DNA of 64,000 nt from Nitrospirota bacterium (lineage in GTDB: Bacteria; Nitrospirota; Leptospirillia; Leptospirillales; Leptospirillaceae): NCBI GenBank assembly GCA_021801345.1, contig JAJYYA010000066.1, forward strand, positions 1 to 64,000, in the 5' to 3' direction. Position 1 is the first letter of the stretch. Every line of letters starts with the position of its first letter. Under the pieces are notes generated by a model. The model saw only the letters and a program-made list of their open reading frames with translations. It was not told where the DNA came from and did not search any database. Shown here piece after piece: positions 1 through 64,000 of this stretch. Both the position numbers and the translations under genes were made by a program.

Positions 1-1237
1 GGAAGACCCCGGACTGGCAGTTGTCGACCTTGCCCCGGGTGCCGCAGTACTGGCGGATCACCCCGACCGACTCACTCCCCTTCTTGGGGAACTCGGAGGA
101 GTCGATCGTGTACATGGCGAGTTCCGGGTCCTGGGCCCCGATCGCTTCCGCAAGCTTCTTCTGGTGGATCGACTTCATGAGAGTTTCGTTCCATGCGTAG
201 TGCGAGACGAAGCGCTGGAGATTCCTGACATGGTCCAGGCCGCCCAGTTTGAGGGCGATGGGCTCGATGCTCTTTCTCCCGAGATCGGAGAAGAGTCCCA
301 GGGAGTAGATCTGGGAGTAGTTTTGGGTCCGGGAGTCTTTGAAGGCGGGGGCGAAGTCCTGGTGAAAGAGCGAGAGCTCTCCGGCCAAAACCGCAAGGTC
401 GTCTTCCCCCAACTCCTCTCCCTCCGCAAGAAGGTCGGGAGCGACATGCCATGCGGCGGGGAGAACGATCCGGTTCGGAGGCCCCGCCGGAGCCGTCAGG
501 AGCAGGGCCTTCCGCGGTTCCTTGGCGGGAGGAGGCCGAGAGGAAGCGGGGTCTTTTCTGGGCCGTCCCCGCTTGCGGGCCGGAGGGGGCACGGGCTTCG
601 GAAGAAAGCCTCCGAGCACGCGGAACTCCGGGTCGAGCACCGCGAGATAGATGTCCTTGACCTGCCCGTGATGGACGTATCCCACGCGTCCTTTTTTCGA
701 GAAGCCCTTGCTCTGGCCCAGGCGGAGAAAGCCGGAGGCCCGGTAGCTGGCCCCCGAATGATGGGCGGGATCCACGAAGCTCTCCACCAGCCAGGGAGCG
801 AAGCCGAACCGCTCCTCCCAGTCGGCGGGAAGACGGCGGAGAGTCTGGCCCAGAACATGGGAGGCGAGGTTCTTGACCCGCACTCCCGGCAGGATCAGGA
901 AGCGGGAGTTGTTGACCAGACGGGAGCGATGGATCTTCTTTTCTTCCGGAGACCAGCCGATCCACCAGTCCCGGACCTCAAGCTTGGGGGCCGGTCCGGA
1001 GAAGGAGAGAGCCGCCACAGGTTCTGTCCCCACTTTGGCCAGATACTTGATCCGGCGCCCGGGAAGCTTCTTGTACCCCAGGGGATGGTGCTCCTGCATC
1101 AGCTCGTCCCAGCACCTCTCGTCGTCGGATCCTGGGAGTACAGGCAGGACGGAGACCTTGCCGAGATCCTTGAGCGTTCCGACAAAGACGCTCGCTTCGT
1201 CCGCCGGGCTGACTGATTCCGTTTCGACTGTCTTCAC
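1..1237 (-). CDS. IS701-like transposase with N-terminal DUF4338-type domain (partial, runs off left edge)
   Basis: Reading the minus strand from a GTG at 1237 gives an uninterrupted frame of about 412 codons to the window edge. The start is set by a perfect AGGAGG five bases upstream (complement of 1243-1248). The front half contains 'HHPLGYKKLPGRRIKYL' and 'ADWEERFG..PWLVESFVDPA', typical of DUF4338 (the DruA-like domain fused to some transposases). A basic proline-rich linker (RKRGRPRK) follows. The last part reads 'IDSSEFPKKGSESVGVIRQY' then 'CGTRGKVDNCQSGVF', which matches the first catalytic aspartate region of IS701-family DDE transposases. The remaining DDE residues and the stop lie outside the window. 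The family call rests on motif memory, not a search. Mobile DNA at this edge explains why the gene stands apart from its neighbours. Confidence 0.8.
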   Translation of the reverse strand, partial: MKTVETESVSPADEASVFVGTLKDLGKVSVLPVLPGSDDERCWDELMQEHHPLGYKKLPGRRIKYLAKVGTEPVAALSFSGPAPKLEVRDWWIGWSPEEKKIHRSRLVNNSRFLILPGVRVKNLASHVLGQTLRRLPADWEERFGFAPWLVESFVDPAHHSGASYRASGFLRLGQSKGFSKKGRVGYVHHGQVKDIYLAVLDPEFRVLGGFLPKPVPPPARKRGRPRKDPASSRPPPAKEPRKALLLTAPAGPPNRIVLPAAWHVAPDLLAEGEELGEDDLAVLAGELSLFHQDFAPAFKDSRTQNYSQIYSLGLFSDLGRKSIEPIALKLGGLDHVRNLQRFVSHYAWNETLMKSIHQKKLAEAIGAQDPELAMYTIDSSEFPKKGSESVGVIRQYCGTRGKVDNCQSGVF

Positions 1238-1279
1238 ACGTTCCTCCTGTCGATTGCGCCTCCGTTCACGACAGGAAAA

Positions 1280-1324
1280 ACGATACAAAAAAAAAGGGGC
1301 GTGTTTACCCCTCTTTTATATCGT
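1280..1324 (-). terminator. Rho-independent terminator of the glmM-comEC unit
   Basis: On the minus strand the sequence reads GGGG, an eight-base loop, CCCC and then a run of nine or more T, starting about 45 bases after the comEC stop. Flanking AAAA/TTTT and an outer ACGATA/TATCGT pairing lengthen the stem. The outer palindrome could also mark the end of the adjacent insertion sequence. Confidence 0.7.
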
Positions 1325-1355
1325 TTGAGCTAGCACTATTTGTGTCGTTGTAGAG

Positions 1356-3044
1356 TTAGTCAAGAGCCCATCTTTCGGGGAGGGCAGGGAGGATCCGGTC
1401 GAGGTTTTTCCTCTCCCGGTCCGGAGAGTACCGGATCCCCCCCTCCGGGTCGGGGCCGAGTGCCGGACGGATCTCTCCGGGACCTTCGGGCCGGGGAAGG
1501 GCCAGCGAGAGCAGAAAGAGGATCAGAAGGGAGACTGCCCCCGTGCGGAAGGAGAGTCTCGGAGAGAGAAGGACCCCTGCGGCGAACAGGTAGAAGAGGA
1601 GGATGAGCAGCGGGCTGGGGGGAGGAAGGGCAAGGGAGGCTCCCGGGACTCTTGCGAGCCCGTGGACAAGACCGAGGACGGCATGGGAGAGGGCGACAAG
1701 GATCAGGGAGTATGAGGGGAGGGCGAATGGGTGGATCAGGTGGAGTAGGAGATCGCCCGCTCCCAGAGGAAGAAGAATGTCTCCGGCTAAGGGAACGACG
1801 AGCAGGTTGTCGAAGAGTCCTTCCGGATTGAGCGTTTTGAAGACCCCGGCAAGAAGGGGGGCGGTCAGGAGCGTGATGGCCGCCCCCGACCAAAGGGGAG
1901 AAAAGGATTTCTTCTTCGACCCCTCTCCCCCGCTCTCCGGAGATCTTGCCCGGCCGGCCCAGACCAGCCCCCAGAGGGCCAAAAGCGAGAGAAGGAAGGA
2001 GAGGGAGGAGGCCAGTCGGGGGAGAGCGGCCAGCATGACAAGTGTCGAGAGCCCCAGAATCGCGGGAAAGTCGAGATCGATAAAGACAAAGCGGAGGACC
2101 GTGGCCAGGGCGAACCCCAAAAAGGCCCGAAGGGCGGCCTCGGGAGCCCCAATCATGAGGGTATAGCCTCCCAGGAGGGGGAGCAGGAGAAGGGGCAGAA
2201 GACGACCCGCCGCCATCCGTATAAGGAGATGCCGCAGGAGAAAGAGCGGGAGGAGGCGGAGGAGAAGGAGAACCAGGGCCCCCAGAAAAAGGGCCAAAAG
2301 GGTCATGTGCTCCCCGGAAACCGAAAGCAGGTGCGAGACTCCGGCCTTCGTGAAGTCCTCTTTTTCTCCTGGGGAGAGCCCCCGGGTGTCCGAGAGGAGA
2401 AGGGCCGAGAGAAGGGCGGCGCTCTCCCTGGGAAGGGTGGACTGGAGATGGCGGGAGAGATCCTCCCGGATATGGTCGAGCGCCTTTCGGAGCCTTTCTG
2501 TGGGGGAGGTTCCCCGAACGATCTCGAGGGGAGCCGAGGGGGTGAGAAGGTAAAAGGGAGAGCCCTCCCTGAAAAGGCTCCGGCGGGATGGGCGGGAGGA
2601 GGGGGAGATGACCCCGTCTAGGCAGTCCCCCGGCTCGAGAGGTTCAGAAAGCCTCTCCTGGGGGATGTAGAGACGAAAGTATGCGGGAAGCCCCGGGGCG
2701 GTTCCGTCGTTTTTGAAGGAGGCGACGACTCCGCGGGCGGCGGCTTCCGGCGCCTTGTCGAGGCAGAGAAAAAACGCCTCCGAACGATGGGCGCGGGGGA
2801 GTCCGGGGTCGCTCGGGAGGGCCAGTAGGCCCCCCGCGAAGGAGGCGATCAGAACCAGGGGCGGCAGGATCCGCCCGAGACCGGATACGGGAGGCAAAAA
2901 GAGGGAGAAAAGGAGAAGAAGCCCCGTCAGCAGGGGATAAAGAGGGGCGAGGGAGGAGAGGAAGAGCCCGGCGACGGCGAGAACGGAGGCCGGGAAGAGG
3001 GCGCGGACGGTCAGAAGGTTTGAGGCGGGGGCGTCTGAAGGCAA
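1356..3044 (-). CDS. comEC: ComEC/Rec2-type DNA uptake channel, without the beta-lactamase-like domain
   Basis: ComEC forms the inner-membrane channel through which single-stranded DNA enters in natural transformation. The 562-residue product starts with two or more hydrophobic segments, has a soluble OB-like stretch (about residues 90-185), then a long competence domain with many membrane helices. The family hallmark 'AGVSHLLSVSGEHM' lies near residue 240. Full-length ComEC proteins (about 700-800 residues) end in a metallo-beta-lactamase-like domain; here the protein stops after the last helices and a short charged tail, so that domain is missing. The start is uncertain: a TTG at 3044 gives the longest frame, with no clear ribosome site. 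It follows glmM by 10 bases and shares its transcript. Confidence 0.8.
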   Translation of the reverse strand: MPSDAPASNLLTVRALFPASVLAVAGLFLSSLAPLYPLLTGLLLLFSLFLPPVSGLGRILPPLVLIASFAGGLLALPSDPGLPRAHRSEAFFLCLDKAPEAAARGVVASFKNDGTAPGLPAYFRLYIPQERLSEPLEPGDCLDGVISPSSRPSRRSLFREGSPFYLLTPSAPLEIVRGTSPTERLRKALDHIREDLSRHLQSTLPRESAALLSALLLSDTRGLSPGEKEDFTKAGVSHLLSVSGEHMTLLALFLGALVLLLLRLLPLFLLRHLLIRMAAGRLLPLLLLPLLGGYTLMIGAPEAALRAFLGFALATVLRFVFIDLDFPAILGLSTLVMLAALPRLASSLSFLLSLLALWGLVWAGRARSPESGGEGSKKKSFSPLWSGAAITLLTAPLLAGVFKTLNPEGLFDNLLVVPLAGDILLPLGAGDLLLHLIHPFALPSYSLILVALSHAVLGLVHGLARVPGASLALPPPSPLLILLFYLFAAGVLLSPRLSFRTGAVSLLILFLLSLALPRPEGPGEIRPALGPDPEGGIRYSPDRERKNLDRILPALPERWALD

Positions 3045-3054
3045 GGGCCGCGTG

Positions 3055-4434
3055 TCAGTCGGAAGAGGTGCGGGGGGCGAGGTCGAGGGCGACCGCCTCC
3101 TCGAGCTCCTGCATCATCCGGTTCAAAAGATCGGCATCGGGCCCCTCGAGCATGATGCGGATGGCCATCTCCGTTCCCGAGTACCGCAGAAGGAGCCGTC
3201 CGTGGCCTGCGAGGAGCGTGTCGACATGCTCCTTCCTCCGGGAGAGCTCCGGGAGGGTTTCGATGGGGGGCTTGGATCCGACGGGAAGGGTCTTGAGAAT
3301 CTGGGGGTAGGGCTCCATGACGCGCGCGGCATCGTCGAGGGAGATCCCTTCCCTGTCGAGGAGGGAGAGGAGCTGGAGTGCCGTGATCAGGCCATCTCCT
3401 GTGGTGAGGTAGTCCCGGAAGATGATGTGGCCGGACTGCTCTCCTCCGAAGGAGAGAGCGAGACGGTCGAGCTCTTCGAGGATATAGCGGTCTCCCACCT
3501 GGGTCTTCCGAAGGGTGATCCCGTGGCGGCGCATCGCCTCTTCGAGGGCGAGATTGCTCATGACGGTGGTCACGAGCGTGTCCCCGGGCAGGCGGCCCGT
3601 CTTCTTGAGGTAGGGGGCGATGATCGCCATGATCCGGTCCCCGTCGAGGATCTGCCCCTTGCCGGTCACGAAGACCGCCCGGTCGGCATCGCCGTCGAAG
3701 GCGACGCCCATGTCTGCTCCGGTCTCGACCACGCGGCGGGCCAGCGCCTCGGGATAGAGCGCCCCGCAGTTTGCGTTGATGTTGAGGCCATCGGGGGTGT
3801 CGGAGAGGGCGATGACCTCGGCTCCCAGCTCCCGAAAGGCCATGGGGGCGAGCTTGTAGGACCCTCCGTTGGCCATGTCGGCCACGATCCGCACCCCGTC
3901 GAACTTCTGCTTCCGGGGAAGGGTGTTCTTCACGAACTCCACGTAGCGTCCTTCGGCGCCGGAGAGTCGGGAGACCTTCCCGATGAGCGCCCCCGTCGGC
4001 CGGATGTGGTCGATCTCCGTCCCCGTCACAAGCTGTTCGATCTTGTCCTCGAGCTCGTCGGGGAGTTTCAGTGCCTCAGAGGAGAAGAACTTGATCCCGT
4101 TGTCGTCGTAGGGGTTGTGGGAGGCGGAAATCATGATGCCGGCATCGGCGCGGAGGCTTCGGGTGAGGTGGGCGATCCCGGGGGTCGTGAAGGGGCCGAC
4201 GAGGATCACGTTGACCCCCATGGAGGTCAGCCCCGAGGTCAGCCCCATCTCGAGCATGTAGCCCGAGATGCGGGTGTCCTTGCCGATGACGACGTGGTGC
4301 TCTTCGCCGGCCCGGGCAAAAAGATGGGCGGCGGCACGGCCCAGACGGAAGGCCATCTCGCCGGTCACGGGATGGATGTTGGCGCGTCCGCGAATTCCGT
4401 CCGTTCCGAAAAGGCGGCCAGAATGCTTGCTCAA
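3055..4434 (-). CDS. glmM: Phosphoglucosamine mutase
   Basis: Interconverts glucosamine-6-phosphate and glucosamine-1-phosphate on the route to UDP-GlcNAc for peptidoglycan and LPS. The 459 residues match the usual length. The N-terminus has 'LFGTDGIRG', the phosphoserine loop is 'MISASHNPYDDNGIKFF' (Ser around residue 101), the metal loop is 'DGDADRA' and the sugar loop 'GGEQSGHII'; the C-terminal phosphate-binding 'LRYSGTE' is also present. The start is a TTG at 4434 preceded by GGAGGAG seven bases away. It is the first gene of a two-gene unit with comEC. The 745 bases upstream contain the duplicated 146-bp segment. Confidence 0.97.
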   Translation of the reverse strand: MSKHSGRLFGTDGIRGRANIHPVTGEMAFRLGRAAAHLFARAGEEHHVVIGKDTRISGYMLEMGLTSGLTSMGVNVILVGPFTTPGIAHLTRSLRADAGIMISASHNPYDDNGIKFFSSEALKLPDELEDKIEQLVTGTEIDHIRPTGALIGKVSRLSGAEGRYVEFVKNTLPRKQKFDGVRIVADMANGGSYKLAPMAFRELGAEVIALSDTPDGLNINANCGALYPEALARRVVETGADMGVAFDGDADRAVFVTGKGQILDGDRIMAIIAPYLKKTGRLPGDTLVTTVMSNLALEEAMRRHGITLRKTQVGDRYILEELDRLALSFGGEQSGHIIFRDYLTTGDGLITALQLLSLLDREGISLDDAARVMEPYPQILKTLPVGSKPPIETLPELSRRKEHVDTLLAGHGRLLLRYSGTEMAIRIMLEGPDADLLNRMMQELEEAVALDLAPRTSSD

Positions 4435-4495
4435 GAGAGTCTCCTCCGCAACAGGATAGGGCTTTATGACTATTTCCTGACTAGTTCAACTATTT

Positions 4496-4641
4496 TGTTG
4501 GAACTCATTCCAACCGGCTTTCCGAACAAGGGGGAGAGCCGGGTAGAATGGATTCGAGAGTGACACACTTTTTGTTCTCGACTGAAGACCCCCAGGAATC
4601 CTTTGGTCTTCTGTCACAACTTTCAAGGGAACAGAGCCAAT
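4496..4641. repeat. 146-bp direct repeat, copy 1
   Basis: Copy 1 of a near-identical pair (the other is at 4943-5088), differing at one base that I can see (CACACTT here, CGCACTT there). It opens with the palindrome GTTGGAA-CTCA-TTCCAAC and ends at GAGCCAAT. No protein in it looks real. Its origin is unknown; it may be a remnant of a mobile element or a duplicated regulatory segment upstream of glmM. Confidence 0.9.
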
Positions 4642-4680
4642 GATTGAAATGGAAATGGTGCGGGAATAGGGAGTTGCACC

Positions 4681-4824
4681 CTATATTGCGTTTCTCCCGG
4701 ATTCCATCAAGTAGGACAATTTTTCAACACTTATCTCTCGCCTAGATTGGAAGTGTCCCACCTCGGCCCGCAGAAACGCCACTCCGCACCAAACGCATGC
4801 AAAAAATGCGAATGAGTTTTCCAT
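4681..4824 (-). CDS. Possible 47-residue membrane peptide between the direct repeats
   Basis: An ATG at 4824 is preceded on the minus strand by GGAGG with five-base spacing, a strong ribosome site. The 47-residue product begins with a hydrophobic stretch (SFAFFACVWCGVAFL, about residues 4-18) followed by a charged tail ending near 4681. The surrounding 300 bases are visibly more AT-rich than the rest of the window and are bracketed by the 146-bp repeats. I do not recognise the peptide. It could be a genuine small membrane protein or a chance frame. Confidence 0.35.
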   Translation of the reverse strand: MENSFAFFACVWCGVAFLRAEVGHFQSRREISVEKLSYLMESGRNAI

Positions 4825-4942
4825 AAGCACCTCCACTAATGATGTTGTGTCAATGCCAATTTCCAACCCAAACAAGATACTCATGTTGAATCTGATCCCT
4901 ACCGTTACCTCCGAGACGAAAAAACAAGGCTATGTTCCACTG

Positions 4943-5088
4943 TGTTGGAACTCATTCCAACCGGCTTTCCGAACAAGGGGGAGAGCCGGGTAGAATGGAT
5001 TCGAGAGTGACGCACTTTTTGTTCTCGACTGAAGACCCCCAGGAATCCTTTGGTCTTCTGTCACAACTTTCAAGGGAACAGAGCCAAT
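4943..5088. repeat. 146-bp direct repeat, copy 2
   Basis: Second copy of the segment at 4496-4641, in the same orientation, with one visible mismatch. Together the copies bracket 301 bases of AT-richer sequence. The copy ends just before a TTTTTTCTATAAT stretch. Nothing else is recognisable between this copy and the end of the ybbR gene at 5181. Confidence 0.9.
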
Positions 5089-5180
5089 TTTTTCTATAAT
5101 AGCAGTTTTTCCCGAATTTGAAAGACGCATGCACCGCCCCGGGAGAGGGGGAGAGGTGTGTCGGGGGCTAGCGGCACCGG

Positions 5181-5861
5181 CTAACGGGAGCGGACGGGAC
5201 GGGAGATTTCGACCGTCACGGTCTTGGGAGAAAGAATCCTGAAGTGGGAGGGGTCGGGGGAGACCAGTCCCACGGTCATCTTCTCTATGCTCCGGTCGCC
5301 GAGGCGAGAGAGTTCGATCGGCTCCGTCTTGATGAAGGCGAGACGGGAGAGAAGGGTCCGGTCTCCTTCGACCTCGGCCGTGCGGGGATTGACGCGAAGG
5401 CTGAGGGGGGTGATCCGGTTCCGGGTCTCCCCGATGAATTGGGGGACGACGGGAATCTCTCTCCGGCCCAGAGTGAGGATCCGCAGGGAAAGGTTCGAGG
5501 GCGAGAAGCGTATGACCGAGATCCCCGAGGGAAGGGTCACGTTCTTTTCGTCAAGCCGGAGGAAGCGGCGCCCCGGGCGAAAGCCGCGGCCGTCGAGAAG
5601 AACGAAGAGGCGTTCGGGGTGGATTCGCCGGCTCATCCCCGGAGGTCCCTTGAGGGTGATGGTGACATGGTCGGGGGTCGTCCGGCCCACCTCGAGATGG
5701 GCCGGAAGGTTCGCCACGGTCACCGGAAGGGTGAGCGTGAGCAGTTCGCTTCCGGTCCGGCTGATGTGGTACCAGAGAAAAAGGGCAAGACCGAGGGCCA
5801 GGGCCTTGAGCGAAAGGTTTTTCGAGAAAATCTTCACGAGTCCCTCCCGTTGTCCGCTCAT
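5181..5861 (-). CDS. cdaR: YbbR-domain regulator of the diadenylate cyclase
   Basis: The 226-residue product has one N-terminal membrane anchor (LSLKALALGLALFLWYHIS) followed by extracytoplasmic YbbR-like repeats rich in 'P..V.V.LKGPP' and 'V.P..V.V'. YbbR/CdaR proteins bind and modulate CdaA-type c-di-AMP synthases. The ATG at 5861 overlaps the cdaA stop as ATGA, so translation is probably coupled. A much longer upstream open frame exists in the same register, but it lies inside cdaA and is a shadow. Last gene of the folP-cdaA-cdaR group. Confidence 0.88.
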   Translation of the reverse strand: MSGQREGLVKIFSKNLSLKALALGLALFLWYHISRTGSELLTLTLPVTVANLPAHLEVGRTTPDHVTITLKGPPGMSRRIHPERLFVLLDGRGFRPGRRFLRLDEKNVTLPSGISVIRFSPSNLSLRILTLGRREIPVVPQFIGETRNRITPLSLRVNPRTAEVEGDRTLLSRLAFIKTEPIELSRLGDRSIEKMTVGLVSPDPSHFRILSPKTVTVEISRPVRSR

Positions 5862-6751
5862 GAGGGGGCGTCCTTCCGGGGGGGCTTGCCCGAGAGGCCG
5901 AGGGCGCGCATGAGGGGCTTGGCTCCGGGAAGGAGGGAGAAGACGCCCAAAAGAGTCCTTCTGAGGGCGTGAAGCCGGCGGTTCGGCGGAAGACGATTTT
6001 CCTTGCGGAAAAGGCGGGCGAGTGTCTGCCGGAAGAGGACCATGTCCGACTGGGGGGTCACGCGACCGGCCACGACGAGGGAGATCTGGGAGGTCTCCTC
6101 GCTCACGACCAGTGCGACGGCGTCGGTCTCCTCGGTGATGCCGATGGCGGCGCGGTGGCGGGTTCCGTACTGCCGGGAGAGATCGGAGGAGAGAGAGATG
6201 GGGAGGAAGCACCCGGCCGTGGCGACGCGGTTCTTCCGGATGATGACCGCCCCGTCGTGGATCGGGGAGTAGGGGAGAAAGAGGCTGACCAGAAGCTCCG
6301 AGGAGATCAGGGCGTCGAGGGGGACTCCGACTTCGACGACCTCGGAGAGATCGGTCGTTCTCTCGATGACGATGATGCCGCCGATGCCGCGGCGGCTTAA
6401 GGTCTGGAGCGCCTTGACGATCTCCTCCGAGTCGATCGGGGTCTCCCCGAGGGGGATGCCGAGAAGGAGCGGGCTCTTCCCGACCCGGGCCAGCGCCTTC
6501 CGGATCTCGGGCTGGAAAAGGATCAGGAGGGCGAGAATGATCTGGGACCAGAAGCTCGTGATCAGCCAGTTGAGCGTATAGAGCTTGAGCCACCCCGAGA
6601 CGAAGAAGACGAGAAGAAAGACCAGGACGCCGATGACCATCTGGAAGGCTCGGGTTCCGCGGATCAGAAGAAGGATCTGGTAGAAGACGAACCAGACGGC
6701 CAGGATGTCGAGGACATTTCTCCAGAAGGAGAAGTGAAGGAGACTATCCAT
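5858..6751 (-). CDS. cdaA: Diadenylate cyclase, membrane-bound CdaA type
   Basis: Makes the second messenger c-di-AMP from two ATP. The 297-residue product has three N-terminal membrane helices (roughly residues 12-95), then the DAC domain with the catalytic 'HDGAVII' (DGA) and 'GTRHRAAIGI' (RHR) motifs. The ATG at 6751 overlaps the folP stop by eight bases and fits the family N-terminus ([17 protein letters not shown]); the longer open frame upstream is folP shadow. Clustering with cdaR and cell-wall or folate genes is common for this enzyme. An interesting point is its presence in a Gram-negative lineage. Confidence 0.95.
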   Translation of the reverse strand: MDSLLHFSFWRNVLDILAVWFVFYQILLLIRGTRAFQMVIGVLVFLLVFFVSGWLKLYTLNWLITSFWSQIILALLILFQPEIRKALARVGKSPLLLGIPLGETPIDSEEIVKALQTLSRRGIGGIIVIERTTDLSEVVEVGVPLDALISSELLVSLFLPYSPIHDGAVIIRKNRVATAGCFLPISLSSDLSRQYGTRHRAAIGITEETDAVALVVSEETSQISLVVAGRVTPQSDMVLFRQTLARLFRKENRLPPNRRLHALRRTLLGVFSLLPGAKPLMRALGLSGKPPRKDAPS

Positions 6752-7578
6752 GGGAGGGTCCCGCAATGGCCCGAAGGGTCGATCGGACCTCCCGGGCCAA
6801 TTCCGGCCGATGGGTCCGGAAGAGGGAGACCCCATAAAGAAGGCTCCAGGCCATGACGGCTGCAGTGGCAACGTCCCGGTCGGCAGGGGCGCGATCCTCT
6901 CCCGGGCTGTCGAGAAAGCGCTTTCTCGAGGGGGCGACCATCAATGTGCCAAGACGGGCGAAGCGGTCGGAGGCGCGGAGAAGGGCGAGGTTGTGCTCCC
7001 GGGTCTTCCCGAAGCCGATTCCGGGATCGAGGAGGATCCGGTCCTTTCCGATCCCGTTTTTCTCAAGTCGGTCGAGGCCGTCCCGGAAGAAGGCGTCGAC
7101 GGTGTCGACGACGTTGTCGTAGCGGGGATCCTTTTGCATGGTTTCCGGGGTGCCCCGGGCGTGCATGAGGACGGCCATCACCTGAGGGTTCTTTCGAAGG
7201 ATCTCAAAAAATCCCGGGTCGCACAGACCTCCGACATCGTTGATGAGGGAGGCGCCGAAGGAGAGGGCCTCGTTAAAAAGAGACGGCCTGCGGGTGTCGA
7301 TCGAGAGGGGAATGTCGAGACCGGAAAGAGCCTCGAGGGCGGGAAGCAGACGGTCCCGTTCAACGGATTCGGAGATGGGGGAGGATCCTGGCCGGGTCGA
7401 CTCGGCGCCGAGATCAAGAGCTTCGGCTCCGGCATCGATCAGTCGGCAGGCGTGAGAACGGATCCTTTCGGGAGTGAGACGTCCGTCTCCGGAAAAGGAG
7501 TCGGGGGTGATATTGACGATCCCCATGACAAGGGGGAGCTCCCCCTTGTCGCGGGACCGGTCGAGACGGGTTCGAAAA

Positions 7579-7592
<14 letters not shown>
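6744..7592 (-). CDS. folP: Dihydropteroate synthase
   Basis: Condenses p-aminobenzoate with the pterin pyrophosphate in folate synthesis. The 282-residue TIM-barrel protein shows '[15 protein letters not shown]' near the start, '[15 protein letters not shown]', 'IDTRRP', 'INDVGG' and the distal '[11 protein letters not shown]', all standard for the family. The ATG at 7592 overlaps the ftsH stop by 14 bases, and the gene overlaps cdaA downstream, so the chain is translated from one message. Length and motifs are complete; no anomaly seen. Confidence 0.96.
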
Positions 7593-9378
<1,786 letters not shown>

Positions 9379-9455
9379 CAAGAGGGTCCTCCTTCAGGGG
9401 GTACGAATGTTGATTCTAGCATGGAGGACCCCCCTCTTCAATCGGAGAAAGGAGA

Positions 9456-9486
9456 GGGCAGGGCCCGGAAAGACAGGTCCCTGCCC
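9456..9486 (-). other. Stem-loop between hpt and ftsH
   Basis: GGGCAGGG and CCCTGCCC form a perfect eight-base stem with a 15-base loop, directly after the hpt stop on the minus strand. There is no following T-run, so it is not a classic terminator; it may set transcript stability or partly attenuate ftsH. Confidence 0.45.
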
Positions 9487-9493
9487 GAAGGGC

Positions 9494-10009
9494 TCAGGAG
9501 GTCTGGTCGAGGACGGCGATGAAGGGCAGGGTCCGGTACTTGTTCTTGTAGTCGAGGCCGTATCCGATGACAAACTTGTTCGGAATCGAGAAGCCGGTGT
9601 AGTCCGGAGCGAAGGAGACCTCCCGGCCGGCGGTCTTGTCGAGGAGGGCGCAGAACCTGACGCTCTCGGGGTTGTGGGCGGCCAGTGCATCGAGAATGAT
9701 GCGGGCCGTGTGGCCGCTGTCGACGATATCCTCGATCACGAGAACGTCCGCCCCGGTCAGGACGAGGGAGGGAGAGGAGAGAACCCGGCCCGCTCCGGTG
9801 GGCGACTGCGAGGTCATCATGAAGTCGATCTGCGCCGGGATGCCGATGGATCGGGCAAGGTCGGCCGTAAAGGCAAAGGCCCCCTTCAGGATTCCCATCA
9901 GGACGAGATTTTTTCCTTCGTAGTCGCGGGTGATGCGAAGGCCCAGCTCGCGCACCCTGTGGAGGATCTCTTCCTGGGTGATCAGGGGTTTTCCAAAGAT
10001 TTTTTCCAC
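9494..10009 (-). CDS. hpt: Hypoxanthine phosphoribosyltransferase
   Basis: Purine salvage: joins hypoxanthine or guanine to PRPP. The PRPP loop 'VLVIEDIVDSGHT' and the upstream 'LMGILKGAFAF' are clear, as is the C-terminal 'PNKFVIGYGLDY'. The longer open frame upstream (to 10375) is a tilS shadow. I chose the GTG at 10009, giving 171 residues beginning EKIFGKPLITQEEI, which fits the family length; it overlaps tilS by 28 bases, with GGGAG about 10 bases upstream. An ATT a few codons earlier is a less likely start. Confidence 0.93.
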   Translation of the reverse strand: MEKIFGKPLITQEEILHRVRELGLRITRDYEGKNLVLMGILKGAFAFTADLARSIGIPAQIDFMMTSQSPTGAGRVLSSPSLVLTGADVLVIEDIVDSGHTARIILDALAAHNPESVRFCALLDKTAGREVSFAPDYTGFSIPNKFVIGYGLDYKNKYRTLPFIAVLDQTS

Positions 10010-11475
10010 CAGGAAGGCTCCCGTAATTGAAATGTGATCGAAATATAGGACCCTTTCGGGCTCCTGTCCAACTCGCAGGTTTTGTCGAGCCACCCCGGAA
10101 TCCAGATCGCTTCCTCGTCGAGGGAGAGAACGGGAAGCCGGTCCTTGCCCGAAGAGGGCAGAGGCTTTCCCTTCCAGAGGGAAGAGAGTCTCCGGGGAGA
10201 GCTCCCTGACCCTCCGGCGCCCGCGCCGGAGCCCCAGACGGTCTGCCCCGGGACGCGGTAGCCGACCGTAAGAACGGGCTCCCTTGCGGTAAAGGCCTCC
10301 TCCGGAAGGATCGCCTCGAGGGAAGGGCGCGCGCCGGACTCGAAGGAAGGCGTCTCCGGAAGGCGCCTGATCCATAGCCGGCCTCCGCGGGGAAGCGCGA
10401 CCGGGAGGGCCTCTTCCCCCTCGGAGGGCAGGGAAAGCATTCTTTGATGATTTGGAGTGTCAGGATAATGGTATACCAGATCCGCATGCTCCGAGACAAT
10501 ATCGAGGGTCCAGCCTTCCCCGAGAGGAAAGTTCCGAACGAAGTCGGAGGGCGGTGTGCGAAGGGTTCGGAGGAGGTTGCGCTCGGGAGGGACGGGGATC
10601 TTCCAGGCGCTCTGGCGCCGCAGGATCTCCGAGAGGAACTCCCCCTGGCGGGAGGGAGGGAGAAAGGAGTAGAGCCGGAGGGAGAAGCGGAGAGCGCCGG
10701 GAGCCTCCTCGAGAAGAAGAAGGGGAATCGGCAGGGGGGGACGCTCCGAGATCTCCCGCTCCATCAGCCGCGCCAGAAGGTCGAGGTGGGCCGTTCCCTC
10801 CGGGGGGAAGAGGCGATCGATCTCGGGCCTGAGCTCGAGCCGGATACGGTTTCTCAGGGGGGAGAGCTCGAGGTTGGCGGGGTCGTCCATGAAAAGGTGC
10901 CCGGCCTCTTCAAGGGCCCCTCGGATCATGGCGCGGCCGAAAGAGAGAAGGGGGCGGTAAATCCGTCCGGTCCTTTCCCGGATCCCGATCAGTCCCCGGG
11001 GGCCCGTCCCCCGGAACAGATTGGCCAGGACCGTCTCGATCCGGTCGTCCCTCTGATGGCCCAAGAAAAGGACGGCTTCGGGGTGTTTCTCGAGGTAGTC
11101 CCGGAAGAATCCCTGCCGTTCGTCCCTGAGCGTTGTCTCCGAGACGCCAAGCCGCCGCCGCTCGGGGGAGGGGGACTCGCCGAGGATAACGCAAAGGCCC
11201 AGACCTTCCGCCAGAGAAAACACGAAGGAGCGGTCACGGGCGTTCTTTTCCGGGTCGGTATGGTGGTCGAAGTGCAGGACCTCGATCTTTGTGGCCGGGG
11301 GGCGGTGTCGCAAGAGAAGACGCAGGAGAAGGACCGAGTCCCCTCCTCCGGAGACGGCCACCCCCCAGAGCGGACAGGACGGCTCCCCCACAGGCTCCGA
11401 AAGCCCGTGACGCGCGAGAAAGCTCCGGACGGGAGGATCAAAGGGGGCGAACGGATCCTTCGAAGACGATGTCAT
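9982..11475 (-). CDS. tilS: tRNA(Ile)-lysidine synthetase
   Basis: Modifies C34 of the AUA-reading isoleucine tRNA with lysine, which makes it essential. The N-terminal PP-loop is 'VAVSGGGDSVLLL' (SGGxDS form), followed by 'HFDHHTD' and 'LGHQRDDRIETVLANLFRGTG', diagnostic for TilS. The 497-residue length suggests the C-terminal substrate-binding domains are present, though weakly conserved. The ATG at 11475 has AGAGGG six bases upstream and overlaps the end of ribF by 38 bases; upstream in-frame sequence is a ribF shadow. Confidence 0.93.
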   Translation of the reverse strand: MTSSSKDPFAPFDPPVRSFLARHGLSEPVGEPSCPLWGVAVSGGGDSVLLLRLLLRHRPPATKIEVLHFDHHTDPEKNARDRSFVFSLAEGLGLCVILGESPSPERRRLGVSETTLRDERQGFFRDYLEKHPEAVLFLGHQRDDRIETVLANLFRGTGPRGLIGIRERTGRIYRPLLSFGRAMIRGALEEAGHLFMDDPANLELSPLRNRIRLELRPEIDRLFPPEGTAHLDLLARLMEREISERPPLPIPLLLLEEAPGALRFSLRLYSFLPPSRQGEFLSEILRRQSAWKIPVPPERNLLRTLRTPPSDFVRNFPLGEGWTLDIVSEHADLVYHYPDTPNHQRMLSLPSEGEEALPVALPRGGRLWIRRLPETPSFESGARPSLEAILPEEAFTAREPVLTVGYRVPGQTVWGSGAGAGGSGSSPRRLSSLWKGKPLPSSGKDRLPVLSLDEEAIWIPGWLDKTCELDRSPKGSYISITFQLREPSWWKKSLENP

Positions 11476-12403
11476 GGAGAACCCTCTGGGCATTTGCGAT
11501 GTCGGAGGTGATCTGGGCCTTGAGTGCGTCAACGTTGGGGAAGGAGCGCTCTCCCCTGACCCTGTGGTAGAAGAAGACCTGGTGATCCTTCCCGTAGAGA
11601 TCCCCGGAAAAGCCCGGAATGTGCGTCTCGATGACGGGGCGGTGGGTGCCGAAGGTCGGTTTGGTCCCGATATAGGTGGCCGAGTCGTAGAGGGCTCCCT
11701 CCGTCCGGGTCCGGGTGGCATAGACTCCGGACGGGGGAACGAGCCGGTGCTCCGGAGGAACGAGATTCAGCGTGGGAAAGCCGAGAAGGCGTCCCCGCCT
11801 CTCTCCCTCGGCGACCGGACCCGAGATCTCGAGCGGGCGCGTCAGAAGCCGGTTGGCCTCCTCGAGATCTCCCGAGTCTACGGCCTTTCTGATCCGGGAG
11901 CTCGAGACGCGGTGGCCGTTCTCCTCGAGCGGGGGCAGGGGGAGGACCCGGGTCCCCGACCCTCCAAGCTCCCTCTCCAGGGTGTCGAGTGTTCCGTGGC
12001 GCCCCGCTCCGAACCGGAATCCTTCTCCGAGCAGGATCAGGGCCGGACGAAAAAGGGCGTGCAGGACATGTTGCGAAAAAAACTCTGCGGTCATGGAGGC
12101 GAGGACTCTGTCGAATGTGAGGCAGACGAGGACGTCGAGGCCCAGTTCGCGGAGAACCTCCTCCTGCCGTTTTCGGGACATGATCATTCTGAAGGCGGAG
12201 TCCGGAGCAAGCACGAAGAGCGGGTGAGGGGCGAATGTCAGGAGAAGCGAAGGAACGCCGGAGATCTTCGCCTCGGCCTTGAGCCGGGAGAGGAGATACT
12301 GGTGGCCGACATGGACCCCGTCGAAGTTCCCGATCGTCATGGCATAGGGGCCGGGGGGAAGGGTGCGGGAGAGTGTGGGAAGGTCGCCGCGAAAGGTCTC
12401 CAT
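11438..12403 (-). CDS. ribF: Bifunctional riboflavin kinase / FAD synthetase
   Basis: Phosphorylates riboflavin to FMN and adenylylates it to FAD. The FAD synthetase part has 'TIGNFDGVHVGHQ' near residue 24 and the insert 'VSSSRIRKAVDSGD'; the kinase part has 'GRLLGFPTLNL' and 'IGTKPTFG'. The product is 321 residues, usual for RibF. I chose the ATG at 12403, four bases after the hemB stop; an in-frame GTG at 12433 would add ten residues and overlap hemB. Confidence 0.94.
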   Translation of the reverse strand: METFRGDLPTLSRTLPPGPYAMTIGNFDGVHVGHQYLLSRLKAEAKISGVPSLLLTFAPHPLFVLAPDSAFRMIMSRKRQEEVLRELGLDVLVCLTFDRVLASMTAEFFSQHVLHALFRPALILLGEGFRFGAGRHGTLDTLERELGGSGTRVLPLPPLEENGHRVSSSRIRKAVDSGDLEEANRLLTRPLEISGPVAEGERRGRLLGFPTLNLVPPEHRLVPPSGVYATRTRTEGALYDSATYIGTKPTFGTHRPVIETHIPGFSGDLYGKDHQVFFYHRVRGERSFPNVDALKAQITSDIANAQRVLHDIVFEGSVRPL

Positions 12404-12407
12404 GCGG

Positions 12408-13382
12408 TCAGCTTCGGAGAAGTTTGGCCGCACGGATGGCGAAGTAGGTCAGGATCATCTGGGCGCCGGCGCGCCGGATGGCGGTCAGGGATTCGATCAT
12501 GACCCGGTCGGTATCGATCCAGCCATTGGCGCCGGCCGCCATGATCATCGAATACTCTCCCGAGACCTGGTAGGCGGCCACCGGAAGGTCGGACGAGGCG
12601 GCGACCTTCGCGATGATATCGAGGTAGGCGATCGCCGGTTTGACCATCAGGATGTCCGCTCCCTCCTCCCTGTCGAGCCGGGCCTCCCTGAGGGCCTCCC
12701 GGCTTCCCCGGAAGTCCATCTGGTAGGAGCACCGGTCCCCGAACTGGGGACCGCTCATCATGGCGTCACGGAAGGGACCATAGAGAGCGGAGGCGTATTT
12801 GACGGCATAGGAGAGGATCAGCGTGTCGGTGAAGGCGTGTGTGTCGAGAAGGGTCCGGATGGCGGCAACACGACCGTCCATCATGTCGGAGGGAGCGACC
12901 ACGTCGGCCCCGGCCTGGGCATGGAGAAGGGCCATCTGCGCCAGGATCTCGAGGGTCGGATCGTTCTCGATGCGATCCCCCTTCACCAGTCCGCAGTGGC
13001 CGTGCGTCGTGTACTCGTCGATGCAGACGTCGGTCATGACGACGAAGTCGGGGAAGCTCGCCCGGATCGCTCCGATGGCCTGGGGGACCGGACCGTCGGG
13101 ATTGAGCGCCTCGGATCCCGACTCATCCTTCTTCTCGGGGATGCCAAAGAGGAGGAGGGAGCGGATTCCGGCCTCCCAGGCCTCCCGGAGGATCTCCGGA
13201 AGAAGGTCCACCGAGTGTCGAAAGACGCCCGGCATGGAGGCGATCGGCTCCTTGCGGTTCTTTCCCCAGGTGACAAAGAGGGGAAGGATCAGGTTGTCGG
13301 GGTGGAGGTCCACCTCCCGGACAAGGTTCCGGATGGGGGCGTTCGTTCTGAGGCGTCGGGGCCGTTCGACGGGATGGCTCAC
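12408..13382 (-). CDS. hemB: Porphobilinogen synthase (delta-aminolevulinic acid dehydratase)
   Basis: Condenses two ALA molecules to porphobilinogen. The 324 residues contain the two Schiff-base lysines in 'LSYAVKYAS' and 'ILMVKPAIAYLD', plus 'PSDMMDGRV'. The metal loop reads 'DVCIDEYTTHGHCG': of the three cysteines that bind catalytic zinc in zinc-type enzymes, the middle one is Asp, while both outer ones remain. Mg-type enzymes replace all three. The start is a GTG at 13382 with AAGGAGAG nine bases away, overlapping the previous gene as GTGA. Fifth gene of the heme block. Confidence 0.96.
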   Translation of the reverse strand: MSHPVERPRRLRTNAPIRNLVREVDLHPDNLILPLFVTWGKNRKEPIASMPGVFRHSVDLLPEILREAWEAGIRSLLLFGIPEKKDESGSEALNPDGPVPQAIGAIRASFPDFVVMTDVCIDEYTTHGHCGLVKGDRIENDPTLEILAQMALLHAQAGADVVAPSDMMDGRVAAIRTLLDTHAFTDTLILSYAVKYASALYGPFRDAMMSGPQFGDRCSYQMDFRGSREALREARLDREEGADILMVKPAIAYLDIIAKVAASSDLPVAAYQVSGEYSMIMAAGANGWIDTDRVMIESLTAIRRAGAQMILTYFAIRAAKLLRS

Positions 13383-15004
13383 GGGAGGGTCTCTCCTTGG
13401 GTTTGCCCCCCCATAGCGCCGGGGGGCGGTTGTCGTCCTTCCGCATTATTTCCGAATGCCGACAGGAAATCCAGCGCGGCCTCGACGACGGAGTCGGTGG
13501 TGGGATGTGCCGCCATGCACACGGTACGCACCTTCGCCACGTCGAGCTCTTTGCGGGTTGTCGGGCCGATCGCAAGTGCCGGGAGACGGCCGATGGCCTC
13601 TTTCTGATCGGGAAAGAGCGAAAGAAGCCCCTCGAAGGCGGAGGGACTGTAGTAGATCGCCAGGTCGATGGCCCCTTCTGCAAGGAGGGGCCGAAGCCGC
13701 TCCTTCTTCTCCTCGGAAATCTCCGGCAGGGTATTTTCATAGACGGACAGGGTCTCGACTTGGTAGCCAAGCGCCTCGAGCCCCTGGGGGATCGTCCCGG
13801 TGCCCCGGTCGCCCCTGATGAGAAGAATCTTCCCGCGGGGCTCCTTGGCGAGATCTCTAAAGGCGGATACGACGCCTTTTCCGTGAGACTCCTCCGGAGA
13901 GAGGTCGGGCAGGAGCCCGGACCTTTTCAGGGCCTCCCCCGTGGCGGGCCCCATGGAGAAGATCCGGGTGCCCGCAAGGGAGCGCAGGTCCCGGCCACTT
14001 TCCCGGAGGGCCTCGATAAAGCTCTGGACGCCGTTCGGGCTCAAAAAGACGATCCACTGGAACTCGCCGAGCCGGCTCAGGCGATCGTCCGACCTGCCGG
14101 ACTGGAGGGGAGAGATCCTGATGGTGGGGAGAGAGTGGACCGTGGCTCCGAGAGCCTGGAGGCGGCGGGCGAGATCGGAGGCGTGGCCGCTATCGCGGGT
14201 CAGGAGAAGGCGTTTTCCGAAAAGGGGAAGGCGATGGGTCCAGGCGACCTCGTCCTTGAGGGAGACGACCTCGCCGACCGTCAGGATGGCGGGAGGAGCG
14301 ACCCTGGTGCGGTCGAGAAAGGCGGGAAGGTCTCCCAGGTCGTTAAAGAAGGTCTCCTGGAGCGGCGTCGTTCCCCATCGGAGGATGGCCGTCGGTGTCT
14401 TGGCCGGAAGTCCGGCCGCGAGAAGGCGAAGGACCAGCCCCTTCATGTAAAGCGCGCCCATCAGAACGACGAGTGTCTGGCGCGGCCGCGCCAGAGCCTT
14501 GATGTCCTCCTCCTCCCACTTGTCGGGATCGTCATGGGCGGTAAGGATGACAAGCCGGGAGCTGTGGTCGCGGTGGGTCACCGGGATCCCGGCATAGGCC
14601 GGGACGGCGAGGGGGGATGTGACCCCGGGAACGACGGCAAAGGGGATCCCGGCTTGGGCGAGGATCTGGGCCTCCTCCCCCCCTCGCCCGAAGAGAAAGG
14701 GATCCCCCCCTTTGAGTCGGACAACGAGCGCCCCCCGGCGCGCGTGTTCCACCAGGGCCGCTCCGATCTCCTGCTGGGACATGCGGGGATGGTTCCGGAC
14801 CTTGCCGGCGTCGATGCGAAGGGCTCCTTCGGGAGCCAGGTCGAGAAGCTCGGGGGGGACGAGGTGGTCGTAGAGAAGAACATCCGCCATCGCGAGTGCC
14901 TGGGCTCCCCGCAAAGTCAGAAGGCCCGGGTCACCCGGCCCGGCGCCGACTAGAAAAACCCGGGGAGCGCCGTTCGGGGTTTTTGGGAGGCCGGAGTCAG
15001 ACAT
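13379..15004 (-). CDS. cobA/hemD: Fused uroporphyrinogen-III C-methyltransferase and uroporphyrinogen-III synthase
   Basis: Residues 1 to about 255 form the SAM-dependent SUMT (CobA/CysG-A) domain, with 'VFLVGAGPGDPGLLTLRG', 'VRLKGGDPFLFGRGGEE', 'VVPGVTSP' and 'GIPVTHR'. Residues from about 260 to 541 form HemD ('KRLLLTRD', 'VFLSPNGVQSFIEAL', 'IYYSPSAFEGLL'). The fusion makes uroporphyrinogen III and diverts part of it to precorrin-2, hence siroheme or cobalamin. The ATG at 15004 has GAGGG six bases upstream. It sits between hemC and hemB, and 144 bases separate it from hemC. Confidence 0.94.
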   Translation of the reverse strand: MSDSGLPKTPNGAPRVFLVGAGPGDPGLLTLRGAQALAMADVLLYDHLVPPELLDLAPEGALRIDAGKVRNHPRMSQQEIGAALVEHARRGALVVRLKGGDPFLFGRGGEEAQILAQAGIPFAVVPGVTSPLAVPAYAGIPVTHRDHSSRLVILTAHDDPDKWEEEDIKALARPRQTLVVLMGALYMKGLVLRLLAAGLPAKTPTAILRWGTTPLQETFFNDLGDLPAFLDRTRVAPPAILTVGEVVSLKDEVAWTHRLPLFGKRLLLTRDSGHASDLARRLQALGATVHSLPTIRISPLQSGRSDDRLSRLGEFQWIVFLSPNGVQSFIEALRESGRDLRSLAGTRIFSMGPATGEALKRSGLLPDLSPEESHGKGVVSAFRDLAKEPRGKILLIRGDRGTGTIPQGLEALGYQVETLSVYENTLPEISEEKKERLRPLLAEGAIDLAIYYSPSAFEGLLSLFPDQKEAIGRLPALAIGPTTRKELDVAKVRTVCMAAHPTTDSVVEAALDFLSAFGNNAEGRQPPPGAMGGQTQGETLP

Positions 15005-15148
15005 CGAGAGACCCTCGCACCAGGGGAGGGTGCAATGTTCCGGCTGGGGCTCCGGAAAGGAGGGCCCGAAGATCCGGGGAGAAGAAATGTGTCATGGGTC
15101 CAGCGAAAAGGGGCATGGATTGATCATAGGACGATCCGGGATCGATCT

Positions 15149-16138
15149 TCAATCGGTCCCGGATGTCCGGGAGGGCGCAGCCGGAGAATGTCCGGAAGAG
15201 TTCGGGAGGAGGGAGTCGAGGAGCGCCTGACCCCCGCGGGCCAGAAGAGCCTCTCCCGCCGAGACCCCGAGGCGGGCAGCCTCCCCGGCAGATCCCCTCT
15301 TGTGCTCCTCAAGGAGGGTGACGCCTTCGACGTCGAGGACGCGGGCAACAAGTTCGATCTCTCCGGGGGAGACGGTCCGGGCATGGGCGGCGATGGGAAG
15401 CTGGCATCCCCCGTCGAGGGCGGAGAGAAGGCCCCGTTCGGCAAGAACGCAGGCCGTCGTTTCGGGATCCGAGATCCGGGAAAGAAGGCGGGAGATCCGG
15501 TCGTCCCCCCTTCGGCATTCAAGGCCGAGCGCTCCCTGTCCGACGGCCGGGAGGGAGAGCTCGGGGGAAAGAAACTCCCGGATCCTGTCGGAGAAGCCCA
15601 GCCGGATAAGGCCGGCTGCGGCAAGGATGATGGCGTCGACCTGCCCCTGGTCGAGTTTTTTGAGCCGGGTACCGACATTTCCCCGGAGGGACTCGAATCG
15701 GAGGTCCGGTCTCTTGTGTCGGAGCTGGGCCATGCGCCGAAGCGAGGAGGTGCCGATTCTGGCGCCGGGGGGCAGGGAGGAAAAGGAGGAGAATCGGGGG
15801 GAGACCAGAGCATCCCGCGGATCCTCCCGAGCGAGGATGGCGCCGATGACAAGGCCGTCGGGAAGAAAGGCCGGCACATCCTTCATGCTGTGGACGGCGA
15901 GATCGATCGTTCCCGCGATGAGCGCCTCCTCGATCTCCTTGACGAAGAGTCCCTTGCCTCCGACCTGGGAGAGGGGGACGGAAAGGATCATGTCCCCCGT
16001 CGTCTTGATGACGACGAGTTCGGAGGCGCATCCGGAGGTCTCCCAAAGGAGCTTGGCCACATGGCGGGCCTGCCACAGGGCGAGCTCAGATCCACGGGTT
16101 CCGATGCGTACGGGAGAGTTTCCGGGGGAGGTCAGCAA
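15149..16138 (-). CDS. hemC: Hydroxymethylbilane synthase (porphobilinogen deaminase)
   Basis: Polymerises four porphobilinogens into hydroxymethylbilane. Family motifs: 'RIGTRGSELALWQA', 'KTTGD', 'GKGLFVKEIEEAL', 'AVHSMKDVP', 'GTSSLRR', 'LRGNVGTRLKKL' and the cofactor cysteine region 'GGCQLPIAAHA'. Much longer open sequence continues upstream in this frame but belongs to hemA. The start must lie near the hemA stop; a TTG at 16138 gives 329 residues and a seven-base overlap with hemA. The start codon is therefore less certain than the gene itself. Confidence 0.94.
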   Translation of the reverse strand: MLTSPGNSPVRIGTRGSELALWQARHVAKLLWETSGCASELVVIKTTGDMILSVPLSQVGGKGLFVKEIEEALIAGTIDLAVHSMKDVPAFLPDGLVIGAILAREDPRDALVSPRFSSFSSLPPGARIGTSSLRRMAQLRHKRPDLRFESLRGNVGTRLKKLDQGQVDAIILAAAGLIRLGFSDRIREFLSPELSLPAVGQGALGLECRRGDDRISRLLSRISDPETTACVLAERGLLSALDGGCQLPIAAHARTVSPGEIELVARVLDVEGVTLLEEHKRGSAGEAARLGVSAGEALLARGGQALLDSLLPNSSGHSPAAPSRTSGTD

Positions 16139-17499
16139 GGCTGCTCGCCGGGAAGGGGAAGATCGGAGAGGGGGGAGTCCAGAACCAATTTTTCCGGAGC
16201 CTCCCGGGTCCTGTCGGCCACGGTCGGCCTGACGATGTCCGGAGGAAGGCCATAGCAGCGCGTGATCCACTCCCAGGCCTCGTCGACGTTCGATGAGCTT
16301 CGGAGGGCCTGGTAGGCGGGGTGGAGCATCTTGTTCATGAGGGACTGGGTGAGGAGGAGGACCTGCTTTCGGCTCTCCTCGGGAAGCGCATCGAGTGTTC
16401 GGGAGAATCGTTCGATCTCGGAAAGACGGAGAGCCTCTGTGTGTTGCCGGAGGGACTGGATCAGGGGAACGGTCGAACGCTCCGCCCGCCACTTTTCGAA
16501 CTGGGAGACCTCCTGGTGGACGATCTCCCGGGCGGCGAAGGTCTCCATCTCCCGTTCCTTCTGGTTCGCGGAGACGACGGATCTGAGGTCGTCGATATTG
16601 TAGAGAAAGGTATTCGAAAGCTTCGATATTTCGGGGTCGATGTTCCGGGGCACGGCGATGTCGATGAGGAAGAGAGGACGGAATCCCCGGCGCTCCATGG
16701 CCGACTCCATGACCGGAACCGTCAGGAGGTAGGTCTCGGCCCCGGTGGAGCAGACGACCATGTCGGCCTCGGCCAGAAACTCCTCGAGACGGCTCATGGG
16801 GGCATAGGTCGCCTCGTACTCGGCCGCCAGCGGCTCGCCCCGGGAGGGGTCGCGGGTCATGAGGATGAGGGAGCGGACGCCCATCTTCTTCATGTGGCGC
16901 GCCGTCAGCTGCGCCATCTCTCCGCCCCCGAGAAGAAGGACCGACTTGTTCGACATCTCCTGGAAGATCTTTCGTGCGAGCTGGCAGGCGGCGTAGCTGA
17001 TGGAGACGGGGAGGTGGCTGATGGCCGTCTCCGAGCGAACCCGCTTGGCGGCGCTGACGGCACGCTGGAAGATCTGGTTCAGGTAGGGACCGACCGAGCT
17101 CTCCTTGCGGCAGATCTCGAAGGACTCCTTCACCTGGCCTGTGATCTGGGGCTCCCCCACCACCATGGAGTCGAGGCTTGCCGTGACCGAAAAGAGATGC
17201 TCGACCGCCTCCGTGTCCGTCTTGTAGTAAAGGTGGGGACGGAGCGAGACTCCGTTGAGCGAAGGATGGGTCCGCGAAAGAAATTCGGTGAAGAAGTCCG
17301 GAGACGGATGGATGTTCGATGTGATGGTAAGGATCTCGACCCGGTTGCAAGTCGAGAGCAGGAGGCACTCGAGGACGGTCTCTTCGTTGGACAGGGCGCG
17401 TACCGCAGGAGCCAGATGCTCCTTGGGGTACGCGATCCTTTCCCGGATGTCGACGGGAGCCGTCTTATGGTTGACGCCGGCTAGGGTGATCTTGATCAA
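16132..17499 (-). CDS. hemA: Glutamyl-tRNA reductase
   Basis: First committed enzyme of the C5 heme pathway: reduces glutamyl-tRNA to glutamate-1-semialdehyde. The N-terminus 'LAGVNHKTAPVDIRE' and the active-site 'LLLSTCNRVEI' (catalytic Cys near residue 50) are diagnostic, followed by 'QITGQVK', 'VLLLGGGEMAQLTARHMK' for NADPH and 'DIAVPRNIDPEI'. 455 residues, normal length. The start is a TTG at 17499. It is followed immediately by hemC and preceded by a HemX-like membrane protein, a classic hemX-hemA-hemC arrangement. Confidence 0.96.
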   Translation of the reverse strand: MIKITLAGVNHKTAPVDIRERIAYPKEHLAPAVRALSNEETVLECLLLSTCNRVEILTITSNIHPSPDFFTEFLSRTHPSLNGVSLRPHLYYKTDTEAVEHLFSVTASLDSMVVGEPQITGQVKESFEICRKESSVGPYLNQIFQRAVSAAKRVRSETAISHLPVSISYAACQLARKIFQEMSNKSVLLLGGGEMAQLTARHMKKMGVRSLILMTRDPSRGEPLAAEYEATYAPMSRLEEFLAEADMVVCSTGAETYLLTVPVMESAMERRGFRPLFLIDIAVPRNIDPEISKLSNTFLYNIDDLRSVVSANQKEREMETFAAREIVHQEVSQFEKWRAERSTVPLIQSLRQHTEALRLSEIERFSRTLDALPEESRKQVLLLTQSLMNKMLHPAYQALRSSSNVDEAWEWITRCYGLPPDIVRPTVADRTREAPEKLVLDSPLSDLPLPGEQPC

Positions 17500-17565
17500 A
17501 TGAAAGTCTCCGCTGTCACCTGGCTCGTCTCGATGCTCCGGGAGCCCACCGACGGATGGCCGGCC

Positions 17566-18414
17566 CTAGAGGATGAAATGGGAGCCCTTTGAGAAAAAGA
17601 GCAGAACGAGCATTGTTGCCGCAAAGACGAGAAAGCCCGATATCGACAGATAGGCCGCCTGTTTCCCCCTGAAGCGCCGATTCCACCGGACGAGGACCGA
17701 GGTGGCGTAGAGCAGCCACACGAGGATCGCTCCGATAAAGGCCAGCCGGCCCTGGGAGGCGAGGGGAATGGTTCTTCCAAACTTCTCCCACGACCAAATC
17801 ATGGCAAAAAAGAGACCTGCGGTCAAGAAAACGAACCCGATTCCGCTGAAGTTGTTGTTGAGCTGATCAAGGGTCTCGAGAGAGGGGATCCGGCTGAAAA
17901 AACGGTTGAAGATTTTTCTCCGGAGAAACTGGTCGAGAAGAAGATAAAGAAGGGAGACCATGAAGGAGAGTGCCGCCGACGCCAGTCCGAGGTCGATCAG
18001 CAGGGTGTGGATGGAGAGAAGAAGGCCGATGGGCTCGCCTGTCCCGAGGACGGGGGTGCGAAAGGAGATCCCGATGACCATAAGGGTCGAGAAAAAGGCG
18101 ATCCCGAAGATGAAAAGCCCGAGAATGCGAACTTTTTTCTGGTGCTCGAGATAGAGAAATGTCAGGACGAGGGACCAGGAGAAGAAGGAGAGAACCTCCC
18201 GCAGGGAGAGAAGGGCCACATGGCCCTGAAAGCCGAACCGGATAAAGATAGCCAGCGACTGGAAGAGGACCCCTCCGACGCCCGCCGTGACCGGAGCCCA
18301 GGGAATGCGGGGAGGGCGGGAGAGGAGAATCTCCGAAAGATAAAGGATGAAGGCTCCGAGATAGAAGCCGCTCGCCATTTCAAGCAAGAGAAGTTCGAGG
18401 GGAGAGATTGTCAC
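17566..18414 (-). CDS. HemX / CcsA-like cytochrome assembly membrane protein
   Basis: A 282-residue polytopic protein with about eight hydrophobic helices, in the position of hemX upstream of hemA. Helices alternate with short loops; 'MIWSWEKFGRTI' near residue 225 resembles a reduced version of the tryptophan-rich heme-handling loop of the CcsA/ResC family. HemX-type proteins tune HemA levels in some bacteria, while CcsA proteins attach heme to cytochromes c. Which role applies cannot be decided from sequence alone. The GTG at 18414 is chosen because it places the first helix at the N-terminus; the open frame extends 18 codons further. Confidence 0.75.
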   Translation of the reverse strand: MTISPLELLLLEMASGFYLGAFILYLSEILLSRPPRIPWAPVTAGVGGVLFQSLAIFIRFGFQGHVALLSLREVLSFFSWSLVLTFLYLEHQKKVRILGLFIFGIAFFSTLMVIGISFRTPVLGTGEPIGLLLSIHTLLIDLGLASAALSFMVSLLYLLLDQFLRRKIFNRFFSRIPSLETLDQLNNNFSGIGFVFLTAGLFFAMIWSWEKFGRTIPLASQGRLAFIGAILVWLLYATSVLVRWNRRFRGKQAAYLSISGFLVFAATMLVLLFFSKGSHFIL

Positions 18415-18470
18415 GGAGACCCTGTTCTGTCGTATTTTTTCCGGGGAACGGAAAGGCTCCCCGGACAACC

Positions 18471-20021
18471 ATGTCGTCCCTTCCGGGGGGAAACTGTGTT
18501 AGACTCCAAGACGCGTCTTTTTCCCGATTCTATCACAGGGAGGGGTTCCGGACCAGATTGTTCCGGACCCTGTCCGACTTTGTCCAGAGGATCCTTACTC
18601 GCTCCGGAGCCGCCTTGTATCGAAACTTCTCGTCCACGCTGAAAAGTCTGGGTCTTTTCGAAAGGCCTTTCCGCATCTCTCCCCGTCCGGTCGTGCTTCC
18701 GGGAATCGACCTGCCCTTTCTCGACTCGCTCGGACGAGCGCTTCTTTCTTTTTATCGCGCCTTCGACCGGCTTTATCGGGAGCCCGCCCCCGGCCTGGAG
18801 TTCGTTCGCGACTACCTCGACCGCGGAAAGCCTCCGGAGCTTCTCTCCTATGGTCTGGCGCGCCGGTTCAAAAACGACATTCCGGGACTTCTCCGGCCCG
18901 ACCTTCTTCTGACCTCAGAGGGGCCGGTCCTGACGGAGATGGATGCGGTCCCGGGAGGTCCGGGACTTCTTCTGGCGATCTCCCGGCTCTACCGCGACCG
19001 GGGATACTCCGGGATGATCGGGGGGGGGGAAGGGATTCTCGACGGCTTCGCCTCGATGATCGCCTCCCGGGATCCCGACCCTGTTCTGGCCATTGTCGTC
19101 TCCGACGAGTCGGGCGACTACCGAAACGAGATGGCCCTTCTGGCGGCGGATCTGTCGCGGGGCTACTTCCCCGCATTCTGTCTCCATCCCCGGGAGCTCC
19201 GCTTCGACGAGAACGGCTTCCTGTTTCTTGCGCCCGACGGGAAAACGCACAGGATTACGATCATTTACCGGTTTTTCGAGCTCTTCGATCTCCCCAACAT
19301 TCCCAAGTCGGACCTCATGCTCTACTTCGCCAAGGGGGGAAGGGTCCGGATCACTCCTCCGGTCAAGCCATGGCTTGAGGAGAAGGCGGGAATGGCCCTC
19401 TGGCACCACCCGGCGCTCCGGGAGCACTGGAGCCGGGAGATCGCGCCTGAGAGAGTGGCGCTTCTCGACCGCCTGATTCCTCCCACATGGGTCATGGATC
19501 CGGCGCCGGTTCCCGCCCAAGCCTCCCTCCTGCTTCCGCTTGTCGCGGGGGAGCGTCGTCTCCGGGACTTCGGGGGGCTTCTCGGGTTGACTCAGAGAGA
19601 GCGCCGATTCATTATTAAACCATCCGGCTTTTCACCCCTGGCCTGGGGAAGCCGGGGGGTCGTGGTGGGACACGATCTTCCCGAGGAGTCCTGGAAGGAG
19701 TCCGTTCTCCATGCCTTGGAGTCATTTTCCCAAGGGCCGAGCATCCTTCAGCCCTTTCGGCAGACCCATGTCTTTCCTCTGACCGGCTACGACTTCTCCT
19801 CTGAGACCGAGCGGGAGGAAGGCTACCGGATTCGGGTCTGTCCCTATTATTTCGTCTCGGGGAAGAATCAAGACGAGGTCCGTACGGGAGGCGTTCTTGT
19901 CACAGCCTGTCCCAAAGACAAAAAACTGATTCACGGAATGGTCGATGCCATCCTGTCTCCGGCCTGGCCCCCTTCCCCCGGGGAGGATTTGTCCGGTTCG
20001 GCCGACAGGATGAAAGGATAG
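18471..20021 (+). CDS. Conserved-looking 516-residue protein of unknown function
   Basis: Not recognised. The product has no signal peptide or obvious membrane helix. It contains stretches such as 'DLLLTSEGPVLTEMDAVPGG', 'FIIKPSGFSPLAWGSRGVVV' and 'SILQPFRQTHVFPL' that resemble the nucleotide-binding layout of ATP-grasp enzymes: a Lys in a 'KPS' strand, a glycine-rich loop, and acidic residues before 'D'. This is an impression, not a motif match. The ATG at 18471 lies 56 bases from the divergent hemX-like start, so the two promoters overlap; later in-frame starts are possible. It is followed at short distance by the kamA-type gene and may share its transcript. Confidence 0.7.
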   Translation: MSSLPGGNCVRLQDASFSRFYHREGFRTRLFRTLSDFVQRILTRSGAALYRNFSSTLKSLGLFERPFRISPRPVVLPGIDLPFLDSLGRALLSFYRAFDRLYREPAPGLEFVRDYLDRGKPPELLSYGLARRFKNDIPGLLRPDLLLTSEGPVLTEMDAVPGGPGLLLAISRLYRDRGYSGMIGGGEGILDGFASMIASRDPDPVLAIVVSDESGDYRNEMALLAADLSRGYFPAFCLHPRELRFDENGFLFLAPDGKTHRITIIYRFFELFDLPNIPKSDLMLYFAKGGRVRITPPVKPWLEEKAGMALWHHPALREHWSREIAPERVALLDRLIPPTWVMDPAPVPAQASLLLPLVAGERRLRDFGGLLGLTQRERRFIIKPSGFSPLAWGSRGVVVGHDLPEESWKESVLHALESFSQGPSILQPFRQTHVFPLTGYDFSSETEREEGYRIRVCPYYFVSGKNQDEVRTGGVLVTACPKDKKLIHGMVDAILSPAWPPSPGEDLSGSADRMKG

Positions 20022-20133
20022 TCAGGACGCTTCTTGCGCCCGTCCTCGTGCGGGAGGCTTCGAGGGGCAGGGCGCATTTTCGGGTGTCTCAAACATGGCG
20101 GAGATTCGAGCTTCCGCAAATGCGAGGACGGCG

Positions 20134-21360
20134 ATGGAAGAGTGGCAGGAACTTCTCGTGGGAGGGATCAGGCGGAGCTCGGATCTTCCCCCGGAGTGGA
20201 TCCTCAAGGAGAACGGGGTTGGCCCCGACAGGGTCGAGGGGCTCTATCCGGTCCGGATCAATGACTATTACCGTTCGCTGATCTCCGATCCCGGGGATCC
20301 TATTGGGCTTCAGGTCATCCCCGATCCGGCCGAGTGGCTGGACCGGGAGAGTCCGGCCGATCCCCTCGGAGAGGAGGAGGACAGTCCCGTTCCTGCGATC
20401 GTTCACAGGTATCCGGACCGTGTGCTCTTTCTTGTGACGAACCAGTGCCCGATCTATTGCCGTTACTGCACGCGCAAGCGTCTTGTGGGCAAGCCGGAAG
20501 GGGTCGTCAGCCAGGCGGAGATCCGCCAGGGGATCGACTATATCAGGGCGCACCCCGAAGTCCGCGACGTGATCCTCTCCGGGGGGGATCCCCTCATGCT
20601 CAAGGACGAGATGCTCGAGGAGATTCTGTCCGGGCTCCGCTCGATCGAACACCTTGAGGTCATCCGTATCGGAACCCGGGTGCCTTCGGCCCTTCCCCAG
20701 CGCGTGACTCCAGAGCTTTGCCGGATGCTCTCCCGCTTCCATCCCCTTTACATGAACCTTCACTTCAACCACCCCCGGGAGATCACCCCGGAGTCCACCG
20801 AAGCCTGCCGACGGCTTGCCGATGCCGGCATTCCGCTCGGATGCCAGACCGTCCTCATGAAGGGGGTCAACGACAATGCCGAGGTTCTCGGAACTCTTTT
20901 CAAGGGGCTTCTGAAGATCCGGGTCAAGCCCTACTATCTCTACCAGGCCGATCTGACCCGGGGCGCCAACCACTTCAGGACTCCCGTCTCCACGGGAGTG
21001 GCCATTATGCGGGCGCTTCAGGGCAATATCTCCGGCATGGCCATCCCGCATTTCGTGATCGATGCGCCCGGAGGCGGAGGCAAGATCCCGGTCCTGCCCG
21101 ACGACTATCTCGTCGGGTACGAGAATGGTCAGATTCTCTTGCAGAATTATGAAAACAAGATCTACGCCTATCCGGATCCCATGGCCGACGTGGCGGGGAA
21201 TTCCCCTTCCCAGGCTTGTGCCCCGGAGATTCTTCAGAGCGCTCCAGCCCCCAAGCTTGAGGAGGCCCCTCTTGCGCGGAGATCTCCCCTCGGGCCGGAT
21301 CATGGAGGGGAACTGGGGGCAAAGGATGTGCGGAGAAGGATCTCTTCCGGATTGGGATAG
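20134..21360 (+). CDS. KamA-family radical SAM aminomutase
   Basis: Radical SAM/PLP enzyme of the lysine 2,3-aminomutase family. The cluster motif 'CPIYCRYCTRKR' (C-x3-C-x2-C) is at about residue 105, followed by 'VILSGGDPLML' and 'IRIGTRVP'. The PLP lysine region is likely near 'IPHFVIDAPGGGGKIPVLPD', typical for the family. Possible roles are beta-lysine production (osmolyte), glutamate aminomutase activity, or EF-P modification; sequence alone does not decide, and no epmA is visible. I prefer the ATG at 20134 because GAGGA lies six bases upstream; an ATG at 20095 lacks a ribosome site. Confidence 0.87.
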   Translation: MEEWQELLVGGIRRSSDLPPEWILKENGVGPDRVEGLYPVRINDYYRSLISDPGDPIGLQVIPDPAEWLDRESPADPLGEEEDSPVPAIVHRYPDRVLFLVTNQCPIYCRYCTRKRLVGKPEGVVSQAEIRQGIDYIRAHPEVRDVILSGGDPLMLKDEMLEEILSGLRSIEHLEVIRIGTRVPSALPQRVTPELCRMLSRFHPLYMNLHFNHPREITPESTEACRRLADAGIPLGCQTVLMKGVNDNAEVLGTLFKGLLKIRVKPYYLYQADLTRGANHFRTPVSTGVAIMRALQGNISGMAIPHFVIDAPGGGGKIPVLPDDYLVGYENGQILLQNYENKIYAYPDPMADVAGNSPSQACAPEILQSAPAPKLEEAPLARRSPLGPDHGGELGAKDVRRRISSGLG

Positions 21361-21383
21361 CGTTTAAAACAGGGGATCATTTT

Positions 21384-22139
21384 ATGGACAAGGACTCCAA
21401 TACGGGAAGGACCGCGCGCCCGGATCACTCTCTTCCCGAAGCGGAACGGCTGGGAGTCTATCACGCCATCTATACGAGGCGGGATATCCGTCGCGAGTTT
21501 CTTCCCGACCCGATTCCCCGGGAGGTTGTCCTGCGTCTTCTGAAGGCGGCACATCATGCGCCCTCCGTCGGCTTCATGCAGCCTTGGAACTTCATTCTGA
21601 TCGAACGGGAGGAGGTCCGCCGGGAGCTCAAGCGGGTGGTGGACAAGGAGCGTCAGGCGGCGGCGATCGTCTTCGAGTCCCCCCGCTCGGAGAAGTTCCT
21701 CTCCTTGAAGGTCGAGGCCATCCTCGACGCTCCCCTTCTGATCGGAGTCACGATCGACCCCGCCCGGGAAGGCCCGTTCGTTCTCGGTCGCCTCTCAGAC
21801 CAGGACACAGACCTCTACAGTGCCTCCTGCGCCATCATGAATCTCTGGCTGGCGGCTCGTGCGGAGGGGGTCGGGATGGGGTGGGTCACGATCTTCCGGA
21901 GGGAGGATGTTCAGGGAATCCTGAACCTCCCTTACCACGTCCGGCCGATCGGGATTCTCTGTCTCGGCTATGTGCGGGAGTTCCCCCGAAGGCCCATGCT
22001 CGAGACCGAGGAGTGGGCCTACCGACAGCCCCTGTCGAAACATGTCTTTGTCGACGGATGGAACCGGCAGGAGGGGCCCCTCTGGGAGTCTGTCGCCCCG
22101 GATCTCGACCGCCGCGAGGAGTGGCCTTGGGAACGCTGA
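21384..22139 (+). CDS. bluB: 5,6-dimethylbenzimidazole synthase
   Basis: BluB cannibalises FMNH2 with oxygen to make DMB, the lower ligand of cobalamin. The 251-residue nitroreductase-fold protein shows 'VYHAIYTRRDIRREF', 'AAHHAPSVGFMQPWNFI', 'YSASCAIMNLWLAARAEGVGMGWV' and 'PIGILCLGYV', close to the BluB pattern rather than to general nitroreductases. No other cobalamin gene is next to it, although the cobA domain at 13.4-15 kb supplies precorrin-2. The stop overlaps the start of dcd by 13 bases. Confidence 0.88.
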   Translation: MDKDSNTGRTARPDHSLPEAERLGVYHAIYTRRDIRREFLPDPIPREVVLRLLKAAHHAPSVGFMQPWNFILIEREEVRRELKRVVDKERQAAAIVFESPRSEKFLSLKVEAILDAPLLIGVTIDPAREGPFVLGRLSDQDTDLYSASCAIMNLWLAARAEGVGMGWVTIFRREDVQGILNLPYHVRPIGILCLGYVREFPRRPMLETEEWAYRQPLSKHVFVDGWNRQEGPLWESVAPDLDRREEWPWER

Positions 22140-23221
22140 GCGACTGCCAGATCCGGGGCCTTGTCGACTCCGGGGTCCTGCTGTCCGACGTTCCCTTTGG
22201 AGTGCGGCAGATTCAGCCCTCCTCCCTCGACCTGAGACTCGGACATACGGCATACAGGCTCCGATCGAGCTTTCTTCCGCTTTCGACCCCGGTGTCGGCC
22301 ATCCTTCCCGATCTCGCACTCTACTCCGTCGACCTTCGCGCCTCCCCCTACCTTGAGCGGGGGGCGGTCTATCTCGTCCCCCTTCTCGAGTCATTGCGCC
22401 TTCCCCCGACCCTTTCGGCAAAGGCGAACCCCAAGTCCTCCACCGGTCGCCTCGATGTCTTTACCCGTATCATCACCGAGACGGGGGACCGGTTCGACGA
22501 TGTGCCTTCCGGGTACTCGGGAAGGCTGTATCTCGAAATTTTTTCAAGATCCTTCTCCTTGAAGGTCAGCGAAGGACTGGCTCTTTGTCAGATGCGCTTT
22601 TTCGAGAAGAGGGAGTTTTTGTCTGAGTCCCAGATCATGGAGCGCCATCGGGTCTCTCCTCTCTACTTTACGGAGGGAGGAGGCTCCGGAGGACACGTCT
22701 TCGACAGAATTACAGACGGCTCCCTGTACCTTGGAGTCAAGCTTTCCGGGATGCCGGTGATCGGCTTTCGTGCGCGGCACGATGCCGGAATCCTGAGTCT
22801 CGTTCCCGGAGATTCCCAGAAGGCGACGGAGTTTTGGGAGGCCATTGCTCCCTTCCCTCGGGGGGAGATGGTCCTTGAACCGGAAAAGTTCTACCTCTTC
22901 GCCTCAAGCGCCAAGATCCGGGTCCCCCACGACCTCGCGGCGGAGATGATGCCCTTCGATGCGGCTGCCGGAGAGCTCAGAACGCACTATGCCGGGTTTT
23001 TCGACCCCGGCTTCGGCATGTCGGGGGAGGGGGCCCGGGGGGTTCTCGAGGTTCGGCCTCATGACGTTCCCTTCCGGATCGCCGACGGCCAGCCGGTCTT
23101 CAAGCTCCGCTACGAGAAGATGGATCGCGTCCCCGATCTCCCCTACGGAGCGTCCATCGGGTCGAGCTACACCAATCAGGGGCTCAACCTGAGCCGCTAC
23201 TTCATCAACGATTTTTTCTGA
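22127..23221 (+). CDS. dcd: 2'-deoxycytidine 5'-triphosphate deaminase (long form)
   Basis: Deaminates dCTP to dUTP for thymidylate synthesis. 'LSDCQIRGLVDSG' and 'QIQPSSLDLRLG' at the start, then 'KANPKSSTGRLDVFTRII' and 'GYSGRLYLEIF' are typical of the long (about 360-residue) dCTP deaminases, which duplicate the core fold; the second half carries 'EKFYLFASSAKIRVP' and 'DPGFG'. The frame is open far upstream through bluB, but only as a shadow. A TTG at 22127 with AGGAG five bases upstream gives 364 residues; a GTG at 22121 is an alternative. Confidence 0.88.
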   Translation: MGTLSDCQIRGLVDSGVLLSDVPFGVRQIQPSSLDLRLGHTAYRLRSSFLPLSTPVSAILPDLALYSVDLRASPYLERGAVYLVPLLESLRLPPTLSAKANPKSSTGRLDVFTRIITETGDRFDDVPSGYSGRLYLEIFSRSFSLKVSEGLALCQMRFFEKREFLSESQIMERHRVSPLYFTEGGGSGGHVFDRITDGSLYLGVKLSGMPVIGFRARHDAGILSLVPGDSQKATEFWEAIAPFPRGEMVLEPEKFYLFASSAKIRVPHDLAAEMMPFDAAAGELRTHYAGFFDPGFGMSGEGARGVLEVRPHDVPFRIADGQPVFKLRYEKMDRVPDLPYGASIGSSYTNQGLNLSRYFINDFF

Positions 23222-23329
23222 TCTGAGGCGTGGTCGAAAAAAAGAGCCCCGCCCGTTGATTTTCTCTCCCGAAAAACATAAGATATTCGACTGTGCTTCA
23301 GGCACAAGCCTTCAAGACTCCTCCCACGA

Positions 23330-23405
23330 TCCCCGGTAGCTCAGTTGGCAGAGCGGGTGACTGTTAATCACCATGTCGCAGGTTCGAGCCCTGCCCGGGG
23401 AGCCA
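23330..23405 (+). tRNA. tRNA-Asn (anticodon GTT)
   Basis: A 76-base cloverleaf: acceptor TCCCCGG pairs with CCGGGGA, D-arm GCTC-AGTTGGCA-GAGC, anticodon stem GGTGACT-GTT-AATCACC with GTT at 23363-23365, T-arm GCAGG-TTCGAGC-CCTGC, discriminator G and an encoded CCA at the 3' end. It stands alone between dcd and an AAA ATPase gene. Confidence 0.98.
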
Positions 23406-23669
23406 TTTCAAGGTTCAAGCCAAGAAATCCCTTTTAAAAATCCCGCTTCCTCCGGATCTCTCCCAATAAGTGAGGATGGTGTTTTTGATCTCCCGACAAA
23501 GAGAGCTTCCAGGGCGTCCTTCCCGAAGTTTTCGTTCCCGTCGGAAATGAGTCGGAGATCCCCGTCCCCATTTCCTCTCGTTCCATAAAGGAAGCGCAGT
23601 CCCTTTGTCGGTTACGAGGCGGTTCTTGTCAAATGGCTTGTAACAATCTCCTATTGCGAAAGGATCCGT

Positions 23670-24836
23670 ATGGAAATACAGGACTTTCTTGTCAGCGAGA
23701 AGAGGAGGCTTGAGCCTGCCCGATGGGTCCCGGATCCGGCAGGATCGCCTGACGGTGGGATCGAGATCCATCTCACTCCCTTGCTCGAGAGGTCTCACCC
23801 CCATACGCTTTGGGTGAAGTTTGGCAATCTTTCTCGGGATGTCGAACGGAGCCTGGAGAAAATGGGCCTTCTGGGAGAGATGGTTGGCTCGCAAAAATCG
23901 TTGACCTTTTCGGCCTGCGACGACATGGAGGACCAAGACAGGCAGCGGGGTCCGGAAGAGTCCCTGTACAGAGGGGAAAATGGAGACAGGGTCGTGAAGG
24001 TCGAGCGCTCCGGAAAAAAGAAGACGGTCAGCGTCACCTGGTTTTGTCGAACCCCGGAAAGCCGGGACAGGATTGTGGAGGCGATCTCGAAGACGGACTT
24101 CAACGACCGGAAGGGAGAGCGGGAGGATATTCCGATTGAGCTCTGGTGCAAGGGATCTTACGGGCATCCCGAACAGATCGAACGAAAGCTTGAACCCCTT
24201 TCGTGGGAAGCGATCCGCGAAAACTATCCGGGCGGCGTGAGAGAGAGAATGGACTCGCTGGTCTCGCTCAAGCCGGAGCGGCTTACGGGCAGGCTTCTTC
24301 TTTTGACCGGACTTCCCGGGACGGGCAAGAGTCATTTCATCCATGCGCTGGCGACATCCTGGCGCTCCTGGTGCAAAACGTCGATCGTATGGTCTCCCGC
24401 GACCTTCCTGGCGGAGGAGCAGTCGGTCTTCTCTCTTCTTTCCTCGGTCGCCGAGGACGAGGAAGACGCGTCTCGAAGATGGACCCTCATCGTCCTCGAA
24501 GACGTCGGGGACCTCCTGGGGGTGGACGGTCAGATGTCGCCCGGATTTTCGACCCTCCTCAACTCGAGCGACGGCTTTATCGGACGGGGACTCCGGGTTC
24601 TTTTCCTGCTGACGGCAAACGAGCCGGTCAGCCGGATTCATGAGGCGATACGTCGTCCCGGACGGCTTCATGCCCATATCGACATCGGACGACTTTCTGA
24701 GGAGGAGTGTCTCGCCTGGGGGAGGGCTCACGGATTTTCAAAAATTGTATCCGGTCCGTTGACGCTTGCGGAGCTCTATGGCATCGAGTCAGGGGCCGAT
24801 GTCACTTCTGCCCGGGGGAGGGCCGGGTTCGTCTGA
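23670..24836 (+). CDS. AAA-type ATPase of unknown role
   Basis: 388 residues. The N-terminal about 190 residues are not recognised. The second half is an AAA ATPase: Walker A 'LTGLPGTGKSHFIHAL' near residue 212, Walker B 'LIVLEDVGDLL' near 275, a sensor-like 'FLLTANEP' and an arginine-bearing 'AIRRPGRLHAHIDIG'. Proteins with this layout (a DUF5925-like N-domain before a single AAA module) occur singly in many bacteria; no partner is evident here. The ATG at 23670 has AAAGGA six bases upstream. It follows tRNA-Asn, a frequent integration site, with a 264-base gap in which I see nothing else. Confidence 0.8.
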   Translation: MEIQDFLVSEKRRLEPARWVPDPAGSPDGGIEIHLTPLLERSHPHTLWVKFGNLSRDVERSLEKMGLLGEMVGSQKSLTFSACDDMEDQDRQRGPEESLYRGENGDRVVKVERSGKKKTVSVTWFCRTPESRDRIVEAISKTDFNDRKGEREDIPIELWCKGSYGHPEQIERKLEPLSWEAIRENYPGGVRERMDSLVSLKPERLTGRLLLLTGLPGTGKSHFIHALATSWRSWCKTSIVWSPATFLAEEQSVFSLLSSVAEDEEDASRRWTLIVLEDVGDLLGVDGQMSPGFSTLLNSSDGFIGRGLRVLFLLTANEPVSRIHEAIRRPGRLHAHIDIGRLSEEECLAWGRAHGFSKIVSGPLTLAELYGIESGADVTSARGRAGFV

Positions 24837-25128
24837 AAGAAGACGCCCCAAGACCAGCGTGAGGCGCTTCCTGCTCCGGGATCTTTCGAGAAGGAAGCGT
24901 TAAGGGACTCTCTCAAGTTCTTCGCTCCCCGTACCGAAGAGTCACCTGAGCCGTCCGGCCATTGCGCGGCCCGCCGTCTGGAAAGGAGTCCTCTCTTTCC
25001 GCTTTTGGAGGGGCCGCAGACGGAGCTCTTCTCCATCTCTTGGAATCCGTGGGAGAATATGTCACCATTGGTGCGCAGATGATCATGCACCCCTTTGGAC
25101 TCCCCGTCTTCCGTGGAAGGAGGATTTT

Positions 25129-25503
25129 ATGGCCACGAAGATTCTTGTTGCCGACGACAATGCGCTTACTCGAGAGATCATGCTTCGGCGCCTCGAGCGT
25201 GAGGGCTTCCAGGTTATCGTGGCGTCGACCGGAAAAGAGGCTCTTGCGGTCGCGAAGGCGGAGGCGCCGTCCATCATTTTGATGGACATGAGCATGCCCA
25301 TGATGAATGGCTGGGATGCGACCACAAAGCTTCGCACCGATCCGGCGATTCGCCACATTCCCGTCATCGCCTTGACGGCCAACGCCATTTCCGGAGACCG
25401 GGAGCGCGCTCTCGAGGCGGGGTGCGACGAGTACGAGTCAAAGCCGGTCGATTTCGGAAGTCTGTTGAAAAAGATCGCCGCGCTGACAGCGATTAAGCGC
25501 TGA
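25129..25503 (+). CDS. Stand-alone response regulator receiver (CheY/DivK-like)
   Basis: A 124-residue single REC domain: acidic pair D9-D10, phospho-acceptor D53 in 'IILMDMSMP', the switch Thr in 'VIALTANAISGDRE' and the conserved Lys in 'YESKPVDF'. The 'ALTANA...D..KP' style is close to DivK and to receivers that work with hybrid kinases rather than to flagellar CheY. GGAAGGAGG precedes the ATG by six bases. It leads a group with the soluble MCP-like gene (33-base gap) and the hybrid kinase. The 292 bases before it show no gene. Confidence 0.93.
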   Translation: MATKILVADDNALTREIMLRRLEREGFQVIVASTGKEALAVAKAEAPSIILMDMSMPMMNGWDATTKLRTDPAIRHIPVIALTANAISGDRERALEAGCDEYESKPVDFGSLLKKIAALTAIKR

Positions 25504-25536
25504 GCTTCGGCGGGATGTTTAACCAGGGGGGACGGC

Positions 25537-26187
25537 ATGCCGATCGCTGAAGGGGAGCAGACAGATCTTCTGGCACTAGGAGACATCCAGAAGGAGATCG
25601 TTTTCATCCAGAACTACATCGTCCAGCTCGAAGAGGTCAACCGCATGCACGACCGGAACATGCGGGAGATCAACGGGATTCTTCTCGGGCAGATGGAGCG
25701 GGTGGATGTAGGCGCGCTGATCACGGCCTCCGACCAGGCGATTGCCAACCTGGCCAGCTTCCGGGATGTTCTCGAGACGATCGGGAAGATCGGGGGAGAG
25801 ATCCGCGAGATCTCGACCCAGGTCAATCTCCTGTCGATCAATGCGGCCATCGAGGCGGCCCATGCCAAGGAGGCCGGACGGGGATTCGCGGTGGTGGCCG
25901 ACGAGATCAAGAAGCTTTCCGACCGGACGCGCAAGGCGGTGGAGGAGATCGCCCGGACCGTCTCCTCGATCGACAAGGAGCTCGATGCGGTGACGGGGAA
26001 CATCCAGGAGCTCCAGTCAAAGATGCGCGAGATGCGGGAGTTCTCCGACAAGCTGGCCCAGAGCGTGGCCAACATGCGCGAGATGACCTCCGGAAATCTT
26101 CTGAAGCGCCTTCTGAACATCGTGACATCTCGAACATCCCGTATCGTACAGACGATCCGGGGGGCCTTCTCCTCCCGCCACAGATAG
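25537..26187 (+). CDS. Soluble methyl-accepting chemotaxis-like signalling protein (short)
   Basis: 216 residues, almost entirely helical, no membrane segment and no sensor domain. The core '[20 protein letters not shown]' followed by '[19 protein letters not shown]' is the hairpin tip of the MCP cytoplasmic domain that contacts CheA and CheW. The first 70 residues form a helical bundle. Such a minimal receptor probably senses through a partner, here most simply the adjacent receiver or kinase. The ATG at 25537 has AGGGGGG nearby. Confidence 0.85.
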
Positions 26188-26245
26188 ACCCCTTGCAATC
26201 CTTTTTCGTCTGGAGGAATATCCACTCTCGGGAGGAGGATGCCTG

Positions 26246-29200
26246 ATGAGCGGACGATTGCCGGTTTTCGGTCGGGGAGCAAGAAGGACCGATGATGGCC
26301 GGGGAGGGGGCTTCGAAACCCGCCTCAACGTGGCCCTGGCCGTTCTGGGGTTGATTGTCACCGTCTTTGCCCTTGCAAGCATCATCGGATCGGTCAACGC
26401 CCTCTCCCGCTCCTCGGAAAGACTCTCGCGTCTCGTCATTCTTCGTGACGACCTTCTCGCTCTCGAATCCGATGCCGGGCGCACCTATCTGGACCACGAT
26501 CCTTCTCAACGCCTTCATTTCTCCCGCGTCTACCACCGTCTCTCCTCAGGCGTGAAATCTCCGGATCTTCTTCCCCCTTCCGATCGGCAAAGAGCGACAC
26601 TTCTCCTTGTTCAGACGCGGGCTCTTGCGACGGTTCTCTTCCTCTCCGACAGCGATCGCGCGCGGAGGCAGGCCTTGGTGGCTCTCCAGACGGTTCTCCA
26701 GTCCATCGACCGGGAGGGTCTGTCGGGGGGATTGCGCCAGGAAAAAAAACATCACCGCGCCGTTCTCTCGAAAATTCGAAGGGTTATCCAGGCCGATGCC
26801 CTTTTCATCCTTCTGTTGTCGACCCTGTCCGCTCTCGCGACACTGCGCCTCATCCGTCATCTTCGGAAGGGGATCCTCCTTCCCTTTTCCTCCCTGCTCC
26901 GGTTTCTCGCGGGGACGGATCCGTCCCGTGTTAAAGAGGGAAGGAGCGGGAGAATCAGTGGAGGTGGAGAGATCGCGGAGGACATTCAGAGCGCCGGCGA
27001 CGAGATCCTGTTTTTGTCTCGGGTCCTGAGGCAGAGCGAGCAGGAGATCTATATCGTCGACGGCCGCAGCGGGACCGTTCTCTATGCCAACGAGTCCGCC
27101 CTCGGAAATCTTGGACTGACGGCCGAAGGACTCCTTCGGACCCCCTTTTCGGAGAGCGTGGAGGAGGGCGAGTCCGGGGAAGCTTTTCGGAGATTCCTCG
27201 AGGGAGAGGAGGAAAGTCTCTCCTATCGCTCGGTGCATAGACGCTCCGACAAGAGCGACTATCCGGTTGAGACCTTTCTCCAAAAAATGACGATGCGGGA
27301 GGGACCCGTCATCATTGTCTACGCCCGGAATATCTCCCGGCGCCTCCAGATGGAACAGGATCTCCGCGAGGCAAAGGAGGCGGCGGAGGAGGCGAGCCGG
27401 GCCAAGTCGGACTTTCTCTCCGTCATGAGCCACGAGATCCGGACGCCGCTCAACGGCGTGGTCGGAATGGCCGATCTTCTTCTCGACACAGATCTCGACG
27501 CCGTCCAGAGGGACTACGCCAACGTCATCAAGATCTCCGCCGACAGTCTCCTCTCGATCATCGGTGACATCCTCGACTTTTCGAAGATTGAAGCCGGCCG
27601 GATGGATCTCAACAAGGAGGATGTGTCACTCTACGAGCTGGCGGAAAATGCCGTTCTTGTCGCCAGTCCCCGGGCCCGGGAGAAGTCGCTGGGACTCTCC
27701 GTCTTCATTGATCCCTCCCTTCCCGAGTTCGTCCGGGTGGACGGAACCCGCCTCCGGCAGATTCTGCTGAACTTTCTCGGCAATGCGGTGAAGTTCACCG
27801 AAAAGGGGGCGATCGGACTCTCGCTCGAGCGTATCGAACGGGCGGAGGGCCCCGCCAACGATGAGGGAAGGGTCTGGGTTCTGTGCCGGGTGAAGGATAC
27901 CGGAATCGGGATCGCACCGGAGGCCTTGTCCCGCCTTTTCAAGCCCTTCGTGCAAGGCGACAGCTCCACGACCCGTCGATTCGGGGGGACGGGTCTTGGT
28001 CTTGCCATCAGCCGTCGCCTGGTTCTTGCGATGGGCGGAGATGTGGGCGTCGAAAGTGTTGTGGGGGAGGGATCGACCTTCTTCTTTCGCATCCCTCTGG
28101 ATCCACCGGCGACCTTCCGGGCAGGACGGTCCTTCTCTGCCCTTTCGGGAACCCCCGTTCTCATCGGGGGAGGGAACGAGTCGGAGCGGCGTCCCTTTGT
28201 CCGTCTTCTCAGGGCCTGGGAGACAGATCTTGTCGAGGCGAAGGGGGAAGCGGAGGATCTTCCCGAAAGCCCGTTCGGGGACAGGGGAGGGATCGTCCTC
28301 TGGCTCTACGAAAAGGAGACGGAGGGCAATGAGAGGTGTGCCGCTCTCGTCGGACGCCTCAAAAAACGCTTCGGGGGGACTGTTTTGCTCTCCCCCATCA
28401 AAGGGGGAAGCGCTCCCGAAACGGAGGAGTGTATCAGGAGAGCGGGGGGGATTCCTGTCGACTTTCCCCTGCTCCCTTCGCGGTTTTTTCTCTCGCTGGC
28501 CAATGCCGGACGGGGGGGCGCGAATTCCGGGGAGGAGCATGTGTCAGATCAAGAGAGGGTGCCGGCCGTCACGGAAGCCAAGGGAGCCAAAGTCCTCCTC
28601 GTCGAGGACAATGCCGTCAATCAGCGGGTGGGGAGGCTGCTTCTCGAGCAGATGGGGCTCTGCGTCTCGGTCGCCTCCAACGGTCAGGAGGCGACCGAAC
28701 TCCTCGATCGGGAGTCCTTCAGGGTGGTCTTCATGGATGTGCGCATGCCGGTCATGGACGGCCTCGAAGCCTCGCGCAGGATCCGCGAGCGAGAGGCGGT
28801 CAAGGGAGCGGAACACACCCCCATCGTCGCCATGACGGCCAACGCCATGGAGGGGGATCGGGAAACCTGCCTTTCCGCCGGGATGGACGACTATCTCTCG
28901 AAGCCCCTGCGGAGGGAGAGTCTCGAGACGGTGGTGAAGAGGTGGCTGATCGGCCAGGCTCCTGCCGTCGACGTGAACCGGCTTTCCGAGATTTTCGGAG
29001 ACGATCCGGTGGCGTGGAAGGAGATGCTCGCCTTCTTCCTCGATTCCCTCGCCGAAATGTCTGCCCGGCTTGATCAGGCCCTGGCCGGGGGGACTCCGGA
29101 GGAGATCTCCGCCGCCGCACACGAAATGAAAGGGGCGGCCGCCAATATGGGCGCCAAGCCTCTGGCGGACCTTTCCGCGGAACTCGAGAAAAGGACGGAC

Positions 29201-29281
29201 TTTCCGGGAATGCGGGAAAAGATCGCATGCGAGATCGCCCGCATCAAAGGCTTTGTGGGGGGGTTCAATGTCGGATCGTAG
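26246..29281 (+). CDS. Hybrid sensor histidine kinase with PAS, receiver and HPt domains
   Basis: 1011 residues. Order: a membrane helix at about 30-52, an extracytoplasmic helical sensor region, a second helix at about 187-208, PAS at about 255-375, HisKA with the phospho-His H396 in '[11 protein letters not shown]', HATPase with '[13 protein letters not shown]', 'KDTGIGI' and '[11 protein letters not shown]', a degenerate receiver-like stretch, a true receiver with D831 in '[13 protein letters not shown]', and a C-terminal HPt with H959 in '[14 protein letters not shown]'. This is a complete BarA/ArcB-like phosphorelay in one chain. The output regulator may be the single-domain receiver encoded two genes upstream. 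Confidence 0.93.
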
Positions 29282-29319
29282 GATGAAGGGCGGACCCGTC
29301 GGCAGCCTCCGGAGTCCCC

Positions 29320-30543
29320 GTGCCGTTTAGCGGCGACTGGAAGGCGCTGGGAGGCTTCGAGCGCCGGGTTGTGGGCGCGGCATTTTTGGGGTGGAGCCTC
29401 GACGCCTTCGACTTCTTTCTTCTGGTCTTCGTCATGAAGGATGTGGCTCGGACCTTCGGGGTGGGGCTCGTCACGGTCACGATGGCCCTCTTTCTGACCC
29501 TGGCTGCCCGCCCGGTCGGAGCGCTTCTTTTCGGCCGCCTTGCCGACCGTTTCGGGCGGCGACCGGTCCTCATGGCGGTCATGGCTCTCTATCCCCTTTT
29601 TGCCTTTCTCTCCGCGCTGGCGCCTTCGATCGGGAGCTTTCTTCTTCTCCGGGGGCTCTTCGGGGTCGCGATGGGGGGCGAGTGGGGGGCGGGCGCCTCC
29701 CTTGTCATGGAGAGCGTTCCTCCCCGATGTCGGGGGTTCGTCTCGGGACTTCTCCAGGCCGGGTATCCCTTCGGCTATCTTCTGGCGGCACTCGCCTATG
29801 CCCTGCTCTATCCCGTGACCGGATGGCGGGGGCTTCTGATGCTCGGGATCCTTCCCGCCTTCGTCGTCTTTTTTGTGCGGCGGGGGGTCCCGGAGTCGGC
29901 CGCCTTCTCCGAGGGGCGCAAATCTCCCGTCCCTTCCTTTTCGGCGACCGTACGGAGATTTTGGAAGGTCGGGGCCTTTGCCATTCTCCTTATGACCGCC
30001 TTCAACGTTCTCGGGCACGGAACACAGGACCTCTATCCAACCCTTCTCGAAAGCCGCCGGGGGCTCTCCCCGAAGACGGTCGGGGGGCTGGCCGTGCTCT
30101 ACAATACCGGGGCGATCATGGGCGGTATTGTCCTGGGGACGCTCTCCGAGCGTATCGGCCGGAGGCGGGCGATCTGGCTCGCCTCACTCATGGCGATCGC
30201 CCTTCTTCCGCTTTGGGGGTTCGGCGGGTCGCTCGCCGCGATCGCGGCAGGATCCTTCCTGATGCAGTGTGCCGTTCAGGGGGCGTGGGGCGTGGTCCCC
30301 GCCTATCTCAACGAACTCTCCCCTCCGGCGATCCGGGGCACCTTCCCCGGGGTGGTCTACCAGACCGGGAATCTTCTGGCGGCGGCGACCGCACCGCTTG
30401 AAGCCCATCTGGCCAAGGTCGCCGGAGGGCGACTCGACCTGGCGCTCGTCGCCGTTGCCGGAGGAGCGGCGCTGGCGATTGCCCTTTTGATCGGTCGCGG
30501 CCCCGAACAAAGGGGAGAGAGGCTTCACTGCCACGAGGTCTAG
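29320..30543 (+). CDS. Major facilitator superfamily transporter
   Basis: A 407-residue protein with about 12 hydrophobic segments. The signature between helices 2 and 3, 'GRLADRFGRRPVLM', and 'GWSLDAFDFFLLVFVMKDV' in helix 1 place it near the metabolite:H+ symporters that carry sugar acids, aromatic acids or sialic acid (SHS/AAHS). Substrate is unknown. The start is a GTG at 29320 with GGAG upstream; it follows the kinase gene by 38 bases. Its stop TAG shares CTAG with the stop of the convergent RuBisCO-like gene. Confidence 0.88.
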   Translation: MPFSGDWKALGGFERRVVGAAFLGWSLDAFDFFLLVFVMKDVARTFGVGLVTVTMALFLTLAARPVGALLFGRLADRFGRRPVLMAVMALYPLFAFLSALAPSIGSFLLLRGLFGVAMGGEWGAGASLVMESVPPRCRGFVSGLLQAGYPFGYLLAALAYALLYPVTGWRGLLMLGILPAFVVFFVRRGVPESAAFSEGRKSPVPSFSATVRRFWKVGAFAILLMTAFNVLGHGTQDLYPTLLESRRGLSPKTVGGLAVLYNTGAIMGGIVLGTLSERIGRRRAIWLASLMAIALLPLWGFGGSLAAIAAGSFLMQCAVQGAWGVVPAYLNELSPPAIRGTFPGVVYQTGNLLAAATAPLEAHLAKVAGGRLDLALVAVAGGAALAIALLIGRGPEQRGERLHCHEV

Positions 30544-31721
30544 ACGTAGGTCGCAAACGCCGTGAGAGCGCGATCGAGTGCCTTGTGGGTCTTGCGGTAG
30601 CGGTCAAGGGGGATCTTCTGCGACCAGGCCTCCCAGGCTTGCCGGATCGACTGTCCTCCCGCCCTCGCGCCGTCCGGATGTCCGCAGACGCCTCCTCCGC
30701 AGAGGTAGGCGAAGTCCGGTCCGAAGATGTCGGCGTGGATCCCGAGTGTCCCCGCATGCATTCCTCCGCCGACGGCGATCAGGGAGGTCTTCAGTGGGCC
30801 CATGGGCTCATTGCAGATTTCAAGGACGCTCTTGAGGTGGCTCTTCTTGGCTTTAAGCGTTCCCGCAAGGGCCGGATAGAGGATAATGTCCGAGCCCAGG
30901 ATCCGCATGAACCGGGCCCAGGCCCGGACGGACATTCCGTGGGGCTGCCAGAGCCAGTCGGAGGTCGCCATGTGGGCCATGATCGGGGCGACGGCATGGC
31001 GGGCCAGCTCTTCGAGCATGGGGAAGCCCGAGGCGGCGGGGCTCAGCATGGCGATCTTCGCTCCGGCCCGTCCCCCGGCCAGGTAGCGCTCGACCATGGC
31101 GGAGGGCCTGTCCACCGTGTGCATCATGACCCACTTGGGCTCTCCCGTCTCCTCCTCGGCACGTCTTGCGGCCTCGACCGTCGCCTCAAGACGTTTGATA
31201 TAATCCTCCGCAGGCTCCTGGAGGAGTTCGTCGCTCTTGACCACATCCATGCCGCCCACCAGACTTTCGTAGGCGATGTGGGAGTACTCCGCGGGCGTGA
31301 GTCCCTGGGACGGCTTGAGGACGGTGATGAAGAGGGGGCGATCTTTGATCTTGCGCCGCTTTGCGATGCCCTCGGCACCGAACTGGGGGCCCGGGAAGCG
31401 GGAGAGGAGCGTCTCCGGAGGATGGAAGTCGGTGAGCTCGATCGACTTCAGGATGTTGAGACAGCTGATCTCTCCGGCGATCGACAGCACCAGTCCGTAG
31501 GCCGAGGCGATGCGCTGGGACGGAACCATGATCTCGACCGTGGCCTTGCCCTTGCCGGTCTTCAAAAGGGCCGGACGGGCGGCAAAGCGTTCCGTCTGGG
31601 CCGTCTCGTAGGAGGTCTTCTTGACGCCCAGGCTCATCTCGCGGGCAATGAGGTTCGCCGCGCGGGTAAGGTCGTCGGTTCGGATCGTATAGGTGGTCCG
31701 GATCATCTCTGGTTTTGACAT
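30540..31721 (-). CDS. RuBisCO-like protein (form IV)
   Basis: 393 residues with the RuBisCO large-subunit fold, but with the form IV pattern. Seen: 'KPSQGLTPAEYSHIAYESL' (the catalytic Lys region keeps Lys), 'GGMDVVKSDELL' (keeps the Lys, Asp and Glu that form the carbamylated metal site) and 'AVGGGMHAG' in place of the phosphate-binding SGGIH. The substrate-side 'HRAMH' of true enzymes is replaced by 'MAHMAT'. So metal chemistry may persist but carboxylation is unlikely. Known form IV proteins are enolases or isomerases in methionine salvage or related sulfur metabolism; the role in Leptospirillum is unsettled. No other methionine-salvage gene is adjacent. Confidence 0.9.
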   Translation of the reverse strand: MSKPEMIRTTYTIRTDDLTRAANLIAREMSLGVKKTSYETAQTERFAARPALLKTGKGKATVEIMVPSQRIASAYGLVLSIAGEISCLNILKSIELTDFHPPETLLSRFPGPQFGAEGIAKRRKIKDRPLFITVLKPSQGLTPAEYSHIAYESLVGGMDVVKSDELLQEPAEDYIKRLEATVEAARRAEEETGEPKWVMMHTVDRPSAMVERYLAGGRAGAKIAMLSPAASGFPMLEELARHAVAPIMAHMATSDWLWQPHGMSVRAWARFMRILGSDIILYPALAGTLKAKKSHLKSVLEICNEPMGPLKTSLIAVGGGMHAGTLGIHADIFGPDFAYLCGGGVCGHPDGARAGGQSIRQAWEAWSQKIPLDRYRKTHKALDRALTAFATYV

Positions 31722-31851
31722 GGGAACCTCAAAAGCTCATGGTGGATGTGATGGGAGTCCCGGGAAGGACTCTCTCCCCTTCCGCTCTACAATAGGCGAA
31801 AGCCGCTCTGCCTGCAAGGCGGGAGAGAAAAAATGAAGGAGAATCGAACTC

Positions 31852-32535
31852 ATGGGTGATGCAATGACGGCGCGGATTGAACGGATCGACTCTTTTGCCG
31901 AGGATGTGAGGCTTTTTCGACTGGTGCCGGAGAGGGGGGAGGTGGACTTTGTCCAGGGGCAGTTCATCCGGGTCCTCTGGGAGGGGGAGAAGGGCGCCTA
32001 CTTTGCCATCGCCTCTCCCCCCTACGAAAAGAGATATCTCGAGATCCTGGTCAAGCGCGGGAAGGGGGTTTCGGAGAGGCTTTTCTCCCTGACGGGAGGA
32101 GAGATCCTTTCCTTTGAGGGACCCCTCGGAAACGGCTTTCCCCTCGATCCCCACAAGAGCCGGAATCTTCTCTTCGTCGGTGTCGGGACGGCGATCGCCC
32201 CCCTTCGTTCGACCCTGCTCGAGGCTCTCCGGCGACGGTCGGAGTTCGGACGCCTGGCATTGTATTTCGGAACGATGACCCCGAACCACCTTTATTTTGG
32301 GGAGGATCTTGCCGCATGGAGCGCGATGGGGGTGGACGTCGTCGTGACGGTGACCTTCCCCGACGCGAAATGGGACCGGCATTCGGGATTTGTCCAGCAC
32401 ATTCTCAGGGCCGAATCGCACCCGCTTCCGGGAACGGTGGCCTACCTCTGCGGCATGAAGGAGATGGTCGAGGAGACGATCGGGGTCCTCAAGGAGAGGG
32501 CGATTCCCGAGGAGCATATTCTTCAGAACCTCTGA
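31852..32535 (+). CDS. Ferredoxin-NADP reductase-family flavin oxidoreductase
   Basis: 227 residues with the FNR two-domain layout: an FAD barrel with 'VQGQFIRVLW' and 'FAIASPPYEKRYLEILVKR' (RxYS-like region reduced to 'FAIASPP'), 'GPLGNGFPLD', then the NAD(P) domain with 'LLFVGVGTAIAPLRS' and 'YLCGMKEMVEE'. There is no C-terminal iron-sulfur cysteine cluster, unlike PyrK or HydG subunits. Probably reduces a soluble electron carrier. It diverges from the RuBisCO-like gene across 130 bases. AAGGAGA lies 11 bases before the ATG; an internal ATG at 31864 is possible. Confidence 0.85.
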   Translation: MGDAMTARIERIDSFAEDVRLFRLVPERGEVDFVQGQFIRVLWEGEKGAYFAIASPPYEKRYLEILVKRGKGVSERLFSLTGGEILSFEGPLGNGFPLDPHKSRNLLFVGVGTAIAPLRSTLLEALRRRSEFGRLALYFGTMTPNHLYFGEDLAAWSAMGVDVVVTVTFPDAKWDRHSGFVQHILRAESHPLPGTVAYLCGMKEMVEETIGVLKERAIPEEHILQNL

Positions 32536-32692
32536 CGGAAATAATCTCTTTGAGGCCAGAATTGACCTCGAAGGCGGGGGGCCGTAGGATGATAGAGGAG
32601 TCTTGAAGGCGGCCCTCGCGCTTTTTGTGGAGCCATTTCGCGAGCCGGACCTTTGACAATCGTTACCGCTTTGGCTGTGCCCGTATGCCGAT

Positions 32693-32726
32693 CCCCTCCC
32701 AAAGACCCTACCGGGTTGGGAAGGGG
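32693..32726 (+). promoter_or_regulatory. Stem-loop in the leader of the proteasome operon
   Basis: CCCCTCCCAA pairs with TTGGGAAGGGG (one bulged A) around a 13-base loop, ending 37 bases before the mpa start. There is no T-run, so it is not a plain terminator. It could protect the message or serve as a protein or small-RNA target. The other bases from 32536 to 32763 hold no gene. Confidence 0.45.
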
Positions 32727-32763
32727 CGGGCAGACAACTCTTTTGACGACGAGGTCCCCGTTC

Positions 32764-34461
32764 ATGGACAAGAATGATCCTCTGACAAGAAAGTCTCCCG
32801 CCTCCGCCTCAGCTCATTCTCAGAGCGAAGGCGGGGGGGCCGGGCCCTTTGCCGAGATTCTCGAGGGGGTGGAGAGCCTCCTGCGAAGACTCGACGGAAA
32901 AGAGGAGGAGATCCGGCTCGCCTACAGGATCAAGAAGCGGCTTCTCGAGATCGAAAACGACTGGCAGAAGATCTCCGACGAGTCGGCTCGCCTCTCCGAG
33001 GTTCTGGAGAAGGTGACCAAGCCGGCCTTCCGGATCGGGACCTGTCTGGGGAGGGCGGAGGACGGACTTGTGTGGGTCACGGTCGGGGGAGGGGACTACC
33101 AGGCCTCTGTGGATCCGCGGGTCGACCTGTTAACTCTCAAAAAGGGCGACAGGGTTCGTCTCAACGAGGCGCTCTCCGTTCTGGGCGCACTCGGCCTCGA
33201 CATGGCCGGCCCCGTGGTCCGGGTGGCTCGGGAGCTTCCCGACGGGCGCGTCGAGGTGGGCTCCGACCGTCCCGACAGCCAGCTCGGGACCGTCATCGAC
33301 CGGTCGGAGAGCCTCGAAGGGGAGAGCCTGTCGGCGGGAGATCTCGTCCGTCTCGACAGCACCTCCCGGGTGATTGTCGAAAGGGTCCGGAAGCGGGAGG
33401 AGGGGTATCTTCTGGCCGAGGTGCCCAAGGTCGGCTGGGAGTCGATCGGAGGCCAGAAGGAGGCCATCGGGGAGATCAAAAAGGCAATCCTGAATCCGCT
33501 TCTCTACCCGGAGTCCTATGCCCGCTACAACTTTCGCTCCCCCCGGGGATTCCTTCTTTACGGCCCTCCGGGCTGCGGAAAGACCCTGATCGGCAAGGCC
33601 ACCGCCCGGGAGATTGCCGAGCGCCTCTCCGGCAAGAAGGGCCGGGATCTCAAGGGGGTCTTTTTTCACATCAAGGGTCCGGAGATCCTCAATATGTGGC
33701 TAGGCGAGTCCGAGCGCATCGTCCGCGAGCTCTTCGAAGAGGGGGAGAAGATCCGGGCGGCGGGAGACTTCCCCGTTCTCTTCATCGACGAGGCGGAGGC
33801 GATCCTCGGAACCCGCCGGAGCGGTCGGGGCTTCAGTATCCACAATACGATCGTCCCCATGTTCTGTGCGCTTCTCGATGGACTTGAAGGACCCAGGGGC
33901 TTCGAGATGGTCATCCTTGCCACCAACCGCCCCGAGATGATCGACCCGGCAATCCTCCGTCCGGGCCGGATCGACCGCAAGATCAAGGTGCTCCGTCCTT
34001 CTTCTGAGGCCGCGCTGGAGATCCTCGGGATCCACATGGGAGAGACCGTTCCCCTCGATCCCTCTGCCGGCGATCGGCAGGCGCTCCTGCAAGGCTTCCG
34101 CGACCGGTTTTTCGAACGCTCCGATGCCAACATCGTCTTTGAGGTCCTGCGGCGCTCCGGGGCGAGAACGCCGATCTACCGGTCTGACCTTTCGAGCGGA
34201 GCCGTTCTCGGATCGATCGTCCAGCGGGCGAAGGAGCGGGCGCTCCTCCGGGAAATCGAGGAGGAGAAGGGGGGAGGGCTGACCCTCGACGATCTTCTCT
34301 GGGCCGTGAACACCGAGTTCGAGGAAGGAGACATCCTCCCCCCGCCGGAGATGGCCCTCGACTGGATGGGACTACAGGACATCGAAACCCAGGACGTGGT
34401 CGATGTGCGGCGCGTCCGGAGCGCACCGGGAGCGCGTTTTGTCTCCCGGGCGATCGAGTAG
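32764..34461 (+). CDS. mpa: Proteasome-associated AAA ATPase (Mpa/ARC)
   Basis: Ring ATPase that recognises the tag, unfolds the tagged protein and feeds it to the 20S core. 565 residues: an N-terminal coiled coil (about 28-85, which binds Pup-type modifiers), OB folds (about 90-225), then one AAA module with Walker A 'GPPGCGKT' at 267-274, Walker B 'VLFIDEAEAIL' near 338-348, and 'ATNRPEMIDPAILRPGRIDRK'. I chose the ATG at 32764 (GAGG nine bases away) over a TTG at 32653 because the added 37 residues look random. The C-terminus ends 'RFVSRAIE' and lacks the QYL docking tripeptide of actinobacterial homologues. First gene of the operon. Confidence 0.95.
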   Translation: MDKNDPLTRKSPASASAHSQSEGGGAGPFAEILEGVESLLRRLDGKEEEIRLAYRIKKRLLEIENDWQKISDESARLSEVLEKVTKPAFRIGTCLGRAEDGLVWVTVGGGDYQASVDPRVDLLTLKKGDRVRLNEALSVLGALGLDMAGPVVRVARELPDGRVEVGSDRPDSQLGTVIDRSESLEGESLSAGDLVRLDSTSRVIVERVRKREEGYLLAEVPKVGWESIGGQKEAIGEIKKAILNPLLYPESYARYNFRSPRGFLLYGPPGCGKTLIGKATAREIAERLSGKKGRDLKGVFFHIKGPEILNMWLGESERIVRELFEEGEKIRAAGDFPVLFIDEAEAILGTRRSGRGFSIHNTIVPMFCALLDGLEGPRGFEMVILATNRPEMIDPAILRPGRIDRKIKVLRPSSEAALEILGIHMGETVPLDPSAGDRQALLQGFRDRFFERSDANIVFEVLRRSGARTPIYRSDLSSGAVLGSIVQRAKERALLREIEEEKGGGLTLDDLLWAVNTEFEEGDILPPPEMALDWMGLQDIETQDVVDVRRVRSAPGARFVSRAIE

Positions 34462-34470
34462 CTTCCGTCC

Positions 34471-36048
34471 ATGGCCCCCGAGAGCCGAAGGGATCCCTGC
34501 CGTTTTGGAACGGCCGATATTCTCTGCGGGATCGAGACCGAGTTCGGCATCATCCGAAAGGATCTGGAGAGCTCCGATCCGGTGGTCGAGTCGATGGAGC
34601 TCGTCCGGGCCTACCGGGAGACCTCGTTCGGCAACTGGGCCTATGACGAGGAGGATCCCCGGGCCGATGCCCGGGGGGGGCGGGCCGAGCGTCTCGCCCA
34701 GGACGAAGAGGAGGAGGCCTTCCTCCAGACGGATATTCAGAGGGGATTTTCGTTTCGGGAGTCCAAGAGCGACCGGATCCTCAAGAACGGGGCGCGCTTC
34801 TACAACGACCATACCCATCCCGAATACTCGACCCCCGAGTGTCTGACGCTTCGCGATCTGCTTCTTTTCGACCGGGCGGGGACGGAGATCCTCCGCGAGG
34901 CGGTGCGCCTTAGGGAGGAGTCTCTCAAAGGGCCCGGCGTCCTCGGACTTTACCGGAACAATACCGACTTCCACGGACACAGTTACGGCTGCCACGAAAA
35001 CTACCTGCTTCCCCGGGAAATGTCCTTCTCCGAGATCGCCCGGGGCCTCACCCCCTTTCTTGTCGCCCGCATCCTCCTGACCGGGGCGGGGAAGGTGGGC
35101 CGGGAGGGGGAGGACGGGATCCGTGCGGACGGATACCAGATCTCCCAGCGGGCGGACTTCATGGAGACTCTTACGGGGGTCGACACGATGCAGCGTCGCC
35201 CTCTGGTGAACAGCCGCGACGAGCCCCATGCCGACAGGGATCGCTACCGCCGCCTCCATCTTATCTGCGGGGACGCGAACATGTCGGAGTGGCAGACGGC
35301 CATGAAGGTGGGGATGACGCGCCTCGTCCTCGCGGCCCTCTTTCTCCGGCCTGGTCCGGTTCCCGACCTCGCCGATCCGGTGGCGGCGATCCGCTCCATC
35401 TCCCGGGCCCGAAAGGGACAGGTCGCGGTGGCCTGCGAGAACGGGAGGACAATGACGGCCGACGAGATCCTTTCCCTCTACCGCACGCAGGTCGATCGGG
35501 TCGTGCAAAGCGAAGAGGACCGCTGGGTTGTCGAGGAGTGGGACCGGGCCCTTTCCGACTATCGGGCCGATCCCGACCGACTCGCAGACCGGGTGGACTG
35601 GGTGGCCAAAGAATCCCTGCTCTCATGGGCCTGTCAGGAGCAAAAAGTCTCCTCGGGGGATCCCTGGCTTCAGAGTCTCGATCTGGCCTACCACGACATT
35701 GATCCGGGGGAGGGGCTTTTCTGGCCTCTCGAAGAGGAGGGGAGCATGAGGCGGCTGACCCGGCCCGAGGAGGTGCTTGATGCCTGCCTCAATCCTCCTG
35801 CTCTGGGTCGGGCTCCGATCCGATCGGCCATACTCTCCCGCTTCGGAGGTGAGGTTCGGGAGGCCGGGTGGGAGAGGATCGTCTTTGTGGGAGGGGAGAG
35901 CTTCGATCTTCCTCCCTATCTTGAAGCCGATGCGGGCAAGGTTCGGCGTCTTTTGGACCGGATTGCCGAAATGGACGACCCGGCGGATCTCGGGGCGGTC
36001 ATTCGGGAGATGAACAGCGAAGGAGGCTACGGTGGAGCGAACAGATAG
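34471..36048 (+). CDS. dop: Depupylase/deamidase Dop
   Basis: Removes the modifier from tagged proteins (and deamidates modifiers ending in Gln). 525 residues of the glutamine-synthetase-like carboxylate-amine fold. 'GIETEFG' at residues 20-26 binds metal and ATP; 'NGARFYNDHTHPEYS' carries the key Asp; also 'NNTDFHGHSYGCHENYL', 'YQISQRADF' and 'DEPHADRDRYRRLHLICGDANMSEW'. A long insertion after the first strand, containing 'DEEDPRADARGG' (about residues 45-95), corresponds to the Dop loop that PafA lacks, which is why I call this copy Dop. It starts nine bases after mpa and overlaps the modifier gene by 17 bases. Confidence 0.93.
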   Translation: MAPESRRDPCRFGTADILCGIETEFGIIRKDLESSDPVVESMELVRAYRETSFGNWAYDEEDPRADARGGRAERLAQDEEEEAFLQTDIQRGFSFRESKSDRILKNGARFYNDHTHPEYSTPECLTLRDLLLFDRAGTEILREAVRLREESLKGPGVLGLYRNNTDFHGHSYGCHENYLLPREMSFSEIARGLTPFLVARILLTGAGKVGREGEDGIRADGYQISQRADFMETLTGVDTMQRRPLVNSRDEPHADRDRYRRLHLICGDANMSEWQTAMKVGMTRLVLAALFLRPGPVPDLADPVAAIRSISRARKGQVAVACENGRTMTADEILSLYRTQVDRVVQSEEDRWVVEEWDRALSDYRADPDRLADRVDWVAKESLLSWACQEQKVSSGDPWLQSLDLAYHDIDPGEGLFWPLEEEGSMRRLTRPEEVLDACLNPPALGRAPIRSAILSRFGGEVREAGWERIVFVGGESFDLPPYLEADAGKVRRLLDRIAEMDDPADLGAVIREMNSEGGYGGANR

Positions 36049-36274
36049 GATCGGGCTGCCCATGGGCAATCGGTTGAGGGGCATCGCACTGACAACGCCG
36101 GGAAGACTTGAGGAGCAGGACAGGGTTCCCTTCCCTACAAAAAAGAGCCAGGATCCCGCGGCTCCGGCCCCCAAGAACCTTGATCCGAAACCCATTCGGG
36201 ACAGGATGATGGATCGCATGCGGAAGGTCGACCCGAAGCAGTCGGAGCGCTACCGCCAACGGACGGGAGAGTAG
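36032..36274 (+). CDS. UBact: Pup-like protein modifier of the Nitrospirota
   Basis: An 80-residue, disordered-looking, proline- and charge-rich protein whose C-terminus reads 'MRKVDPKQSERYRQRTGE'. This matches the UBact family described from Nitrospirota and other Gram-negative lineages, which occupies the place of Pup between dop and prcB. It ends in Gly-Glu, so the terminal glutamate is ready for ligation to lysines by PafA without Dop deamidation. The GTG at 36032 has AAGGAGG six bases upstream, inside dop, and is the best start; an ATG at 36062 would give 70 residues. The gene stops three bases before prcB. Identification rests on the C-terminus and position. Confidence 0.92.
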   Translation: MERTDRIGLPMGNRLRGIALTTPGRLEEQDRVPFPTKKSQDPAAPAPKNLDPKPIRDRMMDRMRKVDPKQSERYRQRTGE

Positions 36275-36277
36275 GTC

Positions 36278-37108
36278 GTGAACCCTTCCGAGAGAAAGTC
36301 CCTCCAGGGAGACTCCCCTATACCTCCGCCGCGGCCGGGGTATCTTCCCGATCTTCTCCGTCCCTACGCCTCCTCTCCTTTGCTCGAGGGAAGCTCCCGC
36401 CTCTCCGGCGGGGAGGGTCTCCGGGGCGCCGCCCACGGAACGACCATCCTGGCCTTCCACTACAAAGAGGGGGTCCTTGTGGCGGGGGATCGGAGAGCGA
36501 CCGCTTCGAACCGGATCATGTCCAACCGGGTCGACAAGATCCTCGAGATCGACGGATCGGCCCTTCTTGCCATCTCCGGCTCCCCCGCCATGGCGCTCGA
36601 GATGGGGCGCATCCTCGATCACTCCCTCAAGTTCTACCGCAGGAGCCAACTCTCCGAGATCTCGCTCGAGGGGAAGCTCCGGATCCTGGCGCAGTTGCTC
36701 AAGGACAATCTGCCCATGGCCGTGGAGGGCATCGGCGCCGTGGCGCCCCTCTTTGTCGCCCGGGATGGGGATGCCGTCAGGATCTATTTCTACGACATCC
36801 TTGGGGCGCATTTCGAAGGGGTGGAGTTTTCGGTGGGAGGCTCCGGATCTCCGGAGGTTCAGGGGATTCTTCGCTACCTTGACCGGTGGGGGGAGAAGCG
36901 GCTCGCCGCGCTTTCCCGGGAGGAGGCCCTTCTGCTTTCTCTTCGCCTCCTTGAAACCGCCTCCTATTTTGATTCGGCCACGGGGGGGGTCGGGGGCCAG
37001 GATCCGGTCTGGCCGGTCGTGCGCCTTTTGACGGGCAGCTCTCTCGAGACGGTCTCCGACTCTGAGATTGCCCTTCTATACAGAAGTGAGGTGTTGCGTG
37101 TTCGATGA
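36278..37108 (+). CDS. prcB: 20S proteasome beta subunit
   Basis: Catalytic subunit of the 20S core. 276 residues with a 54-residue propeptide ending in 'AAHG', after which autocleavage exposes Thr55 as the N-terminal nucleophile ('TTILAFHYKEG'). Counting from that Thr, Asp17 ('AGDRRAT') and Lys33 ('RVDK') fall exactly where the catalytic Asp and Lys are expected. The mature chain of 222 residues is normal. The start is a GTG at 36278, three bases after the ubact stop; the gene overlaps prcA by 11 bases. Confidence 0.96.
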   Translation: MNPSERKSLQGDSPIPPPRPGYLPDLLRPYASSPLLEGSSRLSGGEGLRGAAHGTTILAFHYKEGVLVAGDRRATASNRIMSNRVDKILEIDGSALLAISGSPAMALEMGRILDHSLKFYRRSQLSEISLEGKLRILAQLLKDNLPMAVEGIGAVAPLFVARDGDAVRIYFYDILGAHFEGVEFSVGGSGSPEVQGILRYLDRWGEKRLAALSREEALLLSLRLLETASYFDSATGGVGGQDPVWPVVRLLTGSSLETVSDSEIALLYRSEVLRVR

Positions 37109-37850
37109 GCCCTACCGATGGATCGATGCCGTTCACCAAAGGCGGGACTACATCTCCTCCCAGCTTGAGCGGGCGGCTCCCGTTTTGGCCGTCTCCGTCC
37201 TCGAAGGGATCGTTTTGGCCACCTTTCACCGTCAGACGCCCAAGCTTTTCGAGCTCTACGACCGGATGGCCCTGGCCGGGATCGGCCATCCGGCCGACCT
37301 CGAGTCGGTGAGAGGACAGCTTCTCTCCCTCGCCCATGTCGAGGGGTTCCAGCGCTCCCCCCAAGACGTGACGATCGAAAGGCTGGCTCTTTTCGGTCTG
37401 GCTCCGAGACTCAAGGGCGCCTTCGAGGATGTCTCGGTGGCTCCGGTGATCCTGAATGTCCTGTTGGCCGAAGTCGGCCGGACTCCGGATCAGGACCTCC
37501 TCCTTCAGGTCTCCTTCGACGGCAATATTCTCCGTTCCACACGTCAATCGGTCCTGGCCCCGGACGAAGAGACGAGACTCAAACTCTCCAAGCTCCTCGA
37601 GGGACGACTTCCATCCGCTCCTTCCTCGCTTTCCACGGTGCTTCCTGCGATCGGGCGGGTCCTTCTCGAGGCTCTCTACTCTCCGGAAGAGCTCGGGCAG
37701 GACGAATCCGGAAACACCGTCTCGCCCGAAACGGCGGGGGAGTGCGGAAGGAAGCTTCTCTCGGAGAGGGTCTGGGAAGGCATTCTTGTCGACCGGGACA
37801 ATACGGCACGGATCCGGAGGATCCCGGCCGATCCGGGCTGGTTTCGTTGA
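37098..37850 (+). CDS. prcA: 20S proteasome alpha subunit
   Basis: Forms the outer rings that gate the core. 250 residues in the chosen form, starting at a GTG (37098) with GTGAGG a few bases upstream; an upstream TTG at 37068 is possible but lies deeper in prcB. 'MFDEPYRWIDAVHQRRDYIS' matches the alpha-subunit N-terminal helix, then 'VLEGIVLATFH', 'KLFELYDRMALAGIGHPADL' and 'DVTIERLALFG', which parallel mycobacterial PrcA. No catalytic Thr, as expected. Its stop overlaps the pafA start (TTGA). Confidence 0.93.
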   Translation: MFDEPYRWIDAVHQRRDYISSQLERAAPVLAVSVLEGIVLATFHRQTPKLFELYDRMALAGIGHPADLESVRGQLLSLAHVEGFQRSPQDVTIERLALFGLAPRLKGAFEDVSVAPVILNVLLAEVGRTPDQDLLLQVSFDGNILRSTRQSVLAPDEETRLKLSKLLEGRLPSAPSSLSTVLPAIGRVLLEALYSPEELGQDESGNTVSPETAGECGRKLLSERVWEGILVDRDNTARIRRIPADPGWFR

Positions 37851-39301
37851 AGTTCCTCTGCGGAATCGAGACGGAGTTCGGTCTCCTTATCCGGGAGCCG
37901 GAGGGCCAGGGGGCGTCCATGATCCGTCAGGAGGAGCTGTTTCGTAGGGTTCGCGACCATCTTTTTCGGGCAAAGGGGGCGGGCCTGATCGACCTCCATC
38001 AGAGGGCCTACGACGAACCTCCCGGAAACGGCGGATTCCTGCAAAACGGAGGCCGGCTCTATGTCGACATGGGACATGTCGAGTATGCCTCTCCCGAGTG
38101 CGGGACAATTCTGGATCTCGTGGCCATGGACCGCGCGGGAGACCTCCTTCTGACCGAGGCATTGGCGGATCTTGGCCTCTCCGGCCAGGTCTCCTTCATC
38201 AAGAACAATATCGACCACCAGACGCTTGCCACCTTCGGCTCCCACGAAAACTATTCCGTGCCCCGCAGCTTTCCCTTCAACGAGCGGGGGCTTGATCCGC
38301 TGGTGGCTTTTCTCGTGACGCGCCAGATCTACGCCGGGGCCGGCCGCGTCGGCGCCTCCCGCTTAAACGACATCATCCTGCCCTTTTCGGACGCCCCTCC
38401 CTCTGTTCCCTACCAGATCTCCCAGCGTGCGGACTACGTGGTCAATACCTTCTATCAGTGGGTCCAGATGAACCGCTCCATCGTCAATACCCGCGACGAA
38501 CCCCTGGCCGATCCGCTCCATTTCCGGAGAATCCATCTTCTTCTGGGGGATTCGAACATGTCGCAGTTTGCCCTGGGGCTCAAGGTCGGGACGACGCGTC
38601 TTGTCCTGGCATTGATCGAGCGCGGAGAGGCTCCGAAAATTCCTCTGGCCGATCCCGTCGCCGCGGTCAGGGGGCTCTCGCACGACCTGTCGATGCGATG
38701 GGGCGTGGAGCTGTCCTCCGGGGGGACGATCGGGGCGGTCGATATCCAGTGGGCTTTCTACGAGGCGGCCGAAAAGGCCTTTCGCGGGGAAAATGACGAC
38801 ACCGACTGGATTCTCGACAGCTGGAGGGAGATCCTTGGCGATCTCGAGAAGAAGGATCCGACCCTCGTCGCCGATCGCGTCGACTGGGCACAGAAGTTTG
38901 TCCTTCTCGACAGCTTTGCCAGGGAGGAGGGGGTGTCGTGGGAGGATCCCTGGATGGAGAGTCTCGATCTGGCCTACCACGATACCAACCCTGAGACGGG
39001 CCTTTTCTTTCCCCTCGAAGAGGAGGGGACGCATCGCCGGCTGGTCTCCCCCTCGGCGACCCGACAGGCTCTTCGGGACGGACCTGTCGGTACCCGCGCC
39101 CAGGGAAGGGCGATCGCCATCAGGACGATCATGGAGACGCCCGGGATCTTCGACTATATCATCCAGTGGTTCGGCGTTCAGGTCGACGAGGGCGAGATCC
39201 TCTATATGCTCGACCCCTACCGGAGCTATCGGCAGGAGGTCGAGGAGTACTTCTCCAGGCTGATCTCGGGAAGGGAAGAGCCGAAGAAAGAGTCTACCTG
39301 A
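37847..39301 (+). CDS. pafA: UBact/Pup protein ligase PafA
   Basis: Ligates the C-terminal glutamate of the modifier to lysines of target proteins, using ATP. 484 residues of the same fold as Dop: 'FLCGIETEFG' at the start, 'NGGRLYVDMGHVEYASPE' with the catalytic Asp, 'NNIDHQTLATFGSHENYSVP', 'YQISQRADY', 'NTRDEPLADPLHFRRIHLLL' and 'GDSNMSQ'. It lacks the Dop loop. The annotatable frame extends upstream through prcA, but homology begins at a TTG at 37847 that overlaps the prcA stop. Its last eight bases overlap the convergent DHOD-family gene. Confidence 0.94.
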   Translation: MKFLCGIETEFGLLIREPEGQGASMIRQEELFRRVRDHLFRAKGAGLIDLHQRAYDEPPGNGGFLQNGGRLYVDMGHVEYASPECGTILDLVAMDRAGDLLLTEALADLGLSGQVSFIKNNIDHQTLATFGSHENYSVPRSFPFNERGLDPLVAFLVTRQIYAGAGRVGASRLNDIILPFSDAPPSVPYQISQRADYVVNTFYQWVQMNRSIVNTRDEPLADPLHFRRIHLLLGDSNMSQFALGLKVGTTRLVLALIERGEAPKIPLADPVAAVRGLSHDLSMRWGVELSSGGTIGAVDIQWAFYEAAEKAFRGENDDTDWILDSWREILGDLEKKDPTLVADRVDWAQKFVLLDSFAREEGVSWEDPWMESLDLAYHDTNPETGLFFPLEEEGTHRRLVSPSATRQALRDGPVGTRAQGRAIAIRTIMETPGIFDYIIQWFGVQVDEGEILYMLDPYRSYRQEVEEYFSRLISGREEPKKEST

Positions 39302-40373
39302 GGTTCTGCTGCTTCATGTGGTAGGCCAGAAAGGGGTCCCACATGGCCCCTGTCGCCGTCATCGCAAAGTCGGCCCCCGCGGAGAGGAAGAGGTCGACAT
39401 CCTCCACCGTCATGATGCCCCCGACCCCGATCAGCGAGAGAGAGAGTTTCTGTGAGGAGATCTCTCGTGCCAGCCGAGAGACGACGCCGAGTGCCGCCTT
39501 GCGGATCCCGTTTCCGCAGACGCCCGACCTTTCCCGTCCCTCCCCCGGAAGGGCCGGTCGGCCTTCCGGGTTGATGATCGTGGCAGACAGGGTATTGATG
39601 GCGGCGATGCCGTCGAGATGGGGGGCGACCGCACGGACGAGCTCCCGGGCGGCGATGTCGCTTTCGATATAGCCGACCTTGGCGATGAGGGGGGTGGATG
39701 TTCCGAGTTCCCTCCGAACTCTCCGGGCGATCTCTCCGGCCGCCTGCGGATCCTGGAAAAGCTGTCCCTCCGACCCCTTGACGTTCGGGCAGGAGAAGTT
39801 CATCTCGATGGCCATCGCTCCGGCCTCGGCCGCCATCTTTGCCGCCCGGGCAAAGTTGTCGCCGATCGACTCCCCCCCTCTCTCCGTTCCCACGACGCTC
39901 ACGATCAAGACCTGTCCCCGGCCGATCTTTGTTCGGGCGAGGGCCACGTCCTTTTGCCATACCGAGGGGTCCTGGCTCGGCATTCCGAAGGAGTTTGTAA
40001 TGGTGATGTCCCGCATCGACCCCGGCTCTATCCGGGGAATCCCGATCAGGGGCGTCGAGAGGGCCTCCGGAGTGAGGTCTCCGCTTACGGAGACATAGAG
40101 GCAATTGGGGGCAGAATAGGAAGGATGGGCGTGTGTTCGCACGGTCTTGTAGACCAGAAGGTCGAATCCCATCCGGGCGTAGAAGCCGATCCACTCCGAG
40201 TTCAGGAGGGGGCCGGCCGGGATCCCCAGACGGCTGTTTGAGGAAATCCCCAGGAAGGAGACGGGAGGGGGTTCAGGGATGGTCTTCGGGATGCGTCCGT
40301 GAAAGACCGGACCTTCCAGGTAGTTTTCATCGTAGGACTTCTCGATTGCGTAAACGGGGTCAGCGATCAGCAA
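39294..40373 (-). CDS. Dihydroorotate dehydrogenase-family flavoprotein
   Basis: 359 residues with the FMN-barrel pattern of PyrD/PreA proteins: 'GIPAGPLLNSEWIGFYARMG', 'NSFGMPS', 'EMNFSCPNVKGSEGQLFQDP', 'PLIAKVGY', 'INTLSATI' and 'LIGVGGIMTVEDVDLFLSAG'. This would oxidise dihydroorotate in pyrimidine synthesis, but the sequence is divergent near the active-site loop, so a related dehydrogenase is possible. The start is a TTG at 40373 with AAGGAG seven bases upstream, overlapping thrB by 14 bases. Confidence 0.82.
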   Translation of the reverse strand: MLIADPVYAIEKSYDENYLEGPVFHGRIPKTIPEPPPVSFLGISSNSRLGIPAGPLLNSEWIGFYARMGFDLLVYKTVRTHAHPSYSAPNCLYVSVSGDLTPEALSTPLIGIPRIEPGSMRDITITNSFGMPSQDPSVWQKDVALARTKIGRGQVLIVSVVGTERGGESIGDNFARAAKMAAEAGAMAIEMNFSCPNVKGSEGQLFQDPQAAGEIARRVRRELGTSTPLIAKVGYIESDIAARELVRAVAPHLDGIAAINTLSATIINPEGRPALPGEGRERSGVCGNGIRKAALGVVSRLAREISSQKLSLSLIGVGGIMTVEDVDLFLSAGADFAMTATGAMWDPFLAYHMKQQNLR

Positions 40374-41301
40374 GGCGCACTCCTTTCGGGTCGATGGAGG
40401 AGGTCACGACGGTGGCGTCGAGCGAATGGTCGGCGACGGCCTTCTCGAGGGCATATTTGAGAGGGGAGACAAGGTCCGGCCGGTGTGTCAGGGCGACGGT
40501 CGTCGAGCCGGCGCCGGAGATGGCAAAGCCCCCGGCCCCGGCCTTCATGGCGGCCTCCCGAAGAGAGTCGAATCCGGGAATCAACCCCTTCCGGTAGGGT
40601 TCGATCAGGGGGTCGCGAACCCGCGCGCAAAAAAGTGCGGGGTCATGTCGAAGGAGTGCGAGGAGGATTCCGGCGGTGTTGGAAAGGGCGCCGACGGCAT
40701 GGTCTCTCGGAACACTCTCGGGCAGGATCTTTCGGGCGTCGGAGGTCTTGAGTGTTTTTCGGGGGATGATAAAGACGAGGTGGATCCCCTCGAGGGCGCC
40801 GGCGGGAAGGGCGGTGCGGCTTTCCCCGTGGCTCACGGTGACTCCGCCGTACAGACAGGCCGAGATGTTGTCGAGGAAGACGCCTCCGCTGACCCCGGCC
40901 TCGGCCTCGAGGGCGGCGGCAAGAATCTCCTCCCGGGGAAAGTCACGTCCGGAGAGAAGGCTCCCAAGATAGGCCCCTCCGACAGCGGAGGCGGCCGAGG
41001 AGCCGAGTCCCGATCCGGGGACCCCCTTTTCCAGAACGAGGCGAAAGGGGGTGCGCACCTTTGCGCGGTCGAGCATGATCCGAAGGGCGATCCCGGCGGT
41101 ATTCTCTCTGGGGTCGATCGGAAGAGGGGTCCAGGCGCCGGTGATGCGTTCGATCCTGTCTTCTGGGAGCGAGGGATCGAGGCAAGCGGAGAGCGTATCG
41201 CCCATGCCGGTTACGGCCATTCCCAGCGTGTCAAAGCCGGGGCCGATGTTTCCGACCGAGGCGGGGGCGTAAACGGTGATGTAGGGGGCGGGGGGACTCA
41301 T
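40360..41301 (-). CDS. thrB: Homoserine kinase
   Basis: Phosphorylates homoserine for threonine synthesis. A 313-residue GHMP kinase: N-terminal 'YAPASVGNIGPGFDTLGMAV', the ATP loop 'EKGVPGSGLGSSAASAVGGAY', and 'GAGGFAISGAGSTTVAL' at the C-terminal third. Full length for the family. ATG at 41301 with AAGGAG 11 bases away. It precedes the DHOD-family gene in a two-gene unit. Confidence 0.95.
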   Translation of the reverse strand: MSPPAPYITVYAPASVGNIGPGFDTLGMAVTGMGDTLSACLDPSLPEDRIERITGAWTPLPIDPRENTAGIALRIMLDRAKVRTPFRLVLEKGVPGSGLGSSAASAVGGAYLGSLLSGRDFPREEILAAALEAEAGVSGGVFLDNISACLYGGVTVSHGESRTALPAGALEGIHLVFIIPRKTLKTSDARKILPESVPRDHAVGALSNTAGILLALLRHDPALFCARVRDPLIEPYRKGLIPGFDSLREAAMKAGAGGFAISGAGSTTVALTHRPDLVSPLKYALEKAVADHSLDATVVTSSIDPKGVRLADR

Positions 41302-41412
41302 GTCAGGAAAGGCTCCTTCACAGATCTATGTCGGGGAAAGAACGAAGGTATCATCGTGGCATTTTATCACAGACGACGGCCGGAAATTAAGGAGTTTAAG
41401 AAGACGCCGCGC

Positions 41413-42150
41413 TCAGGGAGCAAGGTTGAAAAAGCGGGGAAGCAGTTCTCCGAGAAAGAGTCCGGCGGCTCCGGCAAATCCCCCGAGGAGAACCATCTCG
41501 CCCGCCCCCTTGAAGGCCTTCTCTCCGGCCAGCCGCGACTTGATGGACCCTGTAAGGGCCAGCGCCAGAAGGGAGAAAAGGAGGGAGGCCGAGAAGGCTT
41601 CACCGATCCGGTGGAAAATAAAGTATGGGAGAAGGGGGGGAAGGGATCCGGCAAGAAAAGAGGTTCCCAGGACCAAAGCCCCCTTCACGGGGGAGTCGAT
41701 CGTCTCCTCGTGGATGCCCAGCTCCTCTCGGACCATGAACCGGTGCCACACGGCCGGATCGGCCACAATCCGGTCGGTCACGTGGGCCGATTCGGCGGGG
41801 GGAAGTCCAAAGGAGAGGAAGAGTTCGTAGACCTCCTTTTTTTCAAGCTCGGGGACGTTCTCGATCTCCCAGCGCTCCCGCAAGATCTCGCGACGCACAA
41901 GGTCGTTCTGGCTGCGGGTGGCAAGATAGGCCCCTGCCGCCATGGAAAGACTCCCCGCAAGTGCCGTCATGAGGGCCGAGTAAAGAATCGATGTTCGGGG
42001 GAGCGGAGAGCCGGAAAGTCCTCCGAGAAAACTCGTAAGCGTCACCATCCCGTCGTTCATGCCCAAAACGAGATCGCGAATCCGGAGGCCCGGAGAAAGG
42101 TGCCCCGTTTCCGGAGGAAAGGGAGATTCGGGAGGCGTGGAGTTGTTCAT
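41413..42150 (-). CDS. VIT/CCC1-family iron or manganese transporter
   Basis: 245 residues. 'LRIRDLVLGMNDGMVTLTSF' is the VIT hallmark, with the Asp of helix 1 ('NDG') that binds metal; helix 2 has 'GSLSMAAGAYLATRSQ', then a cytoplasmic helical metal-binding region rich in Glu ('REILRERWEIENVPELEKKE'), and three C-terminal helices. These proteins move Fe2+ or Mn2+ out of the cytosol. The ATG at 42150 fits family length; the frame extends to 42234 without support. It stands back-to-back with the respiratory cluster, sensible for an iron oxidiser. Confidence 0.85.
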   Translation of the reverse strand: MNNSTPPESPFPPETGHLSPGLRIRDLVLGMNDGMVTLTSFLGGLSGSPLPRTSILYSALMTALAGSLSMAAGAYLATRSQNDLVRREILRERWEIENVPELEKKEVYELFLSFGLPPAESAHVTDRIVADPAVWHRFMVREELGIHEETIDSPVKGALVLGTSFLAGSLPPLLPYFIFHRIGEAFSASLLFSLLALALTGSIKSRLAGEKAFKGAGEMVLLGGFAGAAGLFLGELLPRFFNLAP

Positions 42151-42215
42151 GAGAAAGATAATAACCGAACACAGGAATGGATTCCATCGGGATTTGAGGA
42201 GGGGGAAAAAGAGGC

Positions 42216-42244
42216 TTGACAAGAAATTCATCAAAGCGTATTCT
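42216..42244 (+). promoter_or_regulatory. Sigma-70-type promoter of the respiratory cluster
   Basis: A perfect -35 TTGACA (42216-42221), a 17-base spacer and -10 TATTCT (42239-42244). Transcription would start near 42251, leaving a leader of about 95 bases before the first small membrane gene. It is the best-looking promoter in the window. Confidence 0.75.
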
Positions 42245-42346
42245 TCGGGTGTGTAATGCCCTCAAAATTAAGGTTTGCATGTCCATGGCTGTAAGGGACG
42301 TGCGAATGTGGCACTTATTCCTTATCTTTATTAAAGGGGGTCTGTC

Positions 42347-42583
42347 GTGGCTCAAAGCGGTCAGAAGGGGATCGTCGGCTACTGGCTGAACGCAGCGTTC
42401 TCGGCTGTCGGTAGCGGCTCGGTCGTTGGTTTTTGTCTTCAGGAATGGTTTGGTGCGCACCGGTTCGAAACCTGGCGCGAGTCGTATGTCTGGATCTACT
42501 GGATCATGGTCCTGACCACCATTGCCGGAGCGCTCATTGGTCTTTATTCCTATTCATACCACCGGAAGCGCGAAAACTGGTAG
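42347..42583 (+). CDS. Small membrane protein of the respiratory cluster (78 residues)
   Basis: One or two hydrophobic segments: 'WLNAAFSAVGSGSVVGFCLQ' and 'WIYWIMVLTTIAGALIGLYS', separated by a tryptophan-rich loop, with a basic C-terminus. I do not recognise it. AAAGGGGG lies seven bases before the GTG at 42347. Being first after the promoter, it is probably an accessory subunit of the cytochrome complex encoded just downstream. Confidence 0.8.
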   Translation: MAQSGQKGIVGYWLNAAFSAVGSGSVVGFCLQEWFGAHRFETWRESYVWIYWIMVLTTIAGALIGLYSYSYHRKRENW

Positions 42584-42631
42584 GTTTTGGGTTTTCAGGA
42601 TGCTTTTTTCAAATTTTAAGGAGGTGGTGGT

Positions 42632-42889
42632 ATGTGGATGTTGAATGCGATCACAAGTTTGACCCCCCAGCAGTTGAAGGATCTGTCGAATCCTGGTGAT
42701 CCGACTCATGTGCTTCCTTCGCAGTATGGGTTTTGTTGCGGAATGACCCCGGGAGGGGCAAGCTCGGGCGTGGCCTCGTTTGCCGCCGCCATGGGAACGG
42801 CCTCGGCCATCGGAAGCCTTGTTCTTCTTCTCGTCTGCATGTCGGGATTGGCCGGCCGGGCGAAGTTCGATCCGTCTCGCAAAAAGTAG
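42632..42889 (+). CDS. Small membrane protein of the respiratory cluster (85 residues)
   Basis: A short N-terminal extramembrane part with 'SLTPQQLKDLSNPGDP' and a vicinal cysteine pair ('YGFCCGMTPGG'), then one alanine-rich helix ('MGTASAIGSLVLLLVCMSGL') and a basic tail. AAGGAGGTGG precedes the ATG. No known family comes to mind. The Cys pair could bind a metal or redox cofactor, which is speculation. Confidence 0.78.
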   Translation: MWMLNAITSLTPQQLKDLSNPGDPTHVLPSQYGFCCGMTPGGASSGVASFAAAMGTASAIGSLVLLLVCMSGLAGRAKFDPSRKK

Positions 42890-43027
42890 GGACTGTTTTA
42901 TCGGTGGATGGGGGATCTCACGCCGATATCCCCTTATCTGGGGGCACGGTCTTTAAGACCGCTGCCTGATTGTTCCCCGCATATCGGTGGGACAGAGTAA
43001 AACTCAAGATCGTTTAAGGAGTGCGAG

Positions 43028-43558
43028 ATGGCATTTCGCGAGTACAAGTTTGGCGTGATGATGACCGGAACAATTTTTGCTGTGACGATGTCCATTACCG
43101 TGTTGTTCCCTGCCATGCAGATGAGCAAGGTTCCCCCGTCTGCGACCGCCATCCAGAAGGCCAAGGACTACGGCCCGGAAAGCGGATTCACGATCGAAGA
43201 TCCTTTCATGACCGGCGACAACCGGCCGACCATGATCGGTAAGGGGAAGGTGATCTTTGTTCGCGAAGGGTGCTGGTGGTGCCATACGCTCCTTCCGGAG
43301 CAGACCCAGGACTGGCAGTACTTCGGTGCGCCTCCCCGGGTTTCCGACTTCGTGGGCGAATCTCCGACGGTGTTCGGCTCCGACCGGAAGGCTCCCGACC
43401 TTCTCCACGTGGGATCGCGCCTCCCGATCAAGGGATGGCATCTTGTTCACCACGCCAATCCCCGCGCGGTTCAGCCCATGTCCCAGATGCCCTCGTTCAA
43501 CTATCTTTCCAAGAAAGATCTGAACGCCTTGGCAGACTACATGATGAGCCTCAAGTAG
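43028..43558 (+). CDS. CcoO-like membrane-bound monoheme cytochrome c
   Basis: 176 residues. An N-terminal anchor (about 9-28) precedes a periplasmic domain that follows CcoO of cbb3 oxidases closely: 'IFVREGCWWCH' (heme site C82-H86), 'ESPTVFGSDRKAPDLLHVGS', 'WHLVHHANPRAVQPMSQMPS' with the axial Met. CcoO passes electrons to the catalytic subunit CcoN. It is shorter than standard CcoO (about 200 residues) because of a reduced N-terminal region. AAGGAG lies six bases upstream. The usual partner CcoN is not adjacent. Confidence 0.88.
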   Translation: MAFREYKFGVMMTGTIFAVTMSITVLFPAMQMSKVPPSATAIQKAKDYGPESGFTIEDPFMTGDNRPTMIGKGKVIFVREGCWWCHTLLPEQTQDWQYFGAPPRVSDFVGESPTVFGSDRKAPDLLHVGSRLPIKGWHLVHHANPRAVQPMSQMPSFNYLSKKDLNALADYMMSLK

Positions 43559-43674
43559 GGTAAAATGTGTCGGGTCCCCGGCCAAAAAGCTCGGGGACTC
43601 ATCTGATAATCGATTCGTCAGGCGCTGTCGACTTGAGAGTCGAGAGGCCTCATTGATCCGAAAGGAGTGGCGTA

Positions 43675-44007
43675 ATGGCCGATACTGAAGAGCTTCTTAA
43701 CATGCGATTCGACGGGATGCTCGAAGGAACGAACAATGTTCCCGGCATCATCATTCTTCTCCTAGTCATGGTTGTGGTGACGGCCGAGCTTCTGACCTTT
43801 CCGCTTTTCGGCGCCCGTCCCCAGCTTCCCGGGAACCTGCACTTCTGGATCGTTCAGGGTGCTCCTGTCCTGAAGGCCCACACCTCCCCCAACTTCGCCC
43901 GTCCGTGGTGGGACCAGGGGTATGTGGTCAACTCGATCTACGTTTCGATCTTCTTTACCTGGGTCGGTCTTCTGATGAAGCGAACGGAAGTTGCCCGCGA
44001 CTTCTAG
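43675..44007 (+). CDS. Two-helix membrane protein of the respiratory cluster (110 residues)
   Basis: Hydrophobic segments at about 25-45 ('IIILLLVMVVVTAELLTFPL') and 85-103 ('VNSIYVSIFFTWVGLLM') bracket a periplasm-like loop ending 'NFARPWWDQGY'. The loop has several prolines and tryptophans, as in oxidase accessory subunits. Not recognised by family. AAAGGAG precedes the ATG by eight bases. Intergenic spacing of about 115 bases on each side is larger than elsewhere in the window. Confidence 0.78.
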   Translation: MADTEELLNMRFDGMLEGTNNVPGIIILLLVMVVVTAELLTFPLFGARPQLPGNLHFWIVQGAPVLKAHTSPNFARPWWDQGYVVNSIYVSIFFTWVGLLMKRTEVARDF

Positions 44008-44087
44008 TCACTGGCCGTCGCTTGTGTGGCGGTGGCTTTGAGGGCCTTCCTCTTTGAATAATCACAATCCAAAGGGAGGTGAGTCCT

Positions 44088-44192
44088 TTGTGGAATGTCA
44101 ATAGTCCTATCGTGTTCTGGTGCATTGCTTTGACCATGCTTTTCTCAGCACTCATCTACTCCTTCTTTATCGATGACGTGAAGCCCGAGTAA
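44088..44192 (+). CDS. 34-residue single-helix membrane protein
   Basis: A tiny gene with a strong ribosome site (AAAGGGAGGTGAG, 7-8 bases before the start) and a TTG start at 44088; the frame reads MWNVNSPIVFWCIALTML and then a hydrophobic stretch ending with charged 'DDVKPE' and TAA. It has one membrane helix and sits just before the terminator of the first transcript. Very small single-helix subunits are common in cbb3 and other heme-copper complexes (CcoQ-like), which I consider its likeliest nature. Confidence 0.68.
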   Translation: MWNVNSPIVFWCIALTMLFSALIYSFFIDDVKPE

Positions 44193-44245
44193 GGGTCAGC
44201 CCATCGGTCAGGAAGTCTGGCGGAGATTCTCCGTATACATAAAAG

Positions 44246-44284
44246 GGCGGTTTCCTCACGGATTCCGCCTTTTTTGTTTTTTTT
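44246..44284 (+). terminator. Rho-independent terminator
   Basis: GGCGG..TCC and GGA..CCGCC form a stem around TCAC, followed by TTTTTTG and TTTTTTT. It closes the transcript of the genes at 42347-44192; the following genes need read-through or their own promoter. Confidence 0.85.
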
Positions 44285-44334
44285 AGTTGCAGGCCCGATG
44301 GTGGGGGTGTACAATCGGTCCATGAGGTGGATGT

Positions 44335-44541
44335 ATGTCTATTAAAATGTCTGTTTCCGTTGTTATCTTTACCTTTCTCTCCGCATCGGTGATCACCTTT
44401 ACCATCATGTCCCGATATATCATCGGACCCTTCAAAAAGCTTAAGCGTGGAGAACAGGTCATCATCGCCATGAGCTTTGTCGGCATCATAAGCGTGATCT
44501 CCTTTGCCGTCATACAGCTTCTCTTGCGAATCCTGGTGTAG
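44335..44541 (+). CDS. Small two-helix membrane protein (68 residues)
   Basis: Two hydrophobic helices ('VVIFTFLSASVITFTIMSRY' and 'IIAMSFVGIISVISFAVIQL') joined by a basic loop 'GPFKKLKRGE'. Unrecognised. It begins after the terminator and ends seven bases before the NorC-like cytochrome gene, so it likely opens that second transcription unit. There is no strong ribosome site before the ATG. Confidence 0.65.
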   Translation: MSIKMSVSVVIFTFLSASVITFTIMSRYIIGPFKKLKRGEQVIIAMSFVGIISVISFAVIQLLLRILV

Positions 44542-44548
44542 CGTCCCG

Positions 44549-44980
44549 ATGAAAACCGGTGAAAAAGTCGTCTTTCTTCTGGCGGGATTGATGGTCTTGT
44601 CCGCGATGGTTCTCTACGTGCTGGCCCGTATGCATATGGTGACCTTCTGGACGACGAACGACGTCTATCTCTTCAGCAAGAAGTCGGCGGCAGGGTACGA
44701 AGTCTTCGAAAAATACTCCTGCCGCGATTGCCATGTGGTCTACGGAGAGGGGGACTACGATGGTCCGGACATGGACGGGGAGGGGACGCGCAGAACGGCC
44801 GCCTGGCTCCATTCCTATCTCAACGATCCGGGATCGCTTGTACCGGGAACGGCGCATAGCGGAAAGTTCGCCCCGACCTTTGACAAGATCTCTCCAGCCG
44901 AGAAAGAGAAGCTGGTCGACCTCATGATGAGCCTGAAATCTCTTCCGGGCTCTCCCAACTATCCAAAACCACCCAAATAG
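44549..44980 (+). CDS. NorC-like membrane-anchored monoheme cytochrome c
   Basis: 143 residues: an N-terminal helix (about 7-25), then a heme site 'SCRDCHVVYGEGDYDGPDM' (C58-H62). The 'C.DCH...GEG.Y..PD' spacing is that of NorC, the electron-entry subunit of nitric oxide reductase, and of related cytochromes in cbb3-like complexes. The tail 'KEKLVDLMMSLKSLPG' is the usual closing helix. The ATG at 44549 is chosen because the helix follows it directly; the frame extends upstream into the previous gene. Confidence 0.85.
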   Translation: MKTGEKVVFLLAGLMVLSAMVLYVLARMHMVTFWTTNDVYLFSKKSAAGYEVFEKYSCRDCHVVYGEGDYDGPDMDGEGTRRTAAWLHSYLNDPGSLVPGTAHSGKFAPTFDKISPAEKEKLVDLMMSLKSLPGSPNYPKPPK

Positions 44981-45023
44981 CCGCCATTCCGGAGAGAGCC
45001 CCGGGTCGCGCAAGGAGAAAAAG

Positions 45024-45242
45024 ATGAAGCTGCCAGAGGGGATCGTCGCATATCTGTGGACTGCTACGGGTCTTGTATCGCTCGTGATCATCGTCTTCGG
45101 GATCTACTGGTCCTACAAGAATGGTCAGTTCGACGAAAACATCAAATACATCATCTTTAACGAAGAGGACGGAGACGCCAAGACCCCGCCTCACGAACAT
45201 GGCTCCGACTCGGCCACAACGCCCAAGAGCCATACTCCCTGA
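45024..45242 (+). CDS. ccoS: Cbb3-type oxidase assembly protein CcoS
   Basis: 72 residues: one membrane helix ('ATGLVSLVIIVFGIYWSY') followed by 'KNGQFDENIKYIIFNEEDGD', which corresponds to the CcoS pattern of 'SGQFDDLEGPA..ILFDDD'. CcoS is needed to insert heme b and copper into CcoN. The extra His/Thr-rich C-terminus is unusual. AAGGAG lies close upstream of the ATG. Confidence 0.8.
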   Translation: MKLPEGIVAYLWTATGLVSLVIIVFGIYWSYKNGQFDENIKYIIFNEEDGDAKTPPHEHGSDSATTPKSHTP

Positions 45243-45266
45243 TCGGCTCATAAGGAACCGCCCTCG

Positions 45267-45707
45267 ATGAAAAAGAAATTGAACCCTGCCGCCGCCTTTA
45301 TGGGAGTCGGGGCGGGCCTCCTGTTGTTTTTTGCGGGAGATCGCCTGCTCGGACTGACCAACGGGGCCTTCCATCATATTTTCGGAACGGGCATTCTCTT
45401 CTCCTATCTCCTGGCTCCTCTGGTCGTCTCCTTTGTCACCGGATACATTGCCGGGCCATTCGGGAAGTTCCTGGGCCCCATTCCTCCCATGGCCTATCTT
45501 CTCTTCTCGTATCTCTACGAGGTCTATCACCCTTCGGGGATGACGGTGGGGATACCGGTCGCTCCCTTCATGATGATCTTTTTCATTACCGTTCCCGAGG
45601 TCTCTTTCCTCGGAGGATATGTAGGCGAGGTCCTCCGGAGAAGAAGAGGGGCTCGAGGGACATCTCCCGCCACGCCAAAGCCTCGCGGTCCGGAACGGAT
45701 CTCCTGA
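45267..45707 (+). CDS. Membrane protein with about four helices (146 residues)
   Basis: Hydrophobic stretches around 8-25, 38-60, 72-88 and 92-112, with a basic C-terminal tail ('EVLRRRRGARG'). It starts 24 bases after ccoS and ends about 25 bases before the inferred omega-RNA of the IscB element. I do not recognise the family. The insertion immediately downstream separates it from the rest of the cluster. Confidence 0.75.
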   Translation: MKKKLNPAAAFMGVGAGLLLFFAGDRLLGLTNGAFHHIFGTGILFSYLLAPLVVSFVTGYIAGPFGKFLGPIPPMAYLLFSYLYEVYHPSGMTVGIPVAPFMMIFFITVPEVSFLGGYVGEVLRRRRGARGTSPATPKPRGPERIS

Positions 45708-45732
45708 CTCTCCACCATTTTTTGAGGTGCCA

Positions 45733-46010
45733 GTCAACCACCCCGCCGTGAACGGCGGAGCTTGAAAGGAGGTTCTTTTTAGCTCGGGTTGACCAGGGAA
45801 AGCGGTATCCAACCCGCTACGTTGCGTACAGGTCCAAGACCCACCGGCGGATGCTTCCTCAGTCCGCCGCGCTGGAAGTCCCGGATGCAGACAACCGCGA
45901 GGGCAAGGACGAAACGGTCCGGGGACAATACGCCGGTACGCACCCTTCCCGAGGGGAGACGCTTCGCAGGAAGCGCGTTTCAAGGCCCGTAAGGGCGATT
46001 TAAAAAGGAG
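45733..46010 (+). ncRNA. Omega-RNA (HEARO-type guide RNA scaffold) of IscB
   Basis: The 300 bases upstream of iscB hold no gene but are highly structured. GTCAACC (45733-45739) pairs with GGTTGAC (45787-45793); inside lie a perfect CCGCCGT-GA-ACGGCGG hairpin (45743-45758) and an AGCT..AAAG / CTTT..AGCT stem. After 'CCAGGGAAAGCGG', more stems follow, including GGCGGA/TCCGCC-type pairs (about 45851-45875), GCTTC/GAAGC and GGCCC/GGGC near the 3' end. Location, orientation and the 'GACCAGGGAAAGCGG' core fit HEARO/omega-RNAs. The guide would be the roughly 16 bases just before 45733. Ends are approximate. Confidence 0.7.
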
Positions 46011-46018
46011 AACCCTGC

Positions 46019-47398
46019 ATGGCCGTATTTGTTTTGGACAAGAGAAAGAAGCCGCTCATGCCGTGCTCGGAGAAACGGGCAAGGCTTCTGCTGGAACGGA
46101 AGAAGGCGGTGGTCCACAAGATCGCCCCCTTCACGATCCGACTCAAGGAGCGGGTCGGTGGTGCGGTCCAGCCGGTGCGGATCAAGATCGATCCGGGATC
46201 GAAGACCACCGGGATCGCCGTGGTCTGGGAAGAGACGACCGTCTCCCCAAAGACGGGAGAGGTGGAGACGACCGCCCATGTCCTCTTCCTGGCGGAACTG
46301 CACCACCGGGGCGGAGCGATCCGGGACCGGCTGACCGCCCGGAGAGCCTTCAGAAGACGACGACGGTCGAAGCTTCGCCACCGGGCTCCCCGCTTCGACA
46401 ACCGGACAAGGCCGGAGGGTTGCCTTCCGCCCTCCCTCCAGCACCGGGTCGACACGACCGGGGCCTGGGTGGAACGGCTTCGCCGTCTCGCCCCCGTGTC
46501 CGGCATGAGCCAGGAACTGGTCCGGTTCGACATGCAGAAGGTGGAAAATCCGGAGATTTCCGGAGCCGAGTATCAGCAGGGGTTGCTCGCCGGGTACGAG
46601 GTCCGGGAGTATCTGCTGGAGACGTGGGGCCGGACCTGCACCTATTGCGGGAAGACGGACGTTCCTCTGGAGATCGATCACATCCATCCCCGGTCGAAGG
46701 GCGGATCGGACCGGATTTCCAACCTGACGCTCTCCTGCCGTCCATGCAACGAGAAGAAGGGAAATCGCTTGGTCGAGGCATTTCTGGCCAAGAAGCCGGA
46801 GGCTCTCAAAAAGATCCTCTCCCTGGCCAAGGCCCCCCTCCGGGATGCCGCCGCCGTCAACTCGACCCGATGGGCCTTGTTCCGGTCATTGACACAAACG
46901 GGTCTTCCCGTCGAGACGGGTTCCGGAGGACGGACGAAGTGGAACCGGACCCGGCTCGGACTCCCGAAGACCCATTCTCTTGATGCGGCTTGCGTTGGAG
47001 ACGTGGACCGTATTGAGGGCGGGAACCGTCCCGTTCTGAGCATAAAGGCCACGGGACGGGGGAGCTACCAGCGGACCCGCCTCGATGCCTTCGGGTTCCC
47101 GAGGGGGTTCCTCACCCGGAAAAAAGCCCACTTTGGATTTACGACCGGGGATCTGGTCCGGGCCGTTGTGACGACGGGCAAGAAGATCGGCACCTATGTC
47201 GGACGGGTGGCCGTCCGGGCTTCGGGGAGTTTCAACCTTCAAGACGGATCGGTGCTGGTTCAGGGGATTTCTCACAAGGTTTGCCGGCTTCTTCAGAGAG
47301 CCGACGGATACGGGTATTCATTGGCAACGTCCAACAGAAAGGAGAGCGCATCCCTCCCCTCCGTAAACGGAGGGGTCTCCAGTGCGCGCATAGGATGA
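46019..47398 (+). CDS. iscB: IscB RNA-guided nuclease (RuvC plus HNH)
   Basis: 459 residues, the ancestor-like relative of Cas9. The N-terminal PLMP domain reads 'VLDKRKKPLMPCSEKRARLL'; RuvC-I is 'VRIKIDPGSKTTGIAVVW'; an arginine-rich bridge helix follows ('RRAFRRRRRSKLRHRAPRF'); HNH starts near C207 with 'CTYCGKTDVPLEIDHIHPRS' and 'NLTLSCRPCNEKKGN'; RuvC-III is 'THSLDAACVG'. All catalytic residues appear intact, so it is probably active. AAAGGAG lies nine bases before the ATG. The C-terminus is encoded across the right-end hairpin, and its stop overlaps the next gene's ATG (ATGA). Confidence 0.93.
   Translation: MAVFVLDKRKKPLMPCSEKRARLLLERKKAVVHKIAPFTIRLKERVGGAVQPVRIKIDPGSKTTGIAVVWEETTVSPKTGEVETTAHVLFLAELHHRGGAIRDRLTARRAFRRRRRSKLRHRAPRFDNRTRPEGCLPPSLQHRVDTTGAWVERLRRLAPVSGMSQELVRFDMQKVENPEISGAEYQQGLLAGYEVREYLLETWGRTCTYCGKTDVPLEIDHIHPRSKGGSDRISNLTLSCRPCNEKKGNRLVEAFLAKKPEALKKILSLAKAPLRDAAAVNSTRWALFRSLTQTGLPVETGSGGRTKWNRTRLGLPKTHSLDAACVGDVDRIEGGNRPVLSIKATGRGSYQRTRLDAFGFPRGFLTRKKAHFGFTTGDLVRAVVTTGKKIGTYVGRVAVRASGSFNLQDGSVLVQGISHKVCRLLQRADGYGYSLATSNRKESASLPSVNGGVSSARIG
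47356..47375. repeat. Right-end hairpin of the IscB element
   Basis: CCCCTCCGT and ACGGAGGGG form a perfect nine-base inverted repeat around AA, inside the last codons of iscB. It mirrors the left-end hairpin at 45743-45758, with which it shares the CCGT-nA-ACGG core. Confidence 0.8.
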
Positions 47399-47970
47399 AG
47401 AACGAATCACTCTCCGAATCTGCCAGCAGCTCGACCGATCAGCTGGGCCTCCGATTTATTCTGTTCGGGGTCTTTTGTCTTTTCGTGGGAACGATGCAGG
47501 GATTTCTTCAGTCGACTCCACGGATTCGTCACTGGATCCATATGACCGGTCAGGCGGGACACCTCGTCGACCCCTTGGCCCATGCCCACATCAATCTGAT
47601 CGGCGGGGTGGTCTCCGTCGTCATGGCAATGGTCTACTACCTCCTTCCCCGTCTTTCGGGAAAGAAGATCTGGAGTCCCTTTCTTGGAGAGATGAGCTTT
47701 TTCTTCATGGTGGCGGGCGTGATCGGATTCTACTCCGTACTTCTGACCTTCGGCATCCTCGAGGGAAACCGGATGCTTGCCCAGGGGATCGTCTACCCCC
47801 TGGCGCGAGCCGTCTACCAGCCCTACCACCGGATCGGCTTCGTTCTGGCGGCCCTCTTCATGGGGATCGGCCACTGGACCTTTGTGTGGAATGTTTTCGC
47901 GACGGTTCTCTCGCGGGACAAGAATGCTGTCATTGAAAGGACTCCCGCTCCGGCAAAGGAAAGGATTTAG
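47395..47970 (+). CDS. Short CcoN-like membrane protein, paralogue 1 (191 residues)
   Basis: About four helices. 'HAHINLIGGVVSVVMAMVYY' followed by 'LLPRLSGKKIW' and a later 'YQPYHRIGFVLAALFMGIGH' resemble the heme-binding helices of heme-copper oxidase subunit I, but the protein is under half the normal length and I find no full set of copper-site histidines. It resembles the product of 49161-49748. The ATG at 47395 overlaps the IscB stop. It could be a cytochrome b-type subunit or a split remnant of subunit I. Confidence 0.72.
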   Translation: MKNESLSESASSSTDQLGLRFILFGVFCLFVGTMQGFLQSTPRIRHWIHMTGQAGHLVDPLAHAHINLIGGVVSVVMAMVYYLLPRLSGKKIWSPFLGEMSFFFMVAGVIGFYSVLLTFGILEGNRMLAQGIVYPLARAVYQPYHRIGFVLAALFMGIGHWTFVWNVFATVLSRDKNAVIERTPAPAKERI

Positions 47971-47975
47971 GCAGA

Positions 47976-49103
47976 ATGGACGATTTGAAAGACTCTCGCG
48001 AAGGCTCTCCCTCTGAAAGCACCGATGAAGCCAATCGCAAGAAAATGACGACCAGCGACGACGACGATCTTGCCCCGAACGAGATGTCCCCGTGGCAGCT
48101 TCCGTGGAAGGCCATCGCCATCACGATCGTTCTTCTGATTCTGATTGCCGGGGCCGTTCACGTGGTCGGACTGGCCTCGAACCGCATCGTGCGCCTCTCG
48201 ACGGCCTCCGTGCGAAAGCACGGGGCAGAGCCCGGGGAGTTTCGGCCGATGGGAGGGGTGCTGACGGAGGCGCGACCCGGGTCGAAAAATGCCATGATCC
48301 AGAGTGCGGCCTCCAAAAAGCTCGCAGAGGGAAAGGACCTCTCTCCCACGGAGCAGATAAAGGTGGATGCTTCGGGGTATCGGATCCCTCCGGGCTATGT
48401 GCTGATTCCGGCGGGGCCATTTTGGATGGGGGCCGAGGACAGCTTTGCGAACTTTGACGAAAAGCCGATCCACAAGGTCTACCTTCCCCCCTATCTCATC
48501 GAGCGCCATCTCGTGACCAACAGGGAGTACAAGGAGTTTGTGGACAAGCTTCACTATCTCGCTCCGGCCAACTGGAAGACCGGAAGCTATCCCGCTGGGC
48601 GGGGAGACTATCCGGTGACCTTTGTCTCCATGGAAAATGCCCGGGACTATGCGCGGTTTCGCCGGGCCCGACTCTGCACCGAGGAGGAGTGGGAGAAGGC
48701 GGCGCGGGGTCAGGACAAGAGGATGTGGCCCTGGGGGAGCGTCTGGGATCCCCGGCGCGCCAACGCCAACTATACGGTCGGCGACACCTCTCCCGTCAAT
48801 CGCTATCCTATGGGGGCCAGCCCCTACGGAGTGCTCGACATGGCCGGCAACGTCTTCGAGTGGACGAGTTCGCTCTATCGCCCCTATCCGGGGAACACCG
48901 CCAACAAGGCGCGCTTCTTTGCCTACCGGGTCGATGCGACCGGGGCCCTGCACCCGGTGGCCGGTAAAAGCTACTACGTTCTTCGGGGGGGCTCGTGGAA
49001 GAGCGACCAGTATAGTGCCCGCGTGACGGCAAGAAATCCGACGTGGCCGGTTTACGCCTCCGACTTCTTTGGCTTCCGGCTTTGCATGGACGCCCGGAGA
49101 TAG
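47976..49103 (+). CDS. Membrane-anchored SUMF/formylglycine-generating-enzyme-like protein
   Basis: 375 residues. A charged N-terminus and one helix (about 45-66) anchor a periplasmic SUMF domain (about 135-375). Seen motifs: 'YVLIPAGPFWMGAED', 'ERHLVTNREYKEF', 'PVTFVSMENARDYARF', 'RLCTEEEWEKAARG', 'YGVLDMAGNVFEWTSS', 'VLRGGSW' and 'FFGFRLC'. Formylglycine enzymes oxidise a Cys on sulfatases, but many SUMF-fold proteins have other roles; no sulfatase is nearby. Its place between two CcoN-like genes suggests a role in maturation of this complex. It starts five bases after the previous gene. Confidence 0.85.
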   Translation: MDDLKDSREGSPSESTDEANRKKMTTSDDDDLAPNEMSPWQLPWKAIAITIVLLILIAGAVHVVGLASNRIVRLSTASVRKHGAEPGEFRPMGGVLTEARPGSKNAMIQSAASKKLAEGKDLSPTEQIKVDASGYRIPPGYVLIPAGPFWMGAEDSFANFDEKPIHKVYLPPYLIERHLVTNREYKEFVDKLHYLAPANWKTGSYPAGRGDYPVTFVSMENARDYARFRRARLCTEEEWEKAARGQDKRMWPWGSVWDPRRANANYTVGDTSPVNRYPMGASPYGVLDMAGNVFEWTSSLYRPYPGNTANKARFFAYRVDATGALHPVAGKSYYVLRGGSWKSDQYSARVTARNPTWPVYASDFFGFRLCMDARR

Positions 49104-49160
49104 TCTCCGGACTGGGACAGAGGTAAGGATCGTCGCAAGGAAAACTTAGGAGAGAGCGTG

Positions 49161-49748
49161 ATGACCAGGGACGAACGGATCAAGGACTATATCATGAAGT
49201 TCTACTATGCCTGCCTTCTGTATGCGATCATCGGGTTTTCGTGGGGGGCGGTGATGGGCGGAGTGGAGACTTTCCGGAACTTTGTCCAGGCGGGAGCGGG
49301 CGGTCCGTCGGACCTGATCGTCCTCGGACATACGCACATCAATCTTCTGGGATGGGTCGAGATGGCGATCTTCGGCTCCATGTACTACATTGTCCCCCGG
49401 ATCTTCGCCGGTCCTCTTTATAGCTATCGCCTTCTCCGAATCCATTTCTGGATGCACAACATCAGCCTCGTCGGGATGGTCCTGGCCTTCTGTATTGCCG
49501 GCTACAAGGGAGGCATGATCCTCCTTCACGGGAATGTCGCCGACATCAAGCCGGTGGAGGCTCCCTACATGGAGATGGTCGGCATCTTCGGCATTTTCGT
49601 CCTTCTTGCCAACATCATCTTTGCCTACAACATCTACATGACGGTTCAGGTGGCGAAAGGACGGAAAAGCCTTCCGGAAAACGAGCGCGAGGAGAGTGCC
49701 GCGTCACTGGGGGCCTCCGTGGCGACAGCCGGCGAAGGTCGCTCCTAG
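49161..49748 (+). CDS. Short CcoN-like membrane protein, paralogue 2 (195 residues)
   Basis: Four or five helices. 'VLGHTHINLLGWVEMAIFGS', then 'MYYIVPRIFAG', then 'RIHFWMHNISLVGMVLAF' resemble subunit I of heme-copper oxidases or NorB, with several histidines in helices; it parallels the protein at 47395. Again it is far too short to be a complete catalytic subunit. The ATG at 49161 has AGGAGAG seven bases upstream. It ends against the next gene (TAGTG). Confidence 0.74.
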   Translation: MTRDERIKDYIMKFYYACLLYAIIGFSWGAVMGGVETFRNFVQAGAGGPSDLIVLGHTHINLLGWVEMAIFGSMYYIVPRIFAGPLYSYRLLRIHFWMHNISLVGMVLAFCIAGYKGGMILLHGNVADIKPVEAPYMEMVGIFGIFVLLANIIFAYNIYMTVQVAKGRKSLPENEREESAASLGASVATAGEGRS

Positions 49749-50086
49749 TGGGACAGTCCGGAGCTCTCAGGGAGGAGTCCGGGGGAGGGGGGTTTCTTTA
49801 CAAACCCCTTCTGCTGGGTTCACTATGGGGGGGAGGGGCCATTTTTCTTCCGACCCCGGCATGGGCCTATCTTCCCCGATATGTCCACGTCACCCTGGGG
49901 CTTCCCTGGTTCGCCTACCTGTTCTTCCTGCTGGGAATCCTGATACCGGTCTTCCTGTATCTCGGGATTTCCTGGCATTTCAAGCGCGAGCTTGAAAAAC
50001 CGGGCCACAGATCGGGCCCCGGTTCAGGTCTTATTGGCGGCCGAAACGGAGGTCAGGGGAGCCATGACGAGGAAGGGGAGGAGTAG
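49748..50086 (+). CDS. Small membrane protein (112 residues)
   Basis: Two hydrophobic segments: 'LLGSLWGGGAIFLPTPAWAY', ending in a signal-peptidase-like 'AWA', and 'LGLPWFAYLFFLLGILIPVF'. A basic, Gly-rich tail follows. No family recognised. The GTG at 49748 overlaps the preceding stop. Probably another accessory subunit. Confidence 0.65.
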   Translation: MGQSGALREESGGGGFLYKPLLLGSLWGGGAIFLPTPAWAYLPRYVHVTLGLPWFAYLFFLLGILIPVFLYLGISWHFKRELEKPGHRSGPGSGLIGGRNGGQGSHDEEGEE

Positions 50087-50123
50087 GTCCCGTCATCCTT
50101 AAACCCAGCGGGGCTTCTCTTCC

Positions 50124-51455
50124 ATGGAACAAACGCAACCACTCATACCGATGCCGAAGATCGGCAAGTCTTCCCAGAAGGCCACAGGTCTCAGGGTGAC
50201 CCAGGTGCGGACCATCGTTCAGGTGGCCTTCATCGTCGTTCTCGTTCTTCTTCCCTTTACGGGCGTCTTCCATGTCGATCTTTCCACCGGACGATTCGTT
50301 GTCATGGGCTACCAGGTCTGGTGGAGCGACTTCTTCCTCATCCTTCCCTTCTGGATCTTTGTCATCTCGGCCATGACGGCGGTCTATGCGGTTCTCGGCA
50401 TGGTCTACTGCGGATGGGCCTGTCTCCAGAATACCTTTTCCGAGTGGACCAATGCCCTTGCAAAGTTTGCCTTCGGTTCGGCCGCCTTGGGTCCGGGATT
50501 CGGGGAGGTCAGCCTCTCGGCGGCCCGACCCAAAAAGGTCGGCGCCTTGAAAAAGATTGGCCAGTGGACGCTCTTTGTGGGAGGGGTCGCTCTCTTTTCC
50601 CTCCTTGTTTCGGTGATCATCACCGCTTATGTGATCCCTCCGAAGACACTCCTCCACGATCTTCTGACGGGGGCGAGCCCGACCGCCTACTGGCTGGTCC
50701 TGGGGATCGGGGGCGTCATGTTTTTGAACCTCCTGCTCGTCCGTCACTACTGGTGCAAGTGGGTCTGTCCCTATCCCCTCTGGCAGCACATGTTCAAGAC
50801 CGACGATACCCTGAAGGTCGCATTCGACCATGCCCGCCGAGGCGAGTGTACCGGCTGCAATCTCTGTGTGAAGTCCTGCTTCATCGATATCGACCCTCGG
50901 GACACGAAGAACTACTCCCGGTGCATCAACTGCGGAGAGTGCGTGGTCGTCTGTGAGGATTATTCGGCCAAGCGCGGTCTTCCCTCCCTGCTCACCTTCC
51001 ACAAGAACGGCGTCTATGTCGATGGGGAGGGAACCATGAAGGGGCGGCGATTTTCTCCGGGAACGGTCCGCTTTGTTGTCGCCACCGTCTTCAGCCTTGT
51101 TCCTCTGGGGCTTTTTATCTACGGAATCGCGACCTATTCCCCCTACAGGATTACCTTCAGCCAGGTTCCGGGGCGCTTCGACCAGTTCGAGGTGGGGATC
51201 TACAACAAGACTCCTCGAGACGAGCGGTTTGTGATCGGGCAGGAGGGGCTCCCGGCCCCCAGCGTGAAGTTCGCCGAGACGGCGGTGTCGATCCCGCCGG
51301 GAGAGCACCGAAAGATCGTCATGACGGTCGAGCCGGGGGGAGATCTCTCTCCCGGGCTCCACAACTTCAGGGTGGATGTGAAGAGCTTTACTCCCGCGCC
51401 TGGCCGGTTCCGGCAGAATGCCGCGGTCTATATCGTGAACAAGGGGCAGAGGTAG
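50124..51455 (+). CDS. ccoG: CcoG-like iron-sulfur membrane protein
   Basis: 443 residues of the CcoG/RdxA/FixG family, which supports copper delivery to cbb3 oxidases. Membrane segments near 30-50, 70-95 and 150-210; the conserved 'YCGWACLQNTFSEW' and 'HYWCKWVCPYPLWQHMF' loops; two 4Fe-4S motifs, 'CTGCNLCVKSCF' and 'CINCGECVVVCE'; and a C-terminal immunoglobulin-like domain (about 335-443). It closes the respiratory cluster. The ATG at 50124 lacks a strong ribosome site. Confidence 0.88.
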   Translation: MEQTQPLIPMPKIGKSSQKATGLRVTQVRTIVQVAFIVVLVLLPFTGVFHVDLSTGRFVVMGYQVWWSDFFLILPFWIFVISAMTAVYAVLGMVYCGWACLQNTFSEWTNALAKFAFGSAALGPGFGEVSLSAARPKKVGALKKIGQWTLFVGGVALFSLLVSVIITAYVIPPKTLLHDLLTGASPTAYWLVLGIGGVMFLNLLLVRHYWCKWVCPYPLWQHMFKTDDTLKVAFDHARRGECTGCNLCVKSCFIDIDPRDTKNYSRCINCGECVVVCEDYSAKRGLPSLLTFHKNGVYVDGEGTMKGRRFSPGTVRFVVATVFSLVPLGLFIYGIATYSPYRITFSQVPGRFDQFEVGIYNKTPRDERFVIGQEGLPAPSVKFAETAVSIPPGEHRKIVMTVEPGGDLSPGLHNFRVDVKSFTPAPGRFRQNAAVYIVNKGQR

Positions 51456-51462
51456 GCGTTGC

Positions 51463-51481
51463 AAAAGCGGGCCTTGGCCCG
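51463..51481 (-). terminator. Weak terminator for hisS
   Basis: On the minus strand CGGGCC-AA-GGCCCG is followed by CTTTTG. The T-run is short. The site lies between the convergent ccoG-like and hisS genes. Confidence 0.4.
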
Positions 51482-51511
51482 AACATATCAGGGGAGGGGC
51501 GGAGCCCCGGG

Positions 51512-52795
51512 CTAGGACTCCGCTCCCCATCCCGTCCGGAGGAGGTCGGCCAGTGAGGCCGCAGGAAAGGCCGGAACCGTCTTCTGCACCCCGGTCGCGA
51601 GATCTTTGATCGTGAGGGTGTTGCTCTCGCGTTCATCTTCTCCTGCCAGGCCGATGTATCGGGCCTTTTCTCTCTCGGCCGAGACAAAGGCCTTCTTGAG
51701 GCGGGATTGGCCAAAGAGTCCGACGGCGGAGATGTTTTCCTCCCGAAGGGAGGAAAGGATCCGATGGATGTATCCCCTTGAGGCCTCATCGAGGGGGTGG
51801 AGTGCGATCATGACAGGCGGGTCGGTCGGAAGGGGAAGGGTTGCCGCCTTCTCCCTCAGGAGGTGGAGACGCTCGATCCCGATTGCAAGGCCGACTCCGG
51901 GGATGTCTGGACCGCCGAGCGAGCTTACAAGCCCGTTGTAGCGGCCCCCTGCGGCCCATGTTGACTGGGATCCAAGGGCATCGGAGACCCACTCGAAGGC
52001 CGTCTCCGTGTAGTAGTCGAGTCCCCGCACCAGTCTGTGGGAGAGCGTGTACGGGATGCTCTGGTCGGCAAGCCCCCGGCAGACGCTGTCGAAGTGGTCC
52101 CGCGAAGAGGCGCAGAGAAATTCGGTGAGGGGGGGCGCCGCCTCGAGGACGGCCTGACAGCCTTCGACCTTGCAGTCGAGAACGCGGAGAGGGTTGGTCG
52201 CCGTTCTTCGGAGGCAGGTTTCGCAGAGGGTGTTCTTGTGGTCTTCGAGATAGGCGACAAGCCGGGTGCGATAGGCCGGGCGGCACGCCTCGCACCCCAT
52301 GCTGTTGATGAGAAGGGTCGATCCGGGGATGCGTGTCTTTTCGGCATACCGGCTGACCATGGCGATCAGGTCGGCATCGGTGTCGGGGTCGTTTGTCCCG
52401 AGGATCTCGGCTCCCGCCTGGTGAAACTGCCGGAGGCGCCCGGCTTGGGGCCGCTCGTGGCGGAACATCGGACCCTGATAGGAAAGACGCGTCGTCCGTC
52501 CCGGTTCGGCCAGCCGATGCTCGATGGCCGCCCTGAGAAGAGAGGCGGTGCCTTCCGGACGAAGGGCCAGGCGTTCGCCGCCCTTCCCCTCGAAGAGATA
52601 CATCTCCTTTTCGACGATGTCCGTCGACTCGCCGATCGAGCGGGAAAAGAGCGCGGCCGACTCGAATATCGGAAGCCGGACCTCCCGGAATCCCGAGAGG
52701 GCAAAGAGGGCGGAGATCTCCTCTTCGAGGAGGCGAAAGGTCTCGGATTCGGGGGGGAGTAGGTCCTTGACGCCTCGGGGGGCCTGATATTTCAT
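51512..52795 (-). CDS. hisS: Histidyl-tRNA synthetase
   Basis: 427 residues. Class II motifs: 'APRGVKDLLP' at the start, motif 2 'RYQGPMFRHERPQAGRLRQF' (seen as 'SYQGPMFRHERPQAGRLRQF'), and the histidine-specific 'RGLDYYTETAFEW' and 'AAGGRYNGL'; motif 3 'GVGLAIGIERL'. The C-terminal anticodon-binding domain is complete. The ATG at 52795 gives the normal N-terminus (MKYQAPRG); a longer frame to 52858 is not needed. GAGGA lies about nine bases upstream. Confidence 0.97.
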   Translation of the reverse strand: MKYQAPRGVKDLLPPESETFRLLEEEISALFALSGFREVRLPIFESAALFSRSIGESTDIVEKEMYLFEGKGGERLALRPEGTASLLRAAIEHRLAEPGRTTRLSYQGPMFRHERPQAGRLRQFHQAGAEILGTNDPDTDADLIAMVSRYAEKTRIPGSTLLINSMGCEACRPAYRTRLVAYLEDHKNTLCETCLRRTATNPLRVLDCKVEGCQAVLEAAPPLTEFLCASSRDHFDSVCRGLADQSIPYTLSHRLVRGLDYYTETAFEWVSDALGSQSTWAAGGRYNGLVSSLGGPDIPGVGLAIGIERLHLLREKAATLPLPTDPPVMIALHPLDEASRGYIHRILSSLREENISAVGLFGQSRLKKAFVSAEREKARYIGLAGEDERESNTLTIKDLATGVQKTVPAFPAASLADLLRTGWGAES

Positions 52796-52933
52796 GAAAT
52801 AAAGTCCTCTTTGTCGAAAGTCCCGGATCGCGACGACCCATGACAAAGGGCCTTCCAAGGCCGGTCGCGCAGGATTCTCACTGTGTGAAGTGGCGGGACA
52901 GAACGCCCGGAACCCTTATTCTAGCAGAGGACT

Positions 52934-54031
52934 GTGAAAAACAGAAAGAGTCGGATCATCGGAGAGGTCCGGGAGCTCTCCAAGGGGTTTTCACGGAGAA
53001 CGATCCCGGCGGACTACATGGATCGTTCCGAGAGCCGGGAGGCCTATGGCGCCTATTACGGCGAGGTGGGCCGGGCCAAGGGAGAAGCGTTGGGAGAGGA
53101 AGTTCTTATTCGGGCCTCCCCGGCGCTCTTTCGCAAGGAGAGGGTCCGGATCCTCGACCTCGGCTCGGGCACGGGAGAGTTTGCCCGGGCCCTGGCCCGG
53201 ACTTTATTGGCGAGCTCGGAGATCTTGGTCGACCTGCACATGGTTGACCGCTCGGAAAAGGCGCTGGCCCGGATCATTCCAGGCGAGAAGGAGACGGGCC
53301 TCTCTCTTTCCTCTTCGAAGGCGCTTCTTCCATTCGAACGCCCTTTTCTGGCCGAAGGATGGGACATCGTCTCCATGGCGAACTGTCTCGCCGAAAACGA
53401 GTCGGCTCAAGAGGGCTTTTGTGAGCTTTTCTGCCAGGCGGTCGACGTTTTGTCCCCCGAGGGACTGATTCTCCTTGTGGAGCCTGCCGACAAGCGCTCC
53501 TCTCGATCCCTCCTGGCTTTGGGAGACCGTCTTCTCGAGCGCAATCCCGGACTGGTTCTTCTGGCTCCCTGTCCCGGTGGCCGAAAGACGCCCTGTCCGG
53601 CGCTCTCCGATCCGGACAACTGGTGCCACGAGGACCGGCCGGCAGGGTTTTCCGGGGAGCTCCTGCGGACGGCCGAGGCGCTCGGCCACGTCAAGGATGC
53701 CCTCAAGATGACCTATCTTCTTTTTTCGAAAGGTGCGTCTCCTCAGAGACCTTCCCTGCGCCTCGTCTCTCCGCTTCACCGGGAAAAGGGGCTTTTCTGG
53801 GGAGATTTTTGCGATGGACGCGATTGGGCGAAGGTTCGCCTGCTGACACGGAACAAGGGAGATCTGACCCGGGACTTCCCCCGGCTCAGGAGGGGGGAGT
53901 CGATCGCTCCTCCGGCCGCTTGGCCCCTAGGGAAGCCCGCTCTTTTTGACTGGCCGAAGGACCTGGCCGTCGTCAGACTCGCGCATCCCGACGGCCGCCC
54001 TTTTGACCGGGGAACCCGGGAGCCTTCATGA
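52934..54031 (+). CDS. Rsm22-like SAM-dependent methyltransferase-fold protein
   Basis: 365 residues. Motif I of a Rossmann methyltransferase is 'RILDLGSGTGEFARALA'. The stretch 'LLAPCPGGRKTPCPALSDPD' followed by 'NWCHEDRPAG' is characteristic of Rsm22/METTL17, whose cysteines bind a 4Fe-4S cluster; a fourth cysteine may be in 'GDFCDGRDW'. Rsm22 assists small-ribosomal-subunit assembly. The GTG at 52934 has AGAGG upstream. The gene overlaps the LigB-type gene by ATGA. Confidence 0.8.
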   Translation: MKNRKSRIIGEVRELSKGFSRRTIPADYMDRSESREAYGAYYGEVGRAKGEALGEEVLIRASPALFRKERVRILDLGSGTGEFARALARTLLASSEILVDLHMVDRSEKALARIIPGEKETGLSLSSSKALLPFERPFLAEGWDIVSMANCLAENESAQEGFCELFCQAVDVLSPEGLILLVEPADKRSSRSLLALGDRLLERNPGLVLLAPCPGGRKTPCPALSDPDNWCHEDRPAGFSGELLRTAEALGHVKDALKMTYLLFSKGASPQRPSLRLVSPLHREKGLFWGDFCDGRDWAKVRLLTRNKGDLTRDFPRLRRGESIAPPAAWPLGKPALFDWPKDLAVVRLAHPDGRPFDRGTREPS

Positions 54032-54849
54032 TCCGGATCTGGCCGGTCATGGCGCCTCACAGCCCAGACCTTCTCTCGAGCTTTCTCCGGGGATCGGAGC
54101 GCGAGATGGCGGGTGCCTTCGTCAGGCTGAGGCAGGAGCTCTTCGCCCGCTCGGCGGAGCCCTTCGATGCCGTCATCGCCTATACTCCGGGGTGGCAGGT
54201 CCGGCACATTACCCTTCTCGATCTTTCAAGGGACCATATTTCTTCTCGGGACTTTTCCGGCTTTGGTCACCACTACCAGTACGACCCGCCAGGATCGCCC
54301 GAGCTGGGCCAGAGGCTCCTTCGGTCGGCGAAGAAGATCGGCATGGCGGTGGCTCCGGGGATCCACGGCATCGATCACGCCATTTCGGTTCCGCTCTTTT
54401 TTCTTCTCCCGGAGGGGACGACTCCGGTTCTCCCGGTCTCCCAGTCCCAAAGCGGGGTTCGTCAGGCCACCCTTCTAGGAGAGTCTCTCCGCCATCTCGC
54501 TTCGAACGGACGGGAGAAAATCCTCCTGCTCCTCTCGGGCGTCCTTTCCCAGAATCCGCTGGAGATGGCCCGGGGGAGGGAAGATCTTCGTATCCCCCTG
54601 TGGACGGACAGGATTGTCGAGGCCCTTGTGGGGGGGGGCACCCCCGACTGGGGCCTTCTTCCCTCTCTTGGGCGGGAGGTCCTCGACGCCCTCGACCCGC
54701 CCGGGAGGCTTCGGGAGCTGCATCTTCTCAAGGGATTGGGGGCGAGCGGCGGCCGGCTTTGGGGGCGAGAGCGAGTCGAAGGGCTTGTGCAGGTTCTGGT
54801 GAGCTTCGATCCGCTCGAGGTGGAGGAGGCCGCCGCATCGGAGGAGTGA
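54028..54849 (+). CDS. LigB/MEMO-fold protein (extradiol dioxygenase-like)
   Basis: 273 residues. 'VMAPHSPDLL' at the N-terminus and 'GIHGIDHAISVPLFFLLP' are the histidine sites of the class III extradiol dioxygenase fold, also used by the MEMO proteins; 'LLLSGVLSQNP' corresponds to a conserved serine-glycine loop. Whether it binds iron and opens aromatic rings is unclear, and no aromatic degradation gene is near. Overlap with the Rsm22-like gene suggests a shared role. Confidence 0.78.
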   Translation: MIRIWPVMAPHSPDLLSSFLRGSEREMAGAFVRLRQELFARSAEPFDAVIAYTPGWQVRHITLLDLSRDHISSRDFSGFGHHYQYDPPGSPELGQRLLRSAKKIGMAVAPGIHGIDHAISVPLFFLLPEGTTPVLPVSQSQSGVRQATLLGESLRHLASNGREKILLLLSGVLSQNPLEMARGREDLRIPLWTDRIVEALVGGGTPDWGLLPSLGREVLDALDPPGRLRELHLLKGLGASGGRLWGRERVEGLVQVLVSFDPLEVEEAAASEE

Positions 54850-54922
54850 TTCGATTTGAGCGGGGGCCGGGAGCGGGTGTTTCATTTTGGAAGGTTTTCC
54901 CGGGAAATGAGACCGGGATCCG

Positions 54923-55093
54923 TTAATGAAGGTTTTCGGAAAAAAACCTGTCCGCCGTCTCCGTTGCGGAGTCGATCCACTCGTCGAGAGGGCTGATTTC
55001 GCCCTCGATCTCTCCCTCGAACGTGGAGCCATCGCGCAGCTCCTCCAGGCTCTCCGACTCCGTGAGGCTGGGTTTTCCGGGTTCACGCTCCAT
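54923..55093 (-). CDS. Small acidic protein (56 residues)
   Basis: An ATG at 55093 with AAGGAGAG seven bases upstream opens a 56-residue frame rich in Glu, Ser and Asp ('LTESESLEELRDGSTFEGE'). A longer in-frame version to 55162 exists but lacks such a ribosome site. Unrecognised. It diverges from the chemotaxis gene to its right. Real translation seems likely because of the ribosome site; function unknown. Confidence 0.5.
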   Translation of the reverse strand: MEREPGKPSLTESESLEELRDGSTFEGEIEGEISPLDEWIDSATETADRFFSENLH

Positions 55094-55439
55094 CGTCGTC
55101 TCTCCTTCTATTCTGATCATGTCCATAGCTATGATTTCTCCGAAAATCAATGCAATTGTCATGCCAAGTTCTTCGCGGGGGCAATCGCTCCGCTTTGGCG
55201 AGAATGATAATGGGTTTTTCTGCGACTTCTTGGTCCCTATTTGGACACTAAAGTCTGCCTATGTTCGTTAATGTTCATTTTTGAGCGATCCGGAGGGGGC
55301 GACGGTCGGAGAAAGAATAAGACATTCCTCCATTACAGTTTTGGAAAATGCTCCCGATAAGAGTATCATGGAACATTGTGTGACCATGCCATCGTGTGTG
55401 CGTGGTAAAATGTTTGTTTATGATCCGGAGGAGAGAAAG
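55094..55439. other. 346-base divergent intergenic region
   Basis: No convincing gene. It is AT-richer than its surroundings and should hold the promoters of the small acidic gene and of the chemotaxis unit. I see no clear -35/-10 pair and no strong sigma-28 element. Confidence 0.6.
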
Positions 55440-56642
55440 ATGGCGGCGTTGTTCGGGAGGGGAAGTGGCGGTGAGGAATCGGTTGCAAAGAGTCCGGCAC
55501 GGAGCTCTTACGGAGAGGAATCGGCTTCTAACGGGCTGACCCAGAATCCCCGGGTCCTTCTTCATATTCTCGATGCGATTCCCAACCTTGGCGTCGCCGT
55601 GGCCTCTCCCGATATGGGTTCGGGACGGGGAGGCAACACAATCCTCTATATGAACCAGGCAATGAAGGGGATCGTCTCCCAGATGGAAGCCGAGATGCGA
55701 AAGAGTTTTGGCGTCTCGTCCAATGAGGTGATGGGGGGCTCCATCCATCGCTTTCACAAGGATCCCGACAGGATCCGGAGGATTCTCGAAGGGCTTCGCC
55801 CCGGGGAGGTCCGGAAGAATCAGGTCATGGAGATCGGCGGCATCTCTCTCCTTTCGACGACGGAGTCTCTTGTCGACGAGTCGACGGGGGCCCTTCTGGG
55901 ATATATGACGATCTTCCGGGACGTGACAAGCGAGAAGCTCCTCTCCTCTTCTGTCGACATGCAGGAGGGGGCCTCCAACGAGCTCTCCTCTGCCATGGAC
56001 AAGCTCGACTCCGGGATTCGCGAGATCGTGACCACGACCGGCCGGGTCTCCGACGAGGCGCAGAAGACGCGCACCGAGGGGGAGGCCGGGAGGAAGACGC
56101 TTGAAGATCTTCTCTCCCAGGTCCGAGAGTCGGGAGAGGCGATGCGGGCACTGGTCGATGTGGTGAACGGGCTCAACTCCCGGAGCCAGGAGATCGGCAA
56201 GGTCGTCGAGGTGATCGACGATATCGCAAGCCAGACCAACCTGCTTGCCCTGAACGCCGCCATTGAGGCGGCCCGGGCCGGCGAGCAGGGGCGGGGCTTT
56301 GCCGTGGTGGCCGACGAGGTCAGAAAGCTTGCCGAACGGACCATTCGGGCGACCAAGGAAATCGGATCCACCATCAGGGAGACCCAGAGCGACACGACCC
56401 GTACTGTGACGCTGATCCACGGAACGCTGGGGAAGGTCGAAGAGAGCCAGAAAAAGGCCGAGGTTGTGGGGACCGTGTTCGAGTCGATTGTCGACCACGC
56501 CACCGTCCTTTCGAACACGCTCTCCTCGATCGTGGGAGTCACTGAAAATCAGTCCCGAAGCGTCTCTTCCGTCAAAAAACAACTCGAGGGGCTCGTTGTG
56601 GGGCTCAAGGACATCATGAAAAAGGTGCGCGGCTCCTTTTAA
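55440..56642 (+). CDS. Soluble PAS-containing methyl-accepting chemotaxis protein
   Basis: 400 residues without membrane segments. Residues about 35-165 resemble a PAS domain ('ILFLHRF'-type segments; '[20 protein letters not shown]', '[12 protein letters not shown]'). Residues 180-400 form the MCP signalling domain, with the hairpin '[20 protein letters not shown]' and '[18 protein letters not shown]'. I set the start at the ATG 55440 with GGAGGAGAG eight bases upstream, although the frame is open to 55281. It leads the ODP-cheV group and probably senses an intracellular ligand such as oxygen or redox state. Confidence 0.88.
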
Positions 56643-56680
56643 GCCACCGGTCCGTCGACCAACTGTTCTAAGGAGGTGTC

Positions 56681-57430
56681 ATGTCCTCGGAGATTATCTA
56701 CGATTCCCCGAACCACAAGTTCTGCTGGCTGGGTCGCGACGAAACGGGCCTCGAGGAAGGTGTTCAGACCAATCAGTACCTGATCGTGGACAACGGGCGG
56801 GGGACCCTGCTCGATCCCGGCGGCTTCGGCGTCTTTTCTCGCGTCGTTGTGAACATGAGCGAGTTTGTCGATCCGGAGAAGGTCGATCATATCTTTCTTT
56901 GCCACCAGGACCCCGATGTGGGAGGGGGACTGGCCTCCTGGCTGGACATGACCCCCGCCCGCGTTCATGTGTCGGCCCTCTGGATCCGCTTTCTCCTTCA
57001 CTACGGGGTGACGGCCCTTGACCGGATCGAAGGGATTCCCGACGGGGGGGGGACCCTCACGCTGGCCTCCGGAAGCCGGATTGAATTCGTTCCCGCCCAC
57101 TTCCTGCATTCTCCCGGCAACTTCCACGTCTTCGACCACGCCTCGGGGATTCTCTTTACGGGGGATGTGGGGGCGGCAATCTATCCCAAGGGAGAGACGC
57201 CCCTCTACGTGGAGAACTTCGATGACCACGTCAAGCACATGGAAGGATTTCACGTGCGCTATGTCGGAACGTCGAAGGCGATCGAGTACTGGATCGGGAA
57301 GATCCGGAACCTTCCCATCAAGATGATTTGTCCCCAGCACGGATCGATCTTTCGCGAGAAGGAGGCCCGACAGTTTCTCGACTGGATTTCCCGGGCGAAG
57401 GTCGGCTTCGATGCGAATATTTTCACCTAA
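56681..57430 (+). CDS. ODP-type di-iron metallo-beta-lactamase-fold protein (oxygen sensor candidate)
   Basis: 249 residues. The metal motif 'FLCHQDPDVGGGL' resembles H-x-E-x-D-H of flavodiiron proteins, with Asp for Glu and Val for the last His; further ligands appear in 'AHFLHSPGNFHVF', 'LFTGDVGAAIY' and 'CPQHGSIF'. Flavodoxin domains are absent. This is the pattern of ODP proteins, which bind oxygen at a di-iron site and work with chemotaxis receptors. It lies between a soluble MCP and cheV, which supports that role. AAGGAGGTG precedes the ATG. Confidence 0.85.
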   Translation: MSSEIIYDSPNHKFCWLGRDETGLEEGVQTNQYLIVDNGRGTLLDPGGFGVFSRVVVNMSEFVDPEKVDHIFLCHQDPDVGGGLASWLDMTPARVHVSALWIRFLLHYGVTALDRIEGIPDGGGTLTLASGSRIEFVPAHFLHSPGNFHVFDHASGILFTGDVGAAIYPKGETPLYVENFDDHVKHMEGFHVRYVGTSKAIEYWIGKIRNLPIKMICPQHGSIFREKEARQFLDWISRAKVGFDANIFT

Positions 57431-57487
57431 GGATACCGGGTTTCCCGGCGAAAAAACGCCCTCCCCCGTTTCCCACAGGAGCGCCTC

Positions 57488-58474
57488 ATGAGCAGTGGCA
57501 AGACAGATATCGAGAACCTCGTTCTCCAGGTCGGCACGAACCAGATGGAGCTTGTCGACTTCCGGATCTTCCAGATCGACAAGAACAACCCCGAGAAGGT
57601 CATGGAAGGGATCTACGGGGTCAATGTCGCCAAGGTGATCGAGATCATCAAGCTTCCCGAGATCACGCCGGTCCCCAACGCCAATCCCTTCCAGGATGGA
57701 GTCATCAACCTCCGGGGCATCGTGATTCCCATCATCAACCTCGCCCGCTGGATGCGGGTCACCGAGCCGTCCGGGATCACGTCGACCCAGGTGATCGTGA
57801 CGGAGTTCTCGAACATCCGCCTGGGCTTTCTCGTGCACCAGAGCGTCCAGATCCGCCGGGTCTCCTGGAAGAGCATCGTTCCGATCAACCTGCCCTCTTC
57901 CGCCGGTCACAAGGATTCGAGCGTGGTGGGGACCATCAAGCTGACCGACGGTCCCGACGAGGGCCGGGTTCTGCTCATCCTGGACTTCGAGACGATCGTG
58001 GAGGAGATGGGGCTTTATTCCCGTCAGGAGCACGATCTCGAATCCATGCAGAAGGCGCCCCCCACGGGGAAGGTCGTTCTCGTTGTCGACGACAGCGCCG
58101 TGGCGAGAAACATGCTCTCCAAGGCGCTCGACAAGGACGGATACAAGGTTCTTCTGGGCCGGAACGGCGAGGAGGGGCTCACCGTCCTCGGCCAGATCTG
58201 GAACAAGAATCCTTCCGACCTGGCCGCCATTATCTCCGATGTGGAGATGCCGATCATGGACGGGTACTCCTTCGTCAAGAAGGTCAAGGAGCATCCCGAA
58301 TGGAAGAACATTCCGATCATCATGAACTCCTCGATGAGCGGAACGGAAAACGTCCGGAAGGGACGGGAGCTCGGCATCGACGAATATGTCGTGAAGTTCG
58401 AGCCGCAGAAGTTCCTTGAGGCGTTGAACCTGGCTCTCTCCAAGCACCAGGCGAGGATGACGGCCAAGCCCTAG
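57488..58474 (+). CDS. cheV: Chemotaxis coupling protein CheV
   Basis: 328 residues: an N-terminal CheW domain (about 15-175, 'NPFQDGVINLRGIVIPIINL' and 'VIVTEFSNIRLGFLVHQSVQ') and a C-terminal receiver (about 195-325) with 'VLVVDDSAVARNML', phospho-acceptor D251 in 'IISDVEMPIMDGYS' and the late Lys in 'YVVKFEPQKF'. It couples receptors to CheA and provides adaptation by phosphorylation. CAGGAGC lies before the ATG. No cheA is in the window. Confidence 0.95.
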   Translation: MSSGKTDIENLVLQVGTNQMELVDFRIFQIDKNNPEKVMEGIYGVNVAKVIEIIKLPEITPVPNANPFQDGVINLRGIVIPIINLARWMRVTEPSGITSTQVIVTEFSNIRLGFLVHQSVQIRRVSWKSIVPINLPSSAGHKDSSVVGTIKLTDGPDEGRVLLILDFETIVEEMGLYSRQEHDLESMQKAPPTGKVVLVVDDSAVARNMLSKALDKDGYKVLLGRNGEEGLTVLGQIWNKNPSDLAAIISDVEMPIMDGYSFVKKVKEHPEWKNIPIIMNSSMSGTENVRKGRELGIDEYVVKFEPQKFLEALNLALSKHQARMTAKP

Positions 58475-58499
58475 ACAGCCACCGTGCATAAAAACTGAG

Positions 58500-58535
58500 A
58501 AGGCCGGTCGGGAGATTCCCGGCCGGCCTTTTTTG
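58500..58535 (+). terminator. Rho-independent terminator of the chemotaxis unit
   Basis: A strong stem GGCCGGTCGGG / CCCGGCCGGCC around AGATT (one mismatch at T/C level), followed directly by TTTTTT. It lies just after the cheV stop. Confidence 0.92.
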
Positions 58536-58574
58536 TCTCGAAGGGTCTGTGGCGTTCGGATCCTGGGGGCCGTC

Positions 58575-58892
58575 TCAGAACTTGGGGAAGTAGACGAAGG
58601 ACTCTCCGAAGAGAAGCACAAAGGCAAAGATCCAGGGAAGCTGGGGGGCGACCCGGAAGAGGAATCCGGGCTCGGTGCCCGGGGGAAGATCGGGGCGCGC
58701 CTCGACAAGGAGCGCTCCGAATCCGACTGCGGCGGCCAGACTCCCGGTAATCCCGAACCAGGAGATCATTTCGAGGCCGCCGATACTGTGCATCGAGGCG
58801 TAAAGGTTGAGGGTCATCCCTCCCTGGATCAGGAGGAATTCGATGCCGAGATAGAGAATGATCTTGGCGTGAAAGGCTGTCTTGTCATTCAC
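58575..58892 (-). CDS. Small membrane protein (105 residues)
   Basis: Three hydrophobic segments: 'IILYLGIEFLLIQGGMTLNL', 'MISWFGITGSLAAAVGFGAL' and 'LPWIFAFVLLFGESFVYF'. The ATG at 58892 overlaps the rlmN stop by four bases. Unrecognised; probably cotranscribed with rlmN as the last gene of the unit. Confidence 0.75.
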   Translation of the reverse strand: MNDKTAFHAKIILYLGIEFLLIQGGMTLNLYASMHSIGGLEMISWFGITGSLAAAVGFGALLVEARPDLPPGTEPGFLFRVAPQLPWIFAFVLLFGESFVYFPKF

Positions 58893-59956
58893 GGAGTGTC
58901 GCCTCCCGTTAGCACTTTTTGGCGTTCCATCTCCCGGGCCAGCTGGCCGCAGGCGGCCAGGACGTCGGGGCCCATTGTCTTTCTGACGGTGGCGGTGATG
59001 TGGAATCCGGAGAGGATCTCCTGAAACCTCGCGACATCGGCCTCGGAGGGCCGGGCGTAGGGGGACCCGGGAAAGGGATTGAAGGCAATGAGGTTGACCT
59101 TCGACTTAAAGGGAGCGAGAAGCCGCCCCAGGGCGCGGGCCGACTCCGGGCTGTCGTTTATCCCGGAGAGAAGGACGTACTCGAAGGTGATCCTGTCCCG
59201 GTTTCTCAAGGGGAACCGGCGGCAGGCCTCGAGGATCTGGTCGATGGGGTAGATGCGGCCAAGAGGCATGATGGTTCGCCGGAGAGCATCGTCGGGAGCG
59301 CAGAGACTGATCGCGAGACGAACTCCCGTATTGGCCTCTCCCAGGGCATCGATACGGGGGACGAGCCCCGAGGTCGAGACGGTGATGCGGCGGGGAGAGA
59401 GTCCCACCCCGTCGGGGTGGGTGAGGGCCCGGATGGCGGGAATGAGGGCGTCAAGGTTCGCCAGGGGCTCCCCCATGCCCATAAAGACGATGTGGTCGAT
59501 CCGGGGCGCGTTCGGGGAGGAGCCAAGCTGACGGGCGGCAAGAATCCACTGAGAGAGAATCTCTGAGACCGTCAGGTTGCGGATGAGCCCCATGGAGGCC
59601 GTCCGGCAGAAGCGGCAACCGATGCCGCATCCGGCCTGGGTGGAGAGGCAAAGCGTCATCTGTCCTTTTCTGGGGATCAGGACGGACTCGATTGCCGGCC
59701 CGTCAGAAAGCGCCAAGGCGATCTTGCAGGTGCCGTCTTCGGCGCTTTCAACGGAGAGGAGGGAGGGGAGGGCCAGGGAGAGTGTTCCGTCCTCGATGAG
59801 CCGTCGGACGGCCGGCGGGAGGTTGGTCATCGAATAGGGATCGGTTGTGAGTCTTTTGAAGACCCAGTGGGCGATCTGACGTCCCCGGTAGGCGGGCTGT
59901 CCGTGAGTGGTCAGGAGATCTCCCCATTGGGTCGGGGAATGGTCGAGAAGGTTCAT
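58889..59956 (-). CDS. rlmN: Dual-specificity rRNA/tRNA methyltransferase RlmN (radical SAM)
   Basis: Methylates A2503 of 23S rRNA and A37 of some tRNAs. 355 residues: 'YRGRQIAHWVFKR' near the start, the radical SAM motif 'CGIGCRFCRTASMG' (C-x3-C-x2-C), 'HIVFMGMGEPLAN', 'ITVSTSGLVPRID', and the late 'AACGQLA' region, where the methyl-carrying cysteine lies. The ATG at 59956 overlaps the PAP2 stop as ATGA; the frame continues 22 codons upstream without support. Confidence 0.96.
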   Translation of the reverse strand: MNLLDHSPTQWGDLLTTHGQPAYRGRQIAHWVFKRLTTDPYSMTNLPPAVRRLIEDGTLSLALPSLLSVESAEDGTCKIALALSDGPAIESVLIPRKGQMTLCLSTQAGCGIGCRFCRTASMGLIRNLTVSEILSQWILAARQLGSSPNAPRIDHIVFMGMGEPLANLDALIPAIRALTHPDGVGLSPRRITVSTSGLVPRIDALGEANTGVRLAISLCAPDDALRRTIMPLGRIYPIDQILEACRRFPLRNRDRITFEYVLLSGINDSPESARALGRLLAPFKSKVNLIAFNPFPGSPYARPSEADVARFQEILSGFHITATVRKTMGPDVLAACGQLAREMERQKVLTGGDTP

Positions 59957-60552
59957 CGGGAGGGCTTCGCGTTCCGGTTTCGGGGAGCGGCCGGTTCCTC
60001 CCTCCATCGGGGAATGATCCACCGGCGGACGATGGCCGTCGAAAGAAGGCCCACAAGGGCCCCCCCCAGAACATCAAGAGGGAAGTGTGCCCCGACGTAG
60101 ATTCGGGAGAGGCCGGTCAGCGACGCGGTCAGATAGAGGGGAACCGCAAGTCTCGGGTAGAGCCCCGCAAAAAGAGAGGCGGTGGAGAAGACGGTGAAGG
60201 TGTGTCCCGAGGGAAAGGAGTTGGCGTAGAGGGAGGGGCCGAGGACATGGACCGTCGCCTGATGGTCGGCAATCCTTGCATGAAAGGCCGCGAGGGGGCG
60301 ATCCCTGTGAACGATGTGCTTGAGGAGCGTTCCGACAATGAAGGAGACGAAGGAGGTCGAGGCCCAGAAGACAAAGTCCCGCCTGAAATTCCGCTTCGCA
60401 AAAAGGAACATGAGGAGGAGCCCCAGAGGGAAGAGGACGAATCCGTTGCCGAGGGCCGTGGCAGCCTCCATGACGGGGTCGAGCCAGGGACGGGCCAGGG
60501 AGTTGTTGAGCCAGAGGAAAAGGCTCTGGTCGGTTGCGATGAGGGGGGCCAT
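59953..60552 (-). CDS. PAP2-family phosphatase
   Basis: 199-residue membrane protein with the three acid-phosphatase motifs: 'KHIVHRDRP' (K-x6-RP), 'SFPSGHTF' (PSGH) and 'SRIYVGAHFPLDVLGG' (SR-x5-H-x3-D). About five helices. Likely dephosphorylates undecaprenyl pyrophosphate or a related lipid phosphate. It sits between a small unknown gene (12-base gap) and rlmN. Confidence 0.9.
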   Translation of the reverse strand: MAPLIATDQSLFLWLNNSLARPWLDPVMEAATALGNGFVLFPLGLLLMFLFAKRNFRRDFVFWASTSFVSFIVGTLLKHIVHRDRPLAAFHARIADHQATVHVLGPSLYANSFPSGHTFTVFSTASLFAGLYPRLAVPLYLTASLTGLSRIYVGAHFPLDVLGGALVGLLSTAIVRRWIIPRWREEPAAPRNRNAKPSR

Positions 60553-60564
60553 CTCGTCCGGAGC

Positions 60565-60858
60565 CTAGTCCGAGCGGTCCCTGTTGAGAAGGCTTTGCAG
60601 TAACCCTTCCACCTTTGTCTTCGACCATTCGGCCGGGTAGGAGACGCGGACAATCCCGCCGGCATCCCGGAAGCCGTGCTTGTCGATGAGGTATCGGGCC
60701 GTTTCGAAGATCTGCTCTTTCCAGGAGGAGGAGCTGGTCCAGCGCATCGCTTCGAGAAGAAGCTCGCCAAACTCTTCCTCCGAGAGGTGGTCCGGATGCC
60801 ACAGGTCAATTTCTCCCGTATGGTCGGGGTCTCGGCTGACGAGGGAGTAGACGGGCAT
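60565..60858 (-). CDS. Uncharacterised 97-residue protein
   Basis: A soluble, acidic N-terminus with 'EIDLWHPDHLSEEEF', then helical 'FGELLLEAMRWTSSSSW'. No family recognised. The ATG at 60858 has AGAGGA about ten bases upstream. First gene of the PAP2-rlmN unit. Confidence 0.7.
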   Translation of the reverse strand: MPVYSLVSRDPDHTGEIDLWHPDHLSEEEFGELLLEAMRWTSSSSWKEQIFETARYLIDKHGFRDAGGIVRVSYPAEWSKTKVEGLLQSLLNRDRSD

Positions 60859-60911
60859 GGAAATAAGGTCCTCTTGGATTGGGGGATGGAGTCGGAGGCA
60901 CGTTTAGGGCT

Positions 60912-60917
60912 ATTATA
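60912..60917 (-). promoter_or_regulatory. -10 element for the 60858-58575 unit
   Basis: A perfect TATAAT on the minus strand (preceded by TG), 54 bases before the start at 60858. The -35 is poor. Confidence 0.45.
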
Positions 60918-60959
60918 CACCAATCGGTTAATTCTACCAGACGTTGGGGAAAGGATCCA

Positions 60960-62213
60960 TTGGACCATACGGCCGCATTATGCGTCATTGTCTCGGGGGT
61001 TCTGACCGGGGCGCTTCTACTTTCCCGACTGGCGGGAAGGCTGCGGGTCCCGGACATTCTCTGGTTCATGCTCCTGGGACTTGTCTTGGGGCCTTTCGGC
61101 CTGAACCTCGTCTCAGGGGACGGACTGATGGGGCAGGACCACGTCTTTCTTCTGGGGGCCGTCTTTCTTGTCCTCTACGAGGCCGGAACGGGAACGCGGA
61201 TCTCCCTCCTGAGAGAGCATGCCCTTTCGGTAGGCCTTCTCGTGACGATCGGTCTCCTTCTGACGACGGTCCTGCTCGCCGCCGGAGCCCACCTTTTCCT
61301 TGACTATACGCTCTCTCAGGGCCTTCTTCTGGGGGCGGTCCTCTCCACTACCGACCCGGCCTCCATCCTTCCGATCCTCAGGCGTTTGCCGCTTCCTTCC
61401 CGCGTCGTGGAGACGCTCGTTGCCGAAAGCGCGATCGGGGATGTGACGGGGAGTCTTTTGACGCTCTTTCTCCTGTCGTTTTTTGCGGGGGGCTCCTTCG
61501 GGGGCATGCTCAGTACGGGGGAGACGTTCCTGTGGTCCGTCGCCGGGGGCGGAGGCGCGGGGCTCTTTTTAGGCTGGCTTTTCGTGTTTCTGACACGACA
61601 TCCCCGATTCGGGATCTTCAAACGGAGCGTCCCCGTCTTCCTCGTGGCCATTCTTCTTTGCGGATTCGGGCTCTCCCTCCTCCTCCACCTGCAGACCCTC
61701 CTCTGCGGCTACCTTCTGGGCGTGGCCGCCGGACGGGGGGAGCGAAAGGGGGGGCCTGTGGCGAGAGACGCCTCCTCGCTCCAAAGCCCCGGAGACTTCG
61801 GGGTGATGAACGATCTTCTGGTCTATCTGGCGACATTCTTCATCTTTCTTGTGATGGGGACGCTGATTCCCCGTGCGGGCAACGGGGTGAGCCTTCCGGG
61901 AATCCTGTTCTTTCTCGTGGCACTTCTCCTTGTTGTCCGTCCCGCGGTGATCTTCTCTCTCGTCCCTCTCGACCGGAGCTCCCGGTTCTCGTGGCGGGAG
62001 ATGGCCTTCATGTCGGCGGTGCGGGAGACCGGGATCATGGCCGGAGCCCTTCTGGGTCTTGTCCACGACGCCCTTCCCCCTTCGGCCTCGGCGGTCGTCT
62101 TTGGCGTCGTCGTCGGAACGATCGCGGTGGGGGCGCTCGTTGCGGCGCCGGTGGCCCGCCATCTCAAGCTGAAGGGGGAGGGTTCTCCGGGACGAGAGGG
62201 AGGCGCTCCGTGA
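60960..62213 (+). CDS. CPA1-type sodium/proton antiporter
   Basis: 417 residues with about 12 helices. 'RVPDILWFMLLGLVLGPFGL' and 'AVFLVLYEAGTGTRI' open the protein; 'STTDPASILPILRRL' and 'VAESAIGDVTGSLL' carry the ion-binding pairs of CPA1 exchangers (the TDPA and ESxxxD motifs). It exchanges protons for Na+ or K+, fitting an acidophile. The TTG at 60960 has AAAGGA five bases upstream. It overlaps the lipoprotein gene by GTGA. Confidence 0.9.
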   Translation: MDHTAALCVIVSGVLTGALLLSRLAGRLRVPDILWFMLLGLVLGPFGLNLVSGDGLMGQDHVFLLGAVFLVLYEAGTGTRISLLREHALSVGLLVTIGLLLTTVLLAAGAHLFLDYTLSQGLLLGAVLSTTDPASILPILRRLPLPSRVVETLVAESAIGDVTGSLLTLFLLSFFAGGSFGGMLSTGETFLWSVAGGGGAGLFLGWLFVFLTRHPRFGIFKRSVPVFLVAILLCGFGLSLLLHLQTLLCGYLLGVAAGRGERKGGPVARDASSLQSPGDFGVMNDLLVYLATFFIFLVMGTLIPRAGNGVSLPGILFFLVALLLVVRPAVIFSLVPLDRSSRFSWREMAFMSAVRETGIMAGALLGLVHDALPPSASAVVFGVVVGTIAVGALVAAPVARHLKLKGEGSPGREGGAP

Positions 62214-63235
62214 CGATCCGACGGCTTCTCCCGGCGGGGGGGCTTGCCCTTTTTCTTGTCTCCTGCGGGCTGGCCCCGTCCCCCAATGCCTCAACGCCAC
62301 CGGAGGTGCTTGTGACGGCCTCGGGAGGCGCCTCGTCCGGGGCCGCAGACGGCTACAGAGTGCCCTTCGGATCCGCCCCGGGAACGATCTCCTCCCAGAC
62401 TCTCCCCGCGGGAGACAGTCTCTGGGGGGGGACCGTCGCCGACAACACGCTCATCCTCCTGGCAAGGACCGGATCGGGGTCCGGAGCCTTTCTCCTCTCT
62501 CCCGTGCCCCTCTCCTCCGGGGTCTCCCCTGCCGCTGTGACAGGTCTTTCCGGAACGCCTTATGCTCTGGCCCAGTCGGGACAGGAGGTCGTTGTCCTGG
62601 AGACAACGACCGCGTCTCCCGGAGGCTGTCTCGAGGTCTTCTCCGTCCAAGGGCTTCTCTCCCTCTCCAACTTGGGGGGGCAGATCTCCTCTAAAACCGG
62701 ATGCGTGGCACTCCCTTCCGGAGGCGCCTTTTCGGGAGGATTTTTTCTTCCCCTGGCCGATGGGGTGGAGTCTCTCGTCGGGGTGGTCTCGGGGGGAAGC
62801 ACACGGCTATTGCTCTACCCTCTTTCGACCGTTTTGGGCGGAGGCTCCCTTGCGACCCCCCAGTCGACCTGGTCCCTTTCCCGCTCCCTTGCCGGAGGCG
62901 TCCCCCTGTCGGCCGTGGCCCTCTCCTCCGTCATTCTTCTCCCCGACCCGGGCTCGGCCGCCGTCGACATCTACGAGGTGACGACGCTCTATAACGGGGC
63001 AGGAGGGGGGCTGAGCCCCTTTTCTGTCACCACTCTCTCCCTTGCGGGAGCCCCCACGCTGCTCGCGGTCGATCCCGCAGAGAACTTTCTTCTCGCCGCC
63101 TCGGGGGGGACGGTCTCCCTCTTCGGACTCAACTCCGTTCTCAATCCTCCCGGAACGGTGGGAAGCCTCGGGACAATTTCGCCTGCATCGGGACTCTCTC
63201 TGGGGGCGATGGCCCTCTATACGGGGAGCTCGTGA
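62210..63235 (+). CDS. Predicted lipoprotein (341 residues)
   Basis: The N-terminus is a lipoprotein signal ('LALFLVSC', Cys about residue 19). The mature part is rich in Gly, Ser, Leu and Val, with repeated short strands such as 'LPAGDSLWGG' and 'LLAVDPAENFLLAASGG', which look like beta-propeller blades. Function unknown. The GTG at 62210 has GGGAGG eight bases upstream; the longer upstream frame is a shadow of the antiporter. Confidence 0.78.
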   Translation: MTIRRLLPAGGLALFLVSCGLAPSPNASTPPEVLVTASGGASSGAADGYRVPFGSAPGTISSQTLPAGDSLWGGTVADNTLILLARTGSGSGAFLLSPVPLSSGVSPAAVTGLSGTPYALAQSGQEVVVLETTTASPGGCLEVFSVQGLLSLSNLGGQISSKTGCVALPSGGAFSGGFFLPLADGVESLVGVVSGGSTRLLLYPLSTVLGGGSLATPQSTWSLSRSLAGGVPLSAVALSSVILLPDPGSAAVDIYEVTTLYNGAGGGLSPFSVTTLSLAGAPTLLAVDPAENFLLAASGGTVSLFGLNSVLNPPGTVGSLGTISPASGLSLGAMALYTGSS

Positions 63236-63326
63236 TCGTGGGGGTGTTCCGGGATCCGGCTCGTCGGTTTGAGGGGGCCATTCAAGACGTCTCTTGCGAT
63301 TCTTGTCGGGAGAGGGGGAGCGGGGA

Positions 63327-64000
63327 GTGATCCACGGGATGGAGCTAGACGGGGTAACTCTTCTCCTCGGGGCACTCTCAGGCTTTTTGTCCGGCCTTCT
63401 GGGGATCGGGGGTGGGGTGGTGCTTCTTCCTGCACTTCTTTATCTTCTTCCGCTTCTCCACGGCGCAAGGCTTTCCGTATTTTCTGCCACGGAGATCTCG
63501 ATGGTCCAGGTCGCCTTTGCCTCCCTGACGGGGATTCTTGTCCATCGGCCTTCGGCGCATGTTCCCCTCTCCCGGCTTTCCTTCTGGGCCGGATCGGCCC
63601 TGGCTGGAGGGGCGGCGGGAGCCCTTCTCTCAAGCCGCATCCCGGGGCGAACCATTCTCTGGATCTTCCTTTTTGAAACCCTCCTGGCGCTGACCCTTCT
63701 TCTCTTCCGGCCCCGGGAGAAAGAGGCTTCGGGGCGAAGGCATCCGGGAGGTCTCCCGGGAGAGTTTTCTGCCCTGTTTGCGATTGGACTTTCAAGCGGG
63801 ATTTTGGGCGTGGGAGGGGGATTTTTGCTCTACCCCGTTCTGACGCTTCTCTTCGGATACCCGTCGTTTGTGGCGGTGGGATCGAGCCTTGCGGTGATGT
63901 TTCCCATGGCAACGGCGGCCGCGACGACGAAGGTCTGGGTCTCGGGAGGACTTCCCCCCCAGACCGTGACGATCGTGGCCGGTGCGCTTGTCGGCTCCTT
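63327..64000 (+). CDS. TauE/SafE-family exporter (partial, runs off right edge)
   Basis: A frame from a GTG at 63327 (AGGGGGAG six bases upstream) or an ATG at 63339 stays open to the window end, about 224 codons. Glycine-rich first helices ('LSGFLSGLLGIGGGVVLLP') recur in the second half ('GLSSGILGVGGGFLLYPVLT'), the duplicated pattern of TauE/SafE proteins, which export sulfite or organosulfonates. The end of the second repeat is beyond the edge. Confidence 0.85.
   Translation, partial: MIHGMELDGVTLLLGALSGFLSGLLGIGGGVVLLPALLYLLPLLHGARLSVFSATEISMVQVAFASLTGILVHRPSAHVPLSRLSFWAGSALAGGAAGALLSSRIPGRTILWIFLFETLLALTLLLFRPREKEASGRRHPGGLPGEFSALFAIGLSSGILGVGGGFLLYPVLTLLFGYPSFVAVGSSLAVMFPMATAAATTKVWVSGGLPPQTVTIVAGALVGS

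Follow-up and report, generated by a model that had tools for sequence, protein, structure and literature searches.

The window, i.e. the whole stretch of 64,000 nucleotides that was analysed, carries at positions 32764-39301 the six genes mpa, dop, UBact, prcB, prcA and pafA, all located on the + strand in one tight operon. A complete six-gene UBact-proteasome operon had been proposed in a preliminary description of this DNA, and gene order, strand and family matches confirm it. The mpa gene (32764..34461, +), assigned by Pfam/NCBIfam searches, alignment, Foldseek and a tail survey, encodes an ARC-type proteasomal AAA+ ATPase of the UBact type, and its stop codon is followed after 9 nt by the ATG of dop (34471..36048, +), a depupylase/deamidase homologue recognised by the Pup_ligase and TIGR03688 models, its motifs and matches to Dop structures in the PDB. 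The gene of the UBact modifier (36032..36274, +; 80 aa, tail DRMRKVDPKQSERYRQRTGE) starts with a GTG that overlaps the end of dop by 17 nt, and a Shine-Dalgarno sequence AAGGAGG (36020..36026, +) can be observed within the end of dop, 5 nt upstream of this GTG. The UBact stop codon is separated by 3 nt from the GTG of prcB (36278..37108, +), encoding the 20S proteasome beta subunit; the GTG of prcA (37098..37850, +), encoding a divergent alpha subunit, lies at 37098 and produces an 11-nt overlap with prcB; and the TTG of the modifier ligase gene pafA, at 37847 (37847..39301, +), overlaps the prcA stop codon (TTGA). The junctions had been described earlier as overlapping or nearly touching, and the measured gaps and overlaps bear this out.

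The pafA start at 37742, which gives the longest open reading frame, was rejected as too early; the preferred start at 37847 gives the N terminus MKFLCGIETEFG. For UBact, the ATG at 36062 was disfavoured because this position is not Met in a close relative (L038) and the GTG carries the Shine-Dalgarno sequence. Promoter and terminator scans gave nothing above shuffled sequences. The same operon was found in 16 relatives of the Leptospirillum-type family; DHOD and ThrB lie downstream in 15 of these, and in the 16th the contig edge is reached before them. By its family matches (PF20513, NF033388), the system belongs to the known UBact family, and the chromosomal address of the operon is conserved across the Leptospirillum-type family; the operon is therefore no novelty in itself. 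The closest named records, Nitrospirae and Leptospirillum MAGs, fit the Leptospirillum attribution made previously.

The Mpa protein contains the Prot_ATP_ID_OB_N and AAA domains (Pfam), and an alignment of 22 sequences identified the Walker A (GPPGCGKT), Walker B (FIDEAE) and pore loop (W312-L-G314) motifs; its best Foldseek matches are mycobacterial Mpa proteins. The Pup_ligase model was matched by Dop with 490 bits and by PafA with 413 bits, and PafA also matched PafA/Dop structures in the PDB. Dop has the Asp of NGARFYND and the Dop-loop W56-AYDEEDPRADARG, and PafA has the Asp of NGGRLYVD and is without the Dop-loop. PrcB matched the Proteasome family PF00227 with 75 bits, and its propeptide of ~54 aa is followed by TTILAF with Thr1/Asp17/Lys33, residues present in 94 of 94 UBact-type PrcB sequences. 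PrcA had no Pfam match and scored 54.9 bits against TIGR03691, under the cut-off of that model. Its AlphaFold2 model (pLDDT 88.9) had Mtb and Rhodococcus PrcA as the nearest PDB structures (Foldseek, E about 4e-14), and judged by this model PrcA is a proteasome alpha fold despite the sub-cut-off family score. An alignment of PrcA revealed an EPYRW N-terminal motif and the pocket Lys49, a lysine conserved in both UBact (91/91) and Pup (15/15) PrcA. All five partners of the modifier fall under the TIGRFAM equivalog cut-offs (TIGR03689/03688/03686/03691/03690), for example Dop with 402 bits against 492 (TIGR03688) and Mpa with 355 bits against 505.

The modifier matched PF20513 (52.8 bits, cut-off 27.8) and NF033388 (63.3 bits, cut-off 35), both above the curated cut-offs, in line with its previous assignment to the known UBact family; in the Pfam search PF20513 was the only match, with none to PF05639 (Pup). 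Its tail is RYRQRTGE: the Gly-Glu end had been correctly noted in the preliminary description, but the "RYRQR-GE" given there skips the Thr. Twelve of the last 22 residues are invariant across 109 distinct homologues, which exceeds chance, and homologues with conserved tails were found beside dop/prcB elsewhere, a point on which the earlier reading of the gene at 36032 had been made to depend. The suggestion that Dop acts mainly as a remover is reasonable for the window genome, where the C-terminal residue is Glu, as in 91 of the 109 distinct sequences; family-wide it is not, since the other 18 end in Gln, and Dop therefore probably retains a deamidase role in the wider UBact family. A second, weak UBact match in genome G140 (26 bits, L059) was discarded, with no system genes nearby.

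The same genome contains a second, canonical Pup-proteasome operon, with four Pup ligases in the genome in total and one PF05639 Pup, located at C13:8255-8443, away from the window. Two contigs of the Pup operon overlap by 192 bp at 98.4%. The operon lies on MAG contigs, and mis-binning of this genome is possible; Pup is present in 62 of the 69 UBact genomes of a 198-genome phylum sample, among them the closed Ca. Nitrospira defluvii chromosome (FP929003.1), which carries both UBact and Pup. The UBact-only genomes include G019, a single-contig genome of the same family with the UBact locus only, and G180. The earlier reading was thus right about the UBact operon and incomplete about the system, as it had seen neither the Pup operon nor the absence of an HbYX motif from Mpa.

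The window Mpa ends in ...SRAIE, without HbYX/GQYL, and its last codons, Ala-Ile-Glu-stop (34450..34461, +), are proposed from the tail survey as a docking tail replacing HbYX. UBact Mpa tails were [Ile/Val]-[Ile/Val/Glu] in 87 of 89 distinct sequences, none of the 89 having a penultimate Tyr, whereas GHYL is the ending of all 15 Pup-type Mpa from this phylum. One of the two exceptions (L138) is a frameshift, and its odd tail was ruled out as a true variant; the other belongs to a locus (L053/G130) that has lost prcB/prcA, collapsed to a remnant of ~150 aa. This joint loss of the 20S genes and the Mpa tail was observed in one genome only and may reflect faulty assembly of that MAG. Charge complementarity in the Mpa coiled coil gave no clear contrast (-0.6 vs +0.7).

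The C-terminal helix of UBact is basic (charge +3 to +7, n=101), and that of Pup is acidic (-1 to -5, n=16). PafA and Dop of one system are unusually alike in a single segment of ~85 residues, and we propose from the sequences that this shared segment reads the modifier. According to the site-likelihood map and the identity reversal, the candidate modifier-recognition segments correspond in the window to residues ~346-425 of Dop (35506..35745, +) and to residues ~315-395 of PafA (38789..39031, +), with Trp321 and Glu361. The within-system pairing of PafA with Dop is favoured by +46.8 lnL in the 87 segment columns, compared with -6.4 in the other 400, and the best 80-column stretch of the site-likelihood scan reached 46.6 against a permutation 95% level of 24.9 (0/5000). 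The PafA/Dop identity reversal can likewise be observed in the segment only. The window Dop deviates here: its key column holds Gln rather than Glu, and Arg351 occupies a site that most often has Asp. Ancient gene conversion within the operon, rather than co-evolution with the modifier, would also leave one contiguous block holding all of the discordant signal, as is observed. We consider it unlikely, because the charge contrasts fit the modifiers and PafA-Dop identity within the segment is barely higher in the same genome (0.529) than across genomes (0.502), which means that no conversion is ongoing. If an old conversion was kept by selection, it would still indicate a shared function.

Taken as a whole, we favour the explanation that a complete UBact pathway is kept apart from the Pup pathway at the modifier and at docking, with a probability of about 0.7. 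By homology, PafA would join UBact, via the gamma-carboxylate of its C-terminal Glu, to lysines on the target proteins and Dop would take UBact off them. Degradation would proceed through Mpa, which would bind tagged proteins and thread them via its W-L-G pore loops into the 20S chamber formed by PrcA and PrcB, to be cut there by the PrcB Thr1. Orthogonality of the two systems is suggested only by sequence patterns, at two points. At the modifier, the basic UBact or acidic Pup C-terminal helix would be read by the matched ~85-residue PafA/Dop segment; at docking, the [Ile/Val]-[Ile/Val/Glu] tail of UBact Mpa would enter the alpha-ring pockets, where its carboxylate could still meet the conserved pocket lysine, and Pup-type Mpa would use GHYL (HbYX). 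We lean slightly towards extending this to most UBact bacteria of the phylum, which would then have two complete orthogonal pathways, coded by modifier charge with the PafA-Dop segment and by Ile/Val-tail docking.

Alternatively, the two systems could be redundant or cross-talking, with PafA/Dop accepting both modifiers, the ATPases sharing 20S cores and the differences reflecting age. Gene order and fold are indeed alike, the pocket Lys is retained in both PrcA types, and the existence of UBact-only genomes means that both systems are not always needed. Opposite modifier charges, strictly different Mpa tails and a within-system similarity limited to one segment are nevertheless unlike neutral drift, and we regard redundancy as quite unlikely. 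It is very unlikely that UBact Mpa is bridged to the 20S core by an adaptor instead of docking via its own tail: GQYL, described as an essential feature in mycobacteria (PMC12288473), is absent from UBact Mpa, but the terminal [IV][IVE] is kept as strictly as GHYL and is gone where the 20S genes are gone. PF10759 (Bpa/PafE) matched 0 of 21 genomes, and the control genomes gave no match either.

The whole-protein tree groups PafA and Dop by system, UBact against Pup (support 100/99; AU p=0.005), but the suggested double origin, once per system from a single-copy ancestor, is scarcely credible and the parallel ligase/hydrolase origin was rejected, since the signal is confined to one segment and gone outside it (AU p=0.41 after its removal; -6.4 lnL), and the identical gene order and the Dop-loop common to the two Dops point to a single duplication, in agreement with the published view (PMC7947786). 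It is important to mention that a charge contrast in these very data first drew attention to the segment, which makes the AU shift on its removal partly circular; the site-likelihood scan covers all windows and is hence free of this circularity.

The invariant tail and operon order of the UBact system are the same in Nitrospira, Nitrospinota and Leptospirillum-type genomes; the Leptospirillum-type Mpa differs in ending in -IE, not -II/-IV/-VI, and is still within the family. The actinobacterial Pup system (Pup, Mpa/ARC, Dop, PafA, PrcBA) resembles the window system in gene order, homologous enzymes, Thr1/Asp17/Lys33 protease, pore loop and Dop-loop, and differs in that the window modifier is not a Pup match, its helix is basic rather than acidic, Mpa is without the HbYX tail and the PrcA N terminus is different. 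Archaeal PAN and the eukaryotic Rpt subunits are proteasomal ATPases with HbYX; they share with the window Mpa an AAA+ ring feeding a 20S core and a conserved alpha-pocket lysine, and UBact Mpa is without their HbYX. For Leptospirillum ferrooxidans, the double loci L1/L2 were already reported as two complete and strongly divergent copies within a single genome, one with a Pup without GGE (PMC3511204, Fig. 2 legend). UBact is not named in that report, beyond which go the co-occurrence in 62/69 genomes and the tail and segment differences.

In the searchable literature, the scope of which leaves out the original UBact description, UBact is only mentioned in passing; three bacterial-proteasome reviews do not mention Nitrospirae, nor UBact in the two where this term was checked, and nothing on point was found in the open literature on UBact function or Nitrospira proteasomes. 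If true, the existence of a class of proteasomal ATPases lacking HbYX would broaden the rule on 20S gate opening by activators. Two orthogonal pathways would, if true, give one bacterium two ubiquitin-like degradation routes, and their orthogonality would offer a natural control for what each route degrades.

The six genes mpa, dop, ubact, prcB, prcA and pafA were found in this order on the plus strand at 32764-39301, with gene ends that overlap or nearly touch; both order and junctions are as the preliminary description had them. Five of the six proteins were named by Pfam and NCBIfam. The exception was PrcA, which reached no more than 54.9 bits against the NCBIfam bacterial alpha-subunit model; its AlphaFold2 model (22 relatives in the input; pLDDT 88.9) was placed by Foldseek on mycobacterial and Rhodococcus PrcA. 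Residues 87-563 of UBact-type Mpa match mycobacterial Mpa in sequence, and the latter was also the best structural match of the moderate window Mpa model (pLDDT 74.7), with low TM-scores (about 0.3) that probably reflect domain arrangement. The ubact start is best placed at GTG 36032, with AAGGAGG 5' of it; for pafA, the start at 37742 was set aside and TTG 37847 was preferred. The operon is a complete and unremarkable representative of the UBact family.

Thr1, Asp17 and Lys33 of PrcB are retained in 94 of 94 UBact-type sequences, and Mpa retains the Walker A, Walker B and aromatic-hydrophobic-glycine pore loop motifs. The division into a ligase (PafA) and a remover (Dop) is supported by sequence, because the Dop-loop (W-x-YDEEDP-x-x-DARG) is present in Dop, together with the Asp of NGARFYND, and is missing from PafA, which carries the Asp of NGGRLYVD. 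It had been proposed that a Glu-ending modifier leaves Dop mainly a remover. The window UBact does end in Glu and needs no deamidation, but Gln is the last residue in 18 of 109 distinct UBacts, those of all three genomes of genus g3 of the same family among them, and Dop has therefore probably kept a deamidase role in the wider family.

UBact was found in 69 of the 198 sampled genomes of the phylum, in 17 of 21 genomes of the window's family (its own included), and at 218 loci in the GTDB contig set, Nitrospinota among them. An isolated UBact-like match (L059; G140, contig C1, 1039919-1040017) was rejected as probably due to chance, since it scored 26.1 bits, below the cut-off, and had no system genes nearby. 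DHOD and ThrB genes lie downstream of the operon in 15 of 16 relatives' loci, the 16th stopping at a contig edge; none of the flanking genes tested was seen to adjoin the operon in Nitrospira-side loci, so this address is conserved within the window's family only. Upstream, a RuBisCO large-subunit-like protein (30540-31721, minus strand), a neighbour conserved in the genus, matched the type III RuBisCO and 2,3-diketo-5-methylthiopentyl-1-phosphate enolase models, both below cut-offs. A FAD/NAD(P) reductase gene (31852-32535), immediately 5' of mpa on the same strand, is kept in the genus, but in the family's other genera none was found in the operon's neighbourhood. An FtsH-like protease (7579-9381, minus strand) indicates that the genome has standard AAA+ proteolysis too.

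The window's genome also encodes four Pup ligases, true Pup and additional proteasome subunits; these Pup-type genes form a canonical operon split across two contigs (overlap of 192 bp, 98.4% identity). Mis-binning alone probably does not account for this second system, because Pup is also present in 62 of the 69 UBact genomes, including that of Ca. Nitrospira defluvii, whose closed chromosome (FP929003.1) has UBact at 0.93 Mb and Pup at 3.23 Mb. The hypergeometric value for the co-occurrence ignores kinship and is not independent evidence. Two near-complete genomes, G019 and G180, carry UBact without Pup; two further genomes, G103 (contigs C87 and C89) and G069 (C16 and C135), have two Pup matches each, possibly duplicated or mixed-strain Pup systems. 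Co-occurrence per se is not a first, as a 2012 review (PMC3511204) had already noted that L. ferrooxidans has two copies differing greatly from each other. Proteasome transcripts of L. ferrodiazotrophum are described in acid-mine-drainage metatranscriptomes, and the portion of that report consulted does not distinguish the two systems (PMC4478699).

The modifiers differ in charge over the 26 residues preceding the last (UBact +3 to +7, Pup -1 to -5), and PafA and Dop of both systems were compared. In the full tree the enzymes group by system, not by function, and a PafA/Dop split was rejected (p=0.005). The per-site likelihood map gave +46.8 within a segment of about 85 residues (PafA ~315-395, Dop ~346-425) and -6.4 elsewhere, its best window exceeding all 5000 permutations. 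All 14 charge-contrast positions common to both enzymes of a system fall inside this segment, which spans 87 of the 407 assessed columns. UBact PafA and UBact Dop share 0.53 identity in the segment and 0.37 elsewhere; for UBact PafA and Pup PafA the values are 0.33 and 0.38. The key position is Glu in 82 of 83 UBact PafA; C. glutamicum PafA, like two actinobacterial Dops, has Arg there. Read most simply, the segment would recognise the shared modifier.

The second difference is at the ATPase tail. For mycobacterial Mpa, GQYL has been called an essential feature (PMC12288473); UBact Mpa ends in II, IE, IV or VI in 87 of 89 sequences (duplicates removed). One exception is a frameshift. In the other, locus L053, the tail is altered to ...APKN, and prcB and prcA are collapsed to one small in-frame fusion ORF of ~150 aa (G130, contig C37, about 6300-6731, minus strand); that genome retains a Pup-type 20S on C36. 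This single case is consistent with a tail maintained for the 20S core, although the configuration could be a MAG error. The pocket lysine is retained in both PrcA types. The N-terminus of UBact PrcA has an EPYRW motif, invariant in an alignment of 22, in contrast to FYVSPEQ in Pup-type PrcA. Of interest here are the pairing of the two systems and the two sequence codes through which they could be kept separate.

Follow-up and report, generated by a model that had tools for sequence, protein, structure and literature searches.

A probable accessory locus for a CcoP-less cbb3-type oxidase encodes two free-standing relatives of the C-terminal third of CcoN

Canonical cbb3 oxidases belong to heme-copper family C and consist of CcoN, CcoO and CcoP (CcoNOP; P. 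stutzeri, 3mk7). A 'distal' cbb3 subtype (Ducluzeau 2008, via PMC8788666, PMC7029218 and PMC10734462) is found in Zetaproteobacteria and Gallionellaceae, and the passages of these papers that deal with it report a subunit composition unlike that of the proximal type. In Sideroxydans ES-1, distal ccoN and ccoO were up on thiosulfate and not on Fe(II) (PMC8788666). The distal subtype in that organism may not equal the CcoN clade described here; if the two are the same, the thiosulfate response counts against the explanation that we propose below. Little is known of how a terminal oxidase receives electrons from weak donors such as Fe(II) or nitrite.

We found a cluster of cbb3-related genes at positions 42347-51455 of the window (the whole 64,000-nucleotide stretch of Nitrospirota DNA that was analysed). 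The open reading frames and coordinates were rechecked, and all features lie on the + strand. The cluster encodes CcoO-type and NorC-like cytochromes together with CcoS- and CcoG-like proteins. Seven of its small proteins, 68-146 aa long, have predicted transmembrane (TM) helices. It begins with two small membrane proteins, s1 (42347..42583, 78 aa), which is conserved in Leptospirillum relatives and has no family match, and s2 (42632..42889, 85 aa). These are followed by a ccoO-like gene for a mono-haem c subunit (43028..43558, 176 aa; FixO PF02433, 65.8 bits, cut-off 29.6; CxxCH at residue 82) and, directly after it, by s4 (43675..44007, 110 aa, 2 TM). Next are s5 (44335..44541, 68 aa, 2 TM), a NorC-like membrane-anchored mono-haem cytochrome c (44552..44980, 142 aa; PF00034, 33.4 bits; CxxCH at residue 57), and a CcoS-like protein (45024..45242, 72 aa) that scored slightly below the FixS cut-off (PF03597, 20.1 bits, cut-off 23.1) and occupies the same place in relatives. 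The multi-TM protein s8 (45267..45707, 146 aa) is encoded directly upstream of half1 in Nitrospirota or of the FGE-like gene in Pseudomonadota. The second part of the cluster contains half1 (47395..47970), an FGE-like gene (47976..49103), half2 (49158..49748), the small membrane protein s12 (49748..50086, 112 aa) and a CcoG/RdxA-like polyferredoxin (50124..51455; Fer4_18 and Fer4_5 above cut-off, FixG_C at 20.7 bits below its cut-off of 25.6). Profile searches gave no family name for s1, s2, s4, s5, s8 or s12, and no match to FixH/CcoH.

No full-length CcoN was present in the window, and the COX1 matches there were confined to two short proteins, half1 and half2. The ORFs and profile scores thus bore out the initial annotation, which had described these genes as grouped together without a full-length CcoN. 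In same-family relatives whose contigs span the cluster, its order is kept gene for gene, so the grouping is not due to chance.

We found that the catalytic subunit is encoded elsewhere in the genome, one of the possibilities raised by the initial annotation. The genome contains exactly one full-length COX1 protein, a CcoN on contig C31, outside the window, and exactly one CcoO above the PF02433 cut-off, the protein encoded at 43028-43558. Each is therefore the other's only partner. The C31 CcoN could be aligned with 3mk7 CcoN from end to end (E 1.7e-63). It is a 12-TM protein that retains the low- and high-spin haem histidines, the three CuB histidines and the helix-VII tyrosine (equivalents of H60, H207, Y251, H257, H258, H347 and H349), and these ligand columns were H or Y in 48/48 members of its clade. 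A nitric oxide reductase (NorBC) was also considered and was rejected, as the sole full-length COX1 protein is CcoN-like and has the oxidase tyrosine. No CcoP was found in the genome above the TIGR00782 cut-off of 179.95 (best score, 32.1 bits), and CcoP was likewise missing from the clusters of the same CcoN clade in other organisms. We therefore filed the oxidase as a variant and not as a canonical cbb3 member. Two Cyc1-like dihaem proteins are encoded elsewhere in the genome.

Other bacteria carry the same genes in one cluster with its own ccoN. Such clusters were found in Zeta- and Gammaproteobacteria, Gallionellales and Candidatus Nitrotoga, and those of Zetaproteobacteria and Nitrotoga also carry a dihaem Cyc1-like gene. 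In the Pseudomonadota clusters, ccoN is followed by ccoO, s4, ccoS, norC, s8 and the FGE-like gene. Among Pseudomonadota loci with at least 6.5 kb of downstream sequence, ccoN was no more than 6.5 kb from half2 in 37 of 41. Half1 was present in 16/17 Pseudomonadota genomes with the cluster, 14-17 kb away on the half2 contig where checked. In the ccoN tree, Leptospirillum, family f2 and 42 Pseudomonadota cluster genes formed one clade (support 100/100).

The sole ccoN/ccoO pair, the one-cluster layout in other bacteria and the shared ccoN clade lead us to conclude that the locus is the accessory half of a CcoP-less cbb3-type oxidase. We suggest that it probably supplies the single cbb3-type oxidase of this Leptospirillum relative with its assembly factors and non-catalytic subunits, half1 and half2 being putative haem-b subunits that would relay electrons. 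The oxidase would then comprise CcoN, CcoO, the NorC-like cytochrome, the FGE-like periplasmic domain, small TM subunits, and half1 and half2.

Half1 (191 aa) and half2 (196 aa) each correspond to one third of CcoN. Their matches to the COX1 profile (PF00115, 436 positions; 51 bits each, cut-off 34.8) covered only positions ~306-434. Both have the marks of CcoN C-terminal-third homologs: four TM helices, the fold of helices IX-XII, and the His-x-His of helix X. In HHalign comparisons, half2 matched the C-terminal third of CcoN at 1.3e-26, the N-terminal third at 3.9e-13 and the middle third at 9.7e-10; half1 matched the C-terminal third at 5.2e-22. The AF2 model of half2 (pLDDT 89.9) superimposed on residues 297-466 of 9g6b CcoN with a Z score of 17.0 and an rmsd of 2.9 over 160 residues. 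The half1 model, built from 16 sequences, was moderate (pLDDT 79; Z 12-13; Foldseek E-values >0.02). The motifs are GHxxDPLAHAHxN in half1 and HxHINLLGWVEMAIF in half2, and the His-x-His of each, which corresponds to the two helix-X haem ligands of CcoN, lies close to where TM2 is predicted to reach the periplasmic side. In trees that carried long-branch warnings, half2 as a fragment or offshoot of the neighbouring CcoN clade was rejected (p-AU 0.011; 0.0085 with half1 included); the corresponding origin for half1 alone was not rejected (p-AU 0.21). Neither protein is mentioned in the literature that we found, and searching texts for CcoN-like proteins that are truncated or have four helices gave nothing relevant.

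We infer from these features that half1 and half2 are putative non-catalytic haem-b-binding subunits. They would be stable components either of the oxidase itself or of a partner module that belongs to the same chain. In CcoN, the low-spin haem b is gripped by helix II and helix X, which come from two different 4-helix units. Likewise, the TM2 histidines of the two short proteins, mutually or in a larger ring, could grip a haem b. This haem might hand on electrons from high-potential periplasmic cytochromes (NorC-like or Cyc1-like) towards CcoO and CcoN, and the donors to those cytochromes could be Fe(II), nitrite or an electrode.

Our results might also indicate a separate complex, made up of half1, half2, s8, the FGE-like protein and the NorC-like cytochrome, that only cooperates with the oxidase, such as a periplasmic cytochrome-to-membrane relay or a sensor of NO or O2. 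Family f2 has two loci, one with ccoN-ccoO-s4, where s4 again comes after ccoO and ccoN is next to them, and one with ccoS-norC-s8-half1-FGE-half2...ccoG. Keeping the half1/half2 module away from ccoN makes a separate partner complex possible, and standalone single-third proteins (132-147 aa), widespread in many Nitrospirota, also speak for independence. In Pseudomonadota, however, the genes are interleaved with ccoN and ccoO in one cluster, with s4 close by. Moreover, 0 of 295 genomes surveyed outside families f1 and f2 contained either a half2 ortholog or the CcoN clade. We regard a separate complex as unlikely.

We hold it equally doubtful that half1 and half2 serve the oxidase only as structural, supernumerary subunits, haem-free proteins that inherited the 4-helix fold of the last third of CcoN and pack on CcoN. 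Such a role would fit two facts: in the genomes examined they always accompany the CcoN clade, and both lack most heme-copper ligands. However, H56, H63 and H65 of half1 were invariant in 32 sequences from two phyla, and H58, H60, H96 and H100 of half2 were invariant in 66 sequences. The conserved His-x-His lies at the position of the helix-X haem ligands, and a mere scaffold would have no need of it.

Two further readings can be set aside with near certainty. The other possibility raised by the initial annotation, a split CcoN or a non-oxidase complex built from the two short proteins, is not supported. A catalytic subunit made jointly by half1 and half2 would account for two COX1-like proteins lying close together in a window that lacks ccoN; this is refuted on sequence, as both match the same third, neither has a counterpart of the helix II, VI and VII ligands (the CuB ligands, the tyrosine and the helix-II histidine are absent), and an intact CcoN is encoded elsewhere in the genome and next to half1 and half2 in Pseudomonadota. 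Nor is the locus a decayed oxidase operon with lingering CcoN fragments, as the absence of ccoN and the inserted IscB gene might suggest: all genes are open and syntenic across the genus at high identity, the motifs are invariant across phyla, the AU test rejects an origin of half2 from within the neighbouring CcoN clade, and the 'cbb3' gene followed in published expression assays of L. ferriphilum appears to be the ortholog of the ccoO in the window. A ccoN adjoining another copy of these genes, which the initial annotation took as the sign of an accessory or relic cluster, does occur in other organisms; the genes are accessory, as that sign implied, and, intact and strongly conserved, they are not a relic.

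The FGE-like protein between half1 and half2 (PF03781, 162.9 bits) and the IscB gene with its HEARO RNA (~45733-47398) were absent from the initial annotation. The FGE-like protein is membrane-anchored and has RGGSWKSDQYSA where FGE has its Cys pair. In the alignment, the first Cys was absent in 43/47 rows (4 of the 43 being gaps) and the second was present in 0/47. A formylglycine-generating enzyme was rejected on these grounds, as the copper-binding catalytic Cys pair is missing. IscB, an RNA-guided nuclease (46019..47398; NF040563, 449.9 bits, cut-off 175), was identified by its profile and by the HEARO (IscB guide/omega) RNA upstream of it (45733..45964; RF02033, 97.3 bits, gathering 83). 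The element interrupts the cluster between s8 and half1, and IscB is absent from this junction in most relatives. The HEARO belongs to the inserted element and not to the oxidase.

Half1 and half2, kept alongside a full CcoN in both Nitrospirota and Pseudomonadota, together with the standalone family may be free single thirds of the heme-copper core. More speculatively still, and with less confidence than we give to either of the unlikely alternatives above, such thirds might still use the TM2 His-x-His to hold haem between subunits, like the presumed triplicated 4-helix unit; Leptospirillum, Nitrotoga and Zetaproteobacteria might have taken on two of them to form a membrane haem relay that passes high-potential electrons into a CcoP-less cbb3. 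Free-standing thirds would let small proteins serve as a direct test of whether the 12-helix core arose when a 4-helix unit that binds haem was triplicated.

The relatives that carry the cluster are bacteria that oxidise Fe(II) or nitrite or live on biocathodes. Conserved, unstudied subunits that travel with one cbb3 clade in these bacteria are concrete candidates for electron entry. A role in iron oxidation at low pH had been suggested for the locus; the link to iron is plausible given these lifestyles, and a low-pH speciality is not supported, because most of these relatives are neutrophilic or marine.

Compared with known systems, the oxidase shares with canonical cbb3 a CcoN with all ligands and the helix-VII tyrosine (on C31), CcoO, and CcoS- and CcoG-like factors. 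It differs in that ccoN lies off the operon, CcoP is absent, and NorC-like, FGE-like, many small TM and two 4-TM CcoN-third proteins are added. The CcoN clade here, distinct in a tree of our own and holding Zetaproteobacteria and Nitrotoga genes, may correspond to the 'distal' cbb3 subtype; the accounts of that subtype consulted in PMC8788666, PMC7029218 and PMC10734462 do not describe 4-TM or FGE-like subunits. The FGE-like protein belongs to the PF03781 fold family, as does FGE/SUMF1, but lacks the copper-binding Cys pair and has an N-terminal membrane anchor. Half1 and half2 share their fold and the helix-X His-x-His with the C-terminal third (helices IX-XII) of CcoN and NorB. In contrast to that third, they are free-standing, carry an HxHxN motif, and lack the remaining two thirds of the protein with their ligands.

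We found that the cluster at 42347-51455 belongs to a dispersed cbb3 oxidase that lacks CcoP and is carried by lineages oxidising iron or nitrite, and that the gene arrangement is real and conserved. ORFs of the window and family searches gave 14 plus-strand genes, which encode two tiny membrane proteins, a CcoO-like cytochrome, small membrane proteins s4 and s5, a NorC-like cytochrome, a CcoS-like protein, small membrane protein s8, IscB, half1 (47395..47970), a formylglycine-generating-enzyme-like (FGE-like; PF03781) protein, half2 (49158..49748), small membrane protein s12, and a CcoG-like polyferredoxin. The initial annotation was right that the cluster has no full-length CcoN. Its reading of half1 and half2 as short CcoN-like proteins also held, as each matches the COX1 profile at its C-terminal end only. 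These two uncharacterised one-third CcoN proteins are the unusual part of the arrangement.

IscB, an RNA-guided nuclease, and its HEARO RNA (45733-47398) sit inserted between s8 and half1, and the iscB stop codon and the half1 start codon overlap as ATGA. Within the genus, a second genome (L051) carries a related IscB at the same junction (71% identity in the visible C-terminal part); all other relatives with contigs covering the junction lack IscB there. The window CcoO (43028-43558) has 176 aa, compared with 311-321 aa in Pseudomonadota (L107:16166-17131, L117:13875-14810), whose proteins carry a long insertion that separates the TM helix from the haem domain.

The catalytic subunit is encoded elsewhere. 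A whole-genome search found one full-length COX1 protein, at 24662-26035 on another contig (C31); the only other matches were half1 and half2. The full-length protein aligns over its length to the P. stutzeri CcoN (3mk7) and is a complete cbb3-type CcoN, with counterparts of all haem and CuB ligands and of the helix-VII tyrosine. The genome also has only one CcoO, that in the window, so the two must be partners. Their separation is not an effect of draft assembly, since a relative in the family, assembled as a single contig, has ccoN ~100 kb from half2. Genes for a MoxR/NorQ-like ATPase and then a NorD-like protein (both named by eye, from sequence) lie 3' of the C31 ccoN. The two proteins encoded after this orphan ccoN (L004:6663-11212) may assist metal insertion during assembly. 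Three genomes of the genus (G002, G008, G009) have two or three ccoN copies, nearly full-length or partial, on separate contigs.

In profile comparisons, the last third of CcoN was the best match of both half2 (1.3e-26) and half1 (5.2e-22); the other two thirds, themselves related, matched more weakly. The AlphaFold model of half2 (pLDDT 89.9) matches CcoN residues ~297-466 only (Z 17.0, rmsd 2.9, 160 residues; Foldseek E 4.3e-5). The half1 model is less convincing (pLDDT 79, Foldseek E >0.02), and its Z of 12-13 is near the level where chance matches between helical bundles occur; its top matches in the structure search were all heme-copper oxidases or NORs. Histidines H58, H60, H96 and H100 of half2 are kept in 66/66 sequences, and H56, H63 and H65 of half1 in 32/32 from both phyla; H145 and H160 of half1 are kept in Nitrospirota only. 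In alignments, the His-x-His pair of each protein falls on the two helix-X haem ligands of CcoN. The helix-II ligand, CuB ligands and tyrosine of CcoN have no counterpart in either. Charges suggest that both are N-in and, like CcoN, carry His-x-His towards the periplasmic end of TM2, a signal that is clear in half2 and weak in half1.

The low-spin haem b of CcoN is ligated by one histidine each from helices II and X, which occupy the same place in two separate 4-helix units. By analogy, the TM2 histidines of half1 and half2 would hold a haem b between the subunits. The pair would sit in or beside the CcoN-CcoO complex and would pass on electrons from NorC-like or Cyc1-like cytochromes. We base this proposal on how strictly the motif is kept, on the fold and on the gene neighbourhood. 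The FGE-like protein, in which the catalytic Cys pair is missing, is read as a putative periplasmic structural domain.

Could half1 and half2 derive from a neighbouring CcoN? Trees of 4-helix units placed half1, half2 and a standalone family (mostly 132-147 aa, in many Nitrospirota) in separate lineages, and the C-thirds of all CcoN formed a group of their own without them. Grouping with the C-third of the neighbouring CcoN clade was rejected for half2 (p-AU 0.011) and not rejected for half1 (p-AU 0.21). The alignments behind these trees and tests were short, with warnings for long branches. The standalone single-third COX1-like proteins (L037:6163-6561, L038:8600-9010, L178-L197) are widespread in Nitrospirota and carry the motif HxHxN(L/M)LGW...GYHILPRF; reading the surroundings of some of them showed no adjacent oxidase gene.

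The ccoN genes of Leptospirillum, a second Nitrospirota family (f2) and the Pseudomonadota clusters group in a single clade (100/100) that excludes other CcoN. Among 295 Nitrospirota genomes, a close CcoN (>=60% identity) and a half2 ortholog were both confined to f2 and the Leptospirillum-relative family; other CcoN had <=34% identity. This co-occurrence spans two families and thus represents statistically few events.

Family f2 has two loci, ccoN-ccoO-s4 and ccoS-norC-s8-half1-FGE-half2...ccoG. A half2 profile scan of named genomes found the protein in Zetaproteobacteria, Gallionellales, Candidatus Nitrotoga, Candidatus Tenderia, Chromatiaceae/Ectothiorhodospiraceae MAGs and one biocathode MAG. 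There the genes form one cluster, norC1-half2-...-ccoN-ccoO-s4-s5-ccoS-norC2-s8-FGE-s12-...-ccoG; half1 lies farther along, and the edge carries a dihaem Cyc1-like gene. Of the Pseudomonadota loci that had sufficient sequence, 37/41 have ccoN <=6.5 kb from half2; of the Nitrospirota loci, 0/16 do. half1 was present in 16/17 Pseudomonadota genomes tested, the exception being a 1.1-Mb genome. Between s12 and ccoG, Pseudomonadota clusters (L145/L147: Nitrotoga fabula, a Zetaproteobacterium) encode an 867-870 aa multi-TM protein that by eye resembles a spermidine-synthase/MFS fusion; the Leptospirillum cluster showed no such gene.

We found no description of one-third CcoN subunits in the papers that we read. 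The forward primer of a 'cbb3' qPCR assay (PMC6695575) has 1 mismatch to the ccoO ortholog of close relatives and 3 to that of the window. The Leptospirillum oxidase has been named cbb3, and the cbb3 route is reported to exceed the bc1 route in both transcript and protein abundance (PMC5772234). In Sideroxydans, proximal and distal cbb3 clusters are distinguished, and their subunit composition differs (PMC8788666).
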